From: a virus
Strand: one strand, 5' to 3'
Virus record (IMG/VR): IMGVR_UViG_3300031857_000758
Coordinates: 1 to 33,381 of that record
Length of the DNA stretch: 33,381 nt
Part shown: positions 1 through 33,381 of the stretch, piece after piece
Numbering within the stretch: the stretch's first letter is position 1
Layout of the letters: each line of letters opens with the position of its first letter
Program-made: the position numbers and the translations under genes
The notes under the pieces: generated by a model
Told to the model about the DNA's origin: nothing
Databases searched by the model: none
What the model saw: the letters and a program-made list of their open reading frames with translations, nothing else

Positions 1-523
1 CAATGTGATCTTCTAGTGCTGCACCTTCGATGTTATCTTCTAGTGCTTCTGCAGATACTTCCCAGTCAAGACGAATCTTCTTTGTAGTCAATTCAACCTT
101 TGAGAATGTTGCACCTGCGTTTGTGTAGTCGCCAACTGCTTGCGCTGCTGCACGAATTACACGCTCTCCGACGTTTACCTTTTCGAGTTCCATTGTGTTG
201 GCTCTCATAGTAACGCGACGGCCATCTTGGGCGAGAATGGTAGCATCCCACACGTAGTCAATAAAACGACGTGCTTGCTCTGGGCGTAGGATACCTGATC
301 CAGCCTCACCTGAAGGGTTAACTGCATTTGGTCCAGATGTTACTCCTGATAGTGCTGTTGGGATATTACCCAAGACACCACCATCGGTGTAATTACCTGG
401 TACGTTTGAACCTGCTTCAGATCCAGATGCGAATGCACCTTGTCCCTGATACAAACCTGGTGTTGTTCCACCTAGTTCACCTGATGTTCCAGGCTGGTTC
501 TTTTCTATATTTTGTTCCGACAT
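1..523 (-). CDS. Major capsid protein, 3' end cut by window edge
   Basis: Only the first 174 residues are inside the window. The start at 523 has a near-perfect ribosome binding site (AGGAGGTGAC, plus-strand 528-536) just upstream. Residues 1-80 are rich in Gly, Ser, Pro and Ala and low in structure. After that comes PEQARRFIDYVWD, then a TMRANTMELEKVNVGERVIR stretch, and RLDWEVSAEALEDNIEG near the cut. An E-x-L-E-D-N-I-E-G-x-x-L-E-x-H segment of this kind is typical of HK97-fold major capsid proteins. The position directly downstream of the protease/scaffold and portal genes is the standard head-module order, which is the main support. The C-terminal half lies outside the window, so fold and length cannot be checked. 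Confidence 0.8.
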   Translation of the reverse strand, partial: MSEQNIEKNQPGTSGELGGTTPGLYQGQGAFASGSEAGSNVPGNYTDGGVLGNIPTALSGVTSGPNAVNPSGEAGSGILRPEQARRFIDYVWDATILAQDGRRVTMRANTMELEKVNVGERVIRAAAQAVGDYTNAGATFSKVELTTKKIRLDWEVSAEALEDNIEGAALEDHI

Positions 524-557
524 ATTGTCACCTCCTAGTGAATTTACTTATTTATTT

Positions 558-1112
558 TTAATTGAATAAGTCGGCTGTTTTGAGGAAACTACCGCCCCAT
601 AGGGATTTTTCAACCGTTTCAGGCTGATTCTGTACTATCTCGCCGAGATCGCCAGACTTTCGGAAAGCAGTGTCTTGCTCTACAAGTTCCACACGCTTAC
701 CAAATTCATTGAATTCACTTGACACTGCTGCAATATCTTTTGCAACCGCTTCAAATGATGTTTTTGCTGCTTCAACATCAACCTTTGTAGACTTAAGCAT
801 TTCTACTTCTGCCTGCAATGACTTTACTGTTAAAACTAGATCGCTAAAGGCTGATTCTAGAGTATTTTTGATTTCTGCAATTGAATCAACTGCTTCGTCT
901 GATTTAGATACTTCTGTAACCTCTGCTTCTGCAACAACCTCTACGGCTTCATTAGCCACGGGGGTTTCTTCTGCTACAACGACTTCATCAGACTTTGCAA
1001 CTTCTACTGCAGGAGTTTCAACTACTGTATCAACCTCTGGAGCGACCTCAACATTTTCTACAACTGTATCAGTTTTTTCAACTGCTACATCTACTGTTGT
1101 TTCTTCTGTCAT
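558..1112 (-). CDS. Nested scaffolding protein from internal in-frame start
   Basis: Inside the protease-scaffold gene, Met252 (bases 1112-1110) is preceded by a perfect AAGGAGG (plus-strand 1121-1127) at 8 bases spacing. This is stronger than anything in front of the full-length start. Translation from here gives a 184-residue protein containing only the acidic Val/Glu region and the C-terminal coiled coil, that is, the scaffold without the protease. The arrangement matches lambda C/Nu3 and similar phages, where a nested gene supplies many scaffold copies per protease copy. The ribosome binding site is directly visible; use of the start is inferred. Confidence 0.65.
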   Translation of the reverse strand: MTEETTVDVAVEKTDTVVENVEVAPEVDTVVETPAVEVAKSDEVVVAEETPVANEAVEVVAEAEVTEVSKSDEAVDSIAEIKNTLESAFSDLVLTVKSLQAEVEMLKSTKVDVEAAKTSFEAVAKDIAAVSSEFNEFGKRVELVEQDTAFRKSGDLGEIVQNQPETVEKSLWGGSFLKTADLFN

Positions 1113-1865
1113 AGGTTGTACCTCCTTGTTAATCTTAGAAGTATTAATGCCTTTAGCACTATCAACTAAGAATTTTATCATTACTGTTTTTTCATTATCC
1201 GTTTTTTCAACGAACCCTATATTTGCCATTGGCTCACCAGAAGTTGGGCTAACTTCTGATTCATTTTCTGAAACCATAACTAAACCTGATTGCTTGTCCC
1301 AAAATACATTTTCTAAAATTGTTTCATCACCTTTTACAACATCTAATCCATCTACTTTTTCTACTGACATAATGTTTGCAAACTGATTAGCAGGGGAATC
1401 AACAAGACTCAACTCTACTAAATCATATTCTTTAATAACTCTAATTGTTTTATCTGATTTTTCATCATAAGCATCGTCCCATTTATTCATTCTTCCGCCA
1501 ATAGAAAAACCTGTATATGTTCCGTCAAGAACTTTTTCCCAAGCATCTTGTGCTCCCTTTGAAATATATGCAGATACAAAAACACCCTTGTAAAACTTTT
1601 TGGCTTCTGGATCAAAATACTTGTCTTCTTTAAATGATACCATTTTCCCTACTGCTGATGGCTGATGCATTTCTCTAATGTTCCCACGGAACTTTGCAAA
1701 AGCATTCATTGATGCTTCTGATGTAACAATATCATCTTGCTTGTCAAGGTTGTCTAGTGATGCAAAACCAGAAACGGTACGTCTTTCTTTATCCACCTTA
1801 CTAAGTGGCATTGATAGGCGAATGTTCTCACCGTCTGTATTCCAGTGTGCTTTTGATATAGTCAT
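558..1865 (-). CDS. Prohead serine protease (XkdF-like) fused to scaffold domain
   Basis: The protein has 435 residues. Residues 1-165 form a phage prohead protease domain: His67 in EMHQPSAVG, Ser121 in GTYTGFSIGG and Asp156 in SLVDSPAN fit the His and Ser catalytic pattern of the HK97/XkdF protease family. Residues 252-340 are a low-complexity Val/Glu/Ala region, and about 340-405 looks like a long coiled coil, as in scaffolding proteins. Protease plus scaffold on one chain, between portal and capsid, means it assembles and then matures the procapsid. A TATAAT box lies 10 bases upstream of the start, so the mRNA would have almost no leader. An internal in-frame start at 1112 is listed separately. 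Confidence 0.85.
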   Translation of the reverse strand: MTISKAHWNTDGENIRLSMPLSKVDKERRTVSGFASLDNLDKQDDIVTSEASMNAFAKFRGNIREMHQPSAVGKMVSFKEDKYFDPEAKKFYKGVFVSAYISKGAQDAWEKVLDGTYTGFSIGGRMNKWDDAYDEKSDKTIRVIKEYDLVELSLVDSPANQFANIMSVEKVDGLDVVKGDETILENVFWDKQSGLVMVSENESEVSPTSGEPMANIGFVEKTDNEKTVMIKFLVDSAKGINTSKINKEVQPMTEETTVDVAVEKTDTVVENVEVAPEVDTVVETPAVEVAKSDEVVVAEETPVANEAVEVVAEAEVTEVSKSDEAVDSIAEIKNTLESAFSDLVLTVKSLQAEVEMLKSTKVDVEAAKTSFEAVAKDIAAVSSEFNEFGKRVELVEQDTAFRKSGDLGEIVQNQPETVEKSLWGGSFLKTADLFN

Positions 1866-1875
1866 ACTAGTATAT

Positions 1876-1881
1876 ATTATA
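1876..1881 (-). promoter_or_regulatory. -10 box for protease gene
   Basis: TATAAT on the minus strand, 10 bases before the ATG at 1865. No ribosome binding site lies between, which fits a very short or absent leader. There is no TGN extension, so it is weaker than the other leaderless promoters here. Confidence 0.45.
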
Positions 1882-1905
1882 GAGCCCTTTTTTACGGTAT
1901 CTCAA

Positions 1906-3492
1906 TTACTGAGATGCTCGTCCTTCACCTTTTGGATTTCTGCCACGAACTGTTGCAGATCCATCAGACTGATTGTTTAATCGTTCTCCATCCCTTTCAC
2001 GATCTGCATTGTCATTTGCAGTATCCTGTGGTTTAGGCTGGAATGGCTCATTTCCCCCGTCTCGTTGTGGAAGACCCAAAACCTCTCTTGCTTCATTAGG
2101 GACCATAATCTGTGTCTTAATGTAGCGTTCAAGAATTTGAGATTGTGCTATCTCATCTGTCAATGTTAGTTCATTAAACTTAAATTGAAGAATGTCTGTT
2201 TTTTCCATTATAATCTTATTTATCATTTTTTCAAGATCTCTTTGGGCTGGCCTTGCTACTTGCTCTTTAAAGGTTCTGTCCTGAGATAGTGCTGCTGCGA
2301 TTGCTGCTGAATCTGAACCGCCAAGTTTTGATAGTGGAACCTGATGTGCAACAAGAATATCATCACGATTTTGCTTGCGATATCTCTCAAAAGATCCTTC
2401 CTGAATTCCGTTTTCAATTGGTTCCATTTTAAACTCAACTTTGTTACCTTCTGTATCTGCAGGCAAAGGAATATAAAGAGTTCTATGATTCTGACCTTTT
2501 AGTCCAGTTTGCAAGAACCTAAACATTTTGTCTTCTGCTTCGCCAGAAAGTTTTGCGCCCTTAAGGGTTACAACATATCTTGGTGTTGCTTTATTTGAAA
2601 AGAAGTCTATGTTGTATTGTGATGCAAGAGAGTCACCGTATAGAGAATTAATTGCAGAAATAATATCAGGCACTCCATAAAAAGTGTTTAGTGGTGAGTA
2701 TTCCTTAAAATGAATAATTTCATTGGGGCGAGTATCTGTTCCAAGTGGGTTGGAGTTAGTTGCTCCAAAGTTACGAAAGTAAACCACCTTGTTTGCAATT
2801 ACCTGGACAAAGCCATCACGCAAACGACGAACTCTCATTGTAGTTGCTGGTATGTGGCCAACGTAACCAATGTCTCCACGAACTGTTCTTCCTATTTCAA
2901 GGTACCCATTTCCAGTTGCCTGTAGATCAGTGTAAACTTTTTCCATTGTTGATGTAAATGAATCGTCATTATTTAAAGACTCAATCCAGTCACGTAGTTC
3001 AATCTTTGCTCTTTCAATTCTTTTCCTTGCATTTTCTGCAGTTTTTTGTTCTGACGCTTCTAGTTTTAGCATTGTTCTTGGAGAAACCTTAAACTCGTAT
3101 CCAAGACCAACAATGTTTTCTACCTTAGCATCAATTGCTGCATGGTTAGCAAATGATGTGTCATAATAACTTGCTAACTCATAAAGATTCCAGGGTGGTG
3201 TAATGACATCAAAAAGGCCATAACCATTACGATAAATAAGTCCAGGATTAATCTCTTTAGACTTTGCTCCATCTAAACCTGTGTTAACGGCTTTGGCATT
3301 GTCTATATAAGAAGGTGACGCATCTGTCTTTGTGACTCTAGATGTTCTTCTTTTAAAGTTAGCATCTAAACCATTAAGTGTTTTTAATTCATCCCACGTT
3401 TTATTAAAAGGATCTTGTTTTGCAAAAGTATCGTCTTCTGGCAAAAGGGTATCTGTTTTTACTCTAATAAAATCTGATCTATCTTCAGCCAT
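1906..3492 (-). CDS. Phage portal protein (PBSX/XkdE-like)
   Basis: The protein has 528 residues, the normal size for a portal protein. It forms the dodecameric ring at the head vertex through which DNA is packaged and ejected. Supporting segments are ITPPWNLYELASYYDTSFAN, DAKVENIVGLGYEF, FKEYSPLNTFYGVPDIISAI, the FFSNKATPRYVVTLKG segment and HQVPLSKLGGSDSA, a typical portal core order. The C-terminal 50 residues are hydrophilic and disordered. Its ATG overlaps the stop of the upstream 134-residue gene (TAATG), so the two are translationally coupled. The gene to the left is the prohead protease, the classical order. Confidence 0.88.
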   Translation of the reverse strand: MAEDRSDFIRVKTDTLLPEDDTFAKQDPFNKTWDELKTLNGLDANFKRRTSRVTKTDASPSYIDNAKAVNTGLDGAKSKEINPGLIYRNGYGLFDVITPPWNLYELASYYDTSFANHAAIDAKVENIVGLGYEFKVSPRTMLKLEASEQKTAENARKRIERAKIELRDWIESLNNDDSFTSTMEKVYTDLQATGNGYLEIGRTVRGDIGYVGHIPATTMRVRRLRDGFVQVIANKVVYFRNFGATNSNPLGTDTRPNEIIHFKEYSPLNTFYGVPDIISAINSLYGDSLASQYNIDFFSNKATPRYVVTLKGAKLSGEAEDKMFRFLQTGLKGQNHRTLYIPLPADTEGNKVEFKMEPIENGIQEGSFERYRKQNRDDILVAHQVPLSKLGGSDSAAIAAALSQDRTFKEQVARPAQRDLEKMINKIIMEKTDILQFKFNELTLTDEIAQSQILERYIKTQIMVPNEAREVLGLPQRDGGNEPFQPKPQDTANDNADRERDGERLNNQSDGSATVRGRNPKGEGRASQ

Positions 3493-3896
3493 TAGTCATC
3501 ATTTCCATATTTAGAAATTGTATCTTTTGCTGCCTGTACAGCACCAAGATCGTTCATGGAAGGAATAAGTCCTTCTGACAATCTTTGTTTTTGCTCAGAG
3601 TATTCTTCTTCTGAAATTCTTGTTAGACCTGGAACAAAGACGCATGTTCCATCTCCCTCATCCCCGTAATATTTTGCTGCCTCTTTAAGTTTTGAAATCT
3701 GCATAATGTCCCCCTTCATGGATTCTATGTTTAAAACAGAACCAGTTCCATCGGTAAACCATTTTCCATTAGCCTTTTTGTAAACATATAGGCCCCAGTC
3801 ATAGTGTTTTTCAATAATTTTTGCACGGGACTCTCCCACTTGCCCCTTCATTTTTGGAAGAGATTTACGCTTTTTCTTTGGGTTTTCGATATTCAT
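3492..3896 (-). CDS. Unknown conserved-looking protein upstream of portal
   Basis: I do not recognise this 134-residue protein. It starts with a Lys-rich segment (MNIENPKKKRKSLPKMKGQ), has a possible small beta domain (HYDWGLYVYKKANGKWFTDG), and ends in a charged helix. I chose the ATG at 3896 rather than the one at 3902. The extended -10 box TGGTATACT lies exactly 7 bases before 3896 but only 1 base before 3902, so a leaderless mRNA would begin at 3896. It is coupled to the portal gene by a TAATG overlap, so a role in head assembly or packaging is likely but unproven. Confidence 0.65.
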   Translation of the reverse strand: MNIENPKKKRKSLPKMKGQVGESRAKIIEKHYDWGLYVYKKANGKWFTDGTGSVLNIESMKGDIMQISKLKEAAKYYGDEGDGTCVFVPGLTRISEEEYSEQKQRLSEGLIPSMNDLGAVQAAKDTISKYGNDD

Positions 3897-3903
3897 AACC
3901 ATA

Positions 3904-3909
3904 AGTATA
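3904..3909 (-). promoter_or_regulatory. Leaderless promoter of head operon
   Basis: TGG-TATACT on the minus strand, 7 bases before the ATG at 3896. The extended -10 and spacing match the other leaderless starts in this window. It would drive the small gene, portal and possibly the rest of the head genes. Confidence 0.6.
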
Positions 3910-3914
3910 CCACA

Positions 3915-6900
3915 TTAGATAGCATCAATAACAGACTGTTGCCACTGAACATCGCCATATATGGTATATTTGTACCGATTAATACTAAAAACCTTATCAG
4001 AGTCTACAACTATCTTGTCAGTTCCAGTATAACTCTTATAGACATCTGAAGGATCAACTCCATAGTAGTTCTTTGTTGAGAAGATTAACACACCATTCCA
4101 CTTGATAATGGGAGTTCTCCAGAAATCCCAAGGAATTTCGTTATCAAAATTTCCTTGAATTCTAAACCATGGCCTGGTTGACTGTTGCTGAATTTCTTGT
4201 AAGTGGGTAGACTTGTAGTGAGATATTGTATTAAATGTGATTGGTCCTGTTAAATTTAAAGAGCCTATAGTATTTTTAAAATCTAGGAGCCCAGTAAAGT
4301 TAATTCCAAGGAATGCCCACTCTTTGATTGATATATGTGGCTCTCTTACAGCATTCCCGTTAATATAAAAAGAGACTCCGTTATCGACCTGTCCCGATGA
4401 AGCATTAACTGCATAAATTTTTGCTCTTTTACCATCTCTCTGACTTGCTTTCATATAAAATTTTATTACTTCATCTTTAGATTCTATTTGAAAAATTTCT
4501 GTTTCTGAGTAAGGGAAAAAGTCTTGATCAAATCTTATTGCCATCTGAATTGAAGATATCTTATAGTTAGAAGATTCTGACTCATTAATAGGAATTGCAA
4601 GTCCCCTACTAATCTTTGGATCATATTGGTCTTTTAACTCTATTCCGCTAAATCTTGTCAAGTATAAATATGGAGTGCTACCTTTATAGATTGTAAAAGG
4701 ATTTCTTGATTTATAATTATAGTAATAGTTTAACTTTTTATATGGGTAAATATTATTTCCAAATCTTGTTCCAACTGCATTTGGCTCAGTTGCATTAAAT
4801 GCTTGAGAGCACACCTGAAGATTTCTAAGTTTAATCCTACCAGATCTTATTCCACGAACAACGAAATTAAGACTATACACAATTGACAAAGAAAGAATAT
4901 CGGCATCTTTTGGTGGATATATAAGCATATTGTTTACAACCTCATACCTTGTGTTAATCCAGTTTTCCCCTGGTTCTACCACTCCGTATTTTGATGGTTT
5001 TTCATTGTAAATAAAATATGATGCTGCTTCGTTTGCTCCTGTTGCTGTGTATTGAAAAGTAACATAGGACTTTACTAAAGACTCTGCGGTATCGTATCTA
5101 AAGGTTTTTAAAGAGTTATTTTTTAAATCGTTATAGTCTTCATATCCAGTAAAAAGATGATTATCTAATGAAGAATATTCTCTTGTAACTGGAACAGAAA
5201 ATTTTTCTTGAAGTTCTGCATAAGACCAACTAGAATCAATTGTTTCCTGAATAAATTTTGAAGGTGCTGGATAGTTTAAATTAAATTGAATAAAGTCTAG
5301 GTCATAATATTTTTTACCACGGCTATCTGTCACATATTGAGCAAGGTATGTTAAAGGAAGGTTGTCTTCCCAATAACCTTGAACAGCAACATCTAAAATA
5401 TATTCTTCAAATAAGGTGGTTGCAAAAAGGGTATAACTTGCTACGTGATCCCCTATTTGAGGAAGTTCTTCTGGCCATAAGGTTGTGTCATCTGGACTGT
5501 TGACATATTCCTGCAATGTCTTTGACCCTCCGTCCATATAGTAGTCCCAAACTTGAGACTGTGTAAGTATTCCTGAATCGGCACCTAAAGATAAATCTGC
5601 ATTTAAATAAATGTTAAACACATCATCAAAAAGTAGTGGGAGTCCAGTCTCTTCATTAAATAATTCTGATATGTCTTGGAAGTTTCTTTCTGTTAATAAT
5701 GCAAATTTGTATATGTTTCCGTGAAAAGTGTTTTCCATTAACTTGTTCCCAGCAAGATATGTCTTAAGTGTTTGTCTATTTCCAAAAAATGATGCTACAT
5801 TTCCACCATGATACTCTACAAATTTTTTAATATTTAAACCAGCAATAAATTTTTCTCCAATTGGAACAGAGACCGATTTTGCCAATACTTCTAAAGAATT
5901 ATTGTATTTTAACTCATAACTTATTTCTGAGCCACTTAGACATACTTCAAAGTAATCATTTGATTGGTCAGACTGAAATCTAATAAGAGTTTCTTTTTCA
6001 GATATATTTTTTTTCTTTTTAAATATTCCATAGAATGAGTAAACTGGATCTTGAAGATATTCAAATTTGTCAAATAGCATATATCCTTGTGTTTCAGAAG
6101 AATTATTGTGCTGAATTGCAAAAAACTTTTCAGATTCATTTTGAACTGATGCACAATCTGTATAAAATTGCGATACTGTTTTATTGTCTAAAATTATTTC
6201 TGGAAGACTATACTCAGTATTTGCTAAAGTCGTACCATTGATTGAAAGATTATCTCTAAATCCTTGGTTCCAGTTACCTATGTCTGGATAGGAATATGAA
6301 CTTGTATAATCTGCAAAAGGATAATCAATATATACAGAAGAACCGCTATATGATGTATTTATATTTTCTGGAAACTCAACGGCTTGGCCATATGCAAATC
6401 TTCTTTTTGCAAGCATTTGAGAAACACTATATGAGTACAAAGCAAAACAATCTATTTCTATGGGTGTTACATCTTCATAAGACCAGAAACCTAGCCAGTC
6501 TTGATTTTTTAAATCAGCCGAATATTCATTGGGAAAATCTAAATCTGCTGTTTGATAAGACATTGACAAAACTTCTTCTCCATTTATTAAAAGAGATGCA
6601 GAATTTTTTAAAACTCTAATGTTTACAAGCATTGGCCTGTACCATTCTCCAATATAGTAAGACTGAATATTGTTATTTATTTTTAGCATTAGAAACGGAC
6701 CATTTACATACAAGCCATCATCTGAAGCAATTGGTCCAAATATTCTTTTTTCTGTAACCGAGTCAGAGTTAACTCTTAGCCAGAACTCTGCAGTATAGTC
6801 TTGATATTTGCCTAATTGATTTAAAAATCCTTTTCCAGGAATAATTAATGAGGGTAGCCCTCCGTTGGGATATAAAGATGTTAGGTTTGAAGAACCATAG

Positions 6901-7655
6901 CATAAAGGAATTCCATTATTCCTTGCTTTTAAAAAATTGTTGTTGACTATATAATATCCATTATCTTCATCTAGTCCATATGATTTTGCTAGATATCCCT
7001 TTGACCCCCCCATAACAGATATAGTGCTTGGTAAAGTTATTGGGGAAATTCCAAGGGAAGAGGAATTGAACTCTTCAGACCATTGTCCAACTGTTAGTCC
7101 GTTTATTAAAAAATCGTAATCTAAATCTGCACCTCCAGAATAAGCCCCAATTTTTATTACAATCCTAAAGGTTGTATTTTCTTCTGGCTTATCAAATGTC
7201 TCAGACACAAAAGTCCAATAGTCTGAAATTTGCATTGTATAGTTTTTAATGTTTTGAATTAGTTCTCCAGTATAAGAACTGTTATATTCAAAACCAACAG
7301 AAACTTCTGCTACGTATGGGCTTTTTGAATTTATATATGCGCCTATAGAAAATGTTCCTAGTTCGCTGCTGAGGTTGCTAAAATTTGTTATATCATTACT
7401 TACAAGTGTCGTATAGTTTATATTAGAAGAGTGACTTGTCATTCTAACCTTAAACATTGAACTTGAAACAAATGGTTGGTCAGAAAACTCAGAATATAAA
7501 GAAACTGAACCATTTATTGGTGTTGGCCAAGAAACCATATTTCTTTGATTTTCTGTAATTAATGACAAATAGTCTACTGGATCATCCAAGGCCCATAAAG
7601 CAGTTGGATGCTCGCTAAATATTTTTTCTGCATACAGATTTGATAGAGTAGACAT
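3915..7655 (-). CDS. Very large LamG/concanavalin-like virion protein
   Basis: The protein has 1246 residues and is rich in Asn, Ser and Tyr, without signal peptide or membrane span. At least three stretches have the jelly-roll pattern of LamG/concanavalin A-like domains: residues about 285-375 (AEFWLRVNSD then SASLLINGEEV), about 530-660 (SFYGIFKKK, DYFEVCLSG, IYKFALL) and about 1040-1170 (IQMAIRFDQDF, KFYMKASQRDG, GVSFYINGNAV). It begins SEHPTALWALDDPVDYLSLI, a typical opening for LamG proteins. It is most likely an extended tail or head fibre that binds host surface glycans. A TGG-TAAAAT box lies 9 bases before the start. The exact virion position is unknown. Confidence 0.6.
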   Translation of the reverse strand: MSTLSNLYAEKIFSEHPTALWALDDPVDYLSLITENQRNMVSWPTPINGSVSLYSEFSDQPFVSSSMFKVRMTSHSSNINYTTLVSNDITNFSNLSSELGTFSIGAYINSKSPYVAEVSVGFEYNSSYTGELIQNIKNYTMQISDYWTFVSETFDKPEENTTFRIVIKIGAYSGGADLDYDFLINGLTVGQWSEEFNSSSLGISPITLPSTISVMGGSKGYLAKSYGLDEDNGYYIVNNNFLKARNNGIPLCYGSSNLTSLYPNGGLPSLIIPGKGFLNQLGKYQDYTAEFWLRVNSDSVTEKRIFGPIASDDGLYVNGPFLMLKINNNIQSYYIGEWYRPMLVNIRVLKNSASLLINGEEVLSMSYQTADLDFPNEYSADLKNQDWLGFWSYEDVTPIEIDCFALYSYSVSQMLAKRRFAYGQAVEFPENINTSYSGSSVYIDYPFADYTSSYSYPDIGNWNQGFRDNLSINGTTLANTEYSLPEIILDNKTVSQFYTDCASVQNESEKFFAIQHNNSSETQGYMLFDKFEYLQDPVYSFYGIFKKKKNISEKETLIRFQSDQSNDYFEVCLSGSEISYELKYNNSLEVLAKSVSVPIGEKFIAGLNIKKFVEYHGGNVASFFGNRQTLKTYLAGNKLMENTFHGNIYKFALLTERNFQDISELFNEETGLPLLFDDVFNIYLNADLSLGADSGILTQSQVWDYYMDGGSKTLQEYVNSPDDTTLWPEELPQIGDHVASYTLFATTLFEEYILDVAVQGYWEDNLPLTYLAQYVTDSRGKKYYDLDFIQFNLNYPAPSKFIQETIDSSWSYAELQEKFSVPVTREYSSLDNHLFTGYEDYNDLKNNSLKTFRYDTAESLVKSYVTFQYTATGANEAASYFIYNEKPSKYGVVEPGENWINTRYEVVNNMLIYPPKDADILSLSIVYSLNFVVRGIRSGRIKLRNLQVCSQAFNATEPNAVGTRFGNNIYPYKKLNYYYNYKSRNPFTIYKGSTPYLYLTRFSGIELKDQYDPKISRGLAIPINESESSNYKISSIQMAIRFDQDFFPYSETEIFQIESKDEVIKFYMKASQRDGKRAKIYAVNASSGQVDNGVSFYINGNAVREPHISIKEWAFLGINFTGLLDFKNTIGSLNLTGPITFNTISHYKSTHLQEIQQQSTRPWFRIQGNFDNEIPWDFWRTPIIKWNGVLIFSTKNYYGVDPSDVYKSYTGTDKIVVDSDKVFSINRYKYTIYGDVQWQQSVIDAI

Positions 7656-7664
7656 TATAAGTCT

Positions 7665-7670
7665 ATTTTA
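7665..7670 (-). promoter_or_regulatory. Extended -10 promoter of LamG-like gene
   Basis: TGG-TAAAAT on the minus strand, 9 bases upstream of the ATG at 7655, with no ribosome binding site between. It fits a leader of about two bases or none. Confidence 0.5.
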
Positions 7671-7680
7671 CCACAGAAGA

Positions 7681-9714
7681 CTACTTGTTTATTTTTATTT
7701 CGCAATAGTCTGTTGTGCAATATGCTTCACCCTGAGCCTCAAGATTATCTACACCATCATAAATTGCAGCAAAATCAATGTGCTTTAACTTGCCAATATA
7801 TGACTCATATTGCTCTTCAGTAATCTGAGTATATGGCTGTTGTGGATATGTGTGATTTCCCATTGGAAGGAATGAGACTGCCTTTAACTGTCCCTCGTAC
7901 ATATGCAGTGCTGGCACAACATGCTTTGACTCTGTTTCCTTGTCAAATGAAAGTGTTACAGAAACACCATTGTCAGACCAATACTTTTGAGCAGTTGCTG
8001 CAAGTGCAATCTTTTCAAATAATGTAACATCCTTTTCAGATCTTGGATGACCTGACTTGATTGGGAAGTATACGACTGATGTGTTTGCTGATACTACGTC
8101 GTCTTCAATTGTGTACCCTGCTGCTTTAAACAGATGCATCATTGGATCTGTGTTTCCAAAACGAACTGCACGAAGGAAGAAGTTTCCTCCAGGTCCCCAG
8201 TGAACTCCAGGAGTTGCACCAGAAAGAATTGAAACTGATCCTGATGGCTTAACTGTTGTTACACGAATTGATTCACGAACACATAGCCATTCTGAATACT
8301 GGTGGTCATAGTGACGAATTTTTTGATATCCTTCGTCCATCCACTCACGAACAATTGGCAAACCCTTTTGATCTGCAAACGATGCAATACCAGTAAGGGA
8401 TGTACCAATACGACGGTTGCGTTGCATGATACCGTTTGTTTGTGGCCAGTGTGTTGGAACAAGTGTTACAGTCTTTCCATAAAGGTATGCAAACTTCAGG
8501 GTACGCAGGAAGTCTTCCTTAGATTCATGACGATTTAAGTGCACCTCTACAAGTGTACATAACTCGTATGACTCTAATGGCTGCTCCGCACAGGGGTTAA
8601 AGCCCATCACACGATAGTCTTTTCCATCTGGCGCATCCTTTAGTCTGCCATAATTACGAGCAACATCAAGCCAAATAAATCCTGGCTCTCCGTTTTCTGT
8701 AATTAAATCTACATAGTCTTCGTACTTTGTTCCTACTTCTGCTGAAATAGAATTATTAGACATCCAAGCCCACCCTGGATTTTCTGGATCAAAGGAGTTA
8801 CGCTCTGGAAATGACTCAGAGTTTTTCAAATTCATAAACACATCGTCTCCAGCACTACCCAAAGCAAGGGTTGCTGAGCGTCTTACGTTACCTGATACCA
8901 CGCAAGTACCTATTAGATTTACAAGGTCTACAATAGCACGAGAGTCTAGGCTTTCTCCAGCCCTGGAGCCTATTACACGGTCTATTTGATGGTGTAACTT
9001 CATAAGGGGTGCAGGACCTGATGCAACGCCTCCAAAGCCCTTTATAGGGGCTCCTAGGGGCCTAATTAGATCATAGTTAAACTTCTGGATGTTTTGGTTT
9101 GGCCTGAGATATGAATTAATCAAAACTCTTACCGATTCCACCCATCCCTCACGAGTATCTGGAATTTCAAACACCTGTTCTGGTTCTGTTGGGGCATAAA
9201 TAGAGAAATTCTTATCTTGTCCTACTGTGTCAAACCCTACACCAATGCCAAGCATCAATGCATCCATAACCCAAGCAAACAAGGCTCCTGGATCATTCTT
9301 ATCAAGGTCTTTTGTAGATACCATTGCACAATTTTGAAGTGCTGCTGAGTTCTTTTTCTCCATAGTCATAGGAGTTCCAAATGCCCACATTCCTCGACCT
9401 GGTGGTGTCCATTTTAATTCAAACATTCTTTGGAATGCTTCTTGTGCAGACTTTTGAGCCTTGTAGTCATTCCAAGGCAAACGGTTTTCTTTAGCATGAT
9501 TCTTTTGAACTGAATACATCCCCTCGATTACACGACGACAAACTTCGTGCCATCTTTCCTTAGTTCCATCTTCCTTCATGCGGGAGTAGGTACGGATAAA
9601 AGTAATTTCTCCAAGTGAATTTTCTGCTGCATCCTTAAACCCAAATGGGCTTTCTTGGCTTTTGTACTTTTCTACGAAGTCCTCTGGAAGTTTAAAACTA
9701 AAAAAATCTGACAT
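7681..9714 (-). CDS. nrdJ: Adenosylcobalamin-dependent ribonucleotide reductase (class II)
   Basis: The protein has 677 residues, close to the monomeric Lactobacillus leichmannii-type enzyme (739). It reduces ribonucleoside triphosphates to deoxyribonucleotides using coenzyme B12. Catalytic residues are visible: NPCAEQPLESYELC carries Asn373, the thiyl-radical Cys375, Glu377 and the partner Cys386. Radical and partner Cys are 11 residues apart, as in the Lactobacillus enzyme (408/419). Cys129 in LQNCAMVST would be the other half of the active-site disulfide. The C-terminal shuttle pair Cys666/Cys671 (YCTTDYC) is present. KPSGSVSILSGATPGVH is the phosphate-binding loop. It has a good ribosome binding site (GAAAGGACG) and its own promoter. 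It supplies dNTPs for phage replication and implies that the host has cobalamin. Confidence 0.95.
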   Translation of the reverse strand: MSDFFSFKLPEDFVEKYKSQESPFGFKDAAENSLGEITFIRTYSRMKEDGTKERWHEVCRRVIEGMYSVQKNHAKENRLPWNDYKAQKSAQEAFQRMFELKWTPPGRGMWAFGTPMTMEKKNSAALQNCAMVSTKDLDKNDPGALFAWVMDALMLGIGVGFDTVGQDKNFSIYAPTEPEQVFEIPDTREGWVESVRVLINSYLRPNQNIQKFNYDLIRPLGAPIKGFGGVASGPAPLMKLHHQIDRVIGSRAGESLDSRAIVDLVNLIGTCVVSGNVRRSATLALGSAGDDVFMNLKNSESFPERNSFDPENPGWAWMSNNSISAEVGTKYEDYVDLITENGEPGFIWLDVARNYGRLKDAPDGKDYRVMGFNPCAEQPLESYELCTLVEVHLNRHESKEDFLRTLKFAYLYGKTVTLVPTHWPQTNGIMQRNRRIGTSLTGIASFADQKGLPIVREWMDEGYQKIRHYDHQYSEWLCVRESIRVTTVKPSGSVSILSGATPGVHWGPGGNFFLRAVRFGNTDPMMHLFKAAGYTIEDDVVSANTSVVYFPIKSGHPRSEKDVTLFEKIALAATAQKYWSDNGVSVTLSFDKETESKHVVPALHMYEGQLKAVSFLPMGNHTYPQQPYTQITEEQYESYIGKLKHIDFAAIYDGVDNLEAQGEAYCTTDYCEIKINK

Positions 9715-9748
9715 TTGTATCGTCCTTTCAAAAACGGAATAAGTGTTA

Positions 9749-9754
9749 AGTATA
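9749..9754 (-). promoter_or_regulatory. Promoter of ribonucleotide reductase gene
   Basis: TGC-TATACT (extended -10) on the minus strand, with a weak TTTACT about 16 bases upstream. The leader would be about 28 bases and carries the GAAAGGACG ribosome binding site, so this is a leadered promoter, unlike many others here. Confidence 0.55.
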
Positions 9755-9798
9755 GCAGTGTTTTGTAAAAAGTAAAACTCTCACCCTAAAGTAATGAT

Positions 9799-10509
9799 TT
9801 ACTTAAATATTTTTTTAACCCAATGCTTCATTCTATAACCGTTTTGAAAAGAAGATCTAACGCCTTTTCTTTGTATTTCAGTTAATAGTGGATTATGGTT
9901 TGGATCAACTGTCATTTCCCAGTCATCTCTTTTAAAAGGAAGTATCTGGATTATTGGAGTTCCTTGCTTAATTACTCCTTCAAAATCTTTTTCTAAAAAG
10001 AAAGATATATGTCCATCTGAAAAAAAATTATCAGTATCAACTATAGCATCCACTGTTTTAATTGGAATATGTGGCTGATGCGCTGGACTAGTGAACAGTG
10101 TGCTATACCCTGGTGGAGTTTTTACCATCCACATAGGATGAATTCTTAGTATATGATTTACATAAAGATTAAGATCTATGGGATAGTGAGATACTTGTTC
10201 TGTTGAGTGATTTGCAATTATGTGACCTTGATGAGATTCAAACTCTCTAGGTATCTGAAAATCAAGTTTTCCATCTTTTGTATTAATATATAGATCTACT
10301 GGCATTCTAAAAATATATCCCATAGACATTGCGTCAAAGAATGGCTGACATTTTTTTACTGTAAGTTTTAAAGTTCCGCCTTCATATTTATCATCAATAA
10401 GTCCTGGTTGTTTTTTATACCATTCTGGAACAAGTTTTTGTCCAGGCTCTGGTAGTGGAAAAATAGATGCAAACTCTGGTAAAGACGACAGAAACTGAAT
10501 ATTATTCAT
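9799..10509 (-). CDS. Unknown 236-residue protein in metabolic block
   Basis: I cannot assign a family with certainty. It is soluble and rich in Pro, His and aromatic residues, with segments such as KLVPEWYKKQPG, DAMSMGYIFRMPVD, MWMVKTPPGYSTLF and QGTPIIQILPFKRDDWEM. The pattern suggests a compact beta-rich domain. It lies between ribonucleotide reductase and sulfotransferase genes. Its promoter is an extended -10 (TGA-TATAAT, 10532-10537) whose leader contains an AAGAAAGG ribosome binding site, so it can be expressed apart from the upstream genes. A metabolic or small-molecule-modifying role is only a guess from context. Confidence 0.6.
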   Translation of the reverse strand: MNNIQFLSSLPEFASIFPLPEPGQKLVPEWYKKQPGLIDDKYEGGTLKLTVKKCQPFFDAMSMGYIFRMPVDLYINTKDGKLDFQIPREFESHQGHIIANHSTEQVSHYPIDLNLYVNHILRIHPMWMVKTPPGYSTLFTSPAHQPHIPIKTVDAIVDTDNFFSDGHISFFLEKDFEGVIKQGTPIIQILPFKRDDWEMTVDPNHNPLLTEIQRKGVRSSFQNGYRMKHWVKKIFK

Positions 10510-10531
10510 TTAGTACCTTTCTTATAAATAC

Positions 10532-10537
10532 ATTATA
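10532..10537 (-). promoter_or_regulatory. Extended -10 promoter
   Basis: TGA-TATAAT on the minus strand, 22 bases before the ATG at 10509. An AAGAAAGG ribosome binding site lies in the leader. It abuts the stop codon of the sulfotransferase gene. Confidence 0.55.
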
Positions 10538-11338
10538 TCACATTGACAAAATTTTAGCATATTCATAAATTTCTTGATCTATACCATTTATTTTTCTTAG
10601 TCTATCAATTTCTTTTTCTGTGAGCATTGAAACACAATCTTTAGTGGTATATTCTATTCCGTCTTGGGTTATGCTACTTGTGTTAATTTTATCCTGTAAA
10701 TACTCAATTTTTACATTATAGTTATCTAAAAACCAATCCTTAATTTTTTGCAAAACTGGATCAATATTGTCAGAAGTTCCAACCATTGACATACTTTTTA
10801 GTCTAGACTTTGCCAAATCTAAATTTGTTAGTTCGTTACTAACGAACCAAGTGTTTGGAAATCCAAGACCAAAGGGCACAATTAATTCGTCTTTAACTGA
10901 CTGAAATTTTTTTTCTGACTCAAACCTTCTGCTATCTGCAGAATTGCACAAAAATCTAGCCTGATAATTTCTTAGTCCAAACATATTTTCATCTTCAAAA
11001 AGATAGAATCTAAGACGACCAAGGTATCCATCAATATCTTTGTATAATTCTTTGTATCTTTCTTCGTACAAGAAATTAAATTGACTAACAGATCTTTCAA
11101 CTGGGTCTCTTAAAACTGTAACTGTATCTATTTCGGGAATAATTTCAATTGGGTAAGTTCCAAAATGCGATCCTATATAAACACAAGATTTTAATTTTTC
11201 CTCTGAAACAAAAGCACCATTATATATAAAATAATCGTTTATGTTGTTTTTTTCTAAAGCAAGCCTTATTGCCTCTGTTATAAACTGACCTGCGGTTTTA
11301 GGTATATGCAAAAAGTATAACTGTTTCATTTTTACCAT
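10538..11338 (-). CDS. Sulfotransferase family protein
   Basis: The protein has 266 residues. Residues 8-20 (YFLHIPKTAGQFI) form the 5'-phosphosulfate-binding loop and residues 72-90 (VTVLRDPVERSVSQFNF) the 3'-phosphate-binding motif of PAPS-dependent sulfotransferases of the carbohydrate (heparan 2-O type) group. It would transfer sulfate from PAPS to a hydroxyl on a glycan or small molecule. The protein has no signal peptide, so it acts in the cytoplasm on a phage or host product. Its start overlaps the upstream gene by 7 bases. Met4 (bases 11329-11327) is an alternative start. Family call is firm; substrate is unknown. Confidence 0.8.
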   Translation of the reverse strand: MVKMKQLYFLHIPKTAGQFITEAIRLALEKNNINDYFIYNGAFVSEEKLKSCVYIGSHFGTYPIEIIPEIDTVTVLRDPVERSVSQFNFLYEERYKELYKDIDGYLGRLRFYLFEDENMFGLRNYQARFLCNSADSRRFESEKKFQSVKDELIVPFGLGFPNTWFVSNELTNLDLAKSRLKSMSMVGTSDNIDPVLQKIKDWFLDNYNVKIEYLQDKINTSSITQDGIEYTTKDCVSMLTEKEIDRLRKINGIDQEIYEYAKILSM

Positions 11339-12048
11339 TTACCAATAGGACAAGAAGAGCCTTCAAGTCTTGTTTTAAGTTTCATAAAACATCCGCACTT
11401 GGTGCAAGTTGTTGTTGCCTTGATTAACTCTGGGCATGCCTGGCATATTGACATTCTTGTTTTTGCTGTTTCTGTATCTACCTTTTTTTGTCCTGGATTT
11501 AGCATATGCCATGGTCTTGCATCTCCGAGATTACTCTTCCATTTTGACCAACTGCTTGTCCCGTCTTTAAAAACCTGAGTATTATCTGCTTTAACAAATG
11601 CATCGTTTATTAATCTATCCCCTACTTCAATATCTTTATATTCTGTTACATCTATAGCCTTCGCTCCAGTTTTAAATGCATTTTTCCACATAAGTTCTTG
11701 TTCTGTTCCTTTTGGAAAAACCATAGCAAAAAATAATCTATTATTTGATATAAATCCATATCTTGAAAATTGAGATGTATCTAGTGCTGGCAATGCTGAT
11801 CTATTCATAGATGTTCCATCATATGCCAATACTTTTTCTTCTGGATTATAAGAAAATGTAGATCCCGTCCAAATATCTCCACGCATAGCAAGTGGATAAT
11901 ATTCTAGATCTATGCCTATTGGGTTATTATTAAACCCTTCTTTATATCCAGCAGCAATAGAGTCTTCTACTGCAATTGCATGGAAAATATAAAATACTTC
12001 ATTTTCAACAAGGAAAGCATATGAACTTTCATTATACTCAACTTCCAT
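11332..12048 (-). CDS. Unknown protein with C-terminal CPIGKW zinc ribbon
   Basis: The protein has 238 residues. Residues 1-190 are not recognised; they look like a soluble mixed alpha/beta domain with many aromatic residues. Residues 199-238 are a Cys-rich module: Cys202-x2-Cys205, then Cys215-x2-Cys218-x-Cys220 and Cys233 in the final CPIGKW. This is very likely a metal-binding ribbon. The same module makes up most of a separate 66-residue protein at 24990-25190. A ribosome binding site (GAAAGAGG) precedes the start, and an extended -10 (TGA-TATACT, 12078-12083) lies further upstream. It is coupled to the sulfotransferase gene by overlap. Confidence 0.65.
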   Translation of the reverse strand: MEVEYNESSYAFLVENEVFYIFHAIAVEDSIAAGYKEGFNNNPIGIDLEYYPLAMRGDIWTGSTFSYNPEEKVLAYDGTSMNRSALPALDTSQFSRYGFISNNRLFFAMVFPKGTEQELMWKNAFKTGAKAIDVTEYKDIEVGDRLINDAFVKADNTQVFKDGTSSWSKWKSNLGDARPWHMLNPGQKKVDTETAKTRMSICQACPELIKATTTCTKCGCFMKLKTRLEGSSCPIGKW

Positions 12049-12077
12049 TGACTAGCCTCTTTCTATTTTATACTTAT

Positions 12078-12083
12078 AGTATA
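12078..12083 (-). promoter_or_regulatory. Extended -10 promoter of sulfotransferase operon
   Basis: TGA-TATACT on the minus strand, 29 bases before the ATG at 12048. The leader holds GAAAGAGG as ribosome binding site. Confidence 0.5.
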
Positions 12084-12090
12084 TCAGAAA

Positions 12091-13044
12091 TTAGCAAGCC
12101 CAAATACTTCCTTGGCAGATACAGTATGGGTATGGCTTAGAGCCACGACAACCGCCTGCTGGGGTAAAAGCATATGGTGTAAAAGCATATGGTGTAAATG
12201 AATATGCTGGTGTAAACGCATATGGTGTAAACGAAAACGGAACAAACGAATATGGCGTAAACGTATATGGTGTAAATGCAAAAGGCGTAAACGCATATGG
12301 TGTAAATGCATATGGTGTAAATGCAAAAGGCGTAAACGAATATGGCGTAAACGCATATGGTGTAAATGCAAAAGGCGTAAACGAATATGGTGTAAACGTA
12401 TATGGCGTAAATGCAAACGGGGTAAATGCAAACGGGGTGAATGAGAATGTAGTTACTGATCCTGAGTTTGCAGATGTAAGTGAGTTTCCATTAGCATTGG
12501 TTGCATAAACATTGTATGTCTGTGCAGTTCCCTGCTCCTGTGCAACAACTACTGAAGTAGATGCTGTTGTTCCAGACTTGCCATCAGAAGAAGACCATGT
12601 GTATCCAGAGATAGCCTTGCCACCTGTTGCAGGTGCTGTCCAAGAAACTGTATCTGATGCTAAGTTAGCATTAGTTGACGCTGTTGGCGCTCCTGGAGTT
12701 GCTGGTACAGTTGTTACAGTTACCGCTGCTGATGCTGCGGATGCTTGTGATGTTCCTGCAGCGTTTGTTGCTGTTACTGTAAATGTTGGTGTAGCAGCAG
12801 AAGCAATTCCAGTTACAGTCAATGGAGACGATGCTCCAGTTGCTGTTTGGCCAGTGCTTGCTGTTACTGTGTAGGATGTAGCAGCAGGAGAAAGCGCAGG
12901 TAAAGTAAATGAAACAGTCACTGCTCCATTGTTAAATGCTCGTCCAGTTCCAACATCTGTTGCGGTAACTTCTGTTGGGGCTAGAGGCTCCAAAAAGTCA
13001 TTAGACGCTTGGGATTTCTTACCTATCTTTTTACCTGCTGCCAT
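12091..13044 (-). CDS. Fibronectin III protein with FTP pentapeptide array and Cys tail
   Basis: The protein has 317 residues. After a short basic N-terminus come two fibronectin type III-like domains (about 20-112 and 113-198, with APTEVTATDVG, VTVSFTLP, TVSWTAPATGGKAISGYTW). Residues 201-296 are about 19 units of a five-residue repeat [SAT]FTP[YF], with one FVP variant. The last 21 residues are a four-Cys motif ending KPYPYCICQGSIWAC. A related array and tail occur in the protein at 19191-20222. No signal peptide is seen. It is probably a virion surface or tail fibre component that holds on to the host envelope. The start has a good ribosome binding site (TTAGGAGAT). Confidence 0.7.
   Translation of the reverse strand: MAAGKKIGKKSQASNDFLEPLAPTEVTATDVGTGRAFNNGAVTVSFTLPALSPAATSYTVTASTGQTATGASSPLTVTGIASAATPTFTVTATNAAGTSQASAASAAVTVTTVPATPGAPTASTNANLASDTVSWTAPATGGKAISGYTWSSSDGKSGTTASTSVVVAQEQGTAQTYNVYATNANGNSLTSANSGSVTTFSFTPFAFTPFAFTPYTFTPYSFTPFAFTPYAFTPYSFTPFAFTPYAFTPYAFTPFAFTPYTFTPYSFVPFSFTPYAFTPAYSFTPYAFTPYAFTPAGGCRGSKPYPYCICQGSIWAC
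12158..12447 (-). repeat. 15-bp tandem repeat encoding FTP pentapeptides
   Basis: About 19 imperfect copies of a 15-base unit (plus-strand form close to GGTGTAAATGCATAT). All are in frame and encode [SAT]FTP[YF]. Codons for Phe-Thr-Pro are nearly constant, while the two flanking codons alternate between Ala, Ser, Thr and Tyr, Phe. This looks like expansion by slippage or recombination with selection to keep frame. Confidence 0.9.
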
Positions 13045-13076
13045 TTGTATCTCCTAATTTCTTATTGAATTTTGTA

Positions 13077-14705
13077 TTACGCTGTCAAGTCGCCGAAGAC
13101 AACCCAAGTGTTTTCTGCTCTCTTGAAAAGAGTTGCAGATGACCACTGAGTTCTCAACTTGAGACCTGGTGTTGCATTAACTGTAACTCCTGCTGCTCCA
13201 GCAATTGTTACCTGTCCTGCGCCTGTTTGAAGAATATCCAAAGATGTTCCTACTGGGTAAGCAACTGTAGCATTGGTTGGGATTGTAAGAGTTAGTGCTG
13301 ATGCTGAACCCATTTCAATTAGATCATCTCTTTCAGTTAGTGATGAAAGTGTGTATGATGCTGTCTTCTGTGAAATTGGTGTTAAAGAATCTACCTTTAA
13401 TCCAAGATTTGTTGTTACTGATGCTGCAAAGTTAGCGTCATCTCCAAGTGCTGCAGCAAGTTCATCAAGTGTATTGAGTGCTTCTGGTGCTCCTGTTAGA
13501 AGTGCATTTACTTGAGATGTTGCATCTGCAATTGCTTCAGACTTTGCTGTTGCGATTGCCGATGTAGTTGCTGTTGATACTGGCTTATCAGCATCTGAAG
13601 TATTATCAACATTTCCAAGTCCTACATCTGCTTTTACAAGCCCTGAAGGAGAAGTAATTGTCTTATTTGTAAGAGTTTGAGTACCTGCCAATGTTACAAG
13701 ATTTGCTGTGTCAGCAATACCGTGCACATCTGTTGTAACTGCAGTGTGATTTGTAACTGCTGTGCTAATTGCTGAATTTGTTGCTGTGGTTGTTGCAAGA
13801 GCCGATGTATCTGCAATTCCATGAACATCTGTTGTATCTGAGTTGTGGTCAGTAATGTTTGTAAGATATGCTAGGTTTGCTGTGTTAGAAATTCCGTGAA
13901 TTGATGTTGTGTCGTCTGCGTGTCCAGAAAGATCTGCAGAGTATACAAGGTTTGCTGTGTTAGAAATTCCGTGAATATCTGTTGTATCTGAGTTGTGAGT
14001 TGTTACAGCGCCATCTGCGTAATTTTTTGTTGCAAGTGCTGTTGTGTCTTGAATTCCATGAACATCTGTTGTATCTGAGTTGTGAAGTGAAACTGAACCT
14101 GAAACATCTGTTAGCAATGCTAGGTTTGCAGTATTTACAATTCCGTGTACATCTGTTGTGTCTGAGTTGTGGGTTGAAACTGCTGTATCTACTTTTGTCT
14201 GTGCTCCAGATGTTGTTTCAAGGTTTGCTGTGTTTGCAATTCCATGAACCTCTAATGTGTCTGAGTGATGTGTTGAAACTGCTGTATCAGCATAGTTCTT
14301 TGTAGCAAGGTCTGCTGTATTTGAAATTCCGTGAACATTTGATGATGCTTCTCTATGCTCAGTATTAAGTTCTACTACATCTCCAATTTCTCTTAGAGTG
14401 TTAATACTTGAGTCTGCTCCGTCAACCAGTTTGGCCAAAAAGCCTAATGGAATTTCACCGTCGGCATCAAGTGGTGCGACACCATTAGGTGCTGATCTGG
14501 CTGTTAACAAAATATAATCATCTAGAGAGCCACCAAGGTCTTCTAGATTCTTGAAGTAAGATAGGTCTCCCCAAGGATTGACACCATCGCCGATTTTGAA
14601 CTGGTTGGTGTCTGTCTCAAATCCAATTTCTCCTGCTGCTAAAACTGGGTCTGCGTCAGTCCATTGCTGTGCAGTTCCTCTGCGCTGTTGCATTCTTGTT
14701 GCCAT
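13077..14705 (-). CDS. Tail fibre with Mtd-like N-domain and VHGI repeats
   Basis: The protein has 542 residues. Residues 1-60 (MQQRRGTAQQWTDADPVLAAGEIGFETDTNQFKIGDG) match the small N-terminal domain common in phage fibres and named after the Bordetella phage tropism determinant. Residues 100-330 hold eight copies of an H-x-S-D-T-x-x-[VI]-H-G-I motif with NTANLA spacers, a trimeric shaft with regularly spaced His pairs. A TLDELAAALGDD module and a C-terminal domain (from about 445, ending NTWVVFGDLTA) follow. The same tip is found in the protein at 20233. A ribosome binding site (AAGGAGAAG) is present. A host-binding fibre is very likely. Confidence 0.8.
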   Translation of the reverse strand: MATRMQQRRGTAQQWTDADPVLAAGEIGFETDTNQFKIGDGVNPWGDLSYFKNLEDLGGSLDDYILLTARSAPNGVAPLDADGEIPLGFLAKLVDGADSSINTLREIGDVVELNTEHREASSNVHGISNTADLATKNYADTAVSTHHSDTLEVHGIANTANLETTSGAQTKVDTAVSTHNSDTTDVHGIVNTANLALLTDVSGSVSLHNSDTTDVHGIQDTTALATKNYADGAVTTHNSDTTDIHGISNTANLVYSADLSGHADDTTSIHGISNTANLAYLTNITDHNSDTTDVHGIADTSALATTTATNSAISTAVTNHTAVTTDVHGIADTANLVTLAGTQTLTNKTITSPSGLVKADVGLGNVDNTSDADKPVSTATTSAIATAKSEAIADATSQVNALLTGAPEALNTLDELAAALGDDANFAASVTTNLGLKVDSLTPISQKTASYTLSSLTERDDLIEMGSASALTLTIPTNATVAYPVGTSLDILQTGAGQVTIAGAAGVTVNATPGLKLRTQWSSATLFKRAENTWVVFGDLTA

Positions 14706-14745
14706 TTTATCTTCTCCTTATGGGTTCTGCCCATTTACTTATCTT

Positions 14746-14751
14746 ATTATA
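14746..14751 (-). promoter_or_regulatory. Extended -10 promoter of fibre gene
   Basis: TGT-TATAAT on the minus strand, about 40 bases before the start at 14705. The leader can form a five-base-pair hairpin (ATGGG/CCCAT) just before the AAGGAG ribosome binding site. Confidence 0.45.
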
Positions 14752-14761
14752 ACATCAATTT

Positions 14762-15214
14762 TTAATTGAAGTTATCTGTTGCGCTACCGCCATCAAATAC
14801 AACTGTCCACTCTGTTGTAGAGGGGCCACCTGCATCCAAACCTACACCCAATGGGCTATTGAATGATCCACCTTCATAGAACTGGGATACTATGAAACCA
14901 GTTCCATCAATTGCGGTATCGTGAATATGCTGTGGTAAATTATTTGTATCATCAATAGTTGCTTGGGTATACCAGGCTCCATTATAATAAAAATTAATTC
15001 TGTTTGTTGTGGTATCTAACCACTGTTTTCCATTAGTTGGTGAAGAGGGAGCAGTTGATGATACAGCCATTCCTGCTAGAGAATCTACATATCCCTTAGT
15101 AGCAACATGTGTAGCCTCTGTTGGGCTTGCTACTGTTAAGGTCCCTCCAAAACTACCAGATCCTGCGACCTGTAGTCCATTCTTGACCTTAAAGTCTTTA
15201 TCGACTGTTGCCAT
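14762..15214 (-). CDS. Short tail-fibre-like protein
   Basis: The protein has 150 residues. The N-terminus MATVDKDFKVKNGLQVAG is nearly the same as that of the next fibre (MATVNKDFKIKQGLIVEG), so both likely attach to the same partner. FGGTLTVASPTEATHVATKGYVDSLAG is a typical phage fibre segment, and WLDTTTNRINFYYNGAWY is a common fibre beta motif. The C-terminus is Gly-rich. Strong AAGGAG ribosome binding site. Probably a fibre or fibre-attachment subunit. Confidence 0.6.
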   Translation of the reverse strand: MATVDKDFKVKNGLQVAGSGSFGGTLTVASPTEATHVATKGYVDSLAGMAVSSTAPSSPTNGKQWLDTTTNRINFYYNGAWYTQATIDDTNNLPQHIHDTAIDGTGFIVSQFYEGGSFNSPLGVGLDAGGPSTTEWTVVFDGGSATDNFN

Positions 15215-15253
15215 TTACTACTCCTTCTTCCAACTATTTTTATTTTTTAATGC

Positions 15254-16828
15254 TTATGCTAATAGTGTTGCTTTAACAATTACTGTTGTAGCATTGTTAA
15301 GTGTGGTTACGTTTATTCTTACGTCCCCGCCAACAACTGTTGCTGTTACTGTACCCATAGCACCGTTTGTTCCTATTTCTGCGTACTCAGTAATTGCTAC
15401 ATTGTCAGATGAGTCAAGAGTTAAAAGAATCTCTGAAACTTCTGAGTCTGTTGCTGTTGCAAACTTTACGATAGCCTTTGCAGTCTTGTAGTCTGCCTTA
15501 GCCCATGAAAGTGCTGTTGCTGTTCCTGCAGTTGCGATTGTTGCTGTTGCTGCAACTTCCTTTGCAACTGAGTTAATCTCAACTGCTGTGAAGTTTGGAA
15601 CAACTGCTTCAAGAGCGTCTACTGCACGAACATCTGTGAAGTACTTGTTTGTTGTACCTTCTACAAGATCGTCAGTATCAGAATCTGCTACACCGTTTTC
15701 TGCGGTAATAGTAAGTCCTGCACCTGTACCTGTAATTGTAATGTTTGTAAGTGAAGCACCAGTCAAAAGATCTGCTGCTGAAGTCTTAGCACGAGCATCT
15801 GTGAAGTACTCGTTTACTGAGCCTTCTGCTACATCGTCTGTATCAAGTGCATCTGCGTGAGCAATTGCTGCAGCCTGTGCAGCGTTGGCCTTTGAGGTTG
15901 CATCAAGTGCTGCGTTTGCTTCTGCTGCTGATTGAGCGGCGTTAGCCTTTGAAGTAGCATCTGCTGAGGCTGTTGCTTCTGCTGCAGTTTGTGCTGCTGA
16001 AGCGTATCCCTGTGCTGCTGTGTCAAGATCAGAAATTTCTGAGTTAACATATGATGTGTCAGCCTTTGTTCCAACCAATGTTGTTAGGTTAGAAATTGTA
16101 TCTGGAGAATCACCAAGTGCTTGTGCTAATTCGTTAAGTGTGTTTAGTAGTTCTGGTGCAGAATCTACAAGATCTGCTACTGCTTCATCTGTGTAAGTAT
16201 TTGCTGAAGCAAGGGCTGCGTTAGCCTTTGAAGTTGCATCTGCTGAAGCAGTTGCTTCTGCTGCTGTTTGTGCAGCATTTGCCTTAGTAGTTGCATCTGC
16301 TGCTGCAGTTGAAATTGCATCTGCTTCTGCTTGATCTGCATAACCCTGTGTTGCAAGGATGTCTGCACCCCACTTAACAGAAGAACCTGCTGCTGGAGTA
16401 AGAACGATATGAGAATCAGAATTGATTGTCATTGCTCCTGCGCCAGTGAAGTTAAGTGTATCTCCAATAGTCTTGTTTGTTAATGTTTGTGTGTTGGTTG
16501 TTCCAACTACCGCACCAGTTGCACCGTGTGCTTCTGTAGCATTTTCATGATCGGAAAGATCTGATGCTACTGACCCTGCTTGTGATGCTGCTGTTCCTGC
16601 TGCATCATAATAAGCATCTACTGTAGCACGATCAATTGAAAGTTCTCCACCTGCTGAAACATCAAATTCGTTTGATACGGATTTGACTAATGTTTCTCCA
16701 CCGATAAGGTTCAGAATGTAAGTATCTGATGCTGTTTCTGTAAGAACTTGATTTCCGTTAACGGTTGCTGTTGTACCTTCAACAATCAGTCCTTGCTTAA
16801 TTTTAAAGTCTTTATTTACTGTTGCCAT
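15254..16828 (-). CDS. Long coiled-coil tail fibre
   Basis: The protein has 524 residues. The N-terminal attachment segment is shared with the 150-residue protein. The middle (about 160-330) is an Ala-rich coiled coil built from repeats of the type AAEATASADATSKANAA, giving a rod. It contains the PELLNTLNELAQALGD module also found in the 542-residue fibre and two NEYFTDARAK / NKYFTDVRAV elements. The C-terminal 90 residues (ITEYAEIGTNGAMGTVTATV) match the C-terminus of the neighbouring 148-residue protein. Ribosome binding site AAGGAG. Confidence 0.75.
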   Translation of the reverse strand: MATVNKDFKIKQGLIVEGTTATVNGNQVLTETASDTYILNLIGGETLVKSVSNEFDVSAGGELSIDRATVDAYYDAAGTAASQAGSVASDLSDHENATEAHGATGAVVGTTNTQTLTNKTIGDTLNFTGAGAMTINSDSHIVLTPAAGSSVKWGADILATQGYADQAEADAISTAAADATTKANAAQTAAEATASADATSKANAALASANTYTDEAVADLVDSAPELLNTLNELAQALGDSPDTISNLTTLVGTKADTSYVNSEISDLDTAAQGYASAAQTAAEATASADATSKANAAQSAAEANAALDATSKANAAQAAAIAHADALDTDDVAEGSVNEYFTDARAKTSAADLLTGASLTNITITGTGAGLTITAENGVADSDTDDLVEGTTNKYFTDVRAVDALEAVVPNFTAVEINSVAKEVAATATIATAGTATALSWAKADYKTAKAIVKFATATDSEVSEILLTLDSSDNVAITEYAEIGTNGAMGTVTATVVGGDVRINVTTLNNATTVIVKATLLA

Positions 16829-16843
16829 TTTTTATCTCCTTAG

Positions 16844-17290
16844 TTATGCCTTAAGTCCAATTCGTGCAAAACGAACTGTGACTGGCTTGATCGCAGGATC
16901 TGGAGTGACTGTTAAAGCCACGGTATTTCCAGTGCGAGAGACATTAACGGTGCCAATATTCCCATCATTGTCGATTGTTCCATACTCGCTGACTGATACA
17001 TTTGTACCGTCAACAAGAATTGTTAGTTCGGTTGCAAAGAACTTATTGTCCCCTGCAGCAGTCTTGGATATTGAAATAATATACTTGACCATACGCCAAA
17101 CAGTTGCGTCAAAGGAATCAATAACAGTTACGTTCTCAATGCCATTGATTGTATTTTCATTGTTACCATAAGAACCCAAATCTGTTGCTTGGGCTGATGC
17201 GGTATCAATTAAATCTTCATAATTTTCTTGAGTAGGCCTATCTCCTGTTTGAAATAGATCTTTAACTCCTGTAATTGATATCTTTGCCAT
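16844..17290 (-). CDS. Short fibre-tip-like protein, leaderless
   Basis: The protein has 148 residues. Residues 1-50 (MAKISITGVKDLFQTGDRPTQENYEDLIDT) resemble small phage structural attachment segments. The C-terminal half (SEYGTIDNDGNIGTVNVSRT, then VTVRFARIGLKA) is a beta domain that matches the tip of the 524-residue fibre. The start sits 6 bases after TGA-TATAAT and has no ribosome binding site, so its mRNA is likely leaderless. Probably a fibre or receptor-binding subunit. Confidence 0.6.
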   Translation of the reverse strand: MAKISITGVKDLFQTGDRPTQENYEDLIDTASAQATDLGSYGNNENTINGIENVTVIDSFDATVWRMVKYIISISKTAAGDNKFFATELTILVDGTNVSVSEYGTIDNDGNIGTVNVSRTGNTVALTVTPDPAIKPVTVRFARIGLKA

Positions 17291-17296
17291 GTGGCA

Positions 17297-17302
17297 ATTA
17301 TA
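17297..17302 (-). promoter_or_regulatory. Leaderless promoter
   Basis: TGA-TATAAT on the minus strand with exactly 6 bases to the ATG at 17290, so transcription should begin at the start codon. Confidence 0.65.
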
Positions 17303-17323
17303 TCATCCCTTTTAACAAGACTA

Positions 17324-17524
17324 TTAAAGAATATAGTTGCTGTAGCCAATAACCTGTAGCGGAATTGCGGGGGTATTTCCCAAACCAATAGCCTGAATTT
17401 GAATGGCTGTAAACTTAACTCTAAACGGAAGAATCTCTTTAACTACAACTTTTGCTGGATAATCTACAAGGAAAATTTTCTTTGTTTTGCTATTTAATTC
17501 ATCTGTTATTAATGCTGTAGCCAT
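17324..17524 (-). CDS. Small unknown protein in fibre operon
   Basis: The protein has 66 residues and no recognised family. It has a mixed hydrophobic pattern suited to a small beta domain (KKIFLVDYPAKVVVKEILPFRVKF). Its ATG overlaps the stop of the gene at 17524-17934 (TAATG), so it is translated together with that baseplate-like protein. Confidence 0.55.
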   Translation of the reverse strand: MATALITDELNSKTKKIFLVDYPAKVVVKEILPFRVKFTAIQIQAIGLGNTPAIPLQVIGYSNYIL

Positions 17525-17934
17525 TAATCTGTTACATCTTCAAGAATCTTCATGCTACCCTGGCAAACTGTCCATACTCTTGTTGGGTCTGATACCTGAA
17601 TATCAAAGATGTCTCCTGTTTCAAGTTGCACTGATTCTTCTGCTGTAAGCCAAACTGTAAATTCTCCAACTAAGTCGTCCTCATCTGCGACGGGAGTTAA
17701 AGACAAGACAAGCGTTGCATCATCTGTAATTACTCCAGGGGTTGAGTTGGGTCTCTTGATTTTCATAGCAATGTCCCACTCTGATCCCTCTCCCTTTAAA
17801 ATCAAAGGCTCTTTGGCATCATCTGTTACATAAACCTTAAAACCAGAAGTATCTCCACGAACTACAGTCCAAATAACTGTTGGTGGAGCATTTCCAATGT
17901 CGTATGATGATCCTGAATTTCTTAAAGTTGCCAT
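17524..17934 (-). CDS. BppU-like beta-sandwich virion protein, copy 1
   Basis: The protein has 136 residues. The pattern VIWTVVRGDTSGFKVYVTDD near the start, then WDIAMKIKRP and DIFDIQVSDPTRVWTVCQGSM, matches the small Ig-like domain seen in phage baseplate upper proteins and fibre-associated proteins. The protein at 23263-23643 has the same core (KWNIVRGDTSPLRVEFLEDD, FDLQVTI, WTPLIGTISVLGDVT), and 22016-22423 is a more distant relative. The start is 6 bases after TGA-TATAAT, so it is likely leaderless. Confidence 0.6.
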   Translation of the reverse strand: MATLRNSGSSYDIGNAPPTVIWTVVRGDTSGFKVYVTDDAKEPLILKGEGSEWDIAMKIKRPNSTPGVITDDATLVLSLTPVADEDDLVGEFTVWLTAEESVQLETGDIFDIQVSDPTRVWTVCQGSMKILEDVTD

Positions 17935-17940
17935 TATTTT

Positions 17941-17946
17941 ATTATA
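17941..17946 (-). promoter_or_regulatory. Leaderless promoter
   Basis: TGA-TATAAT on the minus strand with 6 bases to the ATG at 17934; no ribosome binding site in between. Confidence 0.65.
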
Positions 17947-17952
17947 TCACTA

Positions 17953-18471
17953 TTAGGCTAATCCAGCCTTAAGTGCCCCCCAAGTTCCGTTACCTTTTGC
18001 TTCAACAATAACAACACCTTCTACAGCCTTTTTTGCAATTACTCCAACTGCTCCGCCTGACTGTGTTGTAGAAAGTCCTCCACCTGAACCAACGTATAAA
18101 ATTTCTCCTGCTAGGATTGCTGGATCACCAAAACCAGAAGTATTTATTCCAGATAAAACTCCAGCAACCACAACGACTCCTTCAGAACCAACTGCCAAGG
18201 CTTGTTTTAGTAAGCCAAGGATTGGTGAAGTTGTTGATGGTAAAGATTTTGCTATTGTTGTTACCACATTAAATCCTGTTGCATAAACTGGAGTACCTGC
18301 AGGTAATGACTCTGAACTAGTATTTTTTACTCTAATTTGAATTACTGATAAATCTAGTCCTGATAATGCATCTCTAACATCTTCTGCCAAATATCTAATA
18401 TCTCCGTGTACGTTTACGGGATCGCTTGCAAGCGGGTAATTTAATGGAAAATCTCCAGGTGTTATTGCCAT
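17953..18471 (-). CDS. Fibre-associated beta-rich virion protein
   Basis: The protein has 172 residues. It starts with an extended segment (FPLNYPLASDPVNVHGDIRY) and a short helix. Then comes a Gly/Val-rich domain (QIRVKNTSSESLPAGTPVYA, GVVVVAGVLSGINTSGF, GGAVGVIAKKAVEGVVIVEA) typical of phage fibre or decoration domains that begin with a VKNTSGxSLPAGTPVY motif. It is probably on the virion surface. Its promoter (18481-18486) lies back to back with the endolysin promoter. Confidence 0.55.
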   Translation of the reverse strand: MAITPGDFPLNYPLASDPVNVHGDIRYLAEDVRDALSGLDLSVIQIRVKNTSSESLPAGTPVYATGFNVVTTIAKSLPSTTSPILGLLKQALAVGSEGVVVVAGVLSGINTSGFGDPAILAGEILYVGSGGGLSTTQSGGAVGVIAKKAVEGVVIVEAKGNGTWGALKAGLA

Positions 18472-18480
18472 AGTATCTTT

Positions 18481-18486
18481 ATTATA
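18481..18486 (-). promoter_or_regulatory. Extended -10 promoter, divergent with endolysin
   Basis: TGG-TATAAT on the minus strand, 9 bases before the ATG at 18471, with no ribosome binding site. The endolysin promoter begins only 14 bases to the right on the other strand. Confidence 0.6.
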
Positions 18487-18499
18487 CCACTATCTAAAC

Positions 18500-18529
18500 T
18501 TGACTTTGTGCCAAAATCTATGTTATACT
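18500..18529 (+). promoter_or_regulatory. Endolysin promoter
   Basis: TTGACT (18500-18505), 18-base spacer, TATACT (18524-18529) with a TGT extension. This is the best conventional promoter in the late half. It lets the endolysin be made independently of the opposite-strand structural genes. The leader begins with a six-base-pair hairpin (ACACCT/AGGTGT, 18538-18553, loop AAAA) followed by an AAGGAGG ribosome binding site. Confidence 0.75.
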
Positions 18530-18576
18530 TGGTTTAGACACCTAAAAAGGTGTTATTGTTTTCTAAGGAGGAAACT

Positions 18577-19140
18577 ATGATTAAATTTATCGAAAGAAAC
18601 AAAGAGATCATTAGCACACTCAGTATTGTAGCATTAGTAACTGTTTTTTCAAACTCTGCTAATGCCTCAATAGATCTTGATACGAAAAACAACTTGAGCA
18701 TAGAAAAGTCTCAGACAGCAGATACCGCCTCGAAAGAGGTTTTTTTGGTTTCTAAGGCTAAAAAACTAGAGAGTTTTGAGAATAAGGTTTCTCTGACTGA
18801 TCTAGAACTAAAAGAACTGCTTTCATTAGTAGGCTTCAAAGGTCAAGACCTTGTAGTCGCTTGGGCAGTGGCTAAAAAAGAGTCTAATGGCCGACCATTG
18901 GCTTTTAATGGCAATCATAAGACTGGAGACTCATCTTATGGTATGTTCCAAATTAATATGATTGATTCCCTTGGTCCTGATCGTAGAACCAAGTTTGATC
19001 TTGAATCAAATGCTGAATTGTTCAATCCCGTCAAAAATGCGGAAATAGCATACTATATGACTAAGGGCGGAGAAGACTGGTCCTCATGGAAAGGCATTAC
19101 TCCAAGAACTAAATTTTGGATGACTAAATTTCCTAAGTAA
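18577..19140 (+). CDS. Secreted lysozyme-like endolysin (transglycosylase fold)
   Basis: The protein has 187 residues from the ATG at 18577, chosen because AAGGAGGAAACT stands directly before it; an upstream in-frame ATG at 18550 has no such site. Residues 1-31 are a Sec signal peptide (basic N-terminus, IISTLSIVALVTVF core, cleavage near SANA-S). Residues 80-175 have the lysozyme/SLT pattern: AVAKKESNGRP with catalytic Glu102, SSYGMFQIN (119-127) and NPVKNAEIAYYM. It would cleave peptidoglycan glycan strands at lysis or during entry. It is the only plus-strand gene in the late region and ends at a strong terminator. Confidence 0.78.
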   Translation: MIKFIERNKEIISTLSIVALVTVFSNSANASIDLDTKNNLSIEKSQTADTASKEVFLVSKAKKLESFENKVSLTDLELKELLSLVGFKGQDLVVAWAVAKKESNGRPLAFNGNHKTGDSSYGMFQINMIDSLGPDRRTKFDLESNAELFNPVKNAEIAYYMTKGGEDWSSWKGITPRTKFWMTKFPK

Positions 19141-19155
19141 TATCAACTAATAAAG

Positions 19156-19185
19156 ATAGGCTGTAGATTAATTTCTATAGCCTAT
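19156..19185. terminator. Bidirectional terminator between convergent genes
   Basis: Arms 19156-19167 and 19174-19185 form a 12-base-pair stem (one G-U pair) with a six-base loop, followed by TTTTTATT on the plus strand and a T-rich TCTTTATT on the minus strand. It separates the endolysin from the convergent gene at 19191. Confidence 0.85.
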
Positions 19186-19190
19186 TTTTA

Positions 19191-20222
19191 TTAGCATGTC
19201 CATGAAGTACCTGGTGTGTCTGAAAGGCAAACACAATAAGGATAAGGTTTCGCTCCAGAACATCCATTGCCAGTTGATAAAGGAGTAAATGAGTAAGGTG
19301 TAAAGGCATATGGTGTAAAGGCATATGGTGTAAAGGCAAAAGGTGTAAAGGCATATGGTGTAAAGGTGTATGGAGTAAATGAGTACGGTGTAAAGGAATA
19401 CACTCCGTTCCAATTATAAATAACAAGTTGAACGTTTGTGCTCAATGGAGCAACTGTTCCTGCTGCTGGATTCTGTGACTTTACATCTCCATCGTTTTGT
19501 TGGGTTGCTCCTACTGAAGAGTACTGCTGGTTTGGTGCATTTTGGAATCCTTCTTCAACAATTACGGCTAGTGCCAAGTTAAGACTTAATCCTACAACAT
19601 TTGGAACTGTTCCAGTTGTTGGAGGAATACAAGTTCCATTTGTATTATATTGTTGAACTAGGTCAGGACCAAATTGTGTTCCTTCAACACATTGCCAATG
19701 AGATATGCCGTATGGAATTAAAGCATAGTAAGTTGCGTCACATGCCTCGGTAACTGATGTATACCCACTAAGAGACAGAAGTGCTGCTGTATATCCATTT
19801 GGACTACCATTTTGACAATATGCGTATGAATAATATTTTTCTTGCGGTGGTGGTGTAAATGAGTAAGGCGTAAACGAGTACGGCGTAAACGAGTACGGTG
19901 TAAACGAGTACGGTGTAAAAGCAAAAGGAGTAAATGAGTATGGACCTGGCGTAAATGAGTATGGTGCTGGTGTAAAACTAAAATTTCTCCAAGTAATATT
20001 TACTAATGACTCATAATCTAAAAGTGATCCAGATACTGGCGATTGTGATATTACCTTATTATGGTCTGCTTCATCTGCCGAATTTGTTGAATCGCTCTGA
20101 GTGACTGTTCCTACTGTAAATCCTTCTGAAACTATTTGTGTCTGTGCTAATGTTTTATCTACACCTAAAAAAGATGATAAAACTCTCATACCCTTCCCAA
20201 AAAAGCCTAGGATAGTTAGCAC
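19191..20222 (-). CDS. PASTA-domain protein with two FTP arrays and Cys tail
   Basis: The protein has 343 residues from a GTG start at 20222, supported by AAGGGG six bases upstream; an ATG at 20189 is the alternative. Residues 22-78 and 204-271 are PASTA-like domains (TLAQTQIVSEGFTVG...ISQSPVSGSL; TVPNVVGLSLNLALAVIVEEGF...SQNPAAGT), a fold known to bind peptidoglycan. Each is followed by about eight FTP pentapeptide units (81-124 and 275-316). Between them is a linker with four Cys (136-198). The C-terminus ends KPYPYCVCLSDTPGTSWTC, matching the 317-residue protein. Likely a virion protein that contacts the host cell wall. Confidence 0.7.
   Translation of the reverse strand: MLTILGFFGKGMRVLSSFLGVDKTLAQTQIVSEGFTVGTVTQSDSTNSADEADHNKVISQSPVSGSLLDYESLVNITWRNFSFTPAPYSFTPGPYSFTPFAFTPYSFTPYSFTPYSFTPYSFTPPPQEKYYSYAYCQNGSPNGYTAALLSLSGYTSVTEACDATYYALIPYGISHWQCVEGTQFGPDLVQQYNTNGTCIPPTTGTVPNVVGLSLNLALAVIVEEGFQNAPNQQYSSVGATQQNDGDVKSQNPAAGTVAPLSTNVQLVIYNWNGVYSFTPYSFTPYTFTPYAFTPFAFTPYAFTPYAFTPYSFTPLSTGNGCSGAKPYPYCVCLSDTPGTSWTC
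19276..19404 (-). repeat. 15-bp FTP repeat array, C-terminal
   Basis: About eight in-frame 15-base units encoding [SAT]FTP[YFL], near the 3' end of the PASTA gene. The unit is the same as in the array at 12158-12447. Confidence 0.85.
19846..19985 (-). repeat. 15-bp FTP repeat array, N-terminal
   Basis: About eight units, of which the four SFTPY copies are almost identical at the DNA level, which suggests recent duplication. The first units are spaced by an extra Pro-Tyr. Confidence 0.85.
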
Positions 20223-20232
20223 TTTTTACCCC

Positions 20233-20865
20233 TTAAGCCTTCAAGTCGCCGATTAAGACCCAAGTGTTTGTATCTATTTTTATTAATGTGGCGCCAGAGT
20301 ATTGTGATGAAATTCTTTTGTTTGAGTTTTTGCTATTTATTGTAACTCCAGCAGTTCCTGCAATTGAAACCTCTCCAGTTCCAATTCTAATAACATCTAG
20401 TCTTTGTCCAGAAGCAAAAGCAACAAGACTGTTTAATGGAATGGTTATTGTTAGGTTGGATGCTGAGTTAACTGTAATTGTTTTTCCCGCATCAGATAAT
20501 GCAAGTGTGTAGTCTGCAACTTTTGAAGATATGTCTGCAGAGTCTGTTACTGATCTCCACAAACCGTTATAATAATATTGAACTTGATTAATTTGAGTTC
20601 CTGCATCAGTCTGTCTAACAAAACAAACAATTCCATCAGATGGAGATGTAATTACTGCATCTCTTGCTGTTGGATTTTGAAAATTGTTTACGCCTGCTTT
20701 TGCTCTTACAACCTGATCAAATGTAACTGGATTAGATCCAAAAGAATGTGTGCCTGTCCATTGATAATTTGCAGAAGTGTTAGTTGTTCCTGCTACTGGA
20801 TACCAAGTATCTGTTTGTGTGTCATAAATATATGCAACTTTTCCATTAGAACTAATTGTTGCCAT
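20233..20865 (-). CDS. Tail fibre / tip protein
   Basis: The protein has 210 residues. The N-terminal part holds VAYIYDTQTDTWYPVAGT and VQYYYNGLWRSV, which are common fibre beta motifs. The C-terminal 100 residues (VADYTLALSDAGKTITVNSA through NTWVLIGDLKA) are clearly the same tip domain as in the 542-residue fibre (KTASYTLSSLTERDDLIEMG through NTWVVFGDLTA). It is likely part of the receptor-binding apparatus. The start lies inside the end of the small upstream gene. Confidence 0.72.
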   Translation of the reverse strand: MATISSNGKVAYIYDTQTDTWYPVAGTTNTSANYQWTGTHSFGSNPVTFDQVVRAKAGVNNFQNPTARDAVITSPSDGIVCFVRQTDAGTQINQVQYYYNGLWRSVTDSADISSKVADYTLALSDAGKTITVNSASNLTITIPLNSLVAFASGQRLDVIRIGTGEVSIAGTAGVTINSKNSNKRISSQYSGATLIKIDTNTWVLIGDLKA

Positions 20866-20977
20866 CTGATGTTAACCCCAACTCTCTTAGTTCTTCTTCT
20901 GTAAGTCCAAGGGCTACAAGTTTAGCAATTGCTCTTTCTTTAATTACAACAGAGTGAAGTTCTTCTTTTTTTGTCAT
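20852..20977 (-). CDS. Small helical protein (41 residues) in fibre operon
   Basis: A charged helical peptide (MTKKEELHSVVIKERAIAKL, then VALGLTEEELRELG). Its ATG overlaps the stop of the upstream gene as ATGA, and its end overlaps the next start by 14 bases. These couplings argue that it is a real gene. Function unknown; a fibre-assembly helper would fit the position. Confidence 0.6.
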   Translation of the reverse strand: MTKKEELHSVVIKERAIAKLVALGLTEEELRELGLTSDGNN

Positions 20978-21411
20978 GCGAAAAGTTCTCTCCAAACGGT
21001 TCCTGAATAAACGTACATAGTTAATGGAAATGAATCAGAATCAACCCAAAGCAATCCTGGGGTTAAATTTTCTGTTGGTTGTGATGATTGATATCTAGAT
21101 GTTGGCAACTCTGCAATTGCTGTTGGTGATGAATCTGACTTTACCCATATATAGTTATCTACTGGAGAAGTTGGCTCTGAATCTTGAAAAGACTGACCAA
21201 TTCCTCTTGCAACTTCTCTTTCATCTAATGTTTCGAGTGCATCTTCTAATGACTTTATATACCCCGCAACTGATGTAGGGATAACTTCAGACTCTAAAGT
21301 TGGAACATCTGTAGTTCCATAATGATATAGTTTTAGGGCTGCCTGTATGTCCGCTGCCTCAGAAAGTGCGGGAATTTTAGTAGTATAAACTGGTCCAATA
21401 TCTTCAGCCAT
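20974..21411 (-). CDS. Fibre-associated structural protein
   Basis: The protein has 145 residues. The segment PALSEAADIQAALKLYHYGT and a later QPTENLTPGLLWVDSD are of the kind seen in small actinophage tail-fibre proteins. The rest is low in hallmark motifs. It has its own -10 (TGG-TATAAT, 21428-21433) and a GGAGGG ribosome binding site, and is coupled to the 41-residue gene. Confidence 0.55.
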   Translation of the reverse strand: MAEDIGPVYTTKIPALSEAADIQAALKLYHYGTTDVPTLESEVIPTSVAGYIKSLEDALETLDEREVARGIGQSFQDSEPTSPVDNYIWVKSDSSPTAIAELPTSRYQSSQPTENLTPGLLWVDSDSFPLTMYVYSGTVWRELFA

Positions 21412-21427
21412 GAAACCCTCCGCTAAA

Positions 21428-21433
21428 ATTATA
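21428..21433 (-). promoter_or_regulatory. Extended -10 promoter
   Basis: TGG-TATAAT on the minus strand, 16 bases before the ATG at 21411; a GGAGGG ribosome binding site follows it. The box overlaps the stop codon of the upstream gene. Confidence 0.6.
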
Positions 21434-22019
21434 CCACATTAATAAGTAAATGAACTGACCTTAATCCTTGAACTGGTGTCCAGGTTTCTCCATCAAATTC
21501 TAATGCTTTAATGTCAATTGGCAGGGAAACAATGTCTCCGTCTGTAAAAATTGCTCTTACGGATATATTTGATGCAATAACCTTTGATTCTGAGTTAAGG
21601 ATTGAGTACTGCACATTAAATTGATCAGAAGAAAGTGTAGAAGAAAGGCTTGAAGATCCAGTAATACTTACAACTGGAATGTTGATCGTTGTCTCTCCAT
21701 TTGAATCAAATGTCCTATTATAGTTATTTGAGTATATGTTTGGGAGCAATTTCATAATCGCTCTCCAGGTATTTGAACCAGCGTAGGCTTGGTATTGATA
21801 CACAAATCTATACTCTTTATCTGGGTCTTGTGGATCAATATTAATATATAAATCTAACAACTGAACATCTCCATCTGGAGTATTATCATTAGGATTTCCT
21901 AGTCCAGTATAAATCATACTTCCTCTAGGACCCTCTGGTCCAAAATCAACCTCAACATTTACTGTTGTTGGTCCGCCCAATACGGTTAAATCATCTACTG
22001 CTAAAATTGGATTTGTCAT
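21429..22019 (-). CDS. Structural protein with GPEGPRG linker
   Basis: The protein has 196 residues and no firm family. Residues 20-35 (VNVEVDFGPEGPRGSMIYTG) include a short collagen-like stretch often found before a fibre beta domain. The remainder is beta-rich (INIPVVSITGSSSLSSTLSS). Its ATG overlaps the stop of the gene at 22016 (ATGA). Most likely a baseplate or fibre component. Confidence 0.55.
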   Translation of the reverse strand: MTNPILAVDDLTVLGGPTTVNVEVDFGPEGPRGSMIYTGLGNPNDNTPDGDVQLLDLYINIDPQDPDKEYRFVYQYQAYAGSNTWRAIMKLLPNIYSNNYNRTFDSNGETTINIPVVSITGSSSLSSTLSSDQFNVQYSILNSESKVIASNISVRAIFTDGDIVSLPIDIKALEFDGETWTPVQGLRSVHLLINVV

Positions 22020-22423
22020 GGTGTATTTGTAGTTACCTGATCTGTTACTGTAATTACTCCAGTAAGAAGTGTATAAACCAAAGGATAAGGGGTTGCACTT
22101 TTCTGAATTTGAACATCGTATACATAGTCTGTTCCTGCTGTCATAACTGCACCGTCTGCTGGCCTAATGGCACATTTAATATAAGATCCATTATCAGAAA
22201 TTGTTGCATAACATTGATGCTGATTTGAAAGTCCTGCAGAACCTCTTGCTGTTGAAAATTTAAATATTGCAGTTTGTGTTCCACTAGTTCCAGAGTCTAG
22301 GTCTGGCCCAATAAATGAAGTCAAATCAAATGCGCTTCCATCAGTAGATTTTTTAGGGTAGATATTAAACTCATAGGTGTCGCCCTTATAGTAGTTTATA
22401 TTAAGTGTTCCTGGAAATGCCAT
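22016..22423 (-). CDS. BppU-like beta-sandwich virion protein, copy 3
   Basis: The protein has 135 residues. YYKGDTYEFNIYPKKS near the start, a long disordered loop, then YVYDVQIQKS and LLTGVITVTDQVTTN correspond in order to the RGDT, DIQVS and GTISVLGDVT elements of the proteins at 17524 and 23263. Similarity is weaker than between those two. Leaderless start, 6 bases after TGG-TATAAT. Confidence 0.55.
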   Translation of the reverse strand: MAFPGTLNINYYKGDTYEFNIYPKKSTDGSAFDLTSFIGPDLDSGTSGTQTAIFKFSTARGSAGLSNQHQCYATISDNGSYIKCAIRPADGAVMTAGTDYVYDVQIQKSATPYPLVYTLLTGVITVTDQVTTNTP

Positions 22424-22429
22424 AGTTTT

Positions 22430-22435
22430 ATTATA
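22430..22435 (-). promoter_or_regulatory. Leaderless promoter
   Basis: TGG-TATAAT on the minus strand, 6 bases before the ATG at 22423. Confidence 0.7.
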
Positions 22436-23156
22436 CCACGCTGACGTAGACAGATTTGAAGATTACAGATGCATCAAAGTCTGTTCTGATTTGTGGAACT
22501 CCTCCGTTGCCCCAAATTTGTTGATTTTCAATAAATAACTGCTGGGTTACAGATATATCATATGTATTCTGATATTTAAAAGATCCAACCAGTTGTGCTA
22601 TTTCTTGTTTATGCGCTGGGAAAAAAGTTCTTAGCCAAACCTCTGTATTTGAGGTAAATGTTGTTAATTCAATGTTATATGTAACAAATACTTGAGAACC
22701 AATAGCAAGTCCTTTAAAATTCAACATTCTGGAATGAGAATTCCACATACTTACAGCGCCCTTCGGTAAAAATTTTTCATTGTTTTTTTCAGAAGACATG
22801 TAGAGATTTACCCAACCATCAATACCTCTTGTTGCTCCAAGCCTTATATTTGTTGGATTATCATTTATGTATGATGCCCATCCTGCTTGCTGTCCTGAAG
22901 AGGATAAAGAACTTAGTCCGTCTTTGCCTGCTGGACCTTGTAAGCCTTTTGGTCCCGCTTTTCCTTCTGGCCCCTGTGGTCCTTCTTTGCCATCTTTTCC
23001 ATCTTTACCTGCTGGTCCCTGTGGTCCTACTGGTCCAGGTACTGGGAGAAAAGATAAAGTGTTGTCTGGTAATCCAGTTGCCTGGCTCTGCTCTACTTGT
23101 GCAGCATACGAAGATTTTTTTGCACCAGGAAAGTCCATAGATTTAGAAGCAGCCAT
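22431..23156 (-). CDS. Collagen-like tail fibre
   Basis: The protein has 241 residues. Residues 41-80 are 13 uninterrupted Gly-X-Y triplets rich in Pro and Lys-Asp ([19 protein letters not shown] and on), a trimeric triple-helix shaft. The C-terminal 150 residues are a beta-rich domain ([49 protein letters not shown]), probably the tip. The start is 6 bases after TGA-GATAAT without a ribosome binding site, so probably leaderless. Confidence 0.75.
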
Positions 23157-23162
23157 AGAAAC

Positions 23163-23168
23163 ATTATC
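23163..23168 (-). promoter_or_regulatory. Leaderless promoter of collagen-like fibre
   Basis: TGA-GATAAT on the minus strand, 6 bases before the ATG at 23156. Confidence 0.55.
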
Positions 23169-23176
23169 TCACTATT

Positions 23177-23263
23177 TTATTTGTTTACTTTAAAGATTTT
23201 ATCTTTGATTTTAATTATTGGTGGCAACTCAGGTCTTGGAGTTGTAACTTTTACTATTGCCAT
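23177..23263 (-). CDS. Tiny basic peptide (28 residues)
   Basis: [20 protein letters not shown] then DKIFKVNK. Its ATG overlaps the stop of the upstream gene as TAATG, the coupling used throughout this genome, which is the main reason to accept it. Pro- and Lys-rich, no known function. Confidence 0.45.
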
Positions 23264-23643
23264 TATAGGCTACCTGTAACATCTCCAAGTACAGAGATAG
23301 TTCCAATCAGAGGTGTCCAAATAGTTTCTTCATCAATAGTTACCTGAAGGTCAAAAGTTAATTCAGTGACAACTGATTTAAATCCAGTACCCCATAATGC
23401 AGTAATAGATGCTGGAGCCATAATATCAACATATCCTGTTCCACGTGAAACTTCCAGGGAATCAAGAACATCAGACTGAGGATCATAAGTGGTAGCCTCA
23501 AAGGTCCAATCAGATATATCAAAATATGTTACTTCGTCATCTTCTAAAAATTCAACACGAAGCGGAGAGGTATCTCCTCTAACAATATTCCATTTGACTC
23601 TTGCAGGATCTGCACCAAAAACTTCTGGACCACATGTATTCAT
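23263..23643 (-). CDS. BppU-like beta-sandwich virion protein, copy 2
   Basis: The protein has 126 residues. KWNIVRGDTSPLRVEFLEDD, WTFEATTYDP, LTFDLQVTIDEETIWTPLIG and TISVLGDVTGSL align in order with the 136-residue protein at 17524. It is the first gene of the leftward tail cluster. The start is 7 bases after TGG-TATAAT with no ribosome binding site. Confidence 0.62.
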   Translation of the reverse strand: MNTCGPEVFGADPARVKWNIVRGDTSPLRVEFLEDDEVTYFDISDWTFEATTYDPQSDVLDSLEVSRGTGYVDIMAPASITALWGTGFKSVVTELTFDLQVTIDEETIWTPLIGTISVLGDVTGSL

Positions 23644-23650
23644 AATCTTG

Positions 23651-23656
23651 ATTATA
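23651..23656 (-). promoter_or_regulatory. Leaderless promoter heading tail cluster
   Basis: TGG-TATAAT on the minus strand, 7 bases before the ATG at 23643. Confidence 0.7.
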
Positions 23657-23668
23657 CCATAAAATAAG

Positions 23669-23715
23669 ACTGATACCTAGATAGGTGGGTATGAGAGACA
23701 AACCTAGGTATCAGT
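23669..23715. terminator. 12-bp perfect inverted repeat, possible terminator or operator
   Basis: Arms ACTGATACCTAG (23669-23680) and CTAGGTATCAGT (23704-23715) are perfect complements around a 23-base loop. Read on the minus strand it is followed by the T-rich TCTTATTTT, so it could end transcripts from the holin gene. The loop side also contains TAGGT, which can pair with the ACCTA halves, giving alternative folds. An operator role is equally possible. Confidence 0.5.
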
Positions 23716-23923
23716 TAATAAATTATACCATAAAGGACAAAAAGGACATAAAAAACCAAAGATATTAAAAGTTATAAAATTGTTATAATAGAGAATGTCC
23801 GTTTTGTTATAATAAGTCTTTTATGCCAGGATTGCAATGGTGTATACTTAAATATATATAAGAGAAAAGAGTATCCTGAATTAGGATTATTTAAATATAT
23901 CTTTATATATAGTATATAGCAAA
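23716..23923. other. AT-rich intergenic region with paired plus-strand -10 boxes
   Basis: No convincing gene. Two copies of TTGTTATAATA lie at 23780-23790 and 23804-23814 on the plus strand, each an extended -10 (TGT-TATAAT). Nine bases after the second is an ATG giving a 12-residue ORF (23823-23861), probably too short to be a gene. A small hairpin ATCCT/AGGAT follows. The rest is A/T-rich runs of TATA. A small RNA made toward the holin gene's 3' end is possible. Confidence 0.4.
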
Positions 23924-24190
23924 TTATTTTTTAGCGTTAGCAATATGATCAATTAAAATTTTATACATCTCGTCTAACTTTTCTTCTTGACGATTTCTGG
24001 ATTTAATTGAATCAACTCTTTGTTCATCTAAAGCCGATTCTAGCCTATTGACGGCATCTCTGAGACTGGATCCAGAATTCGGTTTAAGTTCGACGAGATA
24101 ATGTTTCACCAACCACTTGATTCCAAATGCGATAGATGATACAATTGTTAGGATGGCTACGATTAGCGAGGCCCAGTCTTGAATTGTCAT
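23924..24190 (-). CDS. Holin-like membrane protein
   Basis: The protein has 88 residues. One membrane span (about 6-29, WASLIVAILTIVSSIAFGIKW) is followed by KHYLVELKPNSGSSLRD and a charged coiled coil (about 45-85). Small proteins with this plan are usual holins in actinophages; they form lesions in the inner membrane and time lysis. It lies at the edge of the late region, while the endolysin is 5 kb away on the other strand. A TATAAT box lies 9 bases before the ATG. Confidence 0.62.
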   Translation of the reverse strand: MTIQDWASLIVAILTIVSSIAFGIKWLVKHYLVELKPNSGSSLRDAVNRLESALDEQRVDSIKSRNRQEEKLDEMYKILIDHIANAKK

Positions 24191-24199
24191 AACTGTATT

Positions 24200-24205
24200 A
24201 TTATA
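24200..24205 (-). promoter_or_regulatory. -10 box of holin-like gene
   Basis: TATAAT on the minus strand, 9 bases before the ATG at 24190; no TGN extension and no ribosome binding site between. Confidence 0.5.
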
Positions 24206-24222
24206 AGGGGTATTTTAACAAA

Positions 24223-24993
24223 ATGAAAACAGACATACTCACAACACTGGAGCATTCTCGGAATTTAATTATATCTCCTGACATGGATGGTTTTATGTCC
24301 GCAAAATTAATAGAGCGTTTTAACGGTTCGAAAATAGTAGGTTCATATGATAAAAACATTTTGTGTCTCGCCGACGGGATAAATCCAGAAGATTGTTTGT
24401 TCGTCGATTGCGATATGAATCGAGAAGAGTTTGTTTCTCTTGGCAATCATATGCGTTTAATTCGAGACGGTATGTCAAGTAAGTCTTTCAATCCGAATGT
24501 ACACTTCGGAGTAACGACATATAGCGACAAGTTTCCATATGCAACCGCTTTTTTGATTAGTTTTGCAACAGAGGTTCAAACCTCCGAACAAGACCTTATA
24601 CGCATGGCTTTCGCTGATTCTACATTACGCAATATGGAAAAATACAGCGATAACATGCGAAACTGGTCTGCACGGATGAATCATGATGCAGTAAAGTACA
24701 TTACAGACAATTCGGACATTGCACGGGATAGAGATATTCAAGCAAGATTTGACTATATAGAACAATCATTTACATCTAAGAGATACGGTAAGGCACGATA
24801 CATAGATACCCTAAATAAGGCCCTAGAAGACCAGGAGATGGCTTTTGAACCTTTGACCAATGGTGTTAAGTATCTATGTGACAAAGTAGGCTTAAACACG
24901 GTTACAAGGTTTAGTAATGATATAATTTCATATGCTGAAATTTTTGGTGGAGAGTATTCTGTTACATATGACCAGGAGGTTGATTGGAAATGA
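24223..24993 (+). CDS. DHH-phosphoesterase-like protein
   Basis: The protein has 256 residues. The N-terminal pattern LIISPDMDGFMSAKLIERF (Asp20, Asp22-Gly23, Ser26) and CLFVDCDMNREEFVSLGNH (Asp62, Asp64, His76) resembles motifs I and II of DHH-family metal-dependent phosphoesterases, but the canonical D-H-H triplet itself is not visible. The C-terminal half is helical and not recognised. It could be a nuclease, an oligonucleotide or cyclic-dinucleotide phosphodiesterase, or a relic fold. An AAGGGG is 12 bases upstream. It leads the plus-strand cluster to 26049. Confidence 0.45.
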   Translation: MKTDILTTLEHSRNLIISPDMDGFMSAKLIERFNGSKIVGSYDKNILCLADGINPEDCLFVDCDMNREEFVSLGNHMRLIRDGMSSKSFNPNVHFGVTTYSDKFPYATAFLISFATEVQTSEQDLIRMAFADSTLRNMEKYSDNMRNWSARMNHDAVKYITDNSDIARDRDIQARFDYIEQSFTSKRYGKARYIDTLNKALEDQEMAFEPLTNGVKYLCDKVGLNTVTRFSNDIISYAEIFGGEYSVTYDQEVDWK

Positions 24994-25190
24994 GTGATGA
25001 TGTTACATTCTTTGATTTGTTTGATCCTTCTCAGCCAAGAAGCGATAAAGAGTTAATTGAGTCCCGCCTAAAAATATGCAATGCTTGTCCTGCATTTAGA
25101 AAACATACAATGAGATGTACAAAATGTGGATGTTTTATGAAATTAAAGTCAACACTCAAACAAGCCAAGTGCCCAATAGGGAAGTGGTGA
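24990..25190 (+). CDS. Stand-alone CPIGKW zinc-ribbon protein
   Basis: The protein has 66 residues from the ATG at 24990, which sits 10 bases after AGGAGG and overlaps the previous stop as ATGA; an in-frame TTG at 24984 is too close to that site. Cys30-x2-Cys33, Cys43-x2-Cys46-x-Cys48 and Cys61 in the closing CPIGKW repeat the C-terminal 40 residues of the protein at 11332-12048 (CTKCGCFMKLK is identical in both). Likely a metal-binding adaptor. Confidence 0.7.
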   Translation: MSDDVTFFDLFDPSQPRSDKELIESRLKICNACPAFRKHTMRCTKCGCFMKLKSTLKQAKCPIGKW

Positions 25191-25196
25191 TATAAT
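25188..25196 (+). promoter_or_regulatory. Extended -10 promoter
   Basis: TGA-TATAAT overlapping the stop codon of the zinc-ribbon gene. It would give a leader of about 22 bases with a purine-rich GAGAGAAAGAG before the ATG at 25224. Confidence 0.6.
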
Positions 25197-25223
25197 GGTT
25201 ATCCTAGAGAGAAAGAGAAAAAT

Positions 25224-25472
25224 ATGACAACTGGACAATTTGATCCAAACGACTTTGTATTTGAAAATGAAGAACAAAAAAATCGTCGTGAAGAAATTTT
25301 AACAATTATGTGTGATGCTGTAGAAAATGCAAATAGACGACTTGCAGCACAACAAGGACAAGAGCAAGTTGAGCAAATTGAACAATGGATTACTCAACAG
25401 CGTCCAAACCTTCGTATGATGAACAACGAGATCTATAACGCTCTTAAGGCTAATGGAGTGTTCAGTGCTTAA
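25224..25472 (+). CDS. Small acidic helical protein
   Basis: The protein has 82 residues, rich in Gln, Glu and Asn and mostly helical (EEILTIMCDAVENANRRL, QEQVEQIEQWITQQRP). No family recognised. It stands between a promoter at 25188 and the overlapping oxygenase gene. Confidence 0.6.
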   Translation: MTTGQFDPNDFVFENEEQKNRREEILTIMCDAVENANRRLAAQQGQEQVEQIEQWITQQRPNLRMMNNEIYNALKANGVFSA

Positions 25473-26049
25473 TAAAGACTTTATTCAGGTGTACCCCGAC
25501 TTTATTGAAAAATCAGATATAGATAAACTATACGATTTTTTATACTCAAAAGGTCCTCTTAATCAAAAAGAAATTTATTTTTTAGAAACACTAAACGATG
25601 CAGAAGTTGAAACTGCTCCAAATTTTGAAATTGTTGATTATGAAATAAAAAACATTTTACTTAGTTCACAGAAAAAGGTTGTTGACCAAATATTAAACTC
25701 TTACTTTCCAAATTTAGGATATGATGCAGAACTAGAATGGTCAAGACCTTTAGAACTTATTCGTTGGAACCAGTCTGCAAGGCTGTCTGATCATACAGAT
25801 GCACCAGATCCAACAGAAACCTGGATTCCTATTAGTGCTTTGGTTTATATCAATGATGATTATATTGGTGGAGAAATTGGTTTTCCAGATTACGACATTA
25901 AAATTAAACCAAAGAAAAATGATTTAATTGTGTTTTGTGGATCAATGAATCATAATGTTGGGTTTGTTGGAACTGATGAGACTGAAGATCAACGTAGATT
26001 TACTATGCCATTCTTTTTTAATTTTTATATTAAGCCATATTCCGAATAA
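25453..26049 (+). CDS. 2-oxoglutarate/Fe(II)-dependent oxygenase
   Basis: The protein has 198 residues. The iron ligands are visible: His114 and Asp116 in LSDHTDAPDP and His167 in CGSMNHNVGFV, with Arg181/Arg182 (QRRFTMPFFF) as the 2-oxoglutarate anchor. This is the prolyl-4-hydroxylase-like double-stranded beta-helix common in phages. It would hydroxylate a protein or nucleotide substrate, which cannot be told here. The ATG at 25453 overlaps the previous gene by 20 bases; a GTG at 25465 has a better-placed GGAG and gives 194 residues, so the start is uncertain. Confidence 0.85.
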   Translation: MECSVLNKDFIQVYPDFIEKSDIDKLYDFLYSKGPLNQKEIYFLETLNDAEVETAPNFEIVDYEIKNILLSSQKKVVDQILNSYFPNLGYDAELEWSRPLELIRWNQSARLSDHTDAPDPTETWIPISALVYINDDYIGGEIGFPDYDIKIKPKKNDLIVFCGSMNHNVGFVGTDETEDQRRFTMPFFFNFYIKPYSE

Positions 26050-26200
26050 ATTGTGCTATATCGTGTGATGCGTTATGATACATACCGTGAAATTTATTTT
26101 CAACTTGCTTTGCAATAACAAACCTTAATTTTTGCTCAATCTGAAATAATAAAATTGTTTGTGCTTGTTCTGGAGTTAATTGCTGTTGATCGCTATCCAT
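26030..26200 (-). CDS. Small helical protein (56 residues)
   Basis: MDSDQQQLTPEQAQTILLFQ then a helical, charged remainder ending FIRNMA. The start overlaps the stop of the upstream 67-residue gene by eight bases, indicating coupling. Its 3' end overlaps the convergent oxygenase gene by 20 bases. Function unknown. Confidence 0.55.
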   Translation of the reverse strand: MDSDQQQLTPEQAQTILLFQIEQKLRFVIAKQVENKFHGMYHNASHDIAQFIRNMA

Positions 26201-26396
26201 TTTTGCAACTACAATCTGTGCAACAGGTTTCTGAAAATAATTTTACAGCCAAGTTTTCATATTCTGGCCTACCTAGGTCTTCCCAAAACTTCTCTCTGCC
26301 CATAGCGTCTGTTTCTACCATAGGGGATGATTCGAATTGAGGAGGTTCTGGTACTTCTAACTCCCAGGAGTTTTCTAGATTATCCAATATTCCCAT
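26193..26396 (-). CDS. Small acidic protein with C-terminal Cys cluster
   Basis: The protein has 67 residues: an acidic, Pro-rich N-terminus (ENSWELEVPEPPQFE), a helix, and CCTDCSCKNG at the end, a likely metal site. The start is 6 bases after TGG-TAAAAT with no ribosome binding site, so it is probably leaderless. Coupled to the 56-residue gene. Confidence 0.6.
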   Translation of the reverse strand: MGILDNLENSWELEVPEPPQFESSPMVETDAMGREKFWEDLGRPEYENLAVKLFSETCCTDCSCKNG

Positions 26397-26402
26397 AAAA
26401 CT

Positions 26403-26408
26403 ATTTTA
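26403..26408 (-). promoter_or_regulatory. Leaderless promoter
   Basis: TGG-TAAAAT on the minus strand, 6 bases before the ATG at 26396. Confidence 0.6.
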
Positions 26409-26446
26409 CCATAAATCTGAATATTTTATCCAGATGTATGATACAG

Positions 26447-26503
26447 TAATTAAAAAATAAAAACAAAAAAAGATAGTGAGCACATATTTTTGGCTGACTA
26501 TCT
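26447..26503 (-). terminator. Strong terminator of leftward early operon
   Basis: Arms AGATAGT (26471-26477) and ACTATCT (26497-26503), extended inward by three more pairs after one mismatch, around an 11-base loop. On the minus strand the stem is followed by TTTTTTTGTTTTTATTTTTT. It ends the operon 27504 to 26591 and shields the leaderless promoter at 26403. Confidence 0.85.
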
Positions 26504-26533
26504 CTCTTTGTTTTATTTGTTAGTAGTGAAATG

Positions 26534-26575
26534 CTAAACAACTAAGCCGATACCTACACCGACCTAATTGTTTAG
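26534..26575. repeat. Inverted repeat in 3' region of membrane gene
   Basis: CTAAACAA (26534-26541) and TTGTTTAG (26568-26575) are perfect 8-base arms around 26 bases. It lies between the stop at 26591 and the terminator, so it would be a second hairpin in the 3' untranslated RNA. Confidence 0.5.
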
Positions 26576-26590
26576 GCACTACACCCCTGC

Positions 26591-26881
26591 CTAACTAATT
26601 TTGCTTAGTATGGGTACCACCTTGCGATCTAGATAGGTTTTCATTTTTTGAGTGTCTTTTGCTTGCTTGAGGTCAATGCTAGTGATACCTAAATCTCTAA
26701 CTACCTTGCTAGTTTCTACTACAATAGTTTTAGCAAATGCAACACCTAAAAGTTTTAGACCTAAAGGAATTGCAACTACCGCACCGATTGTTAGCACTAG
26801 CATCATAATAGCCATAAAAATAAGTGAGTACTGAACTACATTAGCAAACCACTCAAATGGTGTTGTAAAAAAATCTAACAT
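26591..26881 (-). CDS. Small membrane protein
   Basis: The protein has 96 residues. Residues 17-50 are strongly hydrophobic (VQYSLIFMAIMMLVLTIGAV, AIPLGLKLLGVAFA), one long or two short membrane spans, followed by a basic cytoplasmic tail (residues 50-96). Ribosome binding site AAAGGAG. Last gene of the leftward early operon. A membrane-acting early protein, for instance superinfection exclusion, is possible but unproven. Confidence 0.65.
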   Translation of the reverse strand: MLDFFTTPFEWFANVVQYSLIFMAIMMLVLTIGAVVAIPLGLKLLGVAFAKTIVVETSKVVRDLGITSIDLKQAKDTQKMKTYLDRKVVPILSKIS

Positions 26882-26890
26882 TTGTCTCCT

Positions 26891-27100
26891 TTAGTCTGAT
26901 GTAGTGAGGGTTGATACAGGGGTGAGTGAGTCTAGGTAATCTTGGCGTACCTTAGACATAACTCTATCTATTTGTGCATAAGCATTAGCGCACTTATAGC
27001 AATAGGTTTCTGTGTTGATACCTAACATAAAGGCATCTGTTCCACTATAAACTAACTCTGTTGATTCACAGTTAATTACTTGGCAGGTCATTGTGTTCAT
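26891..27100 (-). CDS. Small zinc-ribbon-like protein
   Basis: The protein has 69 residues. Cys6 and Cys11 (MTCQVINCES) plus YCYKCANAY form a possible four-Cys metal site; the rest is helical. It lies 4 bases after the stop of the previous gene. Function unknown. Confidence 0.6.
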   Translation of the reverse strand: MNTMTCQVINCESTELVYSGTDAFMLGINTETYCYKCANAYAQIDRVMSKVRQDYLDSLTPVSTLTTSD

Positions 27101-27104
27101 TTAT

Positions 27105-27209
27105 TTATCTCTTTTCTTTAGTGCATTTGCAGGGGTTGATTGTTATTTGTTTACCTTTTTGGGTAATGATTGCGAGGGTGCTACATTGTGAGCATAGGAA
27201 TAAGTGCAT
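27105..27209 (-). CDS. Tiny zinc-ribbon-like peptide (34 residues)
   Basis: MHLFLCSQCSTLAIITQKGK, then INPCKCTKEKR. Two Cys pairs (CSQC and CKC) suggest metal binding. The start overlaps the upstream stop as TAATG. Confidence 0.55.
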   Translation of the reverse strand: MHLFLCSQCSTLAIITQKGKQITINPCKCTKEKR

Positions 27210-27298
27210 TAGAATTCACTCTTATCTAACATAGTAGGGATTAGTACTATTATAGTGCATAGCACTGACAAGGCTAGGACAATAAGGGATAGGCTCAT
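27209..27298 (-). CDS. Tiny membrane peptide (29 residues)
   Basis: MSLSLIVLALSVLCTIIVLI then PTMLDKSEF: a single hydrophobic span with a short acidic tail. It starts 2 bases after the stop of the 67-residue gene and is coupled by TAATG to the next. The start ATGAGCCTA is the same as in the MSLS mini-ORFs of the leaders described below. Confidence 0.55.
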   Translation of the reverse strand: MSLSLIVLALSVLCTIIVLIPTMLDKSEF

Positions 27299-27300
27299 AG

Positions 27301-27504
27301 TTAGTTATCCTCTCTAGTTAGGACAAAATCACGATTGTGCTTATTTAACTCAAAAATAGCACCATTAGAACAGATAACACGCATTGCGCTACCATTCCAC
27401 TTTCTAATTTTTACAATTACCCCTGATTTAACAAGGTTCATAGATGTAGGTAGGGTAATGGTATCTCCTACCTCAATGTTAGAGTAGTTACTTAATGTAG
27501 TCAT
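27301..27504 (-). CDS. Small beta-barrel-like protein, first gene of leftward early operon
   Basis: The protein has 67 residues. IEVGDTITLPTSMNLVKSGVIVKI and MRVICSNGAIFELN suggest an SH3-like small barrel, a plan shared with the small proteins at 30592, 31596 and 32293. Ribosome binding site AAAGGTGG at six bases. The sequence around the start (GGTCAAAAATGACTA) resembles the starts at 28700 and 32040. Confidence 0.6.
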   Translation of the reverse strand: MTTLSNYSNIEVGDTITLPTSMNLVKSGVIVKIRKWNGSAMRVICSNGAIFELNKHNRDFVLTREDN

Positions 27505-27627
27505 TTTTGACCACCTTTCTTTTTTAGTTAATAGGGGCTAAGTTTTATTTGCTTTAGATTTATTTGCTCTATTTCTAGAGGCTCACCCTAAAGGCTCAAA
27601 CTTTTTTATTTAATTTTTATAGTAGTA

Positions 27628-27656
27628 ATACTATCAGACATTTCCCCTACTGTCTA
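27628..27656 (-). promoter_or_regulatory. Inner promoter of leftward early operon
   Basis: TAGACA (27656-27651), 17-base spacer, TAGTAT (27633-27628) with TGA extension, on the minus strand. Confidence 0.6.
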
Positions 27657-27710
27657 GTATACTGACCAGTAGTCTCACTATGTGGAGCGTGGGATATGTG
27701 ATTTAGGTTA

Positions 27711-27760
27711 CTTATTTGCTATGCTCATCGAACAGATGTTCGCTTATTTGATAGGCTCAT
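27711..27760 (-). repeat. Leader mini-ORF repeats (leftward)
   Basis: Minus strand: ATGAGCCTATCAAATAAG (27760-27743) and ATGAGCATAGCAAATAAG (27728-27711), separated by a perfect CGAACA-GA-TGTTCG hairpin (27729-27742). Related copies stand at 29394 and 29429 on the plus strand. They read as short ORFs starting MSL or MSI. Confidence 0.6.
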
Positions 27761-27798
27761 TAACCTTTTTAACTCTATTTAATTTTTCTTATACTAGT

Positions 27799-27827
27799 AT
27801 AATAACATACTTACCCCCAAAAGTCAA
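27799..27827 (-). promoter_or_regulatory. Outer promoter of leftward early operon
   Basis: TTGACT (27827-27822), 17-base spacer, TATTAT (27804-27799) with TGT extension, on the minus strand. It resembles the plus-strand promoter at 29326 beyond the core boxes, through TTGACTTTT and downstream TAAGAAAAA. Confidence 0.75.
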
Positions 27828-27848
27828 GTCCTAGCACGGCGTGTCGTG

Positions 27849-27864
27849 TGTGATATGCATCACA
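27849..27864. promoter_or_regulatory. Crp/GlxR-type operator 1
   Basis: TGTGATATGCATCACA, a perfect TGTGA-N6-TCACA. It is flanked by CGGCGTGTCG on the left and GACGTC on the right. Confidence 0.6.
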
Positions 27865-27903
27865 GCGGACGTCTATAGATCACCCCCTGTATACATACCC
27901 CCC

Positions 27904-27940
27904 CTATATAGACCACCCTATATAGACCCCCCCTATATAG
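27904..27940. repeat. CTATATAG iteron-like repeats
   Basis: Three CTATATAG palindromes at 27904-27911, 27918-27925 and 27933-27940, each embedded in C-rich DNA (CCC-CTATATAG-ACC) with periods of 14 and 15 bases. A degenerate GTATAC unit stands just before them. Confidence 0.65.
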
Positions 27941-28014
27941 CACGTCCCGTGTGGCGTACATCACATATGACCTATATCACAATGTCCGATTTATACCTTT
28001 TATACCCTACCATT

Positions 28015-28036
28015 TGTCAGTGGTAGGTGCTACACT
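28015..28036 (+). promoter_or_regulatory. TGTCAG-type promoter A
   Basis: TGTCAG (28015-28020), 7 bases, TGC, TACACT (28031-28036). Followed by AGTATAAAGAAAGT, a 7-bp hairpin with AGG loop (28053-28069) and the AGAAAGGA ribosome binding site. Confidence 0.7.
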
Positions 28037-28086
28037 TACAGTATAAAGAAAGTCAATCAAGGTGATTGAACTAGAAAGGAATTCAA

Positions 28087-28269
28087 ATGAATTCAAATGT
28101 AATAAACACAGTGTGTGTAGAACACACCCCTAATAAGCCTGCTATCTCAGATGTAGCAGATGAGCAATTCACTTTTTGTGAAGTTTGCGAAAATAACATT
28201 GAGCGTTGGTATAACGATACTGACCCTGAGCGTCTACCTATGTGGACAGATTGGAAAGTGTCAAAATAA
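28087..28269 (+). CDS. Small Cys-rich protein, first rightward early gene
   Basis: The protein has 60 residues. CVEH and CEVC in the first half make a plausible Cys3His metal site; the C-terminus is rich in Trp (RWYNDTDPERLPMWTDWK). Ribosome binding site AAAGGA at six bases. Coupled to the next gene by TAATG. Function unknown. Confidence 0.65.
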   Translation: MNSNVINTVCVEHTPNKPAISDVADEQFTFCEVCENNIERWYNDTDPERLPMWTDWKVSK

Positions 28270-28406
28270 TGACTAAACTAATTTGTTGCTTTTGTGAAAA
28301 AGTCTATTCTAGCGAAACCAAGTTTTGTGGTTTCTGTAATGAGTATAAAGGTCTAATGACCATAAAAGAATTTGACGAATACTACGGAGAAAGAATTTAT
28401 TCATAA
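28269..28406 (+). CDS. Tiny zinc-ribbon protein (45 residues)
   Basis: MTKLICCFCEKVYSSETKFC then GFCNEYKG. CxxC (CCFC) and CGFC pairs about ten residues apart form a classic short zinc ribbon. The C-terminus is acidic. TAATG overlaps on both sides support it as a real gene. Confidence 0.6.
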   Translation: MTKLICCFCEKVYSSETKFCGFCNEYKGLMTIKEFDEYYGERIYS

Positions 28407-28504
28407 TGAATTTCTATGAAACATTTTTTGTAAGTGGTAATGCACTATTCTGGTTTTCTATGATCTGTTTAGTAAGTGGATTTTATTTATTCGTAAAAGA
28501 ATAA
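28406..28504 (+). CDS. Tiny membrane peptide (32 residues)
   Basis: MNFYETFFVSGNALFWFSMI then CLVSGFYLFVKE: one hydrophobic, aromatic-rich span. Coupled by TAATG to the zinc-ribbon gene. It ends the first rightward cluster. Confidence 0.55.
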   Translation: MNFYETFFVSGNALFWFSMICLVSGFYLFVKE

Positions 28505-28530
28505 ATTTAATTCCCTGCAAAAAAAAATGG

Positions 28531-28623
28531 GACGTCGCCTGTGGATAACTTGTGGATAACCTATGTGATGCTTATCACAAAAATACTTTTCCGACACGCC
28601 CGAAAAACACCCTAAAATGTCAG
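28531..28623. promoter_or_regulatory. Control cassette 2
   Basis: In order: GACGTC (28531-28536), two tandem perfect DnaA boxes TGTGGATAA (28540-28548 and 28551-28559), TGTGATGCTTATCACA (28564-28579), CGACACGCCCG (28592-28602) and the TGTCAG of promoter B. All elements fit in under 100 bases. Confidence 0.7.
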
Positions 28624-28639
28624 ACCCCCCTGCTATACT
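28618..28639 (+). promoter_or_regulatory. TGTCAG-type promoter B
   Basis: TGTCAG (28618-28623), 7 bases, TGC, TATACT (28634-28639), then AGTATAAAGAAAGT, then a 9-bp hairpin with AGG loop (28655-28675), then the ribosome binding site. Confidence 0.75.
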
Positions 28640-28654
28640 TCTAGTATAAAGAAA

Positions 28655-28675
28655 GTTAAATAAAGGTTATTTAAC
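28655..28675 (+). promoter_or_regulatory. Leader hairpin, AGG loop
   Basis: GTTAAATAA (28655-28663), AGG, TTATTTAAC (28667-28675): a perfect nine-base-pair stem just upstream of the AGAAAGG ribosome binding site. Equivalent hairpins of different sequence stand at 28053-28069 and 32004-32020. Confidence 0.65.
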
Positions 28676-28679
28676 AAAA

Positions 28680-28720
28680 AAGAAAGGTTAGGTCAAAAAA
28701 TGACTAACACTAAAGAAAAA
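28680..28720 (+). repeat. 40-base dispersed repeat, copy 1
   Basis: The stretch covering the ribosome binding site, ATG and first seven codons (MTNTxEK) is almost identical, with one mismatch in about 40 bases, to 32021-32060. Confidence 0.8.
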
Positions 28721-28948
28721 GGATTTAAATTATCCTATCGTATTGAGTACAATACTAATCCTGCTTACCCTCTAATGAAAGAGTTTAGCACTTGCTTAGG
28801 AGTTATTTTTAACTCAGAAATTGAGGCTAACAATTACTTAGACCTCTTAGCCCTTAGAGGCACAATTCTAGAAACTAATCTAGAAGAAATTGAGTACACA
28901 CCTCGCAAGAGTGTCGTGTATGCTACTACTAGAAGTTGGGAGCGTTAA
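28700..28948 (+). CDS. Small unknown protein
   Basis: The protein has 82 residues, mixed alpha/beta (GFKLSYRIEYNTNPAYPLMK, ILETNLEEIEYTPRKSVVYA). No family recognised. Good ribosome binding site (AGAAAGGTTAGG). It leads the second rightward cluster. Confidence 0.65.
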   Translation: MTNTKEKGFKLSYRIEYNTNPAYPLMKEFSTCLGVIFNSEIEANNYLDLLALRGTILETNLEEIEYTPRKSVVYATTRSWER

Positions 28949-28953
28949 TCTCA

Positions 28954-29076
28954 ATGAAAGATTTCGTAGAAAAATTAGAATTAGAAACCTACTGGGAAAG
29001 TCCAGCATTAGGAATTCACCCTGATTTAGCAAAAATGCTAGATGAGGCAATAAAGAAAGGTAGTTATACTAAATGA
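28954..29076 (+). CDS. Tiny helical protein (40 residues)
   Basis: MKDFVEKLELETYWESPALG then IHPDLAKMLDEAIKKG: amphipathic helices with an acidic face. Starts six bases after the previous stop and overlaps the next start as ATGA. Confidence 0.55.
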   Translation: MKDFVEKLELETYWESPALGIHPDLAKMLDEAIKKGSYTK

Positions 29077-29237
29077 GTACACTAGTACCAATTAAATCAG
29101 TATGCGGTGCGGTTAGCACTAGCATAGACATCTATGACCTTGAGTTAAACCCTCACGGAGTTATCTGTTGCGATAACTGTAAGTCAATTATCCTATGCCG
29201 TAAGGCTTGGGATTTCTTATACAAAAAAAACAAATAA
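29073..29237 (+). CDS. Small Cys-rich protein (54 residues)
   Basis: Cys at residues 11, 32, 33, 36 and 42 (GVICCDNCKSIILCRKAW) suggest a metal site. The N-terminal half is beta-like. ATGA overlap with the previous gene. Followed directly by a terminator. Confidence 0.6.
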   Translation: MSTLVPIKSVCGAVSTSIDIYDLELNPHGVICCDNCKSIILCRKAWDFLYKKNK

Positions 29238-29249
29238 ATAAAAACCAAG

Positions 29250-29277
29250 ATCGCAGAAATAAAACTCTGCGATTTTT
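29250..29277 (+). terminator. Rho-independent terminator
   Basis: ATCGCAGA (29250-29257), loop AATAAAAC, TCTGCGAT (29266-29273), TTTTT. The loop is identical to that of the terminator at 32588. Confidence 0.88.
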
Positions 29278-29331
29278 GGGACGTCCCGTGTGATGCGAAT
29301 CACATTTAAAATACGGCGTGTCGCCTTGACT
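29278..29331. promoter_or_regulatory. Control cassette 3
   Basis: GGGACGTCCC (29278-29287), TGTGATGCGAATCACA (29289-29304), CGGCGTGTCG (29314-29323), then TTGACT (29326-29331). No DnaA box is seen here. Confidence 0.68.
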
Positions 29332-29354
29332 TTTCGCCCCTAGTCTGGTAGTCT
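29326..29354 (+). promoter_or_regulatory. Leader promoter
   Basis: TTGACT, 17-base spacer, TAGTCT (29349-29354) with TGG extension. Its transcript begins with TAAGAAAAACTAAATAAAGG and the MSLSK mini-ORF, like the leftward promoter at 27799. Confidence 0.65.
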
Positions 29355-29393
29355 TACTACATAAGAAAAACTAAATAAAGGACAAATCGGCTA

Positions 29394-29447
29394 ATGAGCC
29401 TAAGCAAATAAATGTGATACAAATCACAGTGAGCCTTAGCAAATAAG
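29394..29447 (+). repeat. MSLSK mini-ORF repeats flanking an operator
   Basis: ATGAGCCTAAGCAAATAA (29394-29411) encodes MSLSK-stop, 11 bases after AAAGGA. Next comes a perfect operator TGTGATACAAATCACA (29413-29428) and a second copy, GTGAGCCTTAGCAAATAA (29429-29446). CGGCTA and TAGCCG flank the whole unit. It lies directly upstream of promoter C. Confidence 0.6.
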
Positions 29448-29456
29448 TAGCCGAAA

Positions 29457-29478
29457 TGTCAGACCCCAATGGTAAGAT
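29457..29478 (+). promoter_or_regulatory. TGTCAG-type promoter C
   Basis: TGTCAG (29457-29462), 7 bases, TGG, TAAGAT (29473-29478), followed by TTATCAACAAAACGAAAGG. Confidence 0.7.
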
Positions 29479-29511
29479 AGTCTTATCAACAAAACGAAAG
29501 GAAGTCTAAAA

Positions 29512-29709
29512 ATGACTTACACTATAACACTAGAAACCTTTAATGGTTCTACCAAAAAAATCGCTATGCCTTCTAAGGGTGCGGTTGCTCAATTCATCTC
29601 AACTTATCCAACACAATTACCTGTTGGCGTATCTGTCAAGGTTGCTTGCGATACTCTCGGAATAAGTGGCACACTTCGTGGCACTCTTACACCTTCAAAA
29701 TCAAACTAA
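29512..29709 (+). CDS. Small unknown protein
   Basis: The protein has 65 residues: MTYTITLETFNGSTKKIAMP, then a Ser/Thr/Lys-rich remainder with VGVSVKVACDTLGISGTLRG. It reads as a small beta domain. Ribosome binding site GAAAGGAAG. First gene of the third rightward cluster. Confidence 0.62.
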   Translation: MTYTITLETFNGSTKKIAMPSKGAVAQFISTYPTQLPVGVSVKVACDTLGISGTLRGTLTPSKSN

Positions 29710-29729
29710 AGAATAGGAAATAAATAAAA

Positions 29730-29936
29730 ATGGTAAAAGTAAATCACTCTCTAAATTTCGTTACAGAATTTGACGAAACACACCCAATCGCTCAACGCTT
29801 TCTAATGCTTGACGAAATCTCACAAATCACTCTCTTAGAGTCTATGCTAAAGGAATTAATTGCGCCAGCACTTAAGCCTGCTCTTGAGGAAATTAATGCC
29901 CGTGGCTCATACGCAATTCTAAAGGTGGCAGAATAA
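29730..29936 (+). CDS. Small helical protein
   Basis: The protein has 68 residues, with FVTEFDETHPIAQRFLML and EISQITLLESMLKELIAPAL forming predicted helices. No family known. Coupled to the next gene by TAATG. Confidence 0.6.
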   Translation: MVKVNHSLNFVTEFDETHPIAQRFLMLDEISQITLLESMLKELIAPALKPALEEINARGSYAILKVAE

Positions 29937-30133
29937 TGATGACTCGTAAAGACTATGTAAAGGTTGCCGAAATTCTTAGCAATTATTTTGCCACATCTGT
30001 TTTTGATGAGCAAGGAGAAATTTTATTTGCTGATTTGGTAGATGAATTTTCTCTAATGTTTGAAACTGATAATCCAAGATTTGACGCAAACAGATTTGCT
30101 ATTGCTTGCTATAAAGAATTGGCGGGTGTGTAA
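29936..30133 (+). CDS. Small helical protein (MTRKDYVKVAEIL type)
   Basis: The protein has 65 residues (MMTRKDYVKVAEILSNYFAT, FADLVDEFSLMFETDNPRFD, FAIACYKELAG). Short proteins that open with RKDYxxxAEIL recur in tailed phages, but I know no function. TAATG overlaps on both sides. Confidence 0.62.
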   Translation: MMTRKDYVKVAEILSNYFATSVFDEQGEILFADLVDEFSLMFETDNPRFDANRFAIACYKELAGV

Positions 30134-30285
30134 TGATTTTGGATAATGGAACGCTAATCGCAATTGTAATTGCTTTAACTGGATCTCTAACAGTAATGGG
30201 TTTATTTTGGAAACAAAATATTCAACAACAAAAAGAAATTCGCAGACTTCAAGTTGCTTTGCGAACTGAACGACTTAAAAAATAA
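30133..30285 (+). CDS. Membrane-anchored coiled-coil peptide (50 residues)
   Basis: One span (LIAIVIALTGSLTVMGLFW) followed by a basic, Gln-rich coiled coil (KQNIQQQKEIRRLQVALRTE). The plan resembles Rz/spanin-like or holin-like small proteins, but it is in an early cluster. TAATG overlap with the previous gene. Confidence 0.58.
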   Translation: MILDNGTLIAIVIALTGSLTVMGLFWKQNIQQQKEIRRLQVALRTERLKK

Positions 30286-30298
30286 AATAAAAAATCCT

Positions 30299-30334
30299 GA
30301 GCAAGATTTAAAACTGCTCCACATTTAAATTTTT
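30299..30334 (+). terminator. Probable terminator
   Basis: GAGCA/TGCTC (30299-30303 and 30315-30319), or alternatively ATTTAAA/TTTAAAT (30306-30312 and 30324-30330) running into TTTT. Weaker than the terminators at 29250 and 32588 but in the same place relative to GACGTC. Confidence 0.45.
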
Positions 30335-30443
30335 CGGACGTCGGGGTCGGGCGTGTCGTCCACAGGTTTATCCACAGGCTTGCTTTTGTGAGATTTATCA
30401 CATAGGCTAAGCGTCTCACTATTTGGACTTACTCGCTAGTAAC

Positions 30444-30472
30444 TTGATAATTTATGTCTAATAGGCTAGACT
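30444..30472 (+). promoter_or_regulatory. Leader promoter in region 4
   Basis: TTGATA, 17-base spacer, TAGACT (30467-30472), followed by a GTAAGAAAAAAAATAAATAA tract like those after the promoters at 29326 and 27799. Confidence 0.6.
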
Positions 30473-30536
30473 TACACAGTAAGAAAAAAAATAAATAAAA
30501 GAAAGTCTATCTTTCTACGGCGTGTCTAACCGAAAA

Positions 30537-30558
30537 TGTCAGCCCCCTGTGATAGGAT
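30537..30558 (+). promoter_or_regulatory. TGTCAG-type promoter D
   Basis: TGTCAG (30537-30542), 7 bases, TGA, TAGGAT (30553-30558), followed by TTATCAACAAAAAAGAAAG, like promoter C. Confidence 0.7.
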
Positions 30559-30591
30559 AGAATTATCAACAAAAAAGAAAGAGGTTGGCAA

Positions 30592-30795
30592 ATGTCAGCA
30601 AATGTCTATACAATAGAAAACCTACTTGTAGGAAAACAGTATCGCTCCCGAACACTTACGGGAGAAATTATCTCAGCAGAGATACACCCTAAAGCCGTAT
30701 GGTATCAGGGTTGCGAAAGTTATCTAGTGGAAGTGCGCCCTAGTAATTTTGGAAAAGTCGTATGTCGCACAGTAGCAGTAAAGGTAGAAAACTAA
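30592..30795 (+). CDS. Small beta-barrel-like protein
   Basis: The protein has 67 residues. YTIENLLVGKQYRSRTLTGE and SYLVEVRPSNFGKVVCRTVA suggest a small beta barrel that begins with an L-x-V-G-K turn, as in the proteins at 27301 and 32293. Ribosome binding site GAAAGAGG. Leads the fourth rightward cluster. Confidence 0.62.
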   Translation: MSANVYTIENLLVGKQYRSRTLTGEIISAEIHPKAVWYQGCESYLVEVRPSNFGKVVCRTVAVKVEN

Positions 30796-30796
30796 A

Positions 30797-30949
30797 ATGG
30801 GAGTAATGAAAACACTATACACAGAAATAGAAAATTGCCAAATGTGTTTTGGTCAAGGTTGGCACTATTGGGCGCAGGGTGAGGACTTTGATACAGAGTC
30901 TTGCGATTGTAATCCCCACCAATTATTTATCACTAAGGAGGATAACTAA
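30797..30949 (+). CDS. Small zinc-binding protein (50 residues)
   Basis: CQMCFGQGWHYW resembles one half of a DnaJ-type zinc finger (C-x2-C-x-G-x-G), and CDCNPHQ supplies two further Cys. Possible start also at Met4. The ORF ends with an AAGGAGG that serves the next gene, and its stop overlaps that start (TAATG). Confidence 0.6.
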   Translation: MGVMKTLYTEIENCQMCFGQGWHYWAQGEDFDTESCDCNPHQLFITKEDN

Positions 30950-31167
30950 TGAACGAATACTCATACTCAATAACCGCTACCTATGATAGTGATACCGCCC
31001 CTCATTGGGTTGGTCGTTATTCAGACGCAATTAGCGCAGTATCAGAGTGGAATAAAATTGTGGATTGGGGATTCGCTAACGAATACGCAACCTACAATTT
31101 CTCAGAGCCGTCAGGCAAAATGGTGACTAAGATTTTTTATCGTGATGGAAAGGTTGGTGGAAAGTAA
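30949..31167 (+). CDS. Small unknown protein
   Basis: The protein has 72 residues: MNEYSYSITATYDSDTAPHW, then a Trp/Tyr-rich helix and a beta hairpin (MVTKIFYRDGKVGG). A ferredoxin-like or DUF-type small phage fold is possible. Strong ribosome binding site (AAGGAGG) inside the previous gene. Confidence 0.62.
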   Translation: MNEYSYSITATYDSDTAPHWVGRYSDAISAVSEWNKIVDWGFANEYATYNFSEPSGKMVTKIFYRDGKVGGK

Positions 31168-31307
31168 TGCCACACTATTCTTTTGACACCTTCATAACTA
31201 TTGAGGCAGATAACTATGATGAGGCAATAGATGTCTTTGACTATAAACTAAAAACAGGAATAAACAGAAGCGATGTCTATGTCGCAGAAATTGAGGAAAT
31301 AAAATAA
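31167..31307 (+). CDS. Small acidic protein (46 residues)
   Basis: MPHYSFDTFITIEADNYDEA then IDVFDYKLKTG and VYVAEIEEIK. The beta-alpha-beta pattern with acidic surface resembles the previous protein's plan, so they may be related. TAATG overlaps on both sides. Confidence 0.55.
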   Translation: MPHYSFDTFITIEADNYDEAIDVFDYKLKTGINRSDVYVAEIEEIK

Positions 31308-31603
31308 TGGGAAGCATAACAGCAATTGGATTAGCAGATAGCGTGTTAGATTTAGAAACACAGTTAGCGTATCACTTACAGGGTAATCATTACCCGCCCG
31401 TTCCGCTATCTATGGTGCAACCTTGCATAGAGGCTATTGACGCATACTATGATGAGGACTATGACCGATTTATTGCTATGCCTGAAGGCGTATTCTATAA
31501 GGGAATGAGCCACGCCCCAGCAAGGGCTATTGTAGAGCAACACCACCTATCTTGGTTTATTGACCCAGTAGATAACTATGAAGATGAGGAAGAAAATGTC
31601 TGA
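31307..31603 (+). CDS. Unknown 98-residue protein
   Basis: Helical, His-rich protein (AIGLADSVLDLETQLAYHLQ, QPCIEAIDAYYDEDYDRFIA, SHAPARAIVEQHHLSWFIDP) with an acidic tail. Several His could bind metal, but no family is recognised. Coupled at both ends. Confidence 0.6.
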   Translation: MGSITAIGLADSVLDLETQLAYHLQGNHYPPVPLSMVQPCIEAIDAYYDEDYDRFIAMPEGVFYKGMSHAPARAIVEQHHLSWFIDPVDNYEDEEENV

Positions 31604-31838
31604 TACAATGATTGCTATGGATTTAATACACGCAGATAATTTAATGCCAGATCAACTAATGTTGGGTGATTTAATAAAAATAGGAGATGACATTGTTGAA
31701 ATTATTTTTATTGAAAGCGATTCTACTGGTGATAACTATGACATACAAACCGAAAATGAATTTGGTGAAAAAGAAATAACGCAGTATAGTTATACTGATT
31801 TAATTCCGTTGTATGTTTTTATAGAACAAGAAGAATAA
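31596..31838 (+). CDS. Small acidic beta-rich protein
   Basis: The protein has 80 residues from the ATG at 31596, chosen because GAGGAAGAAA precedes it and it overlaps the previous stop (ATGTCTGA); an upstream in-frame ATG at 31578 would overlap more. LMLGDLIKIGDDIVEIIFIE begins a small barrel, as in the proteins at 27301 and 30592. Confidence 0.58.
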   Translation: MSDTMIAMDLIHADNLMPDQLMLGDLIKIGDDIVEIIFIESDSTGDNYDIQTENEFGEKEITQYSYTDLIPLYVFIEQEE

Positions 31839-31864
31839 TTTTTATGCACTTCCCCGCATAAAAA
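31839..31864. other. Perfect 9-bp hairpin after fourth cluster
   Basis: TTTTTATGC (31839-31847), 8-base loop, GCATAAAAA (31856-31864). It stands where the other clusters have terminators but has no T-run after the stem on the plus strand, so its role as terminator is uncertain. Confidence 0.6.
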
Positions 31865-31867
31865 ATC

Positions 31868-31973
31868 GACGTCGCTCTCGGGCGTGTCTGTGCACAACCT
31901 GTGGATAACTCTTGTGACGCTTATCACAAATCTTTGACTAGTCAGACCACACGACACGCTGGCTATTTGTCAG
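31868..31973. promoter_or_regulatory. Control cassette 5
   Basis: GACGTC (31868-31873), CGGGCGTGTC (31879-31888), perfect DnaA box TGTGGATAA (31900-31908), TGTGACGCTTATCACA (31913-31928), CGACACGC (31952-31959), then the TGTCAG of promoter E. Same order as in cassette 2 apart from the added GGCGTGTC on the left. Confidence 0.7.
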
Positions 31974-31989
31974 TCCTGCGTGATAGACT
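31968..31989 (+). promoter_or_regulatory. TGTCAG-type promoter E
   Basis: TGTCAG (31968-31973), 7 bases, TGA, TAGACT (31984-31989), then AGTATAAAGAAAGT, a 7-bp hairpin with AAC loop (32004-32020) and AAGAAAGG. Confidence 0.72.
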
Positions 31990-32020
31990 TTCAGTATAAA
32001 GAAAGTGAGAAACTCTCACT

Positions 32021-32060
32021 AAGAAAGGTTAGGTCAAAAATGACTAACACTAATGAAAAA
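32021..32060 (+). repeat. 40-base dispersed repeat, copy 2
   Basis: Nearly identical to 28680-28720; spans ribosome binding site, start codon and codons for MTNTxEK. Confidence 0.8.
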
Positions 32061-32147
32061 AAGAAAGTCGCTTATTGCGAAAAACACGAACAAGAATTCT
32101 CAGGTATCTGTGGTTCTTGTATAGGAGAATTTGGATACTTTGACTAA
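32040..32147 (+). CDS. Tiny zinc-binding protein (35 residues)
   Basis: MTNTNEKKKVAYCEKHEQEF then SGICGSCIGEFGYFD. Cys-x2-His and Cys-x2-Cys make a compact zinc site. The first seven residues are shared with the protein at 28700 only because of the 40-base repeat. TAATG overlap with the next gene. Confidence 0.6.
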   Translation: MTNTNEKKKVAYCEKHEQEFSGICGSCIGEFGYFD

Positions 32148-32293
32148 TGGATACCTATAACAGAATTCTTAAAGAGCAACAAGAAAAAAGAATTGCTCAA
32201 TCAATAAAAGATAAGGCAGTTATTGAGGCTATGTTCTCTAATAACAGTCGCCCCCTTAATAATAATCACGAACTAAAGAAAGTAGAAAACTAA
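32147..32293 (+). CDS. Small helical protein (48 residues)
   Basis: MDTYNRILKEQQEKRIAQSI then a basic helix and an Asn-rich tail. Coupled by TAATG at both ends. No family known. Confidence 0.55.
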   Translation: MDTYNRILKEQQEKRIAQSIKDKAVIEAMFSNNSRPLNNNHELKKVEN

Positions 32294-32487
32294 TGTCACT
32301 ATCAATAATAAATAAAATTACTGTTGGAAAATTATTTATCTCCAACGATAAAAACTATCTCGTTAAAGAGATTCTTGAGGTTAATGATGAAACTGAATCA
32401 GTAACCGCAACACTCACTAATTCTCAAGGTGAAGAAGTATTTTTCACAGGTGGATTTTCTCAATGGTTTGAAGGGTTGGTTCAGTAA
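32293..32487 (+). CDS. Small beta-barrel-like protein
   Basis: The protein has 64 residues. KITVGKLFISNDKNYLVKEI and TLTNSQGEEVFFTGGFSQWF fit the same L-x-V-G-K/D barrel plan as the small proteins at 27301, 30592 and 31596. TAATG overlaps on both sides. Confidence 0.6.
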   Translation: MSLSIINKITVGKLFISNDKNYLVKEILEVNDETESVTATLTNSQGEEVFFTGGFSQWFEGLVQ

Positions 32488-32576
32488 TGAAAACACTACA
32501 AGAAAAATTAGATTTGGTTGCTAAAGAATTAGAACCAATACTATGGGAATTGTTAGATGAAATCGAAAAAGAATAA
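32487..32576 (+). CDS. Tiny acidic helix (29 residues)
   Basis: MKTLQEKLDLVAKELEPILW then ELLDEIEKE: a single amphipathic acidic helix. Coupled by TAATG. Followed by a terminator. Confidence 0.5.
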   Translation: MKTLQEKLDLVAKELEPILWELLDEIEKE

Positions 32577-32587
32577 ATAAAAAAAAG

Positions 32588-32613
32588 ATTGCAGAATAAA
32601 ACCTGCAATTTTT
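32588..32613 (+). terminator. Rho-independent terminator
   Basis: ATTGCAG (32588-32594), loop AATAAAAC, CTGCAAT (32603-32609), TTTTT. Directly followed by GACGTC. Confidence 0.88.
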
Positions 32614-32763
32614 GACGTCGCGGTCGGGTGTGTCTGGGGATAACCTGTGGATAACTTTAGTATACTCACCAGTAACCATAATAAAATTTCTTTACGACGG
32701 GGTTTTTTATTTCCCAGATCCTGGGCGAAAAATTTTTTGTGATTTTAATCACACAATCTAGAT
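32614..32763. promoter_or_regulatory. Control cassette 6
   Basis: GACGTC (32614-32619), CGGGTGTGTC (32625-32634), a near-match TGGGGATAA and a perfect DnaA box TGTGGATAA (32646-32654), an AGTATACTCACCAGTA element also seen at 27656, a small CCCAG/CTGGG hairpin (32713-32725), and TGTGATTTTAATCACA (32738-32753) just before the next promoter. Confidence 0.65.
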
Positions 32764-32793
32764 TTGACATTTTTGTTAGATGTGTGTTAGTAT
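32764..32793 (+). promoter_or_regulatory. Leaderless conventional promoter
   Basis: TTGACA, 18-base spacer, TAGTAT (32788-32793) with TGT extension, and exactly 6 bases to the ATG at 32800. The operator at 32738-32753 ends 10 bases upstream of the -35, a classic activator position. Confidence 0.75.
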
Positions 32794-32799
32794 TACTAT

Positions 32800-32949
32800 A
32801 TGAAGAAAACAAATGAGGAATTACGCAGGCTTATGGAATTACGCCGTAGCAATGCTGCCTCTGCCGTGCCTTCAAAGAAAGCCTACAATCGTAGGAAATG
32901 TCAGTCCGAACTGATACAATTAAAGAAATATAAGGGAGACCCACTATGA
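32800..32949 (+). CDS. Small basic protein (49 residues), leaderless
   Basis: MKKTNEELRRLMELRRSNAA then SAVPSKKAYNRRKCQSELIQ: Arg/Lys-rich and helical, so nucleic-acid binding is plausible. No ribosome binding site; the promoter places the transcript start at the ATG. Its end contains AAGGGAGA for the next gene and overlaps it as ATGA. Confidence 0.62.
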   Translation: MKKTNEELRRLMELRRSNAASAVPSKKAYNRRKCQSELIQLKKYKGDPL

Positions 32950-33122
32950 CATATGAAAACGATGAAATGCTAGATGAATACTACGCAACAACCTGCCCTG
33001 AATGTAAAGAAAATTCCGTTGACGCATATGAAGAAAAATGCACTCATTGCTTACTAGAAGATATGTCCGCACACTATAATGAAGATATCGCACTAGAAAT
33101 GAGCCTTGGACTTGACTACTAA
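32946..33122 (+). CDS. Small acidic zinc-ribbon protein (58 residues)
   Basis: TTCPECKENS and EKCTHCLLED give two CxxC pairs 12 residues apart, a zinc ribbon in a strongly acidic protein. ATGA overlap with the previous gene and AAGGGAGA upstream. Function unknown. Confidence 0.62.
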   Translation: MTYENDEMLDEYYATTCPECKENSVDAYEEKCTHCLLEDMSAHYNEDIALEMSLGLDY

Positions 33123-33381
33123 TACACTTAAACTAAAACGATCAAATGATAGAAAGGTGGCTAACCTTGTCACAAAAAATGGAAAGCAAGCCGCAATCGC
33201 AAACACTTTTGGTTTACCTGCTGGAAAGGCTTACTCGTGCCCTGGTGCAACCAGTGTGTGTGAGTCGGTTTGCTACGCAGGAAAACTCGAAAAACTCTTC
33301 AAGGGTGTAAAGGCTAACCTCTTACACAATTGGGACCTGCTAAAAGACGCTAATCAATTAACTATGGAGACATTGTTAACT
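33112..33381 (+). CDS. Gp88-like protein, 3' end cut by window edge
   Basis: Ninety residues are visible. AYSCPGATSVCESVCYAGKL followed by EKLFKGVKANLLHNW is the Cys signature of the actinophage Gp88 family (gene product 88), whose function is not known. The only in-frame start before the conserved part with reasonable overlap is the TTG at 33112 (11-base overlap with the previous gene); a GTG at 33157 would shorten it by 15 residues. The four visible Cys (in SCPGATSVCESVCYA and around) suggest metal or cluster binding. The C-terminal part lies outside the window. Confidence 0.7.
   Translation, partial: MTTNTLKLKRSNDRKVANLVTKNGKQAAIANTFGLPAGKAYSCPGATSVCESVCYAGKLEKLFKGVKANLLHNWDLLKDANQLTMETLLT

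Follow-up and report, generated by a model that had tools for sequence, protein, structure and literature searches.

Actinobacteria rank among the most abundant bacteria of freshwater lakes and, to our knowledge, hardly any work has dealt with how genes are controlled in the phages of these freshwater lineages. The cluster A stoperators, the L5/L1 repressor sites (consensus GGTGGMTGTCAAG), are asymmetric short sites that recur in intergenic DNA, as do the motifs described here; however, they are dispersed over the genome, whereas the present sites lie in one block, and the consensus matched the window (the whole stretch of DNA analyzed, 33,381 nucleotides of IMG/VR record IMGVR_UViG_3300031857_000758) once, with two mismatches, against a chance mean of 0.94. 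The CRP/GlxR regulons of Mycobacterium and Corynebacterium have the site TGTGA-N6-TCACA in common with this locus and their regulator is orthologous to the CRP of a candidate host, but those regulons are cellular, while the sites reported here are viral and number 7-10 per phage fragment compared to 0-1 per candidate host genome.

According to the available part of its description, the host-takeover module of Bacillus phage SPO1 likewise gathers small early genes into a compact block, which is served by several promoters and lies apart from the structural genes, and that part describes no repeated arrays of host-regulator sites (PMC6873191); the genes studied here are candidates for an early, host-inhibiting role. 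The SAS/ESAS of cluster K mycobacteriophages also consist of a short repeat placed before many unrelated non-structural genes and kept in relatives (PMC3203893). Nevertheless, SAS is a single 13-bp element at the ribosome-binding site, whereas here a multi-site control region lies upstream of the promoter, and the SAS consensus GGGATAGGAGCCC, found a few bases before start codons, had no match in the window with up to two mismatches allowed. Besides, WhiA targets carry a GACAC motif (PMC3781837), of which GTGTC within GGCGTGTC is the reverse complement, making the latter a putative WhiA site; the phage core GCGTGTCG is longer than GACAC, and GACAC was not enriched in intergenic DNA of two candidate hosts. 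In this study, we describe six repeated control cassettes that, in our judgment, reasonably probably form a modular early regulon under host CRP and DnaA in a lytic-type actinobacteriophage clade.

Results

An earlier note on this DNA had delimited six cassettes, and all their positions proved correct; they cover 1,034 bp (3.1% of the window) and are oriented on the forward strand. Cassette 1 (27837-28036) carries the element R (27838-27845), a CRP-type site (27849-27864) and GACGTC (27868-27873), followed by a CRP-like site with one mismatch (27950-27965), AATGTCCGA (27981-27989) and a predicted promoter TGTCAG-N10-TACACT (28015-28036). Cassette 2 (28531-28639) comprises GACGTC at 28531, two DnaA boxes (28540-28548 and 28551-28559), a CRP-type site (28564-28579) centered 62.5 bp from the -10 box, an inverted R (28593-28600) and the promoter TGTCAG-N10-TATACT (28618-28639). 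The first half of cassette 3 (29278-29478) holds GACGTC at 29280, a CRP-type site (29289-29304; 52.5 bp to the -10 box), R (29315-29322) and the promoter TTGACT-N17-TAGTCT (29326-29354), while in its second half GAGCCTWAGCAAATAA repeats lie on both sides of a CRP-type site (29413-29428; 52.5 bp), with a promoter at 29457-29478. Cassette 4 (30337-30558) starts with GACGTC (30337), R (30350-30357) and a DnaA box (30368-30376), continuing with a CRP-type site (30387-30402) located 51.5 bp from the GATAAT of TTGGAC-N17-GATAAT (30423-30451), a further R (30519-30526) and a promoter (30537-30558). A comparable arrangement is found in cassette 5 (31868-31989), with GACGTC (31868), R (31881-31888), a DnaA box (31900-31908), a CRP-type site (31913-31928; 63.5 bp), the near-R CGACACGC (31952-31959) and a promoter (31968-31989), and in cassette 6 (32614-32793), with GACGTC (32614), R as GGTGTGTC (32627-32634), a DnaA box (32646-32654), a CRP-type site (32738-32753; 42.5 bp) and the promoter TTGACA-N18-TAGTAT (32764-32793).

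The similar motif order proposed before therefore holds for cassettes 4-6 (GACGTC-R-DnaA-CRP-promoter), whereas the other three differ, reading R-CRP-GACGTC in cassette 1, GACGTC-DnaA-DnaA-CRP-inverted R-promoter in cassette 2 and GACGTC-CRP-R-promoter-CRP-promoter in cassette 3, with no DnaA boxes in cassettes 1 and 3. The coding sequences of the different clusters are, as had been suggested, unrelated, apart from one marginal match of 16 residues (E 0.02-0.03). Cassettes 2 and 5, however, share a paralogous stretch of 185 bp (71% identity) that reaches into the first codons. The heads of cassettes 5 and 6 also align (43 bp at 86%), and most cassette pairs can be aligned only in short pieces.

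Relative to the window, the motifs are strongly concentrated in the cassettes, with binomial p values between 6e-7 and 3e-11. All six window copies of GACGTC and seven of the eight copies of GGYGTGTC fall inside them, and GGYGTGTC or its complement is present in every cassette. The seven copies of TGTGA-N6-TCACA in the window all lie upstream of cassette promoters (shuffle mean 0.002), all five perfect DnaA 9-mers TTATCCACA occur in cassettes 2, 4, 5, and 6 (shuffle mean 0.012), and forward TGTCAG-N10-TANNNT is found inside cassettes in 5/7 cases. When the cassettes were shuffled 2,000 times at the dinucleotide level, the observed counts were never reached. Moreover, an unbiased screen of ten relatives for k-mers enriched in their intergenic DNA recovered the cassette motifs, the top 8-mers including GCGTGTCG, GGGACGTC, GGCGTGTC, TGTGGATA, and GTCAGACC.

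The usual cassette promoter is an extended -10 element with a conserved upstream AWWTGTCAG rather than a -35/-10 pair, and TTGAC-like promoters are additional or alternative in cassettes 3, 4, and 6. The promoter of cassette 6 stands directly 5' of the ATG at 32800, predicting a leaderless mRNA. The distances from the center of the CRP-type sites to the -10 box were 41.5-42.5, 51.5-52.5, 61.5-63.5 or 72.5-73.5 bp, in steps of one helical turn. Across 26 distinct types this phasing gave a Rayleigh R of about 0.70, with p around 1e-5 or smaller, and p was 0.0004-0.005 when one value per orthologous group was used. In an independent set of modules, retrieved solely by a DnaA-CRP pattern, 34 of 43 had a TGTCAG promoter within 90 bp, and all 34 were spaced at 62.5/63.5 or 73.5/74.5 bp. 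The CRP sites of the cassette 1 type are out of phase (57.5-58.5 bp), and some CRP-type sites have no recognizable promoter in range.

Downstream of the cassettes lie rightward clusters of small genes, probably takeover genes, whose early timing is suggested by gene size, orientation and analogy: cluster 1 at 28087-28406 (genes 28087-28269 and 28269-28406), cluster 2 at 28700-29237, cluster 3 at 29512-30285, cluster 4 at 30592-31838, and cluster 6 at 32800-33381, which runs into a cut GP88 (PF17338) gene at 33121. Unit 5 (31868-32609) unites cassette 5, genes at 32040-32487 and a stem-loop at 32588-32609. The leaders are structured, with a 5' hairpin on the forward strand in unit 1 (28052-28071) and counterparts in units 2 (28655-28675) and 5 (32004-32020), as well as a start-codon hairpin, GAATTC-AAAT-GAATTC, at 28079-28094 (forward strand; counterparts at 28687-28708, 29502-29518, 30584-30599, and 32028-32048). 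A terminator-like stem-loop (no strand assigned) closes cluster 2 (29250-29273) and resembles those at 31841-31862 and at the end of unit 5. Nine of the scanned cluster proteins had no PHROG match, and an Rfam search of the window returned none.

The same cassette grammar was detected in about 14 related IMG/VR phages. Across relatives, conservation was higher than in other cassette columns for CRP sites (p 2e-14), promoters (p 1e-11), and DnaA boxes (p 2e-7), which were also kept better than the surrounding intergenic DNA. Conversely, GACGTC is lost in several relatives still carrying the genes and the position of GGCGTGTC drifts among them, so that for these two motifs the loss of motifs from conserved genes, named in the earlier note as evidence against a regulon, is partly observed. 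Two near-complete genomes, G003 (118 kb) and G031 (112 kb), have all their CRP-type sites and TGTCAG-class promoters in one early-type block of ~8-11 kb, with the exception of one CRP-type site in G031. The records without CRP sites do not contradict this picture, because those checked also lack GP88 and such records probably miss the early block. No CRP-type sites were found in DSL-LC01 and Streptomyces phage Yaboi, a nucleotide search against named phages gave no match, and neither did a strict promoter-plus-leader pattern, which was too narrow, over viral contigs.

The expectation that cassette and cluster are gained or lost together was borne out by unit 5, which is missing as a whole block in five relatives (G024, G010, G033, G034, and G036) and partly relocated in G012, where one gene occupies another position. 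In G024 the junction falls inside the shared cassette head.

Discussion

Overall, these results support the regulon interpretation of the earlier note, and the six clusters may be co-expressed. Each unit could act as a stand-alone transcription unit composed of upstream regulator sites, promoter, structured leader, small-gene cluster, and stem-loop. A host CRP/GlxR-family protein would bind TGTGA-N6-TCACA upstream of the -10 box, at distances that are whole helical turns apart, and recruit the RNA polymerase of the host to a promoter that has an extended -10 but no good -35. DnaA on a box beside the CRP site might modulate the promoter, and GGCGTGTC and GACGTC are putative sites of further factors. 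Recombination between similar cassettes may delete, insert or move units, and since every unit has its own cassette copy, units would be movable and yet keep the same control.

The phages of this freshwater group probably infect actinobacteria, the host being assignable to phylum level at most. A CRP HTH is found in most candidate host genomes, and one candidate CRP aligned end-to-end with that of M. tuberculosis with an identical recognition helix GASRETVNKALADFA, the candidates being low-GC freshwater actinobacteria presumed to represent the host. Dinucleotide likeness points loosely in the same direction, a portal search of GTDB genomes for hosts returned nothing, and tRNA matching against 297 actinobacterial genomes was not decisive (the best hit reached 92% identity and covered part of one tRNA). 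In 26 candidate host genomes the exact TGTGA-N6-TCACA hardly occurs (0-1 per ~1.3 Mb), hence host sites may be degenerate, the host may belong to a different lineage, or a protein other than host CRP may bind the cassettes.

This scarcity also fits an explanation that we consider rather unlikely, in which the sites serve as operators for a repressor or early activator encoded by the phage, their likeness to CRP sites and DnaA boxes is convergent, and a real regulon is phage-controlled, being shut down, for instance, once the early phase is over. Consistent with it, the phages encode a WhiB-family protein, GGCGTGTC often lies ~30 bp from the -10 box, adjoining the -35 position, a placement expected of a repressor or class II activator, and two sampled candidate hosts showed no network-like enrichment of GACGTC and GGCGTGTC, leaving a host-wide network unsupported there (GCGTGTCG occurs 0 times in 0.26 Mb of G040 and 6 times, 3 of them intergenic, in 0.54 Mb of G039). 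However, the palindrome is the full known actinobacterial CRP/GlxR consensus, often a few bases from perfect DnaA boxes, first-wave promoters need host factors or virion proteins, and a CRP supplied by the phages themselves was rejected, as PF13545 was found in 0/15 phage records.

Much less probable is that the arrays serve mainly as decoys titrating host DnaA and CRP, or as auxiliary origins, with secondary effects on transcription. Most cassettes do carry DnaA boxes, and a separate origin-like region of G022 (about 21.6-22.6 kb) combines GACGTCCGACGTC and three DnaA boxes with repeats of a TTACGA element, thus having parts in common with the cassettes; nonetheless, decoys would not need helical phasing to the -10 box, and cassettes 1 and 3 do without DnaA boxes. 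Least credible of all is that the cassettes are recent duplicates of one ancestral promoter segment, serving mainly as recombination joints with motifs as leftover homology and no working regulon, for despite the alignments of cassettes 2/5 and heads 5/6 and the G024 joint in such a head, motifs and spacing persist between pairs alignable only in short pieces and functional columns outconserve the rest.

Under the modular regulon driven by host CRP and DnaA, the cassettes might, as a tentative extension, let the phage read the state of its host by integrating several signals at the early promoters: cAMP-CRP for the supply of energy and carbon, DnaA for replication status, and possibly WhiA of the host with WhiB of the phage, so that takeover would start only, or fastest, in the right growth state, while the circuit would spread gene by gene as a self-contained module. 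If this interpretation is right, a virus has coupled its early promoters to global regulators of the host through a fixed, modular grammar, and a phage can add or drop takeover genes inside one regulon. Besides providing a list of candidate early genes and promoters for dozens of uncultured phages, the locus offers a test of phage sensing of host physiology via CRP and DnaA. Additionally, a promoter of the TGTCAG-N10-TANNNT class is present on the reverse strand at 27249-27270, where it precedes leftward small genes.

Results and Discussion

In the window, an IMG/VR virus fragment of 33.4 kb, the structural genes (protease, portal, ribonucleotide reductase) run leftward and the small genes run rightward, starting at 28.1 kb. 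The six control cassettes described in an earlier note were confirmed on the plus strand at 27837-28036, 28531-28639, 29278-29478, 30337-30558, 31868-31989 and 32614-32793. Their motifs exceeded expectation from shuffled sequence, since the observed counts were not attained in any of 2,000 dinucleotide-shuffled versions of the cassettes, and the window copies of GACGTC (6/6), the CRP-type site TGTGA-N6-TCACA (7/7), TTATCCACA (5/5) and GGYGTGTC (7/8) lay inside the cassettes, which together span 1,034 bp. A k-mer search of intergenic DNA from ten related fragments, which used no prior motif, ranked GCGTGTCG (z 52), GGGACGTC (z 47) and GGCGTGTC (z 44) highest, with the DnaA box and GTCAGACC likewise enriched, and contributed the additional motif AATGTCCGA.

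Portal and motif searches recovered a large freshwater clade of relatives, and the same cassette grammar was found in at least 14 related records having an early block. Of these records, five (G001, G003, G004, G010 and G012) were obtained through a portal match and hence were not selected by motif alone, G001 having a motif match too. Every record searched that holds GP88 (PF17338), an early-block marker gene, carried CRP-type sites; GP88 was missing from those CRP-free records that were examined for it. The strict-form TGTCAG promoters of G003 (118 kb) and G031 (112 kb) all fell on a single strand within one block of about 7-10 kb, wrapping across the contig end in G031, together with every CRP-type site in G003 (7/7) and, with a single exception, those in G031. 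A scan of 2.9 million viral contigs for the composite TGTGGATAAC-N3-TGTGA-N6-TCACA returned 45 stretches, and the loci newly fetched by this DnaA-CRP composite had a G+C of 0.34-0.39 throughout. The more distant actinophages DSL-LC01 and Yaboi contained no CRP-type sites.

The motifs differed in how well they are conserved among relatives. In alignments of the DNA upstream of orthologous first genes, the CRP (0.85), promoter (0.89) and DnaA (0.81) columns were more conserved than the other columns (0.58), GACGTC was weakly more conserved (0.70, p 0.009) and GGCGTGTC showed no positional conservation (0.52), being retained in number yet shifting in place. GACGTC, found near only about a quarter of 43 DnaA-CRP modules, is a lineage-restricted part of the cassette.

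Cassette-plus-cluster units have been gained, lost and moved as such; gain and loss had been supposed in the earlier note. The fifth unit, made up of cassette 5 and genes 32040-32487, occurs in the window, G022, G001, G031, G032 and G035 (flanking-gene gap 950-1,150 bp) and absent as a block from G024, G010, G033, G034 and G036 (gap 103-221 bp). One of its genes is relocated in G012 to first position, immediately downstream of a cassette. The G024 sequence follows the last part of unit 4 before switching to cassette 6; the overlap is a 43-bp head, from GACGTC to the DnaA box, which is common to cassettes 5 and 6 at 86% identity. In addition, G023 has a small gene within cassette 3, between two copies of a shared segment of the GGYGTGTC-type motif and TTGACTTTT, and cluster order differs in G010, G023 and G032. 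A modular reading of the cassettes is thus supported.

The consensus of 98 promoters of the class, AWWTGTCAG-TCCC-N3-TGnTAnAAT, in which the TGTCAG and TA...T positions were preset by the search pattern, consists of an extended -10 box and a conserved element immediately upstream, with no -35. Among 26 types, CRP-site centres lay 41.5-42.5, 51.5-52.5, 61.5-63.5 and 72.5-73.5 bp from the -10 (Rayleigh R about 0.70 at a 10.0-10.5 bp period). The distance groups are not fully independent of one another; using one value per orthologous group, p was 0.0004-0.005, while the six values from the window gave about 0.001. A further, independent set, retrieved by the DnaA-CRP pattern with promoter and phase unused, gave 62.5/63.5 bp (n=28) and 73.5/74.5 bp (n=6), with none in between. 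Such whole-turn spacing is the trace expected from site-dependent activation on one helix face. Cassette-1-type sites (57.5-58.5 bp) are exceptions, and the class I CRP sites of E. coli have an absolute register roughly 3 bp off from that of the phage sites. The cassette DnaA boxes are perfect 9-mers, those of cassettes 2 and 5 lying 4 bp upstream of CRP sites.

No CRP-family HTH was found in 15 phage records. WhiB, found in seven phage records, and portal relatives in Streptomyces phages indicate a putative actinobacterial host. Low-GC freshwater actinobacteria encode a CRP, also matched by GlxR entries, and the tested example could be aligned to M. tuberculosis CRP from end to end (E 7e-77), the recognition helix being identical. 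Their genomes hold nearly no exact CRP sites; the single one found in the candidate host genome G039 (acI; locus L419, 12629-12644) lies upstream of a membrane gene pair resembling, by eye, respiratory genes, which hints at a CRP regulon belonging to the host itself. Binding and activation, like the early timing and the identity of the host, are inferred here; we consider it rather probable that host CRP, with DnaA, would act on the phage extended -10 promoters. Early blocks rich in promoters, as well as repeated control sequences in phages, were already known (PMC6873191, PMC3203893); the variant here is a phased host-regulator array, of which no description was found in the literature searched, itself limited in extent. 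GGCGTGTC includes, reversed, the WhiA target pentamer GACAC (PMC3781837), which makes WhiA a candidate factor for this motif, as a lead only.

Two elements add to the motif list of the earlier note. Many first genes carry a 5' hairpin after the promoter, in the same place and with differing sequence (mean z -2.3, 16 distinct leaders), as at 28052-28071, 28655-28675 and 32004-32020, directly after TATAAAGAAA. Many also have a second inverted repeat around the start codon, such as GAATTC-AAAT-GAATTC or GAGAAC-AAAT-GTTCTC (first versus internal genes, p 0.013). These repeats, at 28079-28094, 28687-28708, 29502-29518, 30584-30599 and 32028-32048, recur in relatives with a sequence that varies by gene, and possibly represent a translation-level control element.

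At 29396-29447, direct repeats GAGCCTWAGCAAATAA that are kept in relatives lie on either side of the second CRP site in cassette 3. The leftward small genes are served by a leftward TGTCAG-class promoter (27249-27270, minus strand), which is found in relatives too. An origin-like intergenic region of G022 (21673-22560; about 1673-2560 of locus L205) holds GACGTCCGACGTC, CAAACCT-type repeats, TTACGA repeats and three DnaA boxes, and comparable DnaA-box groups occur in G024, G031, G032, G033 and G035. TTACGA followed by a T run and CCC (32691-32702; G022 18493-18640) recurs in cassette 6, a further cassette and the origin-like region.
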